Shown one piece after another: positions 1 through 39,103 of a stretch of 39,103 nt of DNA. The stretch spans positions 1 to 39,103 of the forward strand of contig CASGAS010000025.1 of assembly GCA_949299505.1 (NCBI GenBank). The letters run 5' to 3'. Numbering within the stretch: position 1 is the first letter of the stretch; each line of letters starts with the position of its first letter. The stretch comes from an uncultured Eubacteriales bacterium (GTDB lineage Bacteria; Bacillota; Clostridia; Oscillospirales; Acutalibacteraceae). Position numbers and translations under genes: made by a program. The notes beneath the pieces are model-generated. The model did not search any database, was not told the DNA's origin, and was given only the letters and a program-made list of their open reading frames with translations.

Positions 1-999
1 GTACGCCACGTCCGCAAAAAGCGCGCGGCAAGCCGCGTGCATCTCCCGGTCGCCGAAACAGGCGCAGTCCGCCATCGCGCTAAAGAGGTACATCGCACGG
101 ACCGCGTGCCCGACCGCCTCGCGCTGCCTGCGCACGGGCAGGTGCGCCTGATAATAGGTATAGCGAAGCTCCCCGAGCTTCGCGGGCGCGGCGCCGCGTT
201 CCGCATCGTAAAAATACGGCCGCTGCCCACGGCGGGACAAAAACCGCTCGGCAAGCGCCCGGTAGCGCGCCTCGCCCGTCGCCGCATACAGCTTATAAAG
301 CGCAAGCTCCGCCTCCGGGTGGCCGGGATAGCCGGGCGACCCGTCCGGCCGGTCCGAAAACCGTTCGCAAAGCAGGTCGGCAAAGCGCTGCGCGCAGTCG
401 AGCAGCCGCCTTTTGCCGGTCGCCTGGTAATACGCGACCGCCGCCTCCGCCAGATGTCCGAAGCAGTACAGCTCATGGTTGTCCCGCAAATTTTCAAACG
501 CGTGCGCGCGGCCGTGCAGGATATAGTAGGTGTCCAGATACCCGTCGTCCGCCTGCGTCGCGCAGACAAGCTCTATCGCCGCGTCCGCCTGCGCCGAAAG
601 CGCGGGCGACGGCGTGTCGGTCAGCGTATAGGCGACGGCCTCGAGCCATTTGTACAGGTCGCTGTCCTGGAACAAAAAGCCGTAGAACCGGTCCGCGCGC
701 GCTTCGCCGGGGCGCGCGGGCCAGGTCTCGAACAGCCGTTTTTCGGGCGGCGGCGAAACCGGCTCGCCGTTTTTCTCGGCCGCAAGCCTTGCGCCGGCGG
801 CGCGGAAATTGTGCAGGCAGTAGCTTTTTTGAACGCCCTCTTCCAAATCGTTCAAAAGCGCCCACTGGTGCGGCAGGACCGTTTCGCGTACCAGGCGTAT
901 TTTTTCGCGCCAGAACGCGTCGGTCACACGGAGCCTGGAAAGCGCAAGCGGCGCGCTTTGCGGCGTGCTGTTTGCCGGCGGGGAAAAAGGCTTTTGCAT
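1..999 (-). CDS. GH127 beta-L-arabinofuranosidase, N-terminal 333 residues (gene runs off the left edge)
   Basis: Reading leftward from the ATG at 999 gives 333 open codons to the window edge. The protein matches the (alpha/alpha)6 barrel of GH127 (DUF1680, HypBA1-like) enzymes, which release L-arabinofuranose from plant glycans. Landmarks in order: FQDSDLYKWLEAVAY, DGYLDTYY, NHELYCFGHLAEAAVAYY, GYPGHPEAELALYKLY and REAVGHAVRAMYL, each with a close counterpart in HypBA1 as I remember it. The catalytic Cys cluster and acid Glu of the family lie further C-terminal, outside the window, so activity cannot be judged. There is no signal peptide, which suggests a cytoplasmic enzyme acting on imported oligosaccharides. 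The start is fixed by AAAGGAGG about 6 nt upstream, which overlaps the stop of the aldo-keto reductase gene; the two are 11 nt apart and surely co-transcribed. The family assignment is confident; the substrate is inferred. Confidence 0.88.
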   Translation of the reverse strand, partial: MQKPFSPPANSTPQSAPLALSRLRVTDAFWREKIRLVRETVLPHQWALLNDLEEGVQKSYCLHNFRAAGARLAAEKNGEPVSPPPEKRLFETWPARPGEARADRFYGFLFQDSDLYKWLEAVAYTLTDTPSPALSAQADAAIELVCATQADDGYLDTYYILHGRAHAFENLRDNHELYCFGHLAEAAVAYYQATGKRRLLDCAQRFADLLCERFSDRPDGSPGYPGHPEAELALYKLYAATGEARYRALAERFLSRRGQRPYFYDAERGAAPAKLGELRYTYYQAHLPVRRQREAVGHAVRAMYLFSAMADCACFGDREMHAACRALFADVAY

Positions 1000-1010
1000 G
1001 GCGGCCTCCT

Positions 1011-2123
1011 TTATTTTCCGGAAAGCGTCTCGTGCGCTTTTGCAAGCAGCTCGCGAATGGGCAGCTGCTGGGGACACTTTTCCTCGCAAAGCCCGCAGCG
1101 CACGCAGCCGCGCGCGTCGCCCTTTTGCTTTGCATACGCTTTTTTCGCGCCGTCCGGGTCCATCACGCTTTGGTTATACAGCGCGAACACCTCGGGGATT
1201 TGCACGCCCTTGGGGCACGGCTGGCAGTATTCACAGCGCGTGCAGCCCACGCGCGCCGCGGAATGCAGCAGACTGCTCGCTTCCGAAAACTTTGCGTGCG
1301 CCGCCGCGTCGAATTTGCCCGGGCGGCTCTCTTCGGCAAAGCGCAGGTTTTCGCGCAGCTGCGCGGCGTTGTGCATCCCGCTTAAAAGCAGGCTTACCTC
1401 TCTGTGGTCCCACACAAAATCCAGCCCCGCCTGCACCGGATGTGCTTCGGGCAAAACGGCGCGCACGCTGTCGGGGACGTCGGCGAGCTTCCCGCCGCGC
1501 AGCGGTTCCATGACCACCACGCCAAGGCCGCGCTTCGCCGCCTCCATAAGGCCGCGGCGGCCCGCCTGGTAGTCGACGTCGTAGTAATTATATTGTATCT
1601 GGCAGAACTCCCAGTCCGAAAAGCCGTTTAAGACCGTCATAAACGCGTCGAAGCTGTCGTGGAAGGAAAAGCCGATGTGCCGGATTTTGCCCTGCTCGCG
1701 CGCCTTTTGCAGCTTGGAAAGCAGGTCGAAGCGCAGCGCGGACTGCTGCCAGGACTTGAGGTTGACCGCGTGCAAAAGGTAAAAATCGATGTAGTCCGTC
1801 TGCAGCCGCCGAAGCTGCGTTTCGAGCGTTTTTTCAAACTCCCAGCCGAATTTGAAGCCGCCGAACGGCGATTTTGTGGCCAAAAGCACCTGCTGGCGCT
1901 TGCCGCCCGCAAACGCTTTGCCGACCAGAGACTCGCTGCGGCCGCGGTGATAGAAAAACGCCGTGTCAAAGTAGTTGACGCCGCCGTCCACCGCCTCGTG
2001 CAGCAGCCGCACGGCGGCGGGGGTGTCGATGTTCTGAAACGGCGCGCGCACGGGCAGGCGCATGCACCCAAACCCCAAAACCGAAACGCGCTCCCCGGTT
2101 TTTCCGAATGTACGGTACTGCAT
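1011..2123 (-). CDS. Aldo/keto reductase with C-terminal double [4Fe-4S] ferredoxin domain
   Basis: A 370-residue protein of the COG1453 type. Residues 1 to about 270 form an aldo-keto reductase TIM barrel: the N-terminal RTFGKTGERVSVLGFGCMRLP, YFDTAFFYHRGRSE with the catalytic Asp and Tyr, LLATKSP with the catalytic Lys, and IGFSFHDS. The C-terminus adds two CX2CX2CX3C clusters (CTRCEYCQPCP and CVRCGLCEEKCP), the pattern of an 8-Fe ferredoxin. Such fusions are common in anaerobes and are presumed to couple carbonyl reduction to an Fe-S electron donor, but substrates are rarely known. The ATG overlaps the stop of tcdA by one base (TAATG), so translation is coupled. It sits in a tcdA/reductase/GH127 operon, which weakly hints at sugar-related substrates. 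No missing motif was seen. Confidence 0.9.
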   Translation of the reverse strand: MQYRTFGKTGERVSVLGFGCMRLPVRAPFQNIDTPAAVRLLHEAVDGGVNYFDTAFFYHRGRSESLVGKAFAGGKRQQVLLATKSPFGGFKFGWEFEKTLETQLRRLQTDYIDFYLLHAVNLKSWQQSALRFDLLSKLQKAREQGKIRHIGFSFHDSFDAFMTVLNGFSDWEFCQIQYNYYDVDYQAGRRGLMEAAKRGLGVVVMEPLRGGKLADVPDSVRAVLPEAHPVQAGLDFVWDHREVSLLLSGMHNAAQLRENLRFAEESRPGKFDAAAHAKFSEASSLLHSAARVGCTRCEYCQPCPKGVQIPEVFALYNQSVMDPDGAKKAYAKQKGDARGCVRCGLCEEKCPQQLPIRELLAKAHETLSGK

Positions 2124-2824
2124 TATGCTTCCTCCTTTAGCTTTGCCAGCGCGCGAACAACCGCGCCGGCCAGGATAAGCCCGGCCGCAGGCGGGGCGAA
2201 CGCCGTGCTGCCCGGGACGCGCGAACCGTCCCGCCGGCGCCGCGGCGGCTCTTTGGAATAGACGACCTGCAAATGCTTTACGCCGCGCTTGCGCAGCTCC
2301 GCGCGCATAACGCGGGCAAGCGGGCAGACGGACGTTTCAAAAAGGTCGGCAAGCTCGAACCGCTCCGGGTGCAGCTTGTTGCCCGCCCCCATTGCGGCAA
2401 TGAGCGGGACCTCCAGCGCGCTGCAGCGCACGGCAAGCTCTACCTTGGCCTTGACGTCGTCGACCGCATCCACCACATAATCGTAAGAAGCCAGCGCGAA
2501 GCCGTCGGCGTTTTCCGGCGTAAGGAACCGGTCGACCGCCTCCACCTCCATCTGCGGGGCGATATCGAGCAGCCGGTTTCGCAAAACCTCGACCTTTTTC
2601 TGCCCAACGGTCGAATGCAGGGCGATAATTTGGCGGTTGAGGTTGCTGACGCTCACGACGTCGCCGTCCACCGCCGTCAAATGCCCGACGCCGCTTCGCG
2701 CAAGCGCCTCGCAGACGTAGCCGCCGACGCCGCCGACGCCGAACACCGCAACGCGTGCGCTTCGCAGGCGCGCCATCGCTTCCTCTCCGAGCAGCGCCTC
2801 GGCGCGGGAAAAGGCCTCCTCCAT
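2123..2824 (-). CDS. tcdA: tRNA threonylcarbamoyladenosine dehydratase (ThiF/E1-like)
   Basis: A 233-residue protein of the ThiF/MoeB adenylyltransferase superfamily, closest to TcdA (CsdL/YgdL). TcdA uses ATP to dehydrate t6A37 of tRNA to the cyclic form ct6A. The Rossmann nucleotide motif GVGGVGGYVCEAL is at residues 29-41, followed by DGDVVSVSNLNRQ (acidic strand end plus the R/Q of the adenylation site), VVDAVDDVKAK and the TcdA-typical ETSVCPLARVMRAELRKRG. The C-terminus ends in a hydrophobic helix, as in the family. Many family members carry no CXXC zinc pair, and none is seen here. The frame stays open upstream, but the ATG at 2824 is preceded by CGGAGG and matches the family's N-terminus. 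It is the first gene of the leftward operon; a TTGCAA-16-TATAAT promoter lies just upstream. Confidence 0.92.
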   Translation of the reverse strand: MEEAFSRAEALLGEEAMARLRSARVAVFGVGGVGGYVCEALARSGVGHLTAVDGDVVSVSNLNRQIIALHSTVGQKKVEVLRNRLLDIAPQMEVEAVDRFLTPENADGFALASYDYVVDAVDDVKAKVELAVRCSALEVPLIAAMGAGNKLHPERFELADLFETSVCPLARVMRAELRKRGVKHLQVVYSKEPPRRRRDGSRVPGSTAFAPPAAGLILAGAVVRALAKLKEEA

Positions 2825-2854
2825 GTTTTCGCCTCCGTTTCCTGTTCTTTCCTC

Positions 2855-2882
2855 ATTATACCGTTTTTTCGCAGTTTTGCAA
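2855..2882 (-). promoter_or_regulatory. Candidate sigma-A promoter for tcdA operon
   Basis: On the minus strand, TTGCAA (2882-2877), a 16-nt spacer and a consensus TATAAT (2860-2855) lie 31 nt upstream of the tcdA ATG. The -10 is perfect and the -35 matches at four of six positions. Confidence 0.6.
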
Positions 2883-2983
2883 TGCGCGCGGCGGGAACGC
2901 CTGTTGCCGGCCGTCCAAATTTTTTGCCGAAATTTTATGCACCCTGTATAAGGAACCCATGGAAATCTTGGTTGTTTTAGCCC

Positions 2984-3013
2984 TTGCCAGGAGTCGGCGC
3001 ACCGTGCTACAAT
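2984..3013 (+). promoter_or_regulatory. Candidate sigma-A promoter for the GtrA-like gene
   Basis: TTGCCA (2984-2989), 18 nt, TACAAT (3008-3013), with TGC directly before the -10 forming an extended -10 element. It lies 34 nt upstream of the start codon. Fifteen bases around the -10 (CCGTGCTACAATAAG) recur exactly at the azlC promoter. Confidence 0.6.
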
Positions 3014-3047
3014 AAGATGATTTTGTACAGAGGGAGAGTAAATTTGT

Positions 3048-3581
3048 ATGGCTAAATTAAACGACATCGACAAGGCCGCTGCGGGCAAGGGCAAGGGCGT
3101 AGAAACGCTCTGGCAGTTTGTCAAATTCATCGTCGTCAGCCTCGGGGCGTTCGTGATTCAGACGTTCCTGCCGCTGCTTATCAAGCTGCCGATGAGCGAT
3201 GCATTTCTGCACCAGTCGTTCACCTGGTGGATTTTCCACTCCACCGAAGAGACCGGCCTCGGCATTTTCCTGGCCGCCAACATCAGCAACGTCCTCGCGC
3301 AGATCGTCTCGTTCTTCATCAACCGCGACAAGACGTTCAATTCCAGCGCCAACATCGCCGTGACGCTGCCCATCTACATCGTGTTCACCATCGCGCTCAT
3401 CTGCTTCTCGGCGTGGCTGTCGCCGACGCTTATCAACTTCTTCACCGGCTATGTCGGGGAAAACGCCGCCATTTCCATTTCCGGCGCGGTCTGCGGCGCA
3501 ATCCAGTTCTTCCTGTATTTCCCGGTCGACAAAATCCTGTTCCACAAAAAGAAAGAGGAAAAGACCGACGACGCAAAATAA
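3048..3581 (+). CDS. GtrA-like family integral membrane protein
   Basis: A 177-residue membrane protein with four predicted helices (about residues 23-46, 72-92, 103-123 and 140-160), a charged Lys-rich N-terminus and a Lys/Glu-rich cytoplasmic tail. The FFINRDKTF motif after the second helix is the hallmark of the GtrA family (PF04138). GtrA proteins are thought to flip or help flip polyprenyl-linked sugars for cell-surface glycosylation, but many members are uncharacterised. The start ATG follows AGAGGGAGAG. It is monocistronic: its own promoter lies upstream and a strong terminator follows 20 nt after the stop. No glycosyltransferase neighbour is present, so the substrate cannot be inferred. 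The family call is good; the function remains generic. Confidence 0.82.
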   Translation: MAKLNDIDKAAAGKGKGVETLWQFVKFIVVSLGAFVIQTFLPLLIKLPMSDAFLHQSFTWWIFHSTEETGLGIFLAANISNVLAQIVSFFINRDKTFNSSANIAVTLPIYIVFTIALICFSAWLSPTLINFFTGYVGENAAISISGAVCGAIQFFLYFPVDKILFHKKKEEKTDDAK

Positions 3582-3600
3582 GCCGACGCCCCGCAAACAA

Positions 3601-3640
3601 AAAACCGCTTCTGCTGCCTGCAGAGGCGGTTTTCTTTTGC
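3601..3640 (+). terminator. Rho-independent terminator of the GtrA-like gene
   Basis: The arms AAAACCGCTTCTGC and GCAGAGGCGGTTTT (one G-U pair) close a short loop and are followed by CTTTTGC. It lies 20 nt after the stop codon. Confidence 0.85.
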
Positions 3641-3890
3641 AAAGCAAAACGGCGGGCGGGTCTCCCCGCCCGCCCGCGCCTTGCGGCGCGCTGCCGGACA
3701 AAAAAAGAAAAGCAGTATTCAAAAACCCTCAACTGTCCGCTTCGGCCGAAAGCCGTGCGGTTGTGTTTCCTGTGTCCGGCGCGACTTAGTATAGCAAGTT
3801 TCGGCACGACAAAAAAGCCGTTTTGACAAAATGCGGAAAAAAACGGTAAAAACGCAGAAAAACGGCGCTTCCCCGCGGGGTGCGGCTCCA
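3641..3890. other. Intergenic stretch with two tandem GC hairpins, no gene seen
   Basis: The gene-free interval 3582-3963 holds the terminator (3601-3640) and the azlC promoter (3898-3926). Between them are a perfect 10-bp GC hairpin (GGCGGGCGGG 3651-3660 with CCCGCCCGCC 3665-3674) and an adjoining 6-bp hairpin (CGCGCC 3675-3680 with GGCGCG 3685-3690). No ORF with a ribosome binding site was found, and no known RNA family was recognised. Confidence 0.6.
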
Positions 3891-3897
3891 TTTTGCC

Positions 3898-3926
3898 TTG
3901 CACTTTTCTGCCGCCCGTGCTACAAT
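3898..3926 (+). promoter_or_regulatory. Candidate sigma-A promoter for azlCD
   Basis: TTGCAC (3898-3903), 17 nt, TACAAT (3921-3926) with a TGC extended -10. The spacing is optimal. It lies 37 nt upstream of the azlC ATG. Confidence 0.7.
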
Positions 3927-3963
3927 AAGCGGCGGCAAAAACGAACGCAAAGGAGGCGGCGGG

Positions 3964-4680
3964 ATGGCACCTTGTGAAAACCGGTTCAAAAAAGGGCTGC
4001 GCGACGGCATCCCCATCGCGCTCGGCTACCTTTCCGTTTCATTCACCTTTGGCATGGCGGCCGCCGCCGGCGGACTTCCGACGCTGTACACGCTGGCCGT
4101 CTCCATGACCAATTTGACCTCCGCCGGGCAGTTTGCCGGGCTTTCCCTGCTGCTCGCGGGCGGCTCCTACGCCGAAATGGCGCTGACGCAGCTCGTCATC
4201 AACCTGCGCTATGCGCTGATGTCCGTCTCCCTGTCGCAAAAGCTCGACAAAAGCGTCCGGCTTTTGGAACGGCTGCTGATTGCCTTCGGCAACACGGACG
4301 AAATTTTCGCCGTGGCGACCGGGCAGGCCGCGCAGGTCGGCAGCCGCTATATGTTCGGGCTGATTGCGACGCCGTATGCCGGCTGGGCGCTCGGGACCTT
4401 TCTCGGTTCGGCGGCCGCGTCGCTTTTGCCCGCATCGCTGCGCTCGGCGCTGGGCATTGCCATTTACGCTATGTTTTTGGCGATTTTCATTCCGCCGATG
4501 AAGAAATCGGGCGCGGTCACGGTTGTGGTGCTTACGGCGGCGGCGTTGAGCTGCGCGTTCCACTATATTCCGGCGCTGCAGGCCGTTTCCTCCGGCTTTG
4601 TCATCATCCTTTGCGCCGTTTCGGCGGCGGTTGTCGGCGCGCTTATAAAGCCCGTGCCGGAAATGGAGGGTGCGCCGTGA
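3964..4680 (+). CDS. azlC: AzlC family branched-chain amino acid exporter, large subunit
   Basis: A 238-residue polytopic membrane protein of the AzlC family (PF03591). AzlC and AzlD together export branched-chain amino acids and analogues such as 4-azaleucine; the related BrnFE pair exports Ile, Leu, Val and Met. Visible family features: the N-terminal KKGLRDGIPIALGYLSVSF, the Gly-rich SAGQFAGLSLL loop, the ELVINLRYALMS-like segment (here QLVINLRYALMS), and several hydrophobic helices up to the C-terminus. The ATG at 3964 is preceded by AAAGGAGGCGG; in-frame codons upstream lie inside the promoter. Its last bases overlap the GTG start of azlD by 4 nt (GTGA), so the two subunits are translationally coupled. 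No Lrp-type regulator is adjacent. Confidence 0.92.
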   Translation: MAPCENRFKKGLRDGIPIALGYLSVSFTFGMAAAAGGLPTLYTLAVSMTNLTSAGQFAGLSLLLAGGSYAEMALTQLVINLRYALMSVSLSQKLDKSVRLLERLLIAFGNTDEIFAVATGQAAQVGSRYMFGLIATPYAGWALGTFLGSAAASLLPASLRSALGIAIYAMFLAIFIPPMKKSGAVTVVVLTAAALSCAFHYIPALQAVSSGFVIILCAVSAAVVGALIKPVPEMEGAP

Positions 4681-4994
4681 CGACCTATTTCTGGCTCCAG
4701 CTCGCCGTCATGGCGGGCGTGACCTATCTTGTGCGGATGCTGCCGCTGGTCATTTTCCGCAAAAAAATACAAAACCGCTTTATCCGCTCGTTTCTGCACT
4801 ACATCCCCTACGCGGTGCTTGCCGCCATGACCTTTCCGGCGGTGTTTTCCGCCACGGGCGGCGGACTCCCGTCGGCGCTTGCGGGGCTTCTGGTCGCGGT
4901 CGTACTCGCCTTTTTTGAAAAGGGGCTTGTCACCGTGGCGCTGTGCGCCTGCGCCGCCGTCTTCCTTGCCGAATGGCTGCCGGCTCTGTTTTGA
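4677..4994 (+). CDS. azlD: AzlD family branched-chain amino acid exporter, small subunit
   Basis: A 105-residue protein with four hydrophobic segments, matching the AzlD family (PF05437), the small partner of AzlC. Family features include TYLVRMLPLVIFRKKI near the N-terminus and FLHYIPYAVLAAMTFPAVF in the middle. It starts with GTG at 4677 overlapping the azlC stop; GGAGGG lies 7 nt upstream inside azlC. A longer in-frame extension exists but would run into azlC sequence without a ribosome binding site. A perfect terminator follows the stop by 11 nt. Length and topology are normal for the family. Confidence 0.92.
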   Translation: MTTYFWLQLAVMAGVTYLVRMLPLVIFRKKIQNRFIRSFLHYIPYAVLAAMTFPAVFSATGGGLPSALAGLLVAVVLAFFEKGLVTVALCACAAVFLAEWLPALF

Positions 4995-5005
4995 GCAAAC
5001 AAAAT

Positions 5006-5045
5006 CCCCCGAAGAAATCCGGTTTCTTCGGGGGCTGTTTTTTTG
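5006..5045. terminator. Bidirectional terminator between azlD and fucA
   Basis: Perfect 12-bp stem: CCCCCGAAGAAA (5006-5017) pairs with TTTCTTCGGGGG (5023-5034). A run of T follows on the plus strand and a TTTTG tract on the minus strand, so it can end both converging transcripts. Confidence 0.9.
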
Positions 5046-5060
5046 AAATGCGGGTTCGGC

Positions 5061-5753
5061 TTATGCTTCGTCCGTGCGGTAGTGCTTATACCCCGGGTGC
5101 CGGCCCGTGATGCCGTAATACCGGCGCAGATCAATGAGCTTTTGAATGTTCTCCTGTGAAATCTCCTTTTCGCCGCCCAAAAGGTGTGCGGTCAGGCTGA
5201 TTTTGGCAAACAGCTCGAGCGTCTCCATCCGATAATAGGCGGTCAGCGCGTCCGCCCCGACGGTCAGCGCGCCATGGTTCGCCAGCAGCAGCACGTCGTG
5301 CTCCTGCAAATAGGGCGCGATTGCGTCCGGCACCTCATAGGTGGACGGCGTGCCGTAGGGCGTGACCGGAATGGACCCGATAGCGGCGACCGTTTCAATC
5401 ATCGTGTAGCGGTCCAGCGGCACATGCGCCACAGCGTAGCCCGTCGCGGTGGGCGGGTGCGCGTGCAGCACGGCGCCGACGTCGTCCCGCTCGCGGTAGC
5501 AGCGCAAATGCATTTTGATTTCCGACGACGGCCGGTACGCATCCTTCGCTTCCAGCACCTTGCCGTCCCCGTCGATGACAATCAGCTTTTCCGGGGTGAT
5601 AAAGCTTTTGGAAATGCCGGTCGGCGTTGCCAGATACCGGTTGTCTTCGACCCGCACCGACAAATTGCCGTCGTTGGCCGCCACCCAGCCGAGCTGCCAC
5701 ATTTTGTGGCAGATGTCGCACATGACCTCGCGGGTCTCGCGATAACTGTCCAT
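5061..5753 (-). CDS. fucA: Class II aldolase, probable L-fuculose-1-phosphate aldolase
   Basis: A 230-residue zinc-dependent class II aldolase/adducin-fold protein. It should split L-fuculose-1-phosphate into dihydroxyacetone phosphate and L-lactaldehyde. Visible motifs: NDGNLSVR (phosphate loop), TPTGISKS, SSEIKMH with the acid/base Glu, LHAHPPTATGYA with two zinc His, and LLANHGALTVG with the third zinc His. The sequence alone cannot separate it from L-rhamnulose-1-phosphate aldolase-like or ribulose-phosphate epimerase relatives. The adjacent L-fucose isomerase makes fuculose phosphate the best substrate. It begins 12 nt after the kinase stop with AAGGAGGAAACGAT before the ATG, and ends at a bidirectional terminator. 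It is the last gene of the fucose operon. Confidence 0.88.
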   Translation of the reverse strand: MDSYRETREVMCDICHKMWQLGWVAANDGNLSVRVEDNRYLATPTGISKSFITPEKLIVIDGDGKVLEAKDAYRPSSEIKMHLRCYRERDDVGAVLHAHPPTATGYAVAHVPLDRYTMIETVAAIGSIPVTPYGTPSTYEVPDAIAPYLQEHDVLLLANHGALTVGADALTAYYRMETLELFAKISLTAHLLGGEKEISQENIQKLIDLRRYYGITGRHPGYKHYRTDEA

Positions 5754-5765
5754 ATCGTTTCCTCC

Positions 5766-7229
5766 TTACAGGCTTGTAACTTCCAGAAAGCGCTCGTATG
5801 CCGCGTCAACCTGCGACGTGGCCTGCGGTGTAAAAACCGCCGGGCGCACGCTGGCGCGCACCAGGGCGCGGGCGTCGGCAAGGCTGCGCAGCTGCCCGCA
5901 CGCCAAAAGCTGCAGCAGCACATTGCCGCAGGCGGTCGCCTCCGCCGGCCCCGCGTACACGGTTTTTTGGCAGGCGTCCGCCGCAAGCGCGCACAGCAGC
6001 GCGTCGCGCGCGCCGCCGCCGACGATGTGCAGCGCGTCGTACCGCTTGTGCGTGCAGTGCTCAATCTGACGCACCGCGAACCGGTATTTCATGGCAAGGC
6101 TGTCGTACAAGCAGCGCAAAAGCTCTCCCTTGTTCTGCGGGACGGGCTGGTTCGTTTCGGCGCAGTAGGCGCGCACGCGCTTCGGGATGTCCCCGGCCGG
6201 GACGAACCGCGGGTCGTCCGGGTCGATAAAGCACAAGTAGGGCTTCGCGCCGCGGGCAAGCGTTTCCATATCGGCATAGGTAAGCGTTTCGCCCTCGCGC
6301 TGCCACTGGCGGCGCGTTTCCTGCAAAAGCCACAGGCCGATGATGTTTTTCAAAAATGAGGTTTTCCCGCCGTAGCCGCATTCGTTGGTCAGATTGCAGC
6401 GGTACGCCTCCGGCGAAACGCACGGCGCGGACAGCTCCGTGCCCAAAAGCGACCAGGTTCCGCAGCTTAAGAACAGAAAGTCCTCGGTTTGCGCCGGCAC
6501 GCACGCCATTGCGCACTGCGTATCGTGCCCCGCCACGGCAACCACCTGCGCGCCCGGCATCCCAAGCTGCTCGCAAAGCGACGCGCGCAGAGGGCCCAAG
6601 GTCGTGGCGGTCGGCACGACGGCCGGGAACAGCCGGTGCGGAAGCGCCAGCGCGTCCAGTACACGCGCCGACCAAGTATGCGTCTGCGCGTCGAGCAGCT
6701 GCGTTGTGGAGGCGATGGAGGTTTCCGCCCGTTTTTCGCCGGTCAAAAAGTAATTGAACAAATCCGGCATCAAAAGCAGGGTGTCGGCCGCCTCGAGCAT
6801 TTCCGGACGCTGCGTCTGCAGCGCCAAAAGCTGGAACGCCGTATTGATTTCCATAAACTGGTTGCCCGTCACGCGGTAAAACTCGTCGCGGGGCAGGCGG
6901 CGAAACGCCTTTTCGAGCATCCCGTTCGTGCGCGCGTCCCGGTAGTGCACCGGGTTTTCCAGCAGCCGTCCGTCCCGGCCCAAAAGGCCGAAATCCACGC
7001 CCCAGGTGTCGACGCCGACGCTGTCGAAACGGCCGGCCTGCAAAAGCGACTGCTGCACCTCGTAAAACAGGCGCAGCACGTCCCAGTACAGCGTATCGCC
7101 GACAAAAACAGGGTCGTTGGGGAAGCGGCGCACCTCGTCAAGCGCCAGACTCTCCCCGTCAAAGCGCCCTAAGATTGCCCGGCCGCCGGACGCGCCGAAA
7201 TCCAGGCACAGGCAGCGCAGCGCGCTCAT
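5766..7229 (-). CDS. FGGY-family sugar kinase, RhaB-like; probable L-fuculokinase
   Basis: A 487-residue FGGY carbohydrate kinase. The N-terminal phosphate loop [14 protein letters not shown] is of rhamnulokinase (RhaB) type, as are [23 protein letters not shown] and [23 protein letters not shown] carries the catalytic Asp, and [12 protein letters not shown] is the C-terminal adenosine motif. By sequence it is closer to rhamnulokinase than to classical FucK, yet it lies between L-fucose isomerase and a class II aldolase with no rhamnose isomerase in view. Its job is therefore most likely ATP-dependent phosphorylation of L-fuculose at O1. The ATG overlaps the fucI stop by 4 nt (ATGA). Length is normal for the family. 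Confidence is high for a kinase of this family and moderate for the substrate. Confidence 0.88.
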
Positions 7230-9016
7230 TTATACAGCGGGCCGAACGCCGCGCAAGCGCGGAAATCCTGCCCCTCCTTATCCATGCCGAACGCGTTCCA
7301 GACCGCGGGCCGGAAAATCTCCGACTCCGGCACGTTATGCATGCACACGGGGATGCGCAAAATCGAGCACAGCGTGATAAGGTCCGCGCCGATATGGCCG
7401 TAGCTGATGGCGCCGTGGTTCGCGCCCCAGTTGTTCATCACGTCGTAAGCCGATTTGAACGCGCCCTTGCCCGTTACGCGCGGTGCGAACCAGGTGCACG
7501 GCCAGGTGTAGTCCGTCCGCTTCCACAGCTTGTCGGAAACCTCGTCGGGCAGCGCGACGGTATAGCCCTCGGCAATCTGCATAACCGGCCCCAGGCCCTT
7601 GACCAGGTTGAGCCGGCACATGGTCGCGGGCATTTCGGCGCGGGTCAAAAAGCGGGAGGAAAAGCCGCCGCCGCGGAAATAGCCCATATCCGCCGCGTTC
7701 CAGGTCGTCGCGTCCAGGCAGGCCTTGCAGTCGCGCTCGGTCATTTCCCAGAAGGGCTTTACCGCAGGCGCGCCGGACGCATCGCGGGCTTCGCCGCAGA
7801 AATCCAGGCAGGACGCGCCGGAGTTAATCAGGTGGATGAAGCCGCCCGCTTCGGCCGCCTTGCCCGTCAGCGTGTAGCCCGCCGCCTTTTGCACCGCTTC
7901 GGGGCTCCAGTAGGTGCGCACATCAGAGAACATCTGGGCGCGCCCGGTTAAGAGCTTGCCGAACAGCATGGACACGCCGTTGAGCGTATCGTTTTCGGTC
8001 GCAAGCACATAGGGCTCGCGCGCACCCGTCCAGTCAAACGACGAATTGAGCAGCGCCTCAGGGAAATCGCAGTTCGGGTAGCGGTCCGTCCACTGCCGCT
8101 GCCCCTGAAAGCCGCCGCACAGCGCGTTATGGCCGACCGCCTCCTCCGCGCAGCCCTCGGGCAGGTTGGGGTTGCCCGCGTAGAGGTCCTTGATAATGCA
8201 CATCATCTTGACGACAAATTCCCAGGCCTCTTCCTTTTGCGCGTCGGTCTTTTTGAACCAGTCGGGATTCTTGTCGAAGCCCTCCTTGCAGTGCGCCTTG
8301 GTCCACGCAAGCGCCTTTTGGAATTCCGCCTCGTCATAAATTTCCTCGTCCATGCGCCGCAGAATCTCGACCTCGTCGACGGATTCCACGCGCATGCCAA
8401 GGTATTCTTCAAAGAAATCGGGGTCGATAATCGACCCGGCAATGCCCATGCAAATGGAGCCTATCTGCAAATACGACTTGCCGCGCATCGTCGCCGCCGC
8501 CACCGCTGCCCGGCCGAAGCGCAGAAGCTTTTCTTTGACGTCGGCGGGAATTTCCGTCTCGTCGGCGTCCTGCACGTCGCGGCCGTAAATGCCAAAGGCG
8601 GGCAGTCCCTTTTGCGCGTGCGACGCAAGCACGGAGGCAAGGTACACGGCGCCCGGCCGTTCGGTGCCGTTAAAGCCCCAGACGCCCTTGATGGTGTTTC
8701 GATCCATGTCCATCGTCTCTGAGCCGTAGCACCAGCACGGCGTAACGGTCAGCGTAACGGCGACGCCCTCCTTTTGGAATTTCGCGGCGCACGCCGCCGC
8801 TTCCGCCACGCGGCCGATGGTCGTGTCGGCAAGGACCACGCGGACCGGCTCGCCGTTCGTATAGCGCAGGTTTTCCCGGAACAGCTGCGCGGCCGCCCTG
8901 GCCATGCCCATGGTCTGCTCCTCGAGCGATTCGCGCACCTTTAAGGGTCCGCGCCGCCCGTCGATGGTCGGCCGGATGCCGATTGCCGGATATTCGCCTA
9001 TATATCTGCCTGCCAT
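7226..9016 (-). CDS. fucI: L-fucose isomerase
   Basis: A 596-residue protein that follows E. coli FucI closely over its whole length (about 590 residues in the family). It converts L-fucose to L-fuculose and needs Mn2+. Family segments include [24 protein letters not shown] at the N-terminus, [22 protein letters not shown]-like [12 protein letters not shown], and [14 protein letters not shown]. The metal-site residues are present: Glu in ATENDTLNG, Asp in [10 protein letters not shown] and His in [13 protein letters not shown]. The start ATG at 9016 has AGGAGAGGAG upstream. It is the first gene of a fucI-kinase-aldolase operon, divergent from an AraC-type regulator. No fucose permease or lactaldehyde reductase lies nearby, so uptake and lactaldehyde disposal must be encoded elsewhere. 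Confidence 0.96.
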
Positions 9017-9129
9017 AAAAAATCTCCTCTCCTGTTTTTCGGATATTTTTATTATACTGTTGTTTTTTTATGGAAACTTGTAGTATACTATTGTAAAAGT
9101 ATAAGGATATTCACTTTTTGGAGGCGCCT
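9017..9129. promoter_or_regulatory. Divergent fucI / AraC-regulator control region
   Basis: For fucI (minus) there is a consensus TATAAT (9056-9051) with no recognisable -35, which fits an activator-dependent promoter. For the regulator (plus) TTGTAG (9078-9083), 16 nt, TATAAG (9100-9105). A perfect 10-bp palindrome TAGTATACTA lies at 9081-9090, and TTGTA-TATA half-repeats occur at 9078-9087 and 9091-9103. These are plausible operator sequences for the AraC-type protein; that role is inferred. Confidence 0.5.
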
Positions 9130-9972
9130 ATGCAACCGCCCGTCGTTCAGGAGCAAAAGCACCGGGGGACCTTTGCCTTTCCGCTTGAATTTCACCATGT
9201 GGACCAAAGCCACCCGCGCTACCATATGCCGCTGCACTGGCACATGGACTACGAGCTGGTCCGGGTGCTTGAGGGAGAGCTGATTCTTTCGCTCAACGCA
9301 AGAGGGCTGACGCTTGGGCCCGGCGACGCCGCGCTCATTGAAGAGGGCGTTGTGCACGGCGGCCTGCCGGGGCAGGGCTGCGTGTACGAATGCATCGACA
9401 TGGACCTGAACGAATTTCTGCGCGGGAACATTCCCGACTTTTCCGACACCGCGCGCACGCTTGACGCGACCTTTCCGCAAAACAGCGAAGAGCTGCGCAC
9501 CATCCACCGGCTTTTCGATACGGTCAAGGCCGGGCAAAGCGGCTATGTGCTGCTGGCGGAGGGGCTTATTTTGCAGCTTGCGGGACTGATTGTGCAAAAT
9601 CACCGCTACGTTTCCGGCGGCGAGCAGACCGCGCGGACGGCCAAGCGCGTCCGGCAGCTCAAAGCGGCGCTCGGCTGTATCCGCAAGCGCTATATGATGC
9701 CCCTGACGCTCGCGGACCTTGCCGCGCCGACCGGGCTTTCCCCGCGGTATTTCTGCCGGTTTTTCACCGAGATGACCGGGCGCACGCCGATTGACTATCT
9801 GAACTTCTACCGCATGGAGCGCGCCTGTGAGCAGCTGATTTACACACGCGAAAGCGTGACGGAAATCGCGCTTTCCTGCGGGTTTAACGATTTGAGCTAT
9901 TTTGTCAAGATGTTCCGGAAATACAAGGGAACGTCGCCGCGGCAATTTCGGAAAGGAGGGCAGACGCTTTGA
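9130..9972 (+). CDS. AraC-family transcriptional regulator, likely of the fucose operon
   Basis: A 280-residue regulator with an N-terminal cupin-like sensing domain and a C-terminal double helix-turn-helix domain. The cupin has HPRYHMPLHWHMDYEL and ALIEEGVVHG; the DNA-binding half starts near residue 180 with LTLADLAAPTGLSPRYFCRFF, and the second helix pair is VTEIALSCGFNDLSYFVKMFRKYKGTSPRQFRK. It is divergent from fucI across a 113-nt control region, so it most likely senses L-fucose or a fucose metabolite and activates fucI. A TTG codon in frame at 9118 lies on top of the ribosome binding site TGGAGG; the ATG at 9130, five nt after it, is the better start. The 3' end overlaps the decarboxylase-family gene by 4 nt, so both are co-transcribed. 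Confidence 0.92.
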   Translation: MQPPVVQEQKHRGTFAFPLEFHHVDQSHPRYHMPLHWHMDYELVRVLEGELILSLNARGLTLGPGDAALIEEGVVHGGLPGQGCVYECIDMDLNEFLRGNIPDFSDTARTLDATFPQNSEELRTIHRLFDTVKAGQSGYVLLAEGLILQLAGLIVQNHRYVSGGEQTARTAKRVRQLKAALGCIRKRYMMPLTLADLAAPTGLSPRYFCRFFTEMTGRTPIDYLNFYRMERACEQLIYTRESVTEIALSCGFNDLSYFVKMFRKYKGTSPRQFRKGGQTL

Positions 9973-11393
9973 GCAGCGAACTTTTGCAAATGCTTTTGGA
10001 GCACGCGAAAACCGGCGCATACGCGCTGCACATGCCGGGGCACAAGCGCAACACGGCCCTGCTCGGCGGCGCGCTTCCCTACGCGCTCGACATTACGGAA
10101 ATCCCGGATTTTGACGACCTGCACGCGCCGGACGGGGTGCTGCAGCGGTTGGAGGAACAGCTTGCCGCCCTTTGGGGCGCCAAAAAAAGCTTCGCGCTGG
10201 TCGGCGGCGCGACGGCCGGTATTCTGGCGGGCATTTCGGCGCTTGTCTCGCCGGGGGACACCGTCCTCGCGGCGCGCAACTGCCACCGCAGCGTGTATAA
10301 CGCCCTCGCCCTTACCGGCGCAAATCCCGTTTACCTCGTGCCGCCCATAGACGCGCAAAGCGGCATTTTGGGCAGCATTTCGCCGCAGCAGGTGGAGGCG
10401 GCGCTCGCAAAAAATCCGCAGACGAAGCTTGTGGTCGTCACCTCGCCGACCTACGACGGGGTGCTGTCGGACATAGCGGGAATCGTCCGCGCCGCGCACA
10501 GCCGCAAGGCCGCCGTGCTCGTCGACGAAGCGCACGGCGCGCATCTGGCCTTTACGGAAAACGCAGACAAAAGCGCGGTGCGCGCCGGGGCGGACGTGGT
10601 CATCCACTCGTTACACAAAACCCTGCCCGCGCTCACGCAATGCGCAGCCGCGCACCTTTGCGGCCCGGCGGTGTCGGCCGAGCGGTTCCGGCGGGCGCTT
10701 GCGGTGTTTGAGACCTCGAGCCCGTCGTATATTCTGCTGGCCTCCATTGCGGAATGCGCCGATTTTCTGGAGACGCAGGGCGCCGCGGCTTTTGACGCCT
10801 ACGCCGCGCGGCTTGCCGCCTTTTCCGACGCCTGCAAAGCGCTCGAGCGGCTGTATATCCCGGGAAAAGGGCGCGACGCGCACGAACGTCACCCGGCGTT
10901 TTTCGCCCTGGACGGCGGAAAGCTGCCCGTCGTGACCGCCCGCACAGCGCTGGACCGGGCCGGGCTTGCAAACAAGCTGCGGCAGGATTTTGCCTTGGAA
11001 AGCGAAATGGCGGCGGTCTCTTACACGCTGCTGATGACCTCCGTCTGCGACACGGACGACGCCTTTTCGCACATGGCCGCAGCGCTGCTGACGATTGACC
11101 GCGCCGCAGAGCCCGCCCGAACGCTGCCGGTGTTCGCGGCCTGTCCGCTGCCAAAGCGCCGCCTGTGCCCGCAAGAGGCCGCCGGGAAGGCCGGCGCGCT
11201 TTGCCCCCTGGAGGCGGCCGCCGGCAAAACGAGCCTCGAGACCGTATTCTGCTACCCACCCGGCATACCGCTGCTCGTTCCCGGGGAGGTTGTGGACGAC
11301 GCGGTCCTTCGCCACATACAAAACGCCGCCCGCCACGGGCTTGCGGTGCGTTCTTCGCGCGGGGCGCTGCCGCAAATCGCCGTTTGCGATTGA
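9969..11393 (+). CDS. Orn/Lys/Arg decarboxylase family PLP enzyme
   Basis: A 474-residue fold-type I PLP protein of the Orn/Lys/Arg decarboxylase major domain family, resembling the shorter YaaO/SpeA-type members of Firmicutes. Visible: YALHMPGHKRNT near the N-terminus (residues 18-29), NCHRSVYNAL, the PLP-ring aspartate motif VDEAHGAH (185-192), and the Schiff-base Lys217 in HSLHKTLPALTQ. The C-terminal domain is present but short, and there is no wing domain as in the large inducible decarboxylases. The likely reaction is decarboxylation of arginine, lysine or ornithine; which one cannot be told. The start is TTG (9969), overlapping the regulator's stop (TTGA), with AAAGGAGGG upstream. The pairing with an AraC gene is tight but may only reflect operon packing. 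Confidence 0.88.
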   Translation: MSSELLQMLLEHAKTGAYALHMPGHKRNTALLGGALPYALDITEIPDFDDLHAPDGVLQRLEEQLAALWGAKKSFALVGGATAGILAGISALVSPGDTVLAARNCHRSVYNALALTGANPVYLVPPIDAQSGILGSISPQQVEAALAKNPQTKLVVVTSPTYDGVLSDIAGIVRAAHSRKAAVLVDEAHGAHLAFTENADKSAVRAGADVVIHSLHKTLPALTQCAAAHLCGPAVSAERFRRALAVFETSSPSYILLASIAECADFLETQGAAAFDAYAARLAAFSDACKALERLYIPGKGRDAHERHPAFFALDGGKLPVVTARTALDRAGLANKLRQDFALESEMAAVSYTLLMTSVCDTDDAFSHMAAALLTIDRAAEPARTLPVFAACPLPKRRLCPQEAAGKAGALCPLEAAAGKTSLETVFCYPPGIPLLVPGEVVDDAVLRHIQNAARHGLAVRSSRGALPQIAVCD

Positions 11394-11421
11394 CAAAACG
11401 CGCGCGGTGTGCTACTATAAT
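11390..11421 (+). promoter_or_regulatory. Candidate strong sigma-A promoter for the SCIFF locus
   Basis: Perfect TTGACA (11390-11395) overlaps the stop codon of the previous gene. TACTAT follows at 17 nt (11413-11418, with TGC extended -10), or TATAAT at 20 nt (11416-11421). It lies about 30 nt upstream of scfA. Confidence 0.7.
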
Positions 11422-11451
11422 CCCGAACAAAACGATAAGGAGTCGATTGAT

Positions 11452-11604
11452 ATGAAACACATCCGGACCATTGAGACCCGCGACCTGAAGAAGAGCCTGG
11501 AAACCGGCGGCTGCGGCGAGTGCCAGACCTCCTGCCAGAGCGCCTGCAAGACCTCCTGCGGCGTCGCGAACCAGCAGTGCGAAAAGTGCATGGAACAGAA
11601 ATAA
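11452..11604 (+). CDS. scfA: SCIFF ranthipeptide precursor (variant with seven cysteines)
   Basis: A 50-residue peptide recognised as SCIFF (six-cysteine peptide in forty-five residues), a near-universal Clostridia peptide modified by the radical-SAM enzyme encoded next door. It keeps the leader (MKHIRTIETRDLKKSL, then ETGG) and core features CGECQTSCQSACKTSC. Cys are at 21, 24, 28, 32, 36, 43 and 46; the last one, in CEKCMEQK, is additional to the usual six. Position 37 is Gly, whereas characterised SCIFF peptides have Thr37, the thioether acceptor joined to Cys32. A ribosome binding site AAGGAG lies 9 nt before the ATG, and a strong promoter precedes it. Identity is very confident; the consequences of the substitutions are inferred. 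The mature function of SCIFF is not settled, with quorum or signalling roles proposed. Confidence 0.95.
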   Translation: MKHIRTIETRDLKKSLETGGCGECQTSCQSACKTSCGVANQQCEKCMEQK

Positions 11605-11627
11605 CCCGAAACGAACCGCACACTTCG

Positions 11628-11660
11628 GAAAAGCCGTTTTCAAACGGCTTTTCTTTTTGA
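11628..11660 (+). terminator. Intrinsic terminator / attenuator between scfA and scfB
   Basis: Perfect 12-bp inverted repeat: GAAAAGCCGTTT (11628-11639) and AAACGGCTTTTC (11642-11653), followed by TTTTTG. It sits 24 nt after the peptide stop and upstream of the maturase, so it should let most transcripts end after scfA while some read through. Confidence 0.85.
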
Positions 11661-11678
11661 AAGAAAGGACGTGCCGCT

Positions 11679-13067
11679 TTGGTACACCAATACAAGCTCG
11701 GCGGCTATAACATTGTGCTCGACGTATTCAGCGGCGCGGTGCACGCGGTCGACGACGTCGCCTACGACGCCATCGCGCTGTATGAGACGACGACGCCGGA
11801 CGAAATTTGCAAAAAGCTGGCGGCAAGCTACGCGGAAAAAGGCGTAAGGGAGGCCGACGTGCGCGAGGTCCTCGCCGATATAGAGGCCCTAAAGGACGCA
11901 GGCTCGCTGTTTACAAAGGACGTGTACGCCGACCGCGCGTTTGACTTTAAGAACCGCAGCACCGTCATTAAGGCGCTGTGCCTGCACGTTGCGCACACCT
12001 GCAACCTCAACTGCGCCTACTGCTTTGCCGCGCAGGGCCGCTACCACGGCGAACGCGCGCTGATGTCCTTTGAAACGGGCAAGCGCGCGCTGGATTTTCT
12101 GGTGGAGCATTCGGGCACGCGCAAAAATCTGGAGGTCGACTTTTTCGGCGGCGAACCGCTGATGAACTTTGACGTTGTCAAGCGGCTTGTCGCCTACGCG
12201 CGCAGCATAGAGGCCGAGAAAAACAAGCATTTCCGCTTTACGCTGACGACCAACGGCGTGCTGCTGGACGACGAAGTGACGGAATTTGCCAACCGCGAAT
12301 GTCACAACGTCGTGCTGTCGCTTGACGGCCGCAGGGACGTGCACGACCGCCTGCGCAAGACGGTGGGCGGCCAGGGCAGCTACGACCTGATTGTGCCGAA
12401 ATTCCAGAAATTCGTGCAGCAGAGGGGCAACCGCGGCTACTATGTGCGCGGGACCTTTACGAAATACAACCTCGATTTCACCAACGACATTTTCCACATG
12501 GCGGACCTGGGCTTTACGGAGCTTTCCATGGAGCCGGTCGTAAGCAGCCCCGACGACCCGTACGCTTTGGGCGACGCGGAGCTGCCGGAGCTCTACCGGC
12601 AATATGAGCTTTTGGCCGAGGAAATGCTGCGCCGCAAAAAAGAGGGCCGCCCATTCACCTTTTACCACTACATGATTGATTTGACCGGCGGGCCGTGCAT
12701 CTACAAGCGCATTTCCGGCTGCGGGTCGGGAACGGAGTATATGGCGGTCACGCCGTGGGGCGATTTGTACCCCTGCCACCAGTTTGTCGGCGATGAAAGC
12801 TACCGGCTCGGCGACATTTGGAACGGCGTAACGAACGAGGCGGTGCAGCAGGAATTCAAGCTCTGCAACGCCTACGCGCGGCCGGAATGCCGCGACTGCT
12901 GGGCAAAGCTCTACTGCAGCGGCGGCTGCGCGGCGAACGCCTACCACGCGACCGGCTCGGTCACGGGCGTTTACGAGCTCGGCTGCAAGCTGTTTCGCAA
13001 GCGGATGGAGTGCGCGATTCTGCTGAAGGTCGCCGAAGCGCTGGACGCGGACGGCGGCGAAAAGTGA
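11679..13067 (+). CDS. scfB: SCIFF maturase, radical SAM/SPASM thioether synthase
   Basis: A 462-residue radical-SAM peptide maturase that installs a Cys thioether in SCIFF. Order of domains: a RiPP-recognition-like N-terminus (residues 1-90, YKLGGYNIVLDVFSGAVH), the radical-SAM core with CNLNCAYC (Cys108, 112, 115) binding the SAM cluster, the GGEP motif (FFGGEPLMNF), and a C-terminal SPASM domain with further Cys in ISGCGSG, DLYPCHQF, CNAYARPECRDCWAKLYCSGGCAAN. All cluster motifs look intact. The start is TTG at 11679, supported by AAAGGA upstream and by the family N-terminus; no ATG is available. It is separated from scfA by an intrinsic terminator and is followed 10 nt later by a small membrane gene. 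The enzyme looks fully functional although its peptide lacks Thr37. Confidence 0.95.
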   Translation: MVHQYKLGGYNIVLDVFSGAVHAVDDVAYDAIALYETTTPDEICKKLAASYAEKGVREADVREVLADIEALKDAGSLFTKDVYADRAFDFKNRSTVIKALCLHVAHTCNLNCAYCFAAQGRYHGERALMSFETGKRALDFLVEHSGTRKNLEVDFFGGEPLMNFDVVKRLVAYARSIEAEKNKHFRFTLTTNGVLLDDEVTEFANRECHNVVLSLDGRRDVHDRLRKTVGGQGSYDLIVPKFQKFVQQRGNRGYYVRGTFTKYNLDFTNDIFHMADLGFTELSMEPVVSSPDDPYALGDAELPELYRQYELLAEEMLRRKKEGRPFTFYHYMIDLTGGPCIYKRISGCGSGTEYMAVTPWGDLYPCHQFVGDESYRLGDIWNGVTNEAVQQEFKLCNAYARPECRDCWAKLYCSGGCAANAYHATGSVTGVYELGCKLFRKRMECAILLKVAEALDADGGEK

Positions 13068-13077
13068 GGGGACGCGT

Positions 13078-13353
13078 ATGGCGCTGTTTTTAACCGGATA
13101 CCTTGTCGTCGGCGTGCTGTGGATGCTTGCGGTCTATGGGCTTTCCTACAAGGAGGCGCCCGACAACCGCTGCCGCGTCGCGCTTTTGGTGCTCTATGTC
13201 CTCGCCATTCTCGGCGTGCTGTTTGCCACCGGCGCGCTGGAGGCGTTCGGCTGGAACCGGCTGTACTCGACGCTTGTCGCCCTGGCCGTGCTCGGCGGCA
13301 TTTACGCGGCGGACACGCTCGGCAAGCGCGCCCGGGAACGCAAGGGAAAATAA
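13078..13353 (+). CDS. Small three-helix membrane protein in the SCIFF operon
   Basis: A 91-residue hydrophobic protein with three predicted helices (about 2-22, 34-55 and 61-79) and a basic C-terminal tail (KRARERKGK), so the tail is probably cytoplasmic. I do not recognise a family. It begins 10 nt after scfB with TGAGGGGACGCGT before the ATG, and a bidirectional terminator follows, so it belongs to the SCIFF transcript. Small membrane proteins near SCIFF genes are known in Clostridia (for example TIGR04086), but this one cannot be assigned to that family by eye. A role in export, immunity or peptide handling is possible; that is inference from position only. Confidence 0.75.
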   Translation: MALFLTGYLVVGVLWMLAVYGLSYKEAPDNRCRVALLVLYVLAILGVLFATGALEAFGWNRLYSTLVALAVLGGIYAADTLGKRARERKGK

Positions 13354-13370
13354 CCGCCCAAAAAAGCCGG

Positions 13371-13416
13371 CAAAACAAAAACAGCCCGCGCCAAAAAAGG
13401 CGCGGGCTTCTTCTTT
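13371..13416. terminator. Bidirectional terminator between the SCIFF operon and the zinc-ribbon gene
   Basis: 10-bp stem AGCCCGCGCC (13383-13392), loop AAAAAA, GGCGCGGGCT (13399-13408), then TCTTCTTT on the plus strand and TTTTTGTTTTG on the minus strand. Confidence 0.88.
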
Positions 13417-13430
13417 GGTTTCGGGGCGCG

Positions 13431-13715
13431 TTAGGCGCGGCCCTCCTCCTTCATTTTCGCAAAGCATTCGCTGCAATACACCGGGCGGTCATCGCGCGGC
13501 TGGAAAGGCACCTTCGCTTCGCCGCCGCAGGCAGCGCACGTCGCCGTGAACATCTCGCGCTCACCTCTGGCCGCATTCTTGCGCGCGTCCCGGCACGCCT
13601 TGCAGCGCTGGGGCTCGTTCACAAAGCCTTTTTCCGCGTAGAACTCCTGTTCGCCGGCGGTGAAAACGAACTCGTTCCCGCATTCTTTGCAAACAATGGT
13701 CTTGTCTTCGTACAT
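13431..13715 (-). CDS. Zinc-ribbon protein with two treble CXXC modules
   Basis: A 94-residue protein with repeated Cys pairs. The N-terminal half, CKECGNEFVFTAGEQEFYAEKGF then RCKACR, matches the probable zinc-ribbon domain zf-trcl (PF13451). The C-terminal half has CAACGGEAKVPF and VYCSECF, a second CXXC-X17-CXXC zinc ribbon of the type seen in many short Firmicutes proteins. Function is unknown; nucleic-acid or protein binding is likely. The ATG at 13715 has GAGGT seven nt upstream; the frame is open further upstream but has no better start. It lies 104 nt downstream of the sigma-factor gene on the same strand, possibly on one transcript, and ends at a bidirectional terminator. Confidence 0.85.
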   Translation of the reverse strand: MYEDKTIVCKECGNEFVFTAGEQEFYAEKGFVNEPQRCKACRDARKNAARGEREMFTATCAACGGEAKVPFQPRDDRPVYCSECFAKMKEEGRA

Positions 13716-13819
13716 GGTTTTTACCTCGCTTGATAAAAAATTTTTGCTTACCCCCAAGCGGACTTGCACCGCCGCACTATGTCCATGCTCTCCTTGCCGA
13801 GAAAGGGCGTATAACGATT

Positions 13820-14356
13820 TTACCCGCGCAGCTTTCGCCGCGCCCGCTGCAGCGCGTTGTCCACCGCCTTTTGCGGCAAACCGGTCTCTTCTGCGATTTC
13901 GCGGTAGGAAAGGCCGTTCAAAAACAGGTGCAGCACCGTTTGCTCCGTCGCCGACAGCCGGTCGCGCATCCTTTGCAGCAGCGTCTCATACGCGTCGCGC
14001 AGCAGCTGCGCCTCCTCCGGGCTCTGCGCCGCGTCGGGCAGGACGCGGTCGTCCAGCGGGACAAGCTGCACGCCGTTCGCGCCGCGCAGGGCGGAAACGA
14101 TGCGGTTGTTCACGCACACCGCCGCATAGGTCCGAAACGACGCGCCGCGGTCGGGAGAAAAGCTGCGTACCGCAGACAGCAGCCCAAGCATCCCTTCCTG
14201 GAACAGGTCGTCGCAATCGAGCAGCACACTTTTGTACTTTGCCGCAAGGCGCCGGACAAACGGCATCATCTCCGCCGCAAGACGCGAAAGCGCGGCTTCG
14301 TCCCCCTGCTGCGCGGCCAGGACCAGCGCCGTCTGGTTTTGCGTCGGTCGTGTCAA
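13820..14356 (-). CDS. Sigma-70 family RNA polymerase sigma factor, SigH-like
   Basis: A 178-residue sigma factor. Region 2 is visible as DCDDLFQEGMLGLLSAVRSFSPDRGASFRTYAAVCVNNRIVSALR split over residues about 45-90, and region 4 as LSATEQTVLHLFLNGLSYREIAEETGLPQKAVDNALQRARRKLRG at the C-terminus. Region 2 resembles SigH of endospore formers (QEGMIGL, FAxLCIxRQI), but the protein is shorter than SigH and the KTAxRQKH region differs, so orthology is open. The start chosen is TTG at 14356, placed 5 nt after GGGGTG; a longer form from TTG 14386 is possible but lacks a ribosome binding site. A strong promoter lies about 50 nt upstream. No anti-sigma gene is adjacent; the zinc-ribbon gene follows. 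Confidence 0.85.
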   Translation of the reverse strand: MTRPTQNQTALVLAAQQGDEAALSRLAAEMMPFVRRLAAKYKSVLLDCDDLFQEGMLGLLSAVRSFSPDRGASFRTYAAVCVNNRIVSALRGANGVQLVPLDDRVLPDAAQSPEEAQLLRDAYETLLQRMRDRLSATEQTVLHLFLNGLSYREIAEETGLPQKAVDNALQRARRKLRG

Positions 14357-14402
14357 GCGCTCACCCCGCAGGCAAAAGGTATACAAAAGTTGTACAAACT
14401 AT

Positions 14403-14430
14403 ATTGTACCAGATTTAGGATTTTTGTCAA
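14403..14430 (-). promoter_or_regulatory. Candidate sigma-A promoter for the sigma-factor gene
   Basis: Perfect TTGACA (14430-14425), 16 nt, TACAAT (14408-14403) with TGG extended -10. Downstream of it the leader has the palindromes TTGTACAA and GTATAC (about 14371-14396), which could be an operator. Confidence 0.7.
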
Positions 14431-14478
14431 GTCCATTTTTGTATATTGTGCATAGATATACGTCGAAACTGTGAAGAA

Positions 14479-14513
14479 CCTGTTTGACGGGGCTTAAATC
14501 CCGCCAAACAGGC
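14479..14513 (-). terminator. Hairpin at the end of the pgm / small-peptide transcript
   Basis: CCTGTTTGGCGGG and CCCGTCAAACAGG (minus-strand reading, one G-U pair) form a 13-bp stem whose loop holds the TAA of the 34-codon gene. The T tract after it is poor (TTCTTC), so termination may be weak or factor-assisted. Confidence 0.55.
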
Positions 14514-14598
14514 TCAAAAGCGCGGTCAGCGCGCCGCCCGCCATCAAAGCGGCGAGCAGCACGCAGACGATTCGTACAAATTTTTTGCTCTGGAACAT
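14494..14598 (-). CDS. 34-residue single-helix membrane peptide coupled to pgm
   Basis: A short ORF starting at ATG 14598, only two nt after the phosphoglucomutase stop (TGA-CG-ATG). The product begins with MFQSKKFVRIV, then one hydrophobic helix CVLLAALMAGGALTALLSLF and ends GGI. The pattern of a basic N-terminus and one helix is common to unannotated small membrane proteins of Clostridia, but I cannot name a family. The Shine-Dalgarno site is weak, so translation probably depends on ribosomes finishing pgm. A stem-loop encloses its stop codon. It is unseen by usual gene callers because of its length. Conservation in relatives would settle it. Confidence 0.6.
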   Translation of the reverse strand: MFQSKKFVRIVCVLLAALMAGGALTALLSLFGGI

Positions 14599-14600
14599 CG

Positions 14601-16322
14601 TCAGTCAATCCCCAAAATACGCTCCATGTCCGCGCCGATGCGCGCCGCTTTTTCGTCGGCGGCCGCTTCGTTTTCGGCGACGGAGGTGATATAGACCTTG
14701 ATTTTCGGCTCCGTGCCGGAGGGGCGCACAATCACGCCGTCCGCGCCGGAAAGCCGGTAGCTTAAGACGTTCGACCGCGGCAAATCAATCGGCGTTTTTG
14801 TTCCGGACACAAGGTCGGTCGTCTCCCGCGACGCGTAGTCGGAAATGCTCGTGACCGCCGCGCCCGCAATAGCCTTGGGCGGGTCTTGGCGCAGCGTTTC
14901 CATCATCGCCTGCATTTTTTCCATGCCGGACGCGCCCTCGAACCCGAAATTCAGGACGCTGTTGCGGTACATGCCGTAGCGCCGGTAGAGGCTCTGCATA
15001 AATTCGTAAAGGCTCATGCCCTTCGCCTTGTAATACGCCGCCATTTCGCAGATGAGCATCGACGCGACGACCGCGTCCTTATCGCGCGCGTGCGTGCCGC
15101 GCAGATAGCCATAGGATTCCTCCATACCGAGCACAAACCGGTCGGCCTCGCCCGCCGCCTCGAGCTTGGTGACAAGCTCGCCGATATACTTAAAGCCGGT
15201 CAGCAAATCGGCGGTCTGTGCGCCGTAATGCGCCGCGATTTCCGAGACCAGGCGCGTGGTCACAATGGTCTTGACGACGACGGGCGCCTGCGGAAGCCTG
15301 CTTTGCGCCTGCAGGGAGGAGAGCACATATTCGGTCAGCATCGCGCCGACCTCGTTGCCGGTCATCAGCCTGTATTCCCCGCCGTCGCGCACCGCGATGC
15401 CCACGCGGTCGCAGTCCGGGTCGGTCGCCAAAAGCAGGTCGGCGGGATGTTCCTCGGCCAGCGCCATGGCGCGCTCGAACGCCTGGCGGATTTCCGGGTT
15501 CGGGTACGGGCAGGTCGGGAAATTCCCGTCCGGGTACTCCTGCTCGGGCACGACGGTCACGTCCCGCACGCCGATGCGGCCGAGCACCTCGCGCACGGGC
15601 TTGTTGCCGGTGCCGTTTAACGGCGTATAGATGACGGAAAGGTCCGTGCTTTTTGCCACGCCGGGGTTGACCTGCGCATGGAGTACCGCCTCGTAAAACG
15701 CTTCAAACAGGTCCCTGCCGATATAGGAAATCTGCCCGTTTTGGACCGCGCAGTCAAAATCCACGGTCTTCGCGCCCGAGAACATGTCGACCTTTTGAAT
15801 ATAATCGTAGGTTTTCGCCGCCGCCTCGTCGGTCATCTGGTAGCCGTTCGGGTCGTAGCATTTGTAGCCGTTGTATTGGGCGGGGTTGTGGCTCGCCGTC
15901 AGAATAATGCCGGAGCTGCAGTGCAGCTGCCGCACCGCAAAGGAGAGCATCGGCGTGGGGACAAGCTCCGGGTACAGATAGACCCGAACGCCGTTCGCCG
16001 CAAGGACGCTCGCCGCCGAACGTGCAAACACGTCGGATTTGATACGCGAATCATAGGCTATGGCCACCGAGGGCGCGTCAAACTCCGCATTGAGGTAGTC
16101 GGCAAGCCCCTGTGTCGCCTGGTTGACGGTATAAATATTCATCCGGTTCGTGCCCGCGCCAATCACGCCGCGCAGGCCCGCCGTGCCGAATTCCAGATTC
16201 TTATAAAACCGGTCGAGAATCGCTTCCTCGTCGCCTTGTATGGATGCCAGCTCCGGCTGCAGGTCCGCGTCCGCCGTAGCCTTTTCGCACCAAAGGGCAT
16301 AGAGCGCATGGATATCGTTCAT
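14601..16322 (-). CDS. Phosphoglucomutase / phosphomannomutase (alpha-D-phosphohexomutase)
   Basis: A 573-residue alpha-D-phosphohexomutase of the bacterial PgcA type, interconverting hexose 1- and 6-phosphates. All four active-site loops are visible: the phosphoserine loop GIILTASHNPAQYNGYK with Ser144, the metal loop ATDPDCDRVGIA (residues 299-310), the sugar-binding loop GMEESYGY, and the phosphate-binding loop RPSGTEPKIKVY near the C-terminus. N-terminal LEFGTAGLRGVIGAGTNRMN is typical of the PgcA branch. The ATG at 16322 follows GGGAGG; the frame is open upstream but only into intergenic sequence. It has its own promoter. Glucose 1-phosphate supply for envelope glycans or glycogen is the probable role; the GH13 and fucose genes of the window would feed the same sugar-phosphate pool. 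Confidence 0.94.
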   Translation of the reverse strand: MNDIHALYALWCEKATADADLQPELASIQGDEEAILDRFYKNLEFGTAGLRGVIGAGTNRMNIYTVNQATQGLADYLNAEFDAPSVAIAYDSRIKSDVFARSAASVLAANGVRVYLYPELVPTPMLSFAVRQLHCSSGIILTASHNPAQYNGYKCYDPNGYQMTDEAAAKTYDYIQKVDMFSGAKTVDFDCAVQNGQISYIGRDLFEAFYEAVLHAQVNPGVAKSTDLSVIYTPLNGTGNKPVREVLGRIGVRDVTVVPEQEYPDGNFPTCPYPNPEIRQAFERAMALAEEHPADLLLATDPDCDRVGIAVRDGGEYRLMTGNEVGAMLTEYVLSSLQAQSRLPQAPVVVKTIVTTRLVSEIAAHYGAQTADLLTGFKYIGELVTKLEAAGEADRFVLGMEESYGYLRGTHARDKDAVVASMLICEMAAYYKAKGMSLYEFMQSLYRRYGMYRNSVLNFGFEGASGMEKMQAMMETLRQDPPKAIAGAAVTSISDYASRETTDLVSGTKTPIDLPRSNVLSYRLSGADGVIVRPSGTEPKIKVYITSVAENEAAADEKAARIGADMERILGID

Positions 16323-16352
16323 GGCAAAGGCCTCCCTTTCGATATTGATTTT

Positions 16353-16381
16353 AGTATACTCTATTTCCCAAAAGAACGCAA
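16353..16381 (-). promoter_or_regulatory. Candidate sigma-A promoter for pgm
   Basis: TTGCGT (16381-16376), 17 nt, TATACT (16358-16353), about 30 nt upstream of the start codon. Confidence 0.6.
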
Positions 16382-16402
16382 ATAAAATCTGTCGAAGCCC
16401 CC

Positions 16403-16435
16403 GCACAAAAAAAGGCGGACCGTTTTCGGTCCGCC
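16403..16435 (-). terminator. Rho-independent terminator of the exported-protein gene
   Basis: 9-bp stem GGCGGACCG / CGGTCCGCC (16414-16435) with a TTTT/AAAA loop, followed on the minus strand by seven T. Confidence 0.9.
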
Positions 16436-16452
16436 CCGTTTGCCGGCCGGTA

Positions 16453-17052
16453 TTATACGCCGACGGTATACACAACGCTGCCCTCCATATCGTAGCAAAC
16501 CATGCTTTCAAGCTCCATGTTGCCGGACGGCAGCACAAACGCTCTTGCAAACGGTTCCAGCGAACAGGCGTAGCTTTCCTCCACCAGACGTCCGGTTTGC
16601 CAGTCGCGCAGGCGGTAATCGATTCGCGCGATGCCCAACTGATTTGCGGAAAACAGGAAGCCGGTGGGCGTCTCTTCCCCGTCGCCGTTTTCCAGCACGG
16701 CGCAGACAAAGCCGACAGGCGTATCGGCGGTGTAATGCGCGTCCACCACGCACCGCGAAAGGCTGGTGGAAAGGTACGGCTGGTGGTGAATCAAAAACAT
16801 CTCAGCGGCGTCCTTTGCACCGTCTGCGGCGATATAGGTCATAAAGCTCCCCTTTTTGTTTTCTCTGTAGGGGAACGCGTCGGCCTGCCGGAAGGTGTCC
16901 GCCTGCACCCGGCTCTCACGGGGGAAGCCTGCTTTCACGTTTTCCAGCGGCGTTGAAGCCGCATATGCGCGGCCGGTATATGCGCCGAAGCATAAGGCGG
17001 TCAGCAGCACGACGGCCGTGCTGAGCAACGCCCATTTTCTTGCTTTTTTCAT
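16453..17052 (-). CDS. Exported protein of unknown function
   Basis: A 199-residue protein with a clear Sec signal peptide: KKARKW, a hydrophobic core, and a likely AYA|A cleavage near residue 31. The mature part has no family I recognise. It contains MFLIHHQPYLSTSLSRCVVDAHY, a region FVCAVLENGDGEETPTGFLFSANQLGIARIDYRLRDW (split here by eye into beta-rich strands), and two Cys (in SRCVVD and ESYACS), so a disulfide is conceivable. The ATG at 17052 lies 7 nt after GGGGGG; an alternative ATG at 17076 would add eight residues. It is monocistronic, with an extended -10 promoter upstream and a strong terminator downstream. Its codons are less GC-rich at third positions than its neighbours, a weak hint of different origin. 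Confidence 0.75.
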   Translation of the reverse strand: MKKARKWALLSTAVVLLTALCFGAYTGRAYAASTPLENVKAGFPRESRVQADTFRQADAFPYRENKKGSFMTYIAADGAKDAAEMFLIHHQPYLSTSLSRCVVDAHYTADTPVGFVCAVLENGDGEETPTGFLFSANQLGIARIDYRLRDWQTGRLVEESYACSLEPFARAFVLPSGNMELESMVCYDMEGSVVYTVGV

Positions 17053-17126
17053 TGTGTTACCCCCCGTAAAAAACATGCCTATTTTCCTCAACACAAAATC
17101 GAGCCTACCACCTCCATTCTGCTTTC

Positions 17127-17134
17127 ATTATACC
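17127..17134 (-). promoter_or_regulatory. Candidate extended -10 promoter for the exported-protein gene
   Basis: TGGTATAAT on the minus strand (consensus TATAAT at 17132-17127 plus TG extension) in a very AT-rich stretch, with no good -35 at 16-18 nt. Confidence 0.45.
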
Positions 17135-17204
17135 ATATAAAAATTTTTTATGCTTTCAAATTTTTATATTGAAATTGTCTACAATTTAGTCAAAATGCTT
17201 GCGT

Positions 17205-17233
17205 TTGCACTTTTTTGCCGAATATGATAGAAT
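17205..17233 (+). promoter_or_regulatory. Candidate sigma-A promoter for comM
   Basis: TTGCAC (17205-17210), 17 nt, TAGAAT (17228-17233), 29 nt upstream of the start codon. Confidence 0.55.
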
Positions 17234-17262
17234 GGTGCCATATGAATTTAGGGGGTGCGGGC

Positions 17263-18698
17263 ATGTTTGCAAGCGTCAGCAGCGTCGGCCTTTTCGGGCT
17301 GGAGGCCTATCTTGTATCGGTGGAGGCGGATATTTCCGCGGGACTGCCGCGCTTTGATATGGTGGGTCTGCCAGACACGGCGGTTTCGGAAAGCCGCGAG
17401 CGCGTGCGCGCCGCCATCCACAACTGCCGGCTCGACTTCCCGGTTTCGCGCATCACGATAAACCTTGCCCCCGCGGACGTCCGCAAGGAGGGACCTGTTT
17501 ACGACCTGCCCGTGCTCATCGCCCTTTTGAAGGCGACCGGGCAGCTTGCCTGCGACACGGCCGGGCGCGCCTTTGTCGGCGAGCTCTCCCTAAACGGCGA
17601 GGTCCGCCGCATCAACGGCGTGCCGTCTACCCCGTGCGCACCGTGGAGGCGCTGCTTGAGCACCTGCGCGGGGAGCAGGCGCTCGAGCCCGTCACGGCAA
17701 AGGATTATGCGGAATACACCCTGCCGCCGGATTTGCCGGACTTTGCCGACGTCATGGGCCAGCACGAGGCCAAGCGCGCTTTGGAGGTCGCGGCGGCCGG
17801 CGGGCACAACGTCATGATGATCGGCCCGCCCGGGTCCGGAAAAAGCATGCTTGCCAAGCGCATCCCCTCCATTTTGCCCGACATGACATTTGAAGAGGCG
17901 CTGGAGACCACAAACATCTATTCCGTCGCCGGGGCGCTGCCCAAGGACGTTTCGCTTTTGCGCGCAAGGCCGTTCCGCGCGCCCCACCACACCGTTTCCC
18001 CCGCCGGGCTTTCGGGCGGCGGCGCGGTGCCGCACCCGGGCGAAATTTCGCTTGCGCACAACGGCGTGCTGTTTTTAGACGAGCTGCCGGAGTTTTCGCG
18101 CACCGCCATGGAAATCATGCGCCAGCCCATTGAGGACGGCAAAATCACCATCGCGCGCGTGGCGGCGACCTTTTCCTACCCGTGCTCGGTCATGCTCGTC
18201 TGCGCAATGAACCCCTGCCCGTGCGGATTTTACGGGCACCCGACGCACAAGTGCACCTGCCCGCCCGGCGCGCCGCAGCGTTACCTTTCGCGCGTGTCCG
18301 GCCCGCTTCTGGACCGGCTCGACATCCACGTCGAGGTCCCGCCGGTGGAATTTGACGAGCTGGCGAAAACGGCAAAGGAGGAATCCTCCGCCGCCATCCG
18401 CAAACGCGTGGAGGCCGCGCGCGCCATACAGCAGGAACGCTTTGCCGGGACCGCCGTCCCCTGCAACGCCAAAATGGACGCCGCCATGACGCGGAAATTC
18501 TGCACGCCCACGCCCGCCGCGGCGCATCTGCTCAAGCAGGTCTTTGAACGGCTAGGGCTTTCGGCGCGCGCCTACGACAAAATCCTGCGCGTTGCGCGCA
18601 CCGTCGCCGACCTGGCCGGCGACGAGCAAATCGACGTGCCCCACATTTCCGAAGCGGTGCAGTACCGCAGCCTTGACCGGAAATTCTGGAGCGTATAA
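17263..18698 (+). pseudogene. comM: ComM/YifB Mg-chelatase-like AAA+ ATPase, disrupted by deletion and frameshift
   Basis: Two pieces of one ComM/YifB protein lie in different frames. Piece 1 starts at ATG 17263 (MFASVSSVGLFG) and runs through the N-terminal LonC-like domain to GELSLNGEVRRINGV near 17622. Piece 2, in another frame, starts with AVYPVRTVEALLEHL near 17622 and continues to the end: Walker A GPPGSGKSMLAKR, Walker B LFLDELPEFSR, the zinc-like CAMNPCPCGFYGHP motif, and the C-terminal Mg-chelatase C domain. The family normally has about 30-35 residues between these points, and total length here is 1436 nt, not a multiple of three, against roughly 1520-1545 nt expected. So about 90-110 nt appear lost with a frame change. 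A GTG at 17634 heads piece 2 but has no ribosome binding site. A true mutation or an assembly error are both possible. Confidence 0.85.
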
Positions 18699-18708
18699 TG
18701 CAAAGCAA

Positions 18709-18740
18709 AACGCCCCCGCTTTTCGCGGGGACGTTTTTTG
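18709..18740. terminator. Bidirectional terminator between comM and the V-ATPase operon
   Basis: Stem AACGCCCCCGC / GCGGGGACGTT (one C-A mismatch) around a TTTTC loop, with TTTTTTG after it on the plus strand and TTTTGCTTTG on the minus strand. Confidence 0.8.
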
Positions 18741-18743
18741 CCC

Positions 18744-19370
18744 TTATTCGTCTTCGGCCGCGGCGCGCTGCTTCGTGCTTTTGACGACCTTTAAGCGGGT
18801 GAAATCCTCCCGCTCTTTTTCGTCGAGCGCCTCCGTAATAAACTTGACCGTCGCCTCAAACTGCGGAATCAGGATATTCTGGAGGGCGTTCGCGCGTTTC
18901 TGCGTCTTTTTCACGGCGTCCGCCAGGCGGAAAATGGACGCCTGCATTTCGGCCAGGCGCACCGTAAGCGCCTTTGCCTCGTTGAATTTCTGGAACGCTT
19001 CGTCCAGATAGGAATTGGTCCGGTGAAAGCCGTAATGCGGTTCCGCCGTGCGCTCCGGCAGGGAAAGCTGCGGAATTTCAACGCCCATTACGCTTTTGCC
19101 GCGCACAAGAAGCGCCGTTTCCACCGGCACGCTGCGCGCAAAATGGCCGCAAAGTCCCAGCGTGATGTTCGCCAGGCGCAGCGCTTCGTATGCCGCGCGG
19201 TACACGTCGCCAATCTGCGACTCGACCTGCCGCGCCTCGTCCACAAGCTGCATCATCTCGCGCACCAGGATGCTTCTTTTGCGGTCCATAAGCTCAAACC
19301 CCATGCGCGCAAGCTCCAGCGACTTCTGCGTCGCCATCAGGTTCGCCTTGGTCGGGAAAACCTGTGCCAT
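18744..19370 (-). CDS. ntpD: V-type ATPase subunit D (central rotor shaft)
   Basis: A 208-residue protein of the V/A-ATPase subunit D family, the long coiled-coil shaft turning inside the A3B3 head. The N-terminus FPTKANLMATQKSLELARMGFELMDRKRSIL and the C-terminal KKTQKRANALQNILIPQFEATVKFITEALDEKEREDFTRLKVVK match the two antiparallel helices of the family. Length is normal. It is the last gene of the operon, 34 nt after ntpB, with AGGAGGTG before the ATG, and it ends at a bidirectional terminator. Nothing is missing. Confidence 0.96.
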   Translation of the reverse strand: MAQVFPTKANLMATQKSLELARMGFELMDRKRSILVREMMQLVDEARQVESQIGDVYRAAYEALRLANITLGLCGHFARSVPVETALLVRGKSVMGVEIPQLSLPERTAEPHYGFHRTNSYLDEAFQKFNEAKALTVRLAEMQASIFRLADAVKKTQKRANALQNILIPQFEATVKFITEALDEKEREDFTRLKVVKSTKQRAAAEDE

Positions 19371-19404
19371 ACGGCTTCACCTCCTTTTTCGGGGCCGTCC
19401 GATC

Positions 19405-20778
19405 TTATTCGTTGCCCGTGTAGTGCTCCGCCAGCGTCTTTTCGTCCACGCGGTCGAGCATGCGCCGCGGCAGCATGGACAAAAGCGACCACCCAAGGTC
19501 GAGCGTCTCGTCCATCGACCGGTTCTCCGTGAAGCTCTGGTTCAAAAACTGCGCTTCAAACGCCCGGCCGAATTCCATCAGCAGCTTGTCGTCGGCGGAA
19601 AGCTCCTCCTCCCCGATAACGGAGGCCAGCGCCTTGGCGTCCTGCACCTTGGCGTAGGAGGCCAGCAGCTGGTTGGAAAGGTCCGCGTGGTCGGCGCGCG
19701 TAAAGCCCGCGCCGATGCCGTCCTTCATCAGACGCGACAGGCTCGGCAAAACGTCGACGGGCGGGTACACGCCCTTGTAGTCAAGGTCGCGCCCCAAGAC
19801 AATCTGCCCCTCCGTAATGTAGCCCGTTAAGTCCGGGATGGGGTGGGTGATGTCGTCGTTGGGCATGGTGAGAATGGGAATCTGCGTCACGGAACCCTCG
19901 ACGCCCTTGAGCATGCCCGCGCGCTCGTAAATCGACGCAAGGTCGGAATACAGATAGCCCGGAAAGCCCTTGCGGCCGGGGATTTCGCCCTTGGAGCCCG
20001 AAAACTCCCGCAGCGCCTCGGCGTAAGAGGTCATGTCGGTCAAAATAACCAGAATGTGCATGTGGCGCGTAAACGCCAGGTACTCGGCGATGGTCAGCGC
20101 CACGCGCGGGGTCATAATGCGCTCGACGATGGGGTCGTTCGCCAGGTTCAAGAGCATGACCACGCGGTGCATGACGTTCGCCTCTTCAAAGGAGGCGCGG
20201 AAATACTGCGCCACGTCGTTTTTGACGCCCATCGCCGCAAACACGACCGCGAAATCGCTGCCGTCGGCGGTAGAGGCCTGCCGCACGATTTGCACGGCAA
20301 GCTCGTTGTGCTTCATGCCCGAGCCCGAGAAAATGGGCAGCTTCTGCCCGCGGATAAGCGTCGCTAACGCGTCGATGGAGGAAATGCCCGTATGGATATA
20401 GTTGCGCGGATATTCACGCGAAACGGGGTTAATCGGCGACCCGTTCACCTCGCGCACCTCGGCGGGGAACACCTCGCCCATACCGTCTATGGGTCTGCCC
20501 AGGCCGTCGAACACGCGGCCCAGAATTTCGGGCGACAGCGGAATTTCCATCGGGCGGCCGGTAAAGACCGTCTCGGTATTCGCCATCGAAATGCCGCGGG
20601 TGCCCTCAAACACCTGCACCGAAACCTCGTCGCCGTCAATTTTGACCACGCGGCCCGTGCGCGCCGTACCGTCAGAAAGGCGCATCTGCACGATTTCTTC
20701 ATTGGCAGCCTTTTCCACGCCCGAAAGCGTGGCCAGCGACCCGTTGACGCCGCTGAGCTTCAAATGCCGAACCAGCAT
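19405..20778 (-). CDS. ntpB: V-type ATPase subunit B (regulatory nucleotide-binding)
   Basis: A 457-residue subunit B of a bacterial V/A-type ATPase. It carries the non-catalytic nucleotide site and lacks a true Walker A lysine loop, as expected ([15 protein letters not shown] replaces GxxxxGKT). Family segments: [87 protein letters not shown] and [18 protein letters not shown]. It follows ntpA by 14 nt with AAAGGAGGG before the ATG. Length and motifs are typical. Confidence 0.97.
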
Positions 20779-20792
20779 ACCGCACCCTCCTT

Positions 20793-22547
20793 TCAGCGCA
20801 GGACGCCGTCTATGGCGGCGTCAATCTCCCGGATGTACGCGTCGAACAAATCGAGGCGGTCGTTCGGGATGTCATACTTCATTTTTGTAAGTTTGTCGAA
20901 AATACCGGTCTTCAGCAGAACGGAAATGGGAATCTGCTTGGCGACGACCTCTTTTGCGCGGTGATGCAGGTGCAAAATGGTGTGCATCATTTGGAACTGC
21001 TTGTCAAGCGGGACAAAGGTGTCCTCCGCGTGGAAAGCGTTCTGCTGCAGGAACCCGACGCGGATGACTCGCGCGGTCTCCATGACAAGCTTCTGGTCGT
21101 CGGGCAGCACGTCCGCGCCGATAAGCTTGACGATTTCCATAAGCGCGTTTTCTTCCTGCAAAAGCGCGCACAGCTCGTCGCGGTCACCGGAAAACTCGGG
21201 CGATACGTTGTCGCGGTACCAGTTTTGCAGCTCGCCGGTATATTCGCTGTAGGACAGCGACCAGTTGATTGCCGGATAGTGGCGCGCATACGCCAGCGAC
21301 TTATCCAGCGCCCAGAAGCAGCGCGTAAAGCGCTTGGTGTTCTGGGTAACCGGCTCGGAAAAGTCGGAGCCCTGCGGGGACACGGCGCCAATGAGCGTAA
21401 CCGAGCCCTCGCGCTGCCCCAGCGTTTCGACCCGTCCGGCGCGCTCGTAAAACTCCGACAGGCGCGACGGCAGGTACGCCGGGAAGCCCTCGTCGGCGGG
21501 CATTTCCTCCAGACGGCCGGAAATTTCGCGCAGCGCCTCCGCCCAGCGGGAGGTCGAATCCGCCATCAGCGCGGTATGGTAGCCCATATCGCGGTAATAT
21601 TCCGCCAGCGTAATGCCGGTATAAATGGACGCCTCGCGCGCCGCAACGGGCATGTTGGACGTGTTTGCAATAAGCACCGTGCGGTCGAGCAGGGGTCTAC
21701 CCGTGCGCGGGTCGGTAAGCTCGGAGAACTCGGTTAAGACCTGCGTCATTTCGTTGCCGCGCTCGCCGCAGCCGACGTAGATGATGATGTCGGCGTCGCA
21801 CCATTTGGCAAGCTGGTGCTGCGTCATGGTTTTGCCGGTGCCGAAGCCGCCGGGAATGGCCGCCGCGCCGCCCTTGGCGACGGGGAACACCGTATCGATA
21901 ACGCGCTGGCCGGTAATCAGCGGCCGGTCCGCGGGCAAACGCTTTTGTACCGGGCGCGGCGTGCGGATGGGCCACGTCTGCGTCAAATTGAGCTCCACCT
22001 CGCGCCCGTCGTCGGTTTGCAGGACCGCCACGGTATCGAGCAGCCGGTACGCCCCGTCGGGCTGCACGCGCTGCACCGTCCCGCTAAGGTCGGGCGAAAG
22101 CATCACGCGGTGCTCAATCGCGTCCGTTTCCGGACAGGTCGCATACACGTCGCCGCCGCAGAGCCGGTCGCCGGCCTGCACGCAGAGGTGCACGTCAAAG
22201 GTCTTTTCCGTATCCAGCGCCGAAAACTGCGCGCCGCGGCCGATGAACGCGCCGAACGCCTGCTCGAGCGCCGGCAGCGGCCGCTGGATGCCGTCGAAAA
22301 TATTGCCCAGCAGCCCGGGCCCGAGCAGCACGCGCATGGCGCTGCCCGTGGCATAAACCGGTTCGCCGACCGTAAGGCCGGCCGTATCCTCATAGACCTG
22401 AATGGTGGTCTGCGCCTTGGTAAGCCCAATGACCTCGCCAATGAGCCGCGCCGTGCCGACATACACCGTCTCCATCATTTGCAGCTGCGTTTCGCCGCGC
22501 ACCGTAACGACCGGGCCGTTGATGCCGTAAATCTGATAAGCCGTCAT
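20793..22547 (-). CDS. ntpA: V-type ATPase catalytic subunit A
   Basis: A 584-residue catalytic subunit. Walker A is GGFGTGKT at residues 233-240, followed by [15 protein letters not shown] with the catalytic Glu, and [24 protein letters not shown] and [27 protein letters not shown] of the family. The subunit-A specific bulge domain (about residues 110-190) is present, which separates it from F-type beta subunits. The ATG overlaps the ntpE stop by 4 nt (ATGA). In the cell it hydrolyses or makes ATP on the cytoplasmic face; anaerobic Clostridia usually run it as an ion pump, though direction cannot be read from sequence. Confidence 0.97.
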
Positions 22548-23149
22548 ACCTGCTCCTCCTCCAGGGAAAGCCCGGAAACGGCCAGGAACCGCGCTTTCTG
22601 CGTTTCAACGCGCGCGTCGAGCGTATCGTCCGCCAAAAGGCCCTCGCCCGAACGCACCTTCAGCCCGCCGAGCCGAATGGACGCGTCCGCTTCGACGGTC
22701 ACGTCCGCGCCGCAGGCCGCAAGCACCGCGTCCGCAAAGGACAGGTCCTCGGCCCGCAGATACACGGTCGCCGTTTTCCCGCCGACGGCCTGCACCGCCT
22801 TTTTCGCGCTGCTTTGCAGAAACGCCCGATAGCCGTCGGACGCGGTAAACTGCCGCAGACGCTCGCACACACGGTCAAACACCTGCGTCTCCAGCGCCGT
22901 GCGGCGCTCGGTCAGCCGTTTGCGGGAAGCCTCCTCCAAATCGGAAATCTCCCGGTTGAAATCCGCGTTGATGCGCGAAATCTCATACGCCGCATACGCC
23001 TCGCTGCGCGTCTTGGCCTCCTGCTCCAGCGCTCCCAGACGCTGGGCGCGCACCGATTCCGTTTCGCGGTCAATTTTTTCGCACTCCTCGTTTGCCAAAG
23101 ACTGGACGGCGTCCAGAAAAACATTGATTTTGCCGTTCGGAATATCCAA
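22544..23149 (-). CDS. ntpE: V-type ATPase subunit E (peripheral stalk)
   Basis: A 201-residue peripheral-stalk subunit. The first half is a long charged helix rich in Glu, Arg and Ala that pairs with subunit G; the second half is the globular head, with AFLQSSAKKAVQAVGGKTATVYL and DASIRLGGLKVRSGEGLLADDTLDAR, the latter matching the conserved subunit E end (GGxxxxxxDGxxxxxNTLxxR-like). The start is TTG at 23149, following AGGTGAGAGACC; no ATG fits. It lies 26 nt after subunit F and overlaps ntpA. Confidence 0.92.
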   Translation of the reverse strand: MDIPNGKINVFLDAVQSLANEECEKIDRETESVRAQRLGALEQEAKTRSEAYAAYEISRINADFNREISDLEEASRKRLTERRTALETQVFDRVCERLRQFTASDGYRAFLQSSAKKAVQAVGGKTATVYLRAEDLSFADAVLAACGADVTVEADASIRLGGLKVRSGEGLLADDTLDARVETQKARFLAVSGLSLEEEQV

Positions 23150-23175
23150 GGTCTCTCACCTCTTGCCGGCGGGGC

Positions 23176-23481
23176 TCACAAACGGATGCCGACCGCCTCT
23201 TGAATGTACTCGGTAATGCTGCCGGACGTCCCGGCCTCGCTTTCGCCGTCCGGGATTTCCAAAAGCAGCGGCCTGTTTTGCCGCTGCAGCTGCGCGACGG
23301 TCTCCGGGCACGCCTCGCGCACGCCGGCGGTATACAGCACCACGCCGACGTCCTCGTTTCCCGCCGCCTGCCGCAGCGCCGCGTCAAGCTTTTCGGGTTC
23401 GCGCAGACACACGCCCTCCACCCCGGCCAAGCGCATGCCAATAACCGGGTCGACCTTATCGCTGACCAAAAACAGTCGCAT
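23176..23481 (-). CDS. ntpG: V-type ATPase subunit F (rotor, central stalk)
   Basis: A 101-residue protein of the V/A-ATPase subunit F family (NtpG in Enterococcus naming), which binds subunit D in the rotor. It starts MRLFLVSDKVDPVIGMRLAGVEG, the Rossmann-like first strand of the family, with VVLYTAGVREACPE in the middle and a C-terminal SITEYIQEAVGIRL helix. It lies 12 nt after subunit K with GAGGCGG before the ATG. In this operon F comes before E, unlike the E-C-F order of Enterococcus. Confidence 0.92.
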   Translation of the reverse strand: MRLFLVSDKVDPVIGMRLAGVEGVCLREPEKLDAALRQAAGNEDVGVVLYTAGVREACPETVAQLQRQNRPLLLEIPDGESEAGTSGSITEYIQEAVGIRL

Positions 23482-23493
23482 ACCGCCGCCTCG

Positions 23494-23967
23494 TTACAGC
23501 TCGTTGATAATCAGGATGGAAATAACCACGCCGAACAGCGCGATGGATTCCCCCAGAGCCACGAAGATAAGGGACTTACCGAAGGACTTCGGATTTTCCG
23601 CCGTCGCCGCAATGGCCGCCGGGGCAGCCGCCGCCAGCGCAATACCGCCGCCGATGCCCGCAAGACCCGTTACAAGACCCGCCGCCAAAAGGCCCAGGCC
23701 TTTAGAGGAGGTGGCGTCCGCCGCCGCTTCGGCCGTCTCCTGCGTCTGCACGGCTGCCGTATCGGCCGCTTCGGGCATTTCCTCCGCCGCAAAGACGTTA
23801 AACGACAAAACCGACAGCAGCACGACCAGCACGCCGAACACAGCAAGGTTCATGCCTACGGCGCGCTTGGCGCTGCGGCCCTGCGTGCGTTTGCGCACGG
23901 CGGCAAAGGCGGTTGCCAGAAGCGCCGCGGGCGCGGCAATCAGCAAAACATAAAACATAGCGGTCAT
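23494..23967 (-). CDS. ntpK: V-type ATPase subunit K (membrane rotor ring)
   Basis: A 157-residue proteolipid. It has an N-terminal hydrophobic hairpin (about residues 4-22 and 40-60), a 25-residue acidic Ala/Glu/Thr linker (EEMPEAADTAAVQTQETAEA), then the ion-binding c-type hairpin: GLGLLAAGLVTGLAGIGGGIAL and FVALGESIALFGVVISILII. The ion-carrying carboxylate is Glu140. Only the second hairpin looks like a c subunit, so each protomer seems to carry one ion site, unlike four-helix NtpK with two related hairpins. Similar linker forms occur in other Clostridia as far as I recall. Ser after the Glu is seen in some Na+-binding rings, but the usual helix-1 Gln is not visible, so ion choice is open. 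AGGAGGAG precedes the ATG. Confidence 0.93.
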   Translation of the reverse strand: MTAMFYVLLIAAPAALLATAFAAVRKRTQGRSAKRAVGMNLAVFGVLVVLLSVLSFNVFAAEEMPEAADTAAVQTQETAEAAADATSSKGLGLLAAGLVTGLAGIGGGIALAAAAPAAIAATAENPKSFGKSLIFVALGESIALFGVVISILIINEL

Positions 23968-23985
23968 GGTAATCTCCTCCTGAGC

Positions 23986-25929
23986 TTAAATAGAGTGTTT
24001 GTTTATTTTTTGCAGGGTAACCGGCGTAAACGGTTCGCCGTCGCCCTCATAAAACCGGCTGAACATTTCGTAATATTCCAAACGCAGCACCTGAATGCCC
24101 GTCAAAAGGCCTTCAAGCACAATGACCAGGATGTTGCCCAGAATAATGACAAAAAGGTTTTCGTTCTCGCCCGCCAGGGAGAAAACGACCATCATCATCC
24201 CGGCGTGCACCAGCACATAGGCGCCCACGCGCAGGAAGGACAGCGTATTGGAAAGGTACGAAAGGATATATTCAATCAGTTCAAAGAAGTTTTGCAGCAG
24301 GAAATCGCCTATGCTTTCCGGCTTCCAGTCGGGATGGCGGTCGATAAGGCCTATGGGGATTTCCTTGATGTAAACGAGCACCGCCGAAACGCCCAGCAGC
24401 GCGAAGCAAAGGCCGGTCGGCACGGGCGCCGGACCGCCCATAAAGCCGGAGGCAAGGTTGACGCCCATCAAATAGAGCACAATGCCCGCCACGCCGTTCT
24501 GGCTGAAGAGCGCCTCACCCACCTGTTTGCGCTTGAGGCTTGCGTACACATGGATGAGCATGGCCGTGACCATCAGCACAACGCCGATGCCAATCGCGAT
24601 AAGCAGCACGGTGTTGATGCTGTCCATGACGGAAAACGGCTTTTCGGCAAGGCCCATCGCGTGGTAAACGGGGTCGAGCAGGTCCTCAAAGCCGAACACG
24701 CTGCCAAACAGGAAGCCGAACACTACCGAAGACAGCCCGCAGGGAATCAGGATTTTGCCAAGCTCCATTTTTTTGAGCTTCCACATAAGAAAGCCCGCCA
24801 GACTGACGACAAGCCCCTGCCCGAGGTCGCCGAACATGATGCCGAACAAAATGGTGTAGGTAAAGGCGACAAAGGGCGTTACGTCCACGTCGCTTCGGCC
24901 CGGGGAGCCGTACATTTCAATGTAATACCGGTACGGCGCAACCAGCGCGCGGTACAAAAGGCCGCGCTTTTTATACCGGACGGGCACCGAGACCCGGTCG
25001 CTTTTCGGCGGTTCGTCGACTTCGGCGGAAACGCCCTCCAGCACGTCGAGCCGCGCCGCGACCTTGTGCACGCGGCTTTCGGGCACAAAGCCCACCAGCA
25101 TGAAGTTGCGCTCGTTGTGCAGCGCGTAGCTGCGCAGGGAAAATATGGCGTCCTTGCGAAGAAGCTGGGAGTAAATCTGGTTGCAGTGCGCTTTTTCCTC
25201 TTTCCAGAACGCGCGCAGCAGGTCTTCGTTTTCGTTGATTTGCCCGTCCAGAATCGCAATGCTTTTGCGGATTTCCGCCAGTACCTCGTCCACGGTGCCC
25301 GCCGCGCCCGGCACGGAAAAGGGCTCGAACAGCAAAAAGGCGAAAATCCCGTCCACCTCGTCGAGCCGGTCGACCGGGGCAAAGTAGACGCCCCAGTAAT
25401 CGGTCTTGTCCTCCGAGCACGGACAGAACAGCAGGTACGGGTAATCCTGAAACACCGTGTTCAGACGCTCCAGGCTTTCTTTCGGCATGTGGCCGAAGCG
25501 CACCTTGATAAATTCGCACGCGGAAATGGCGTCCAAGTCCAAATCCAGCCCCGTGAAATGCAGGTATTTGCGAATGCCGTCCTCACAGACCTCTTTCTGC
25601 TCGGTCAACACGCGGCGCGTTTCCAAAAGCTCGGCGGCGCGCGCCTCCACCGTGCGGATATACGCGTCGTCCGCATCGTCCGACGCGGCGGCCGACGCCG
25701 TCTGCACCTCCAGCGGGAACCCCAGAGAAGCGGCAAAATCCGTCAGCGTCGCCAGCTTCTGCGTATACGGGTTCTCGTCGGCAAACGGAAGAAAGCCCAT
25801 GGAGGAAGAGATATACTTGGCTGCGCTGTCCGGCTGAAAGCTCTCGCTTTCGCACAGCGCTTCGCTGACGGCGGAAAGCTGTTCCAGCGCGCCGCTGATT
25901 TTCATCAGCTTCATTCTTTCAATCGCCAT
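23986..25929 (-). CDS. ntpI: V-type ATPase subunit I (stator, a-subunit), full length
   Basis: A 647-residue subunit. Residues 1 to about 330 form the cytosolic stator arm (FIKVRFGHMPKESLERL, VYFAPVDRLDEVDGIF, FSLRSYALHNERNFMLVGFVPE). Residues about 350-620 hold the membrane domain with PFVAFTYTILFGIMFGDLGQG, and the half-channel arginine Arg567 in LSFLRVGAYVLVHAG, followed by LEGLLTGIQVLRLEYYEMFSRFY. All family hallmarks are present. It anchors the peripheral stalks and forms the ion path with the K ring. AAAAGGAGATACC lies before the ATG. It is preceded in the operon by a membrane-less paralogue of its cytosolic half. Confidence 0.96.
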   Translation of the reverse strand: MAIERMKLMKISGALEQLSAVSEALCESESFQPDSAAKYISSSMGFLPFADENPYTQKLATLTDFAASLGFPLEVQTASAAASDDADDAYIRTVEARAAELLETRRVLTEQKEVCEDGIRKYLHFTGLDLDLDAISACEFIKVRFGHMPKESLERLNTVFQDYPYLLFCPCSEDKTDYWGVYFAPVDRLDEVDGIFAFLLFEPFSVPGAAGTVDEVLAEIRKSIAILDGQINENEDLLRAFWKEEKAHCNQIYSQLLRKDAIFSLRSYALHNERNFMLVGFVPESRVHKVAARLDVLEGVSAEVDEPPKSDRVSVPVRYKKRGLLYRALVAPYRYYIEMYGSPGRSDVDVTPFVAFTYTILFGIMFGDLGQGLVVSLAGFLMWKLKKMELGKILIPCGLSSVVFGFLFGSVFGFEDLLDPVYHAMGLAEKPFSVMDSINTVLLIAIGIGVVLMVTAMLIHVYASLKRKQVGEALFSQNGVAGIVLYLMGVNLASGFMGGPAPVPTGLCFALLGVSAVLVYIKEIPIGLIDRHPDWKPESIGDFLLQNFFELIEYILSYLSNTLSFLRVGAYVLVHAGMMMVVFSLAGENENLFVIILGNILVIVLEGLLTGIQVLRLEYYEMFSRFYEGDGEPFTPVTLQKINKHSI

Positions 25930-25970
25930 GGTATCTCCTTTTTCTTAGAAGATTTTTTTGCACAAAGGCC

Positions 25971-26918
25971 TTAAGCCGTCGCAACACGCTGCCTGACGCA
26001 GCCCTTTTTAACCACATAGACGTTTTTGCAGGGCCGCAGCGCGGTTTGTAAATCCGATACATGCTCGGCCGGGATAAGCCCGGTCAAAATATAGGCGTCC
26101 TTGCAGCGCGTGGCGTGCGAACGCAGGCCGAACAGCGTTTCGGCGCCCGCAAGCGCGGCGTACAGCGCGCTGCCCGTCTCCCTTTCTTTTGCAAAAAAGG
26201 CGTCCATGCGCCGGTTCAAGTCGGCAAGCTCCGTTTCCAGAATTTGCAGGCTGCGTTCAAACTCCGCGCCGATTTCGGCGGTGCTGCCCGACAAAGAGGG
26301 GATAATCAGCGACTCGAACAGCAGCGCGGCAAAAATCGTGTCGATTTTTTCGGCCTGGTCGCGCGGCGCAAAATACATGCCGTAAATTTCGTCGCGGTCA
26401 AAAAAGGAGGGGAAAAACTCCACATACGGGTCGTCCGCATACACCGCCTGCATGCGCCGGTAGCTTTCGGCCGGCATGTGCCCGAACCGCACGCGGATAA
26501 AGGCGCATTCCGCAACGTCCTGCAAGTCCACCGGCAAATCGCCGAACAGCTCCAGCTTTTTCTGGCCCTGCACGCAGGCCTCCGCCTGCTCTTGCAGCTG
26601 GGTTTTTTCGGTCTGCAGCGACCGGCACGCCCGGTAAAGCGCGTCGGCGGTCTGCGCCCAGTCCTCCGGCGGCTCGGCGTAAATGTCGCCCGGCGGGACC
26701 GGCTCGCCGGCGACGTCGAGCACAAAGCGCAAATGGGAAAGCGCCGTACCATAGGGGCTTTCGTCGCCGCTCTTTTTTTCGGTTCCGAGAAATGCCGACG
26801 TCGGCGTTTCGCTGTCGAACTGCGGTTGGAACGCGTACTGCTGCAAGGCGCGGCAAACCGCGTCTATTTCCGCCGCGCCGGCCAGAAGCCGCAAGACTGC
26901 AAATTTTCTTTTTTTCAC
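25971..26918 (-). CDS. Membrane-less paralogue of V-ATPase subunit I cytosolic domain (I')
   Basis: A 315-residue soluble protein that parallels residues 1 to about 320 of the adjacent full subunit I and then stops before the membrane domain. Matching blocks: CAFIRVRFGHMPAESYRRMQ against CEFIKVRFGHMPKESLERLN, MYFAPRDQAEKIDTIFAALLFE against VYFAPVDRLDEVDGIFAFLLFE, and FGLRSHATRCKDAYILTGLIPAEHV against FSLRSYALHNERNFMLVGFVPESRV. The sequence has diverged clearly but has no internal stop, keeps its own ribosome binding site (AAGGAGG, GTG start at 26918) and sits 19 nt after subunit C and 41 nt before subunit I. It ends in a short basic tail (KKGCVRQRVATA). It is therefore an intact gene, not a fragment of ntpI. 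It may form an extra stator arm or regulate assembly; that is inference. Confidence 0.9.
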   Translation of the reverse strand: MKKRKFAVLRLLAGAAEIDAVCRALQQYAFQPQFDSETPTSAFLGTEKKSGDESPYGTALSHLRFVLDVAGEPVPPGDIYAEPPEDWAQTADALYRACRSLQTEKTQLQEQAEACVQGQKKLELFGDLPVDLQDVAECAFIRVRFGHMPAESYRRMQAVYADDPYVEFFPSFFDRDEIYGMYFAPRDQAEKIDTIFAALLFESLIIPSLSGSTAEIGAEFERSLQILETELADLNRRMDAFFAKERETGSALYAALAGAETLFGLRSHATRCKDAYILTGLIPAEHVSDLQTALRPCKNVYVVKKGCVRQRVATA

Positions 26919-26937
26919 CCTTACAGCCTCCTTCCGC

Positions 26938-27993
26938 TTACTGCGCAGGCGTCCTGGTCACCAGGAAGGCGCCGATTTCCTCGGGCGGCAGCCCGTAGCG
27001 CAGCCCCTCTGCAATATGGATAAGGTTGTTCATTTCATTTTGCTGAATTCCGACGAAGCTGACCAGCGCCACCTGCGGAATCGTTGTGTACCGCAGCGCG
27101 TGCGCGCAGGCAGAAAGAAGCGCCTTGCCCGTTTTGCGTTCGATAACGCCCTCGGAAAACAGCGCCGCCTGCTTGCCGTAAACGGTATGCCGCAGCGTTT
27201 CGGTTAAAGCGGGCACGTCCGCGCTTTCCAAAAGCGCGGTGCGCTCGGCCGGGGTGAAGGCGGTCATGGTGTTCGACAGCACGCCGGCGCGGTGCAGGTC
27301 GGCCTGCGGGTAATAGGTTTTCATGCGGTACAGGCTTTCGACCGTTTTCATGTCCGCGCGCATTTGCAGGTAGGCAAGCAGCGCCTTTCTCGTTTCCCCG
27401 GTATAATGCTTGCGAATCAGCGCTTCGCTGCGGGTGTTGACGCATTCGTCGACAACCAGCTCGTACGCGCGCACGGAAAACGGCGCGCCCGCGCGAAAGC
27501 CGTCCAAAAGGCGGTCATACGCCGTCCCCTCGAGCGCCGCGTCCATTTCGTCCAGGTTCCGCGCCCGGTAAAGCGCCTGCGTGTCGATTTCGGAATTTTC
27601 CAAAAAGAACGGCGGAACGAACTGCATCGATTCCCCGAACCCTTCCGAGCCGAGATATTCGGCGCAGGTAATCAGCAGCTCGGCGTCATAGTCCATAATC
27701 AGCGTTTTATACAGGCTTCCGCCGAGCGCCTTTTCCGCGGCGGCAAGCGACGCGATGCGCGTCATGGCGTATTTGCGCACCAGCGCCTCAAACCGGGCGC
27801 GCTGGATGCGTGCGCGCGTAAGGTCGGAAAACACCGACGCATACGCCGTGCGGTCGCGCAGGAAAGCGGCCAGCTCCGAAATGCTGCGGCAGCCGAGCAT
27901 TTCCCGGTACGCGTCCGCACCGAGTATATCGCCGTACATGGCGTGCGCCTTGGCTGTCAGCGCGCCCGCCGACAACGAAGCGATTTTTTGCAT
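26938..27993 (-). CDS. ntpC: V-type ATPase subunit C (rotor-ring socket, d-type)
   Basis: A 351-residue, mostly helical protein of the V/A-ATPase subunit C (d-subunit) family, which couples the central stalk to the K ring. N-terminal KAHAMYGDILGADAYREMLGCRSISELAAFLRDRTAYA, the middle EYLGSEGF and RARNLDEMDAALEGTAYDRLLD, and C-terminal VSFVGIQQNEMNNLIHIAEGLRYGLPPEEIGAFLV are all typical; the last block is the family's best signature (REMEVRNLRLIAEG-like). AAAGGAGAGGTC precedes the ATG. A 76-nt gap with a short hairpin (AAACCC/GGGTTT, 28046-28061) separates it from the G gene upstream. In this operon C lies second, not after E. Confidence 0.94.
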   Translation of the reverse strand: MQKIASLSAGALTAKAHAMYGDILGADAYREMLGCRSISELAAFLRDRTAYASVFSDLTRARIQRARFEALVRKYAMTRIASLAAAEKALGGSLYKTLIMDYDAELLITCAEYLGSEGFGESMQFVPPFFLENSEIDTQALYRARNLDEMDAALEGTAYDRLLDGFRAGAPFSVRAYELVVDECVNTRSEALIRKHYTGETRKALLAYLQMRADMKTVESLYRMKTYYPQADLHRAGVLSNTMTAFTPAERTALLESADVPALTETLRHTVYGKQAALFSEGVIERKTGKALLSACAHALRYTTIPQVALVSFVGIQQNEMNNLIHIAEGLRYGLPPEEIGAFLVTRTPAQ

Positions 27994-28069
27994 GCCCGAC
28001 CTCTCCTTTCCGCTCTGTCCGTTTTCGTTTTGGTGTTAAGGAATCAAACCCGACTGGGTTTTGTGCAGC

Positions 28070-28387
28070 TTAGTCGTCGAGCGCGACCGCCGCCTGAAAC
28101 AGCGCGTCCTCCCACGACTTGTGCCCCGCCGCAAAACGCGCCTCCAGCGCTTTGGCGATATGCGCTTCGCGCGCCTCAATCTGCTGCGCGGCGACCGATA
28201 GTTTCTCTTCCTTTTGCCGGCGCGCCTCTGTGACCTGCGCTTTGGCTTTTGCGTCATATTCGGCGTCGATGGCCGTTTTCTGCTCGGCAAGCGTCTCCTG
28301 CAGCGCGTCGCGGCGCCGGCGCGCCTCGGCCACGCGTTCCCGGGCGGCGCGGTCGGCTTCGACAATCATGTTCAGCGCGTTTTCCAT
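28070..28387 (-). CDS. V-type ATPase subunit G/H-like peripheral stalk protein
   Basis: A 105-residue, almost wholly helical protein with heptad-like charge pattern (IVEADRAARERVAEARRRRDAL, then KTAIDAEYDAKAKAQVTEARRQKEEK), as expected for the G (EG-stalk) partner of subunit E. The start at ATG 28387 follows GGAGGG by 8 nt; the open frame extends much further upstream through the leader, which has no start signals. It is the first gene of the operon. Identity rests on coiled-coil character and position, because G subunits diverge widely. Confidence 0.82.
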   Translation of the reverse strand: MENALNMIVEADRAARERVAEARRRRDALQETLAEQKTAIDAEYDAKAKAQVTEARRQKEEKLSVAAQQIEAREAHIAKALEARFAAGHKSWEDALFQAAVALDD

Positions 28388-28430
28388 GCCAAACGCCCTC
28401 CATTCCTTTTTGCGAGCTGTGGTTTTCGGC

Positions 28431-28453
28431 GTATCGGGTTCGATTCCCGATAC
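28431..28453 (-). promoter_or_regulatory. Hairpin at the 5' end of the V-ATPase leader
   Basis: Perfect 8-bp inverted repeat GTATCGGG (28431-28438) and CCCGATAC (28446-28453) with a 7-nt loop, about 8-10 nt after the predicted transcription start and 43 nt before the first start codon. No T tract follows, so it is not a terminator. An mRNA-stabilising 5' hairpin is one possibility. Confidence 0.5.
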
Positions 28454-28468
28454 CTTAAGTAAGAAATG

Positions 28469-28497
28469 ATTGTAGCACTTTTTTATAAAAAGTACAA
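28469..28497 (-). promoter_or_regulatory. Candidate sigma-A promoter of the V-ATPase operon
   Basis: TTGTAC (28497-28492), 17 nt, TACAAT (28474-28469) preceded by GTGC (extended -10). The leader to the G-subunit ATG is about 75 nt. Confidence 0.7.
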
Positions 28498-28632
28498 CCG
28501 CATTTTTCAAAAAGAACCGATGGTTTTTCCGCGCAAATTGTATAGTTTTCATGAAAGCCGTACGCTTTGCGCCGGAATGTTCAAAAAAGCGGCGGGCGGC
28601 GGAAAAAGCCGGGGGAATTTCCCTTTCCCCCA
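28498..28632. other. Gene-free stretch between the divergent V-ATPase and GH13 promoters
   Basis: The interval 28388-28693 (306 nt) contains the V-ATPase leader and promoter, the GH13 promoter and, between them, about 135 nt in which I see no ORF with a ribosome binding site, no repeat and no recognisable operator. Confidence 0.6.
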
Positions 28633-28661
28633 TTGTTTTTCATAAAAAAATATGCTACGAT
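28633..28661 (+). promoter_or_regulatory. Candidate promoter of the GH13 gene
   Basis: TTGTTT (28633-28638), 17 nt, TACGAT (28656-28661), with TGC extended -10; 32 nt upstream of the start codon. Confidence 0.55.
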
Positions 28662-28693
28662 ATAGAAAATTCGGCGAAAAAGGAGAAGACAGT

Positions 28694-30364
28694 ATGGCAG
28701 ATTGGTACAAAGAGGCCGTCATCTATCAGATTTGGCCGCGTTCCTTTAAGGACGGCAACGGCGACGGCGTGGGCGACCTTTGGGGCGTGCTAGAAAAGCT
28801 CGATTACATCAAAAGCCTCGGCGCTACGGCGATCTGGTTTTCCCCGCTGTACCCCTCGCCGAACGCCGACTACGGCTACGACATTGCCGATTACCGCAAC
28901 ATCTCGCCCGATTACGGCGACCTGGCGCTTTTCAAAAAGGTCCTGGACGGCGCGCATGAGCGCGGCATGAAGGTCCTGATGGATTTGGTCGTCAACCACA
29001 CCTCCGACGAGCACATGTGGTTCCAGGAGAGCCGCAAGGGCGGGGCGTCGAACCCCTACCGCGACTACTATTTCTGGCGCAAGGGCAAGGGCAAAAACGG
29101 CAAAAAGCCGCCGAACAACTGGCTTTCGACCTTTGAGGGCGGCGCGTGGGAATACGACGACGTGCGCGGGGAATATTACCTGCACGTCTTTGCCAAAAAG
29201 CAGCCCGACCTCAACATGGACAACCCGAAGGTGCGCGAAGAGGTCATCAACATCATGCGCTTCTGGCTGGATATGGGCGTGGACGGCTTCCGCGAGGACG
29301 TCATCACCTTCATTTCCAAGCGCGAAGGCCTGCCCAACGGCTTCCCGCTGCCCATAGCGACGGGCATTGAGCACTACAACAAGGGGCCGCATATTCACGA
29401 GTACCTCACGCAGTTCCGCAAGGCCATTTGCAAGGACTACGACTGCTTCATGGTCGGCGAATCCCCCATGACGAATTCCAAGGACGCGCTGGCCTTTACC
29501 GCGGGCGACGACCGGGAGCTGGACATGATGATCAGCTTCGACCACATGCAGGCGGACTGCTTTATGACCGACACCATCGCCGTGCCGTTCAGCCTCAAAA
29601 AAATGAAAAAGGCGTTCACGCGCTGGCAGGAGGACCTCTACGGCAAGTCGTGGAACGCGCTGTATCTTGAGAACCACGACCACCCGCGCATCATCAGCCG
29701 CTACGGCAGCGAAAAATTCCGCAAGGAAAGCGGCAAAATGCTGGCGACGATGTGCTATTTCCAAAGCGGCACGCCGTTTATTTACCAGGGGCAGGAAATC
29801 GGGATGATCAACAACCACCTCGACCGGCTCGACCAGTTCAAGGACGTCGTGACCTTCAACAACGCGCGGCTCTTTAAGAAATTCGGCTTTTCCGACGAAA
29901 CGTACCTGAAGCTTGCCAACCGCACCAGCCGCGAAAACGCGCGCACGCCGGTGCAGTGGGACGCAAGCGACTATGCGGGCTTTTCTACGGTGGAGCCGTG
30001 GTTTGGCGTAACGCCGAGCTACAAGGAGATAAACGTCGCCGAAGCCGAGGCGGACCCGGACTCCATTCTCCACTATTACCGCAAGCTCCTTGCCATTCGC
30101 CAGGCGGATAAGCTGTTTATTTACGGCAGCTACAAGGAATACGACCACGACAGCACGGACTTTTACTGCTATGCGCGCGAATACGAGGGCCGCAAGGCGC
30201 TTGTCATCTGCTCCTTTGCCGAAGAGACGCGCACGTTCCGCGTGCCGGCCGATTTCGACCTGGAAAAGGGCAGGCTGGTCCTCTGCAACTACCCGGACGC
30301 GCCCGGCAAGGCGCACGTCTGCCCCATGCGCCCGTACGAAGCGCGGGTCTATGTGTTCGAGTAA
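28694..30364 (+). CDS. GH13 alpha-glucosidase, probable oligo-1,6-glucosidase (GH13_31)
   Basis: A 556-residue GH13 enzyme hydrolysing short alpha-glucosides in the cytoplasm (no signal peptide). The conserved regions are in order: DLVVNHTSDEH (region I, 97-107), VDGFREDVITF with nucleophile Asp202 (region II), FMVGESPM with acid/base Glu256 (region III) and LENHDHPR with Asp329 (region IV). The start MADWYKEAVIYQIWPRSFKDGNGDG is typical of oligo-1,6-glucosidase/trehalose-6-phosphate hydrolase relatives. The residue after the nucleophile is Val (Val203), which in this family marks preference for alpha-1,6 links, whereas maltases have Thr or Ala. AAAGGAGAAG precedes the ATG at 28694. It is monocistronic and ends at a bidirectional terminator; no transporter or LacI regulator is adjacent. 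Confidence 0.94.
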   Translation: MADWYKEAVIYQIWPRSFKDGNGDGVGDLWGVLEKLDYIKSLGATAIWFSPLYPSPNADYGYDIADYRNISPDYGDLALFKKVLDGAHERGMKVLMDLVVNHTSDEHMWFQESRKGGASNPYRDYYFWRKGKGKNGKKPPNNWLSTFEGGAWEYDDVRGEYYLHVFAKKQPDLNMDNPKVREEVINIMRFWLDMGVDGFREDVITFISKREGLPNGFPLPIATGIEHYNKGPHIHEYLTQFRKAICKDYDCFMVGESPMTNSKDALAFTAGDDRELDMMISFDHMQADCFMTDTIAVPFSLKKMKKAFTRWQEDLYGKSWNALYLENHDHPRIISRYGSEKFRKESGKMLATMCYFQSGTPFIYQGQEIGMINNHLDRLDQFKDVVTFNNARLFKKFGFSDETYLKLANRTSRENARTPVQWDASDYAGFSTVEPWFGVTPSYKEINVAEAEADPDSILHYYRKLLAIRQADKLFIYGSYKEYDHDSTDFYCYAREYEGRKALVICSFAEETRTFRVPADFDLEKGRLVLCNYPDAPGKAHVCPMRPYEARVYVFE

Positions 30365-30382
30365 GCCGCAGGCAAACAAAAA

Positions 30383-30416
30383 GAAAACGCTCCGGAACAC
30401 CCGGAGCGTTTTTCAG
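30383..30416. terminator. Bidirectional terminator between the GH13 gene and trmL
   Basis: 11-bp perfect stem AAACGCTCCGG (30385-30395) / CCGGAGCGTTT (30401-30411), T tract TTT after it on the plus strand and TTTTCTTTTTG on the minus strand. It abuts the trmL stop codon at 30413-30415. Confidence 0.9.
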
Positions 30417-30916
30417 TCGTCATATTCCCGCAAATGCCCTTCGCACAAAAGCTTCGGAAAGCCCCATTGCCGCAGGACCTCGTACACGGCGACGGCGACG
30501 GTGTTGGACAGGTTCAAAGACCGGGCGCGCGCGTCGTCGAGCATCGGCAGCCTGGCGCAGAAGTCGGGGTTTTCGTGCAGCAGCCACTCGGGCAGCCCCG
30601 CCGTCTCCTTGCCGAAAAACAGGTAGGCGTCCTTCGGGTAGGCAAGCTCCGAATAGATGTGCTTGCCCTTGGTCGTGAAAAAGAAAAAATTTTCCTTCTG
30701 CGGCGTTTTTTCCAGAAATTCGCGCAGACTGTCATAATAGGTAATGTCCAAAAGCCGCCAGTAGTCAAGCCCCGCGCGCTTGAGCTTGCGGTCGTCAATG
30801 GCAAAGCCCATCGGCCCGACCAAATGCAGCCGCGCGCCCGTCGCCGCGCAGGTGCGGGCGATGTTGCCGGTGTTCTGCGGGATTTCCGGTTCGACCAGCA
30901 CAATATTCAGCGCCAC
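30413..30916 (-). CDS. trmL: tRNA (cytidine/uridine-34 2'-O)-methyltransferase
   Basis: A 167-residue SPOUT-class methyltransferase. TrmL methylates the ribose of wobble nucleotide 34 in tRNA-Leu. Family landmarks: NIVLVEPEIPQNTGNIARTC (residues 4-23), LHLVGPMGFAIDDRKLKRAGLDYW, LFFGKETAGLPEWLL (knot SAM loop) and RSLNLSNTVAVAVYEVLRQ. Two GTG codons could start it; the one at 30916 lies six nt after GGAGGT and gives the family N-terminus, while the one at 30922 would touch the Shine-Dalgarno site. A TTTACA-17-TATAAT promoter lies 34 nt upstream. Confidence 0.95.
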   Translation of the reverse strand: MALNIVLVEPEIPQNTGNIARTCAATGARLHLVGPMGFAIDDRKLKRAGLDYWRLLDITYYDSLREFLEKTPQKENFFFFTTKGKHIYSELAYPKDAYLFFGKETAGLPEWLLHENPDFCARLPMLDDARARSLNLSNTVAVAVYEVLRQWGFPKLLCEGHLREYDD

Positions 30917-30949
30917 GCGCACACCTCCGTTCTTTCGTCACTGCGCGGT

Positions 30950-30978
30950 ATTATACGCGCTTTTTTGCAAAATGTAAA
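30950..30978 (-). promoter_or_regulatory. Candidate sigma-A promoter of trmL
   Basis: TTTACA (30978-30973), 17 nt, consensus TATAAT (30955-30950). Confidence 0.65.
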
Positions 30979-31090
30979 GCGCGCCGATTTTCAAAATTTT
31001 GCACTTCTATTTTCCGTTCGGCTGCGCACACTAAGCTTGCCGGGCCTTTCATTTGAAAAGCGCGGCAAAAAACCGAAAGGAGAGACCAAC

Positions 31091-31276
31091 ATGCAAGCAT
31101 CGATGCAATCCGCCATGAAGGCCGTCGGCGTAAGCCTGGCCGTCGGCAGCGCCGTCGCCATGGTCGGCGGCATGGTACGAGGCGGCTCGGCCAAACGCAA
31201 GGCGAAAAGAACGGCGAAAAAGGCCGTCAACACGTTTACGAATCTGGTCGACAGCGTCCAGACGATGATGAAATGA
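31091..31276 (+). CDS. 61-residue small protein, translationally coupled to pdaA
   Basis: A 61-codon gene starting at ATG 31091 after AAAGGAGAGACC. The product has a short Gly/Ala/Val hydrophobic stretch (AVGVSLAVGSAVAMVGGMV, about residues 11-29), a basic cluster (RGGSAKRKAKRTAKKA) and an amphipathic end (VNTFTNLVDSVQTMMK). Similar small proteins of this pattern occur in Clostridia, but I know no function. Its TGA overlaps the pdaA start (ATGA), so the two are one translation unit, which favours a real gene. Membrane association is likely but not certain. No clear promoter was found between trmL and this gene. Confidence 0.75.
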   Translation: MQASMQSAMKAVGVSLAVGSAVAMVGGMVRGGSAKRKAKRTAKKAVNTFTNLVDSVQTMMK

Positions 31277-32271
31277 AGCCCGGCGCACTGACCCGAAGGG
31301 CCAAAGCGGGGCTTTGCCTGACGCTCGGCTGCATTTTGCTGCTTTCCGCCTGCGGCGGCGGTAAAACGCCCGAAAGCACAGACGCGCCCCGTCCGGAAAC
31401 GACCGAGCAAACAACGTCTGGGGCGGAAAGCACAACCGCGCCCGAAGCGACGCCGCTGCCCGCCGCGTCCGCCGAGCCGGTTCTGCAGGACGGCAAAACG
31501 TACACCGGGCTGGCCGCGCTGCCGCTGCGCGAATTTTTGGTCGAGGACCCGGAAAACACCCGCGGGCTTTCCACCGAAAAGCGCGGCTACAGCTACGGCG
31601 TGGCAAAAGACGGGGCGCCGCACGCGACCTCGGTGCAAAACCAGCGGTATTTTGAAGAGAACGGCTACCGCGCGTTTTGCCTGGACACGAAAAGCACGGA
31701 AAAAACGCTTTATCTGACGTTTGACTGCGGGTATGAAAACGGCTACACCGAAAAAATCCTCGACACGCTCCGGGAAAAGGACGTGCCGGCGGCGTTTTTC
31801 TGCACGCTGCCGCAGGTGGAGGCCGAGCCGGAGCTTATCGCCCGGATGATTGCAGAGGGGCATATCGTCGGCAACCACTCGGTGCGCCACCCCTCGTTCC
31901 CGACGCTTTCTCGGCTCGACATGGCAGAAGAGCTTCGGGGCATGGACGACTACCTGCGCACAAACTTCGGCTACAGCGAACCGTATTTCCGCTTTCCCAT
32001 GGGCGAATACTCCGACTGCGCGCTCGACCTTGTCGGCTCGCTCGGCTACCAAAGCGTGTTCTGGTCCGTCGCCTACGCCGACTGGGACCTTGAGAACCAG
32101 AAAGGCGCGGACTACGCCTTTGAGACCGTCACGGCGCGGCTGCACCCGGGCGCGGTCCTGCTGTTGCACTCGGTCTCGCCGGACAACGCGAACGCGCTCG
32201 GCGACATCATCGACTATGCAAGAAGCGAAGGGTATGTGTTCAAGTCCCTGCGCGATTTCCCAGCGGCTTAA
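31273..32271 (+). CDS. pdaA: PdaA-type polysaccharide deacetylase lipoprotein (spore-cortex delta-lactam pathway)
   Basis: A 332-residue lipoprotein. A lipobox LLLSAC with Cys27 follows a short signal peptide, then a Thr/Pro/Ala-rich linker to about residue 75. The NodB deacetylase domain has YLTFDCGYENGYTEKIL with Asp151, and EGHIVGNHSVRHPS with metal His202 and His206, then FRFPMGEYS, FWSVAYADWDLENQKG and HPGAVLLLHSVSPDNA. These track Bacillus subtilis PdaA, which deacetylates N-acetylmuramic acid for cortex delta-lactam formation. The second acidic position of the TFDD motif is Cys here (PdaA has Asn), a family peculiarity. It overlaps the preceding 61-codon gene by 4 nt and ends at a strong terminator. 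It suggests a spore former. Confidence 0.92.
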   Translation: MKPGALTRRAKAGLCLTLGCILLLSACGGGKTPESTDAPRPETTEQTTSGAESTTAPEATPLPAASAEPVLQDGKTYTGLAALPLREFLVEDPENTRGLSTEKRGYSYGVAKDGAPHATSVQNQRYFEENGYRAFCLDTKSTEKTLYLTFDCGYENGYTEKILDTLREKDVPAAFFCTLPQVEAEPELIARMIAEGHIVGNHSVRHPSFPTLSRLDMAEELRGMDDYLRTNFGYSEPYFRFPMGEYSDCALDLVGSLGYQSVFWSVAYADWDLENQKGADYAFETVTARLHPGAVLLLHSVSPDNANALGDIIDYARSEGYVFKSLRDFPAA

Positions 32272-32275
32272 AGCG

Positions 32276-32305
32276 AAGCCCGGACAAGGCTTGTCCGGGC
32301 TTTGC
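32276..32305 (+). terminator. Rho-independent terminator after pdaA
   Basis: Perfect 12-bp stem AAGCCCGGACAA (32276-32287) / TTGTCCGGGCTT (32291-32302) with a 3-nt loop and TTTG. It lies 4 nt after the pdaA stop and also just past the stop of the converging E2-like gene. Confidence 0.88.
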
Positions 32306-32311
32306 CGGCGT

Positions 32312-33265
32312 TTACGCCTCTTTCGCGTTTTGCGCGTGTGCGTCCCGGTTTTTCCAGGTGTGGATGACCTGGGGGTGTTCGAGAAGGGAATCGAATTTTT
32401 TAAGGAACGGCACAATATCGCCGAAATCGAGCGCGCGGTGGTCAAAGGCAATGCAAATGGGCAGCACCTGCCGCGCCTCCACCTGCTTTTTCCCGGCGGC
32501 GTCGCGCACGACGACGGGCTTGTCCTGCACCGCGCCCACGCCGAACGCCGCGACCTGCGGCGGGATGATTTCCAGCAGCGCGCATTCCCCGCGCTGCCCG
32601 CGGTACAAAGAGCCAAGGTTCGACACCGTGACCGTGCCCTGCGTAAGGTCCGTTTTGGTCAGCCGGTCCGTTTTGGGAACCGCCTCGTACGCGCGCTTTT
32701 CCTCCCCGTGCAGGGTGCGGACCTTGTGCTTGCCGGTCTTGGAGCCGATAAGGCGGCAGACGGCCTGCCCGAGCTTGCCGCGGCGCAGCGCCGCAAGCGT
32801 GTTGTCCAGCGAAACCTCGAACATGGCTTCGTTTAAGTCGGTGTTCGCCGCACGACGGGAGACGTCGGCGATGTACGCGGTCATTTCGTCCAGGTTTTTG
32901 TTTTCAAAGTCGTGCAGATTCACGGTCATCATCTCGCCGTTGGGCAGCACCATCGGCATGGAAATGTCGATGTTCTGATAGGTCGTGACCTCGCCGCGCA
33001 CAAGCCGGCGGTCGAACCGGATGCGCGCGTTCATGGCGGGGGCGGCCTTGAGCCCCTCGCAGATGAGCTTTAAGACGAGCGTATTGACGCTGATTTTCTC
33101 CCGTCCCGGCCGGTCGAAATTCAGCTGCTTGTATTCCCGCATTAAGTCGGTCACGTCGGGTTCATACAAATAGGTAACATGCGGGATGCGTTCCCAGCTT
33201 TCCGACGTCATGTTGGCGACGATTTTTCTCTGGATGCCGAAATGGGTGGTCTCTACCGGTTTCAT
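32312..33265 (-). CDS. Orphan 2-oxoacid dehydrogenase E2-type acyltransferase domain protein
   Basis: A 317-residue protein consisting only of the E2 catalytic (chloramphenicol acetyltransferase-like) fold, with no lipoyl domain and no E1-binding domain. It shows VTYLYEPDVTDLMREYKQLN, ISVNTLVLKLICEGLKAAPAMNARI, NIDISMPMVLPNGEMMTVNLHDFE, GTVTVSNLGSLYRGQRGECALLEIIPPQVAAFGVGAV and the active-site block FDHRALDFGD with His276 and Asp280. The usual HRxxDG reads HRALDF, so the Gly is replaced by Phe. No E1 or E3 genes are near. The start ATG 33265 follows AAGGAG. Such standalone E2-like genes recur in Clostridia; their acyl donor and acceptor are not known to me. Confidence 0.87.
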   Translation of the reverse strand: MKPVETTHFGIQRKIVANMTSESWERIPHVTYLYEPDVTDLMREYKQLNFDRPGREKISVNTLVLKLICEGLKAAPAMNARIRFDRRLVRGEVTTYQNIDISMPMVLPNGEMMTVNLHDFENKNLDEMTAYIADVSRRAANTDLNEAMFEVSLDNTLAALRRGKLGQAVCRLIGSKTGKHKVRTLHGEEKRAYEAVPKTDRLTKTDLTQGTVTVSNLGSLYRGQRGECALLEIIPPQVAAFGVGAVQDKPVVVRDAAGKKQVEARQVLPICIAFDHRALDFGDIVPFLKKFDSLLEHPQVIHTWKNRDAHAQNAKEA

Positions 33266-33462
33266 GGGGCCATCTCCTTTTTTGCTGTCAAGTTTTTCCC
33301 GCCGGCTTTGCGGCGCAAAAAAAGCCGCACGCGCCGCAGCCCGCCTGCGGAACGTCCCCATCGTACCGAAAATGCCGCGGTTGCGCCATACATTCCGGTT
33401 TGCAAAGCGAAAAATGGGGCGCAACCGGCGGTTTGCAAGGCCTGGTTGCGCCCGAAAATGCA
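33266..33462. repeat. Intergenic stretch with three GGTTGCGCC copies and hairpins
   Basis: GGTTGCGCC occurs at 33379-33387 and 33444-33452, and inverted at 33418-33426; the last two make a perfect 10-bp inverted repeat (33417-33426 with 33444-33453). CGGTTTGCAA is repeated directly between them. A further 6-bp hairpin CCGCAG/CTGCGG lies at 33334-33350. No ORF with a ribosome binding site is present and I recognise no RNA family. Confidence 0.55.
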
Positions 33463-33495
33463 CAAAAAACGCCCCGCGGCGCTGCCGCAGGGCGT
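33463..33495 (-). terminator. Rho-independent terminator of the metallophosphoesterase-DHHW operon
   Basis: Minus-strand stem CGCCCTGCGGC / GCCGCGGGGCG (one mismatch) at 33470-33494, followed by TTTTTTG. It lies 20 nt after the DHHW stop. Confidence 0.82.
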
Positions 33496-33513
33496 GTGGG
33501 CCGTATTGTATTT

Positions 33514-34626
33514 TCAGGCGTCCAGCATTGCCTTAAACGCGTTCATAAAGGTCGAGTTCGACGGCGCCATCAGGTAGTTGAGCACCAGCACGTCGGTAAT
33601 GCCGTGGTCGCGCAGGAACTGCGGGAGGTTCATCCCCTTTACGCCGTCCTGGCGCGGGTCGAGCACATAGACCTCGCTGAAATTCTCCAGCAGAAACGGC
33701 GCGAAGGCGTTGCCGTAGGATTCCTTGACCATTAAAATTTTCCGGTCGCTCCCGCACGCGGAGGTCATTTTGATAAGCGGCTTATCGCCCTGGATGAACG
33801 CCATGTATTTGCTCGAGGAATCCGTAATGGAGGTCGAAATGATGCGCAGGTTTTTCCCGTCGGTCATCGCCGGGGAGGAATAAAACTGCCCGCTCGCCTC
33901 GACCGTGGGGTAAAACACCTCGACATAGTCCGGGTTCTCTTTCAGCTTCTCGCTGTGCGTATAGCGGTACATGCTGCCCACAAAGCCGTCGAGCCGCCCC
34001 GTCTCGTGCGCGGACAGCGGCTTGCAGGTGAGCCCCGCGGTTTCGCAGAACGCCTCGTACGCATAATACGCGCCGCGCGCAGTCCAGTGGTGGTCGGTGC
34101 GGAAATAGATGTATTCATCCGTATGGCGGGCAATATGGGAATAGGCGTCCACCGTTTCAACGCCGCCGGTCATCGCCGAATACGCAATTTCAATGCCGCG
34201 CGTCTGGTCGTGCGAGCCGGTACGGTATTCCTCCGGCCCGTAAAACGCGATGCGCGTGGGCGCAAGCAGCGAATAGACGTTGATTTCCGGCACGCAGGAC
34301 TTGAGCTTGGAAAGCGTCTGGCCGTACTCGGTCAGCCGCTTTTGCGCAACGGAATACATTTCCATGGCGGCGTCGCTTGTCAGCACAATGTAGTTTTCCA
34401 CCGTATAGTCGTTGACCTCCGGCAGCTCGGGCGCCGGAAGTGTCGTCGTTTCCGGCACGGGCTCTGTCGCGACCGCCTCGCTTGCGTCCGCTGTCGGCGC
34501 CTGGGTCTCGGGCGCCGGCTTTTCCGCCGAGTAGGCCGGCGCCAGCGCGACGGCCACCACCAGGACCACAACGGCCAAAACAACTTCAATCGAGCCCAGA
34601 ATTTTTCTGGAACGGGTCATTTTCAT
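33514..34626 (-). CDS. DHHW-family exported protein (AlgX/SGNH-like, putative polymer O-acetylation)
   Basis: A 370-residue protein with an N-terminal membrane anchor or signal (residues 10-33) and a Pro/Thr/Glu linker (35-70). The DHHW motif (PF14286) is clear: YFRTDHHWTARGAYYAYEAFC with Asp178-His179-His180-Trp181. KILMVKESYGNAFAPFLLENFSEVYVLDPR forms the later Ser/His-type block of the SGNH/AlgX-like fold. Members lie outside the membrane and are thought to transfer or remove acetyl groups on glycans; an MBOAT partner is usual but absent here. Start ATG 34626 follows AGGCGGG; a second ATG at 34620 is possible. It lies 18 nt after the metallophosphoesterase gene and shares its operon. Confidence 0.87.
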   Translation of the reverse strand: MKMTRSRKILGSIEVVLAVVVLVVAVALAPAYSAEKPAPETQAPTADASEAVATEPVPETTTLPAPELPEVNDYTVENYIVLTSDAAMEMYSVAQKRLTEYGQTLSKLKSCVPEINVYSLLAPTRIAFYGPEEYRTGSHDQTRGIEIAYSAMTGGVETVDAYSHIARHTDEYIYFRTDHHWTARGAYYAYEAFCETAGLTCKPLSAHETGRLDGFVGSMYRYTHSEKLKENPDYVEVFYPTVEASGQFYSSPAMTDGKNLRIISTSITDSSSKYMAFIQGDKPLIKMTSACGSDRKILMVKESYGNAFAPFLLENFSEVYVLDPRQDGVKGMNLPQFLRDHGITDVLVLNYLMAPSNSTFMNAFKAMLDA

Positions 34627-34644
34627 AGGTTTTTCCCGCCTTTA

Positions 34645-35334
34645 TCAAACTTTCTCGCCCGTGTCGGCGCGCAGGATATTCTGGAACACGGCGATGTGCG
34701 TAGACGAAATATACTTATCCATATGCATGCTGCCGAAATACCATTTGCCAAATGTGCACGAATCGGACAGTTCCTCAAAATACGCGTTGAGCGCCGTCAC
34801 GCGCAAAGAATCATAATCCTTGAGCTGCAAAAAGCCCTTGATGCGCAGCGGCGGTTCGTGCGTGACGACAATGTCGACGTGGTAGTCTTCCTTTTCGAGC
34901 GCGTGCGCGCCCTCCAAAAGCTCCTCGCGCGTCGGGATTTCCGCCCGCGACCAGGCGTCGCCCTCCGAGCGGATGTCAATGTCCGGGCTCTCTCCCCCGC
35001 CCATGGCGAACACCGTCTGCCCGTCGATGTGGTAGACCTGCCCGCGCATCAGGTGGTAAAGGTTGCCGTAAATGCGGTGGACCTTGCCGCCGTTCCACTC
35101 GCTGACCTCATAATTGTTGAGCAGCGAAAAGTTTTCGTGCGTGCCGTCCAAAAAGCAGATGTTGTATTTCCGTTTTCCAAACTGCTCGCGCAGCTTCTGT
35201 TCCTTTTTGCTGTCGTCCCACAGAAAACCAAAGTCCCCGCAGACGATGAGCGTGTCGCCCGCCTTGAGCGCGCGCAGGCGCGACGGGGAAAGCCGCTGGG
35301 CTTCGCCGTGGGTATCGCCGGTCACATAGATCAA
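34645..35334 (-). CDS. Calcineurin-like metallophosphoesterase
   Basis: A 229-residue cytoplasmic metallophosphoesterase. Metal motifs in order: TGDTHGE (GDxHG), VCGDFGFLWDD, FLDGTHENF (a variant GNHD motif), VVTHEPP and GSMHMDK (a variant of GHxH). The substrate is unknown; relatives include phosphoprotein phosphatases and nucleotidases. The frame is open further upstream, but the TTG at 35334 lies 10 nt after AAAGGA and yields the family start (L/M)IYVTGDTHG. A GTG at 35343 touches the Shine-Dalgarno site and is less likely. The gene is divergent from the carboxypeptidase gene and leads into the DHHW gene. Confidence 0.87.
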   Translation of the reverse strand: MIYVTGDTHGEAQRLSPSRLRALKAGDTLIVCGDFGFLWDDSKKEQKLREQFGKRKYNICFLDGTHENFSLLNNYEVSEWNGGKVHRIYGNLYHLMRGQVYHIDGQTVFAMGGGESPDIDIRSEGDAWSRAEIPTREELLEGAHALEKEDYHVDIVVTHEPPLRIKGFLQLKDYDSLRVTALNAYFEELSDSCTFGKWYFGSMHMDKYISSTHIAVFQNILRADTGEKV

Positions 35335-35358
35335 ACCGTTCACATCCTTTGTTTTTGG

Positions 35359-35387
35359 TTGCCAAGCGCAACGATTTTTGGTATACT
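35359..35387 (+). promoter_or_regulatory. Candidate sigma-A promoter of the D,D-carboxypeptidase gene
   Basis: TTGCCA (35359-35364), 17 nt, TATACT (35382-35387), leaving a 60-nt leader. Confidence 0.65.
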
Positions 35388-35447
35388 GTTCTGTGTTTGA
35401 ATATGTATTGTACACGGTTTCCGACTTCTTTTCAAGAGGTGAACGCC

Positions 35448-36797
35448 TTGAAGCGTATTTTTTCCTTTCTTTTCAGCCTGGTTTTGCTGCTGTGCGCCTG
35501 CCTTGTACCGGGGCAGGCGGCTTTCAACGCCGCGCTGGAAACCAGCGCCGACATTGTGCTGCTTTTGAATCTGGACAGCGATACGGTCGTTTTCGACAAA
35601 AATGCCGATAAGGTCACCGCGCCCGCTTCGCTGACCAAAATCACCACCGCCATTCTCACGATTGAGCACTGCGGGGACCTGGACGCCAAGGTCACCGTCA
35701 AGCAGTCGGCGCTGGACGCCATTGCCGGGACGAACAGCTCGACGGCGGGGCTTTTGGCCGGCGAGGTGCTGACTGTGCGGGAGCTTTTGTACTGCCTGCT
35801 TGTGCGAAGCGCAAACGAAGCCGCCGTCATTTTGGCGGACTACATCGGCAACGGGTCCGTTCCCGCCTTTGTGGATATGATGAACGAATTTGCCGCGTCT
35901 TTGGGGTGTGAAAACACGCATTTCGTAAACCCGCACGGATTGGACGAAGCGGGGCACTGCTCCACCGCGCGCGACCTGGCCAAAATCACGCGCCACGCGC
36001 TGGAGCTGCCGCTGTTTTCCGAAATCGTCAACACCGTAAGCTATACCCTGCCCGCCACGAACAAAAGCGAGGCGCGCAACCTTTTGTCCACAAACTGGCT
36101 TATCAATCCGAATTTCAAAACCTATTACTGCGAATACGCCGCGGGCGTCAAAACCGGCTCGACCTCGGGCGCGGGGCGGTGCGTCATTTCGACGGCCAGC
36201 AAGGACGGCTACAATTACCTTGCCGTTGTCATGGGCGCGCCGTATGAGGACGTCAACGGCGACGGCAACCCGGACAACTGCGCGTTTTTGGAGTGCAAAA
36301 AGATTTTTGAATGGGCGTTTGACAACCTGCGCATGGCCAAGGTCGCCGACACGACCCGCATTGTGACCGTCGTGGACGTAGCGCTTTCCCGAAAGGCGGA
36401 CCATGTGCGCCTGGTCCCCGCGACCGACGTGACCGCGCTTGTCCCCGTGGGCAACAACGAAAACAGCGTGCTCATAGAGCCCATCCCCGAAGAAACGCCG
36501 CAAAGCGTGGACGCCCCCGTCAAAAAGGGCGACGTTATTGGGAAAGCGCGCATTATGTATGCGGAAAGCGAGATTGCGACGGTCGACCTGGTCGCCGCCG
36601 AGGACGTGGACGTCAGCTTGCTTTTGTATATCGGGCACGGCGTCGCGCAGCTGTTTCGCTCCACGATATTTTTAATTGTATTCGCGCTGGTGCTTCTGGT
36701 GCTTGCGATATACGGCATCCTTGTGCTGCGGCACAAGCAGCAGAAAAAGCGCCGCCGCGCACCGAAGGCATTAAAAAATTTCCGGAACATGAAGTGA
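35448..36797 (+). CDS. D-alanyl-D-alanine carboxypeptidase, DacF/PBP5-like (peptidase S11)
   Basis: A 449-residue penicillin-binding protein that trims the terminal D-Ala of peptidoglycan stem peptides. A signal peptide covers residues 1-25. The active-site trio is present: Ser61-Leu-Thr-Lys64 (SxxK), Ser121-Ala-Asn123 (SxN) and Lys235-Thr-Gly (KTG) in GVKTGSTSGAG. A C-terminal domain follows, then one transmembrane helix near residues 405-428 with a very basic tail (KQQKKRRR), so the enzyme is anchored by a true helix and not by the usual amphipathic end. Start is TTG 35448, six nt after AGAGGTG; no ATG fits. DacF-type enzymes act in cortex formation, but a vegetative role is equally possible. 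Confidence 0.9.
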   Translation: MKRIFSFLFSLVLLLCACLVPGQAAFNAALETSADIVLLLNLDSDTVVFDKNADKVTAPASLTKITTAILTIEHCGDLDAKVTVKQSALDAIAGTNSSTAGLLAGEVLTVRELLYCLLVRSANEAAVILADYIGNGSVPAFVDMMNEFAASLGCENTHFVNPHGLDEAGHCSTARDLAKITRHALELPLFSEIVNTVSYTLPATNKSEARNLLSTNWLINPNFKTYYCEYAAGVKTGSTSGAGRCVISTASKDGYNYLAVVMGAPYEDVNGDGNPDNCAFLECKKIFEWAFDNLRMAKVADTTRIVTVVDVALSRKADHVRLVPATDVTALVPVGNNENSVLIEPIPEETPQSVDAPVKKGDVIGKARIMYAESEIATVDLVAAEDVDVSLLLYIGHGVAQLFRSTIFLIVFALVLLVLAIYGILVLRHKQQKKRRRAPKALKNFRNMK

Positions 36798-36805
36798 GGC
36801 GCCCC

Positions 36806-37291
36806 ATGGCCAAAGCCGTACCGAAAACCAACGCGATGCGCATCCTGGACCGGATGCAGCTTCGCTACCGCGTACACGCCTATCCGCACAAGGACGGGGA
36901 GGCCGTCGACGCCAAAAGCGTCGCCGCGCTCGTCGGCATGGAGGCGGGGCGCATCTACAAAACTCTCGTCGCCCGCGGGAAAAGCGGGCAGTGCTATGTG
37001 TTCGTCATCCCCGGTCCCGCGGAGCTCGATTTGAAAGCCGCCGCCGGCGCGGTTTCGGAAAAGCACGTCGAGATGCTGCACGTCAAGGAGCTGCTGCCGA
37101 CGACCGGCTATGTGCGCGGCGGGTGCAGCCCGATTGGAATGAAAAAGGCGTTCCCGACCGTTCTTGACCGCTCGGCAAGCCGCTGGGACACGATTCTTGT
37201 AAGCGCCGGGAAAATCGGCGTGCAGCTGGAGCTTGCGCCCGACGACCTGCGGCGGGCGGCAAACGCCGAACTTGCCGACGTGACCCTGTGA
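36806..37291 (+). CDS. ybaK: YbaK/EbsC-type Cys-tRNA(Pro) deacylase
   Basis: A 161-residue editing-domain protein of the YbaK family, which hydrolyses Cys-tRNA(Pro) made by prolyl-tRNA synthetase error. Visible: YRVHAYPHKDG, GRIYKTLVARGKSG with the conserved Lys52, CYVFVIPGPAELDLKAAA, GYVRGGCSPIGMKK and the late DTILVSAGKIGVQLELAPDDL. All match the family in order. ATG 36806 follows GTGAGGC; a GTG four codons upstream is less likely because it overlaps that site. It lies 8 nt after the carboxypeptidase stop, so it is co-transcribed. Confidence 0.94.
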   Translation: MAKAVPKTNAMRILDRMQLRYRVHAYPHKDGEAVDAKSVAALVGMEAGRIYKTLVARGKSGQCYVFVIPGPAELDLKAAAGAVSEKHVEMLHVKELLPTTGYVRGGCSPIGMKKAFPTVLDRSASRWDTILVSAGKIGVQLELAPDDLRRAANAELADVTL

Positions 37292-37318
37292 CCGCCGCGG
37301 GAAAACGCATATACACAT

Positions 37319-37352
37319 GCAAAGCGCCGCCCGATTCGGGCGGCGCTTTTTG
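37319..37352. terminator. Terminator between ybaK and the DUF5696-like gene
   Basis: 13-bp perfect stem AAAGCGCCGCCCG (37321-37333) / CGGGCGGCGCTTT (37337-37349) with loop ATT and a T tract on the plus strand. The minus strand has only a short T run. Confidence 0.87.
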
Positions 37353-37375
37353 CGGCTGTTTTGCCATTCGCTTTG

Positions 37376-39103
37376 TCAGTTCACGCGCTGGCAGGACATC
37401 GGCTCGACCGTGATGGAGTCCACGGTGACGGCCGCGTCCGTATAGTTGAAATACAGCGCGGCGCTGTTGTTGTATTCGACGCGGTAGACGCCCGCCTGCA
37501 CCTCTTCGTGCGCGGTCATGCGCGCATCCTGCAAATCGCCGAGCATGGAGGCGGCCAGCTTGTAATTTTCCGCCGCCGCGTTGATTTGCGCTTCATAGTG
37601 GTAAACGGCGTCCGCGTCCGTGCCGGTTTTTTCATAATACCACGCGTAGCTCGGCAGCGCGCCGTATTCGAGTGCCTTCAAAAACGCGGTCTGCGCGTCT
37701 TCGGCGGTGTTGGCGGGCGAAAGCGCATAGGAGATGATGCCATGCAGCACCATTTGCAAAAACGGGACGGCGCGGTAGCTGTCCGTTTCCGGATACGCGC
37801 TCGTGCCCGGCAGGGAGACGACCACGTCCGCATCGCGCAGGAGGTACGCGTTGCCCGTATCGACCATCAGCGTCCGGCTGGCGGCAAGCGTCGCCGCCTG
37901 CTCGCGCAGATGCCCCGCCATGACGGTGCGCGTATTGCCCGCGCTCGCGTAATCGGAATAGAGGTATTGCCCCGCGTCGGCAACGCACGCGCCGGAAAAC
38001 GCGTCGTCGTAAAACGCGTGGACAAAGCCCTCCACATTGTCGCCAAGTTCCGTCTGCCGCAGGAAATACCGCGTATGCTGCGCGTCGCCCGCGATTAAGG
38101 AAAGCTCGTTTGGCTTCGCATAGGACAGCGTATCGCCCGAAAGCCCCTTTGCCGCATAGGCCGACCGGCGCACGCTGCGCCGCCCGAAGGACGCGATGTC
38201 GATGTCCAGATAGATGGAAAACTGCTGCGCCTGCACGAACTGCAGCAGCTGCTCCAATTCCCGGTCGTTCCCCAGCTTGCCGGAAAAGTCGCAGCTGCGC
38301 AAAAGCCCCTGCGACGCCGCGCCGTCAAGCGTGCCGACGAGCCGCACCGTGACGTTGTCGACGCTTTTCGCCTTTAAGAGGCGCAAAAGCTCCTGGGTCT
38401 CGGCAAAGCTGGTCAGCCGGACGCTGCGGTTCGGGTTCGACTTGGAAGCGGCGGCGTATACGGTCAGCACCATCGGCAGCGTTTCGGGGACGGCTGTCGC
38501 CTGCGCGGGCAGGGTGCCGTTGCGAATCAGCACCTCGCGGCACGCCGCCGCCATGCCGGCATACCCGGCGTTCCGGTTGGACAAAAAGCGGTAGCAAACC
38601 GTGATTTCCCCGGAAAACGCATTGCCGGTGTACAGCGTTTCGTCCGAAAGCGCGGTGTCCGTTATGCAGAAGGTCGGCCCGACGCGGTTATATTCCCCGG
38701 CCGCCGTCGCACGGTGCGACGTAATGCGCGCAATGGCGTCGCCGCTTTCTATGACCGCGACAAAGGCGCTTTGTCCGCGCCGCATCCCATAGGCCGGAAT
38801 CCGCGCCGGGGCAAACTGCAGCGTCCCGTCCGCGGCAGTCTCTGTTTGTGCAAGCGCCGGGTCCGCGCCGTAGACCACAAAGGTCTTTTCCGGATAGGCG
38901 TCCTCGCAAACGCCGTCCATCGGTTCAACCGCGCCGCTGCCGTCGGGCAGCAACATATAGTCGCCGTCGGCGGCCGAATCCGTCGCGCCGAACCAGTCGA
39001 GCAGCGTCAGCCGCTCCAGCACGCAGCCCGCAGACAGGGCGACGTCGCCGCAGTTGACCTTGACGCGCAGCGCGCCGTCCTCCAGTACGAAAGCGACCGT
39101 CAC
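37376..39103 (-). CDS. DUF5696-like protein, C-terminal 575 residues (gene runs off the right edge)
   Basis: An open frame from the right edge to a TGA at 37376. The visible 575 residues resemble DUF5696 proteins, which occur beside carbohydrate ABC transporters in Firmicutes. Recognisable features: YMLLPDGSGAVEPM followed by TFVVYG, GYAGMAAACREVLIRNGTL, and a barrel-like middle (LDGAASQGLLRSCDFSGK, QQFSIYLDIDIASF). The fold may be glycosidase-like but no catalytic pair can be named. The C-terminal 100 residues are strand-rich (ALYFNYTDAAVTVDSITV). Cellular location is unknown because the N-terminus is outside the window. The family call is from memory of short motifs, so moderate confidence. 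Confidence 0.7.
   Translation of the reverse strand: MTVAFVLEDGALRVKVNCGDVALSAGCVLERLTLLDWFGATDSAADGDYMLLPDGSGAVEPMDGVCEDAYPEKTFVVYGADPALAQTETAADGTLQFAPARIPAYGMRRGQSAFVAVIESGDAIARITSHRATAAGEYNRVGPTFCITDTALSDETLYTGNAFSGEITVCYRFLSNRNAGYAGMAAACREVLIRNGTLPAQATAVPETLPMVLTVYAAASKSNPNRSVRLTSFAETQELLRLLKAKSVDNVTVRLVGTLDGAASQGLLRSCDFSGKLGNDRELEQLLQFVQAQQFSIYLDIDIASFGRRSVRRSAYAAKGLSGDTLSYAKPNELSLIAGDAQHTRYFLRQTELGDNVEGFVHAFYDDAFSGACVADAGQYLYSDYASAGNTRTVMAGHLREQAATLAASRTLMVDTGNAYLLRDADVVVSLPGTSAYPETDSYRAVPFLQMVLHGIISYALSPANTAEDAQTAFLKALEYGALPSYAWYYEKTGTDADAVYHYEAQINAAAENYKLAASMLGDLQDARMTAHEEVQAGVYRVEYNNSAALYFNYTDAAVTVDSITVEPMSCQRVN

Follow-up and report, generated by a model that had tools for sequence, protein, structure and literature searches.

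A SCIFF precursor with glycine at position 37 represents an old and widespread variant beside an intact maturase

The window analysed here is a stretch of 39,103 bp that carries a SCIFF precursor gene (scfA), its maturase gene (scfB) and, upstream of both, a gene for a PLP enzyme of the Orn/Lys/Arg decarboxylase fold (Table 1). The promoter-like site ahead of scfA matches the consensus at 10 of 12 positions and has a TG ahead of its second hexamer, with shuffled sequences giving 0.2 sites per region. The hairpin between scfA and scfB is possibly a partial terminator; the 76-nt stretch that holds it had a weak z-score of -1.5, and the consensus scan of the region did not report it. scfB is followed by a gene for a hydrophobic-looking 91-residue protein (13078-13353, + strand) without a Pfam or NCBIfam match, whose homologues were confined to a few loci from close relatives. 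On the minus strand, an L-fucose isomerase gene (7226-9016; 1045.8 bits) adjoins a gene for a rhamnulokinase-like sugar kinase (5766-7229; 438 bits, below the family cut-off of 528).

Table 1. Features of the scfAB locus in the window.
Feature	Position	Strand	Basis or remarks
PLP enzyme of the Orn/Lys/Arg decarboxylase fold, repeatedly found beside Gly37-type scfAB	9969..11393	+	PF01276, 181 bits; adjacency counts
Promoter-like site before scfA, sigma-70-type, TTGACA-17-TACTAT	11390..11418	+	Consensus scan only
Likely ribosome-binding site AAGGAG, 9 nt before ATG	11437..11442	+	Sequence reading
scfA, SCIFF precursor	11452..11604	+	50 aa; Gly37, Thr26, Thr34, seven Cys; TIGR03973 and PF13165 matches
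Cys32-Lys33-Thr34, proposed donor and acceptor	11545..11553	+	Conservation; putative acceptor role drawn from excerpts of reviews on CteA
Codon of Gly37, GGC	11560..11562	+	Sequence read and translation
Cys46, seventh Cys, CxxC with Cys43	11587..11589	+	Seen only among Gly37/Ser37 peptides
Hairpin of 12 bp in the scfA-scfB intergenic stretch, with a T run after it	11627..11659	+	Centroid structure
scfB, SCIFF maturase, radical SAM/SPASM, TTG start	11679..13067	+	462 aa; TIGR03974 and CteB matches

The scfA product, MKHIRTIETRDLKKSLETGGCGECQTSCQSACKTSCGVANQQCEKCMEQK, passed the curated cut-off of TIGR03973 (86.1 bits against 50), matched PF13165 with 86.8 bits and was the sole SCIFF match of its genome assembly. 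The six cysteines with conserved spacing within about 45 residues that characterise the family are found at positions 21, 24, 28, 32, 36 and 43; the peptide had previously been credited with these six, and Cys46 brings the number to seven. As the first-pass annotation had claimed, the residue after the fifth cysteine is glycine, in place of the threonine reported as acceptor in vitro, a residue that lies outside the family score cut-off. The maturase gene begins 74 bp downstream of scfA, and its product covered all 451 positions of the TIGR03974 model with 762.9 bits, above the curated cut-off of 425, aligned over residues 1-453 with CteB (PDB 5wgg; 566 bits) and contained both the CxxxCxxC and the SPASM cysteines, which upholds the view that the maturase is intact.

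Searches for SCIFF matches at four taxonomic levels, in overlapping sets, were positive in 220/300 genomes of the family, 215/295 of the order, 322/391 of the class and 319/398 of the phylum; the class figure shows that this RiPP system is very common in Clostridia. Within the genus, 23 of 39 genomes had a match, and all 23 peptides contained Cys32, Thr34 and Gly37, which rules out chance or sequencing error as the source of the glycine. The 16 genomes without a match, 11 of them among 27 good assemblies, suggest that the SCIFF system is dispensable in the genus. We assembled a non-random sample of 375 peptides, combining the 23 of the genus with the top-scoring loci of every search, 180 stretches picked for spread among the matches listed and 60 weak-match genomes included on purpose, 59 of which were usable (the remaining locus, L276, holds no SCIFF); no pair of loci in this sample shared 1-2 kb of identical DNA. 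A further 80 loci were chosen by similarity of their maturase to that of the window, and 79 of these were readable (all but L086). The two sets overlap, with 12 of the 80 loci identical over about 1 kb or more to a locus of the wider sample, and their counts were not summed.

Comparison with related SCIFFs shows that Gly37 is no oddity of this genome. It was present in all 79 readable closest-maturase loci, each of which also had Thr34 and Cys32, and in 105 of the 375 peptides (the genus set included), where position 37 was otherwise Thr (266), Ser (2), Ala (1) or a gap (1). The carriers include Ruminococcus bromii, several Faecalibacterium, Fournierella and Candidatus Fimenecus. In the stretch common to both, every 25-mer of L103 (Candidatus Fimenecus excrementavium) recurs in L006, a genome of the window's genus, which makes Candidatus Fimenecus the probable genus of the window. 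Across the 375 peptides, position 34 was Thr in 373 and Val in 2, and position 32 was Cys in 371, Ser in 3 and Val in 1; Cys21, Cys24, Cys28, Gln29, Ala31 and Lys33 were invariant and Ser30 was found in 374, so that within the span 28-37 more than rare variation occurred at position 37 alone. Asn40 and Gln41 were present in 368 and 370 peptides, respectively. All 105 Gly37 peptides had both Thr34 and Thr26, the latter being found in 141/266 Thr37 peptides, and 102 of the 105 had a maturase in the same locus. The CxxC motif ending at Cys46 occurred in 26/105 Gly37 and 2/2 Ser37 peptides of this sample and in 44/79 closest-maturase Gly37 peptides, and none of the 266 Thr37 peptides had any Cys in the 14 residues past Cys43. 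The Gly37 SCIFF is a widespread, old variant and the normal state in a large, mostly gut-dwelling group of bacteria.

The decarboxylase gene is a recurrent companion of Gly37-type scfAB. Among the closest-maturase loci of at least 7 kb it was found beside scfAB on the same strand in 48/55 (34 upstream and 14 downstream), and in the wider sample it lay upstream in 19/45 Gly37 loci compared with 0/130 Thr37 loci (loci of at least 3 kb with 1.5-kb flanks, a size at which a downstream copy is invisible); both counts ignore the kinship of the loci. Upstream and downstream copies belong to different sublineages, separated by a single change on a tree of 79, and 76 of 79 decarboxylases had the PLP-lysine motif. 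Decarboxylases were also sought in 30 genomes at an E-value of 1e-20, and in all but G092 and G059 their coordinates were compared with those of the SCIFF. Seven of the 12 SCIFF-bearing genus genomes that lacked an upstream copy were inspected, and in all seven the decarboxylase starts approximately 1.5-1.6 kb past the peptide, at the end of scfB; G172 and two Ser37 genomes, G054 and G183, share this arrangement, while in G068 the gene lies approximately 12 kb from the SCIFF and in G062 on another contig. In all six Thr37 genomes (G153, G073, G074, G116, G158 and G164) the homologues were on other contigs than the SCIFF. Eight of ten SCIFF-less genus genomes had no decarboxylase at this threshold, one (G021) had a copy and one (G023) had a stop-containing fragment; a single deletion that removed both systems together would account for these absences as well.

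FastTree analysis of 342 maturases placed all 100 Gly37 tips in one clade of 103 (support 99), which also held two tips with Ser37 and one with Thr37. A second, better tree of 61 rows retained the clade (SH-aLRT 100) and placed the Ser37 rows and three Gly37 rows with Asp107 near its base, with some forks open. On this topology, Thr37 was lost essentially once, long ago. The single Thr37 tip (L283, genome G121) appeared to be a reversal accompanied by restoration of Asp107 in the maturase, and we rejected it as a case of coevolution: residues ~31-150 of its maturase are closer to the Thr37 type and those from ~181 onward to the Gly37 type, and a Gly37 SCIFF is also present in the same assembly, approximately 530 nt from the end of contig C90. 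The G121 loci (L283/L464 and L465) are therefore likely an assembly chimera in which a Thr37-type maturase start is joined to a Gly37-type end; L283 remains counted within the 266 Thr37 peptides. We likewise gave no weight to a codon path from Thr (ACN) through Ser (AGY) to Gly (GGY); Ser37 is encoded by AGY in 4/4 cases and Gly37 by GGY in 96/105, yet GGY also predominates at Gly19, Gly20 and Gly22 of these peptides.

Comparison of 100 Gly37-type with 238 Thr37-type maturases identified 18 clade-specific positions, defined as those with one residue in at least 90% of the first group and at most 15% of the second. The residue just before the radical-SAM motif Cys108 is Thr107 in 91/100 Gly37-type maturases and Asp in 219/238 of the Thr37 type; others are Tyr331, Leu411, Phe439 and Ser350/Thr352, the last two beside Cys348, which, on our own mapping from the PapB cysteine assignments in excerpts of PMC10470005, would coordinate the first auxiliary cluster. 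Asp107 is kept in the two Ser37 maturases and in three basal Gly37 maturases, which fits a change at maturase position 107 later than that at peptide position 37. Four of the 18 positions lie within three residues of a cluster cysteine against 1.8 expected, which is not significant (p ~0.10). Because the clade has a single origin, the maturase differences are those of a co-inherited variant and coevolution is not provable from them.

One branch of the clade departs further from the family pattern. In four genomes (G054, G183 and G265, which are from one genus, and G1042, assigned to a different class) the single SCIFF match (loci L460-L463) is CGECQTSCQSASKTSCS, with Ser32 encoded by AGC in all four. 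These peptides lack both Cys32 and Thr37, such that neither reported bond is possible, and retain Cys21, Cys24 and Thr26; in each a Cys three residues past Cys43 keeps the total at six. Their maturases are full-length, matching residues 1-451 or more of the window ScfB at 675-689 bits, which suggests that at least one branch can do without a Cys32 ring and that such a ring is not universal even in this clade. Three further peptides were aberrant: L219, with Val34 and Thr37, lies in a 3.1-kb locus without a maturase match, and L235 (G105; Ser32, Val34, Asn36) and L240 (G136; Val32, Ser36, Ala37) adjoin maturases of 471 and 482 bits. The loss of Cys32 and Cys36 in the latter two may reflect a decaying or altered system.

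The consequence of Gly37 depends on which residue accepts the bond from Cys32. According to excerpts of PMC8326336 and PMC8172795, mass spectrometry of in vitro products named Thr37 as the partner of Cys32 in two SCIFFs, Tte1186a and CteA, and co-expression of CteA and CteB in E. coli (Hudson 2019) gave a Cys32-Thr34 link through the gamma carbon. The first-pass annotation had taken a gamma-carbon bond from Cys32 to Thr37 as established; each part of that statement has been reported, but the parts come from two conflicting results, and the gamma link was placed on Thr34. It had also noted, correctly, that a side-chain bond from Cys32 to residue 37 is impossible with glycine, and had held that numerous Gly37 homologues together with a published alternative acceptor would speak against its reading. 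The homologues exist in number; the published acceptor answers in part, Thr34 having been reported for CteA, which is not a Gly37 peptide. The literature searched, seen largely as excerpts, yielded no experiment on a Gly37 peptide, the excerpts of PMC6231123, PMC10470005 and PMC10352776 contained nothing on residue 37, and the titles and abstract openings among the literature matches listed named neither a Gly37 SCIFF subtype nor the decarboxylase neighbour.

Gly37 is ancient and clade-wide, no sampled Gly37 peptide has lost Thr34, and the maturase is intact, with residues specific to the clade. With Thr34 retained, a Cys32-Thr34 gamma-thioether is still possible, and the family-wide pattern, in which Thr34 is nearly fixed and Thr37 is replaceable beside an intact maturase, fits better with Thr34 as acceptor, though it is no proof. 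We infer the site of the bond, its chemistry and every mechanistic step, and a Cys32-Thr34 gamma-thioether would be the likeliest product of the window pair. The N-terminal recognition domain of ScfB would bind the ScfA leader, Cys32 would be held at an auxiliary cluster, the 5'-deoxyadenosyl radical would abstract hydrogen at the Thr34 gamma carbon, and ring closure would give the Cys32-Thr34 thioether; Gly37 would present no obstacle to maturation, as residue 37 would not be the acceptor. We give slightly better than even chances to the window pair being an ordinary, intact SCIFF pair that exchanged Thr37 for Gly long ago and closes its ring through Cys32 and Thr34. The in vitro reports of Thr37 related by the two reviews and the four clade members without Cys32 beside a full-length maturase both count against it. 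The invariance of Thr34 is also not specific, given that six other residues are fixed in 375/375 peptides, and Thr34 could be kept for recognition.

The Ser32/Ser37 genomes, with their retained Cys21, Cys24 and Thr26 and their full-length maturases, speak for a ring shifted to the N-terminal repeat throughout the Gly37/Ser37 clade, with Cys24 or Cys21 bonded to Thr26. Cys24-Thr26 has the Cys-x-Thr spacing of Cys32-Thr34, Cys21-Thr26 has the Cys-x4-Thr spacing of Cys32-Thr37, and Thr26, besides being universal among Gly37 peptides, shows no change inside the clade compared with 37 changes in the Thr37 part of the tree. Against this, the entire core is frozen in the clade: positions 19, 20, 22, 25, 27 and 39 are likewise unchanged, and leader position 9 shows none compared with 86. 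Thr26 is thus not singled out, and the essentially single origin of the clade leaves no replicates (an independent-pairs test found two pairs and no signal). We rejected Thr26 as a compensating acceptor on these grounds and keep it only as a rival, and an unlikely one. It also enters a broader and equally doubtful proposal, that the clade is a distinct ranthipeptide subtype whose cross-link moved off Cys32-Thr37, possibly to Cys21/Cys24-Thr26 in the N-terminal Cys-x-Thr-Ser-Cys repeat, with Cys46 added, a decarboxylase-like PLP enzyme recruited, and the Ser32/Ser37 peptides as its clearest members. The restriction of CxxC43-46 to Gly37 and Ser37 peptides would also accord with a clade without any thioether, whose cysteines bind a metal or an iron-sulfur cluster and whose ScfB has another role, but the near-constant presence of the maturase and the frozen core make this improbable.

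A bond from Cys32 to Gly37 itself would have to be of the sactionine-like alpha-carbon type. A glycyl alpha radical is chemically accessible; the clade's Ser32/Ser37 peptides, however, lack the donor, the maturase is a full ScfB, and excerpts of PMC11002830 group CteB and Tte1186 with the non-alpha linker QhpD, so we consider this very improbable. Only a small chance attaches to a bond from Cys32 to another downstream residue, Asn40 or Gln41: both are highly conserved, and Asn accepts in another ranthipeptide, NxxcA (Cys-Asn link; excerpt of PMC8326336), but both are also conserved in Thr37 peptides, where the reported acceptor is Thr. We found nothing in support of a decayed or misread gene, a notion refuted by the occurrence of the same residue genus-wide and in many genera beside intact maturases, and which we accord practically no chance.

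The site of the only reported SCIFF bond is disputed between Thr37 in vitro and Thr34 in E. coli, as excerpts of PMC8326336 and PMC8172795 relate. The Gly37 and Ser32/Ser37 peptides are natural variants that make this dispute directly testable, and they bear on the need for Thr37 and on Cys32 as the only donor. In view of them, ScfA peptides should not all be treated as equivalent, a caution suggested by an excerpt of PMC5300114. In Clostridium beijerinckii, disruption of the precursor and maturase genes of its ranthipeptide reportedly lowered expression of sporulation genes and raised that of the agr locus (excerpt of PMC8102284).

Compared with Tte1186a and CteA (thermocellin), the window ScfA shares the family match, the cysteine spacing, the CQSACKTSC core, Cys32 and Thr34, and a neighbouring ScfB, and differs in Gly37 for Thr37, in Cys46 as a seventh cysteine and in a leader with Thr9 and, across the Gly37 clade that shares it, mostly Arg10. 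Its maturase has the full-length match and cluster cysteines in common with CteB (5wgg) and the ScfB type of TIGR03974, from which it departs by Thr107 for Asp, Tyr331 for Phe, Leu411 for Phe/Tyr and Phe439 for Glu. The window ScfB falls far below the NCBIfam cut-off of the sactipeptide maturase RumMC (107 bits against 720; among the best 25 of 72 families), and at 280 bits it also falls below the PapB cut-off of 340. Freyrasin/PapB and NxxcA ranthipeptides, like SCIFF, have a radical SAM thioether to a non-alpha carbon, but their acceptors are Asp, Glu or Asn; PapB accepts Cys-Xn-Asp with n = 0-6, according to an excerpt of PMC9413430.
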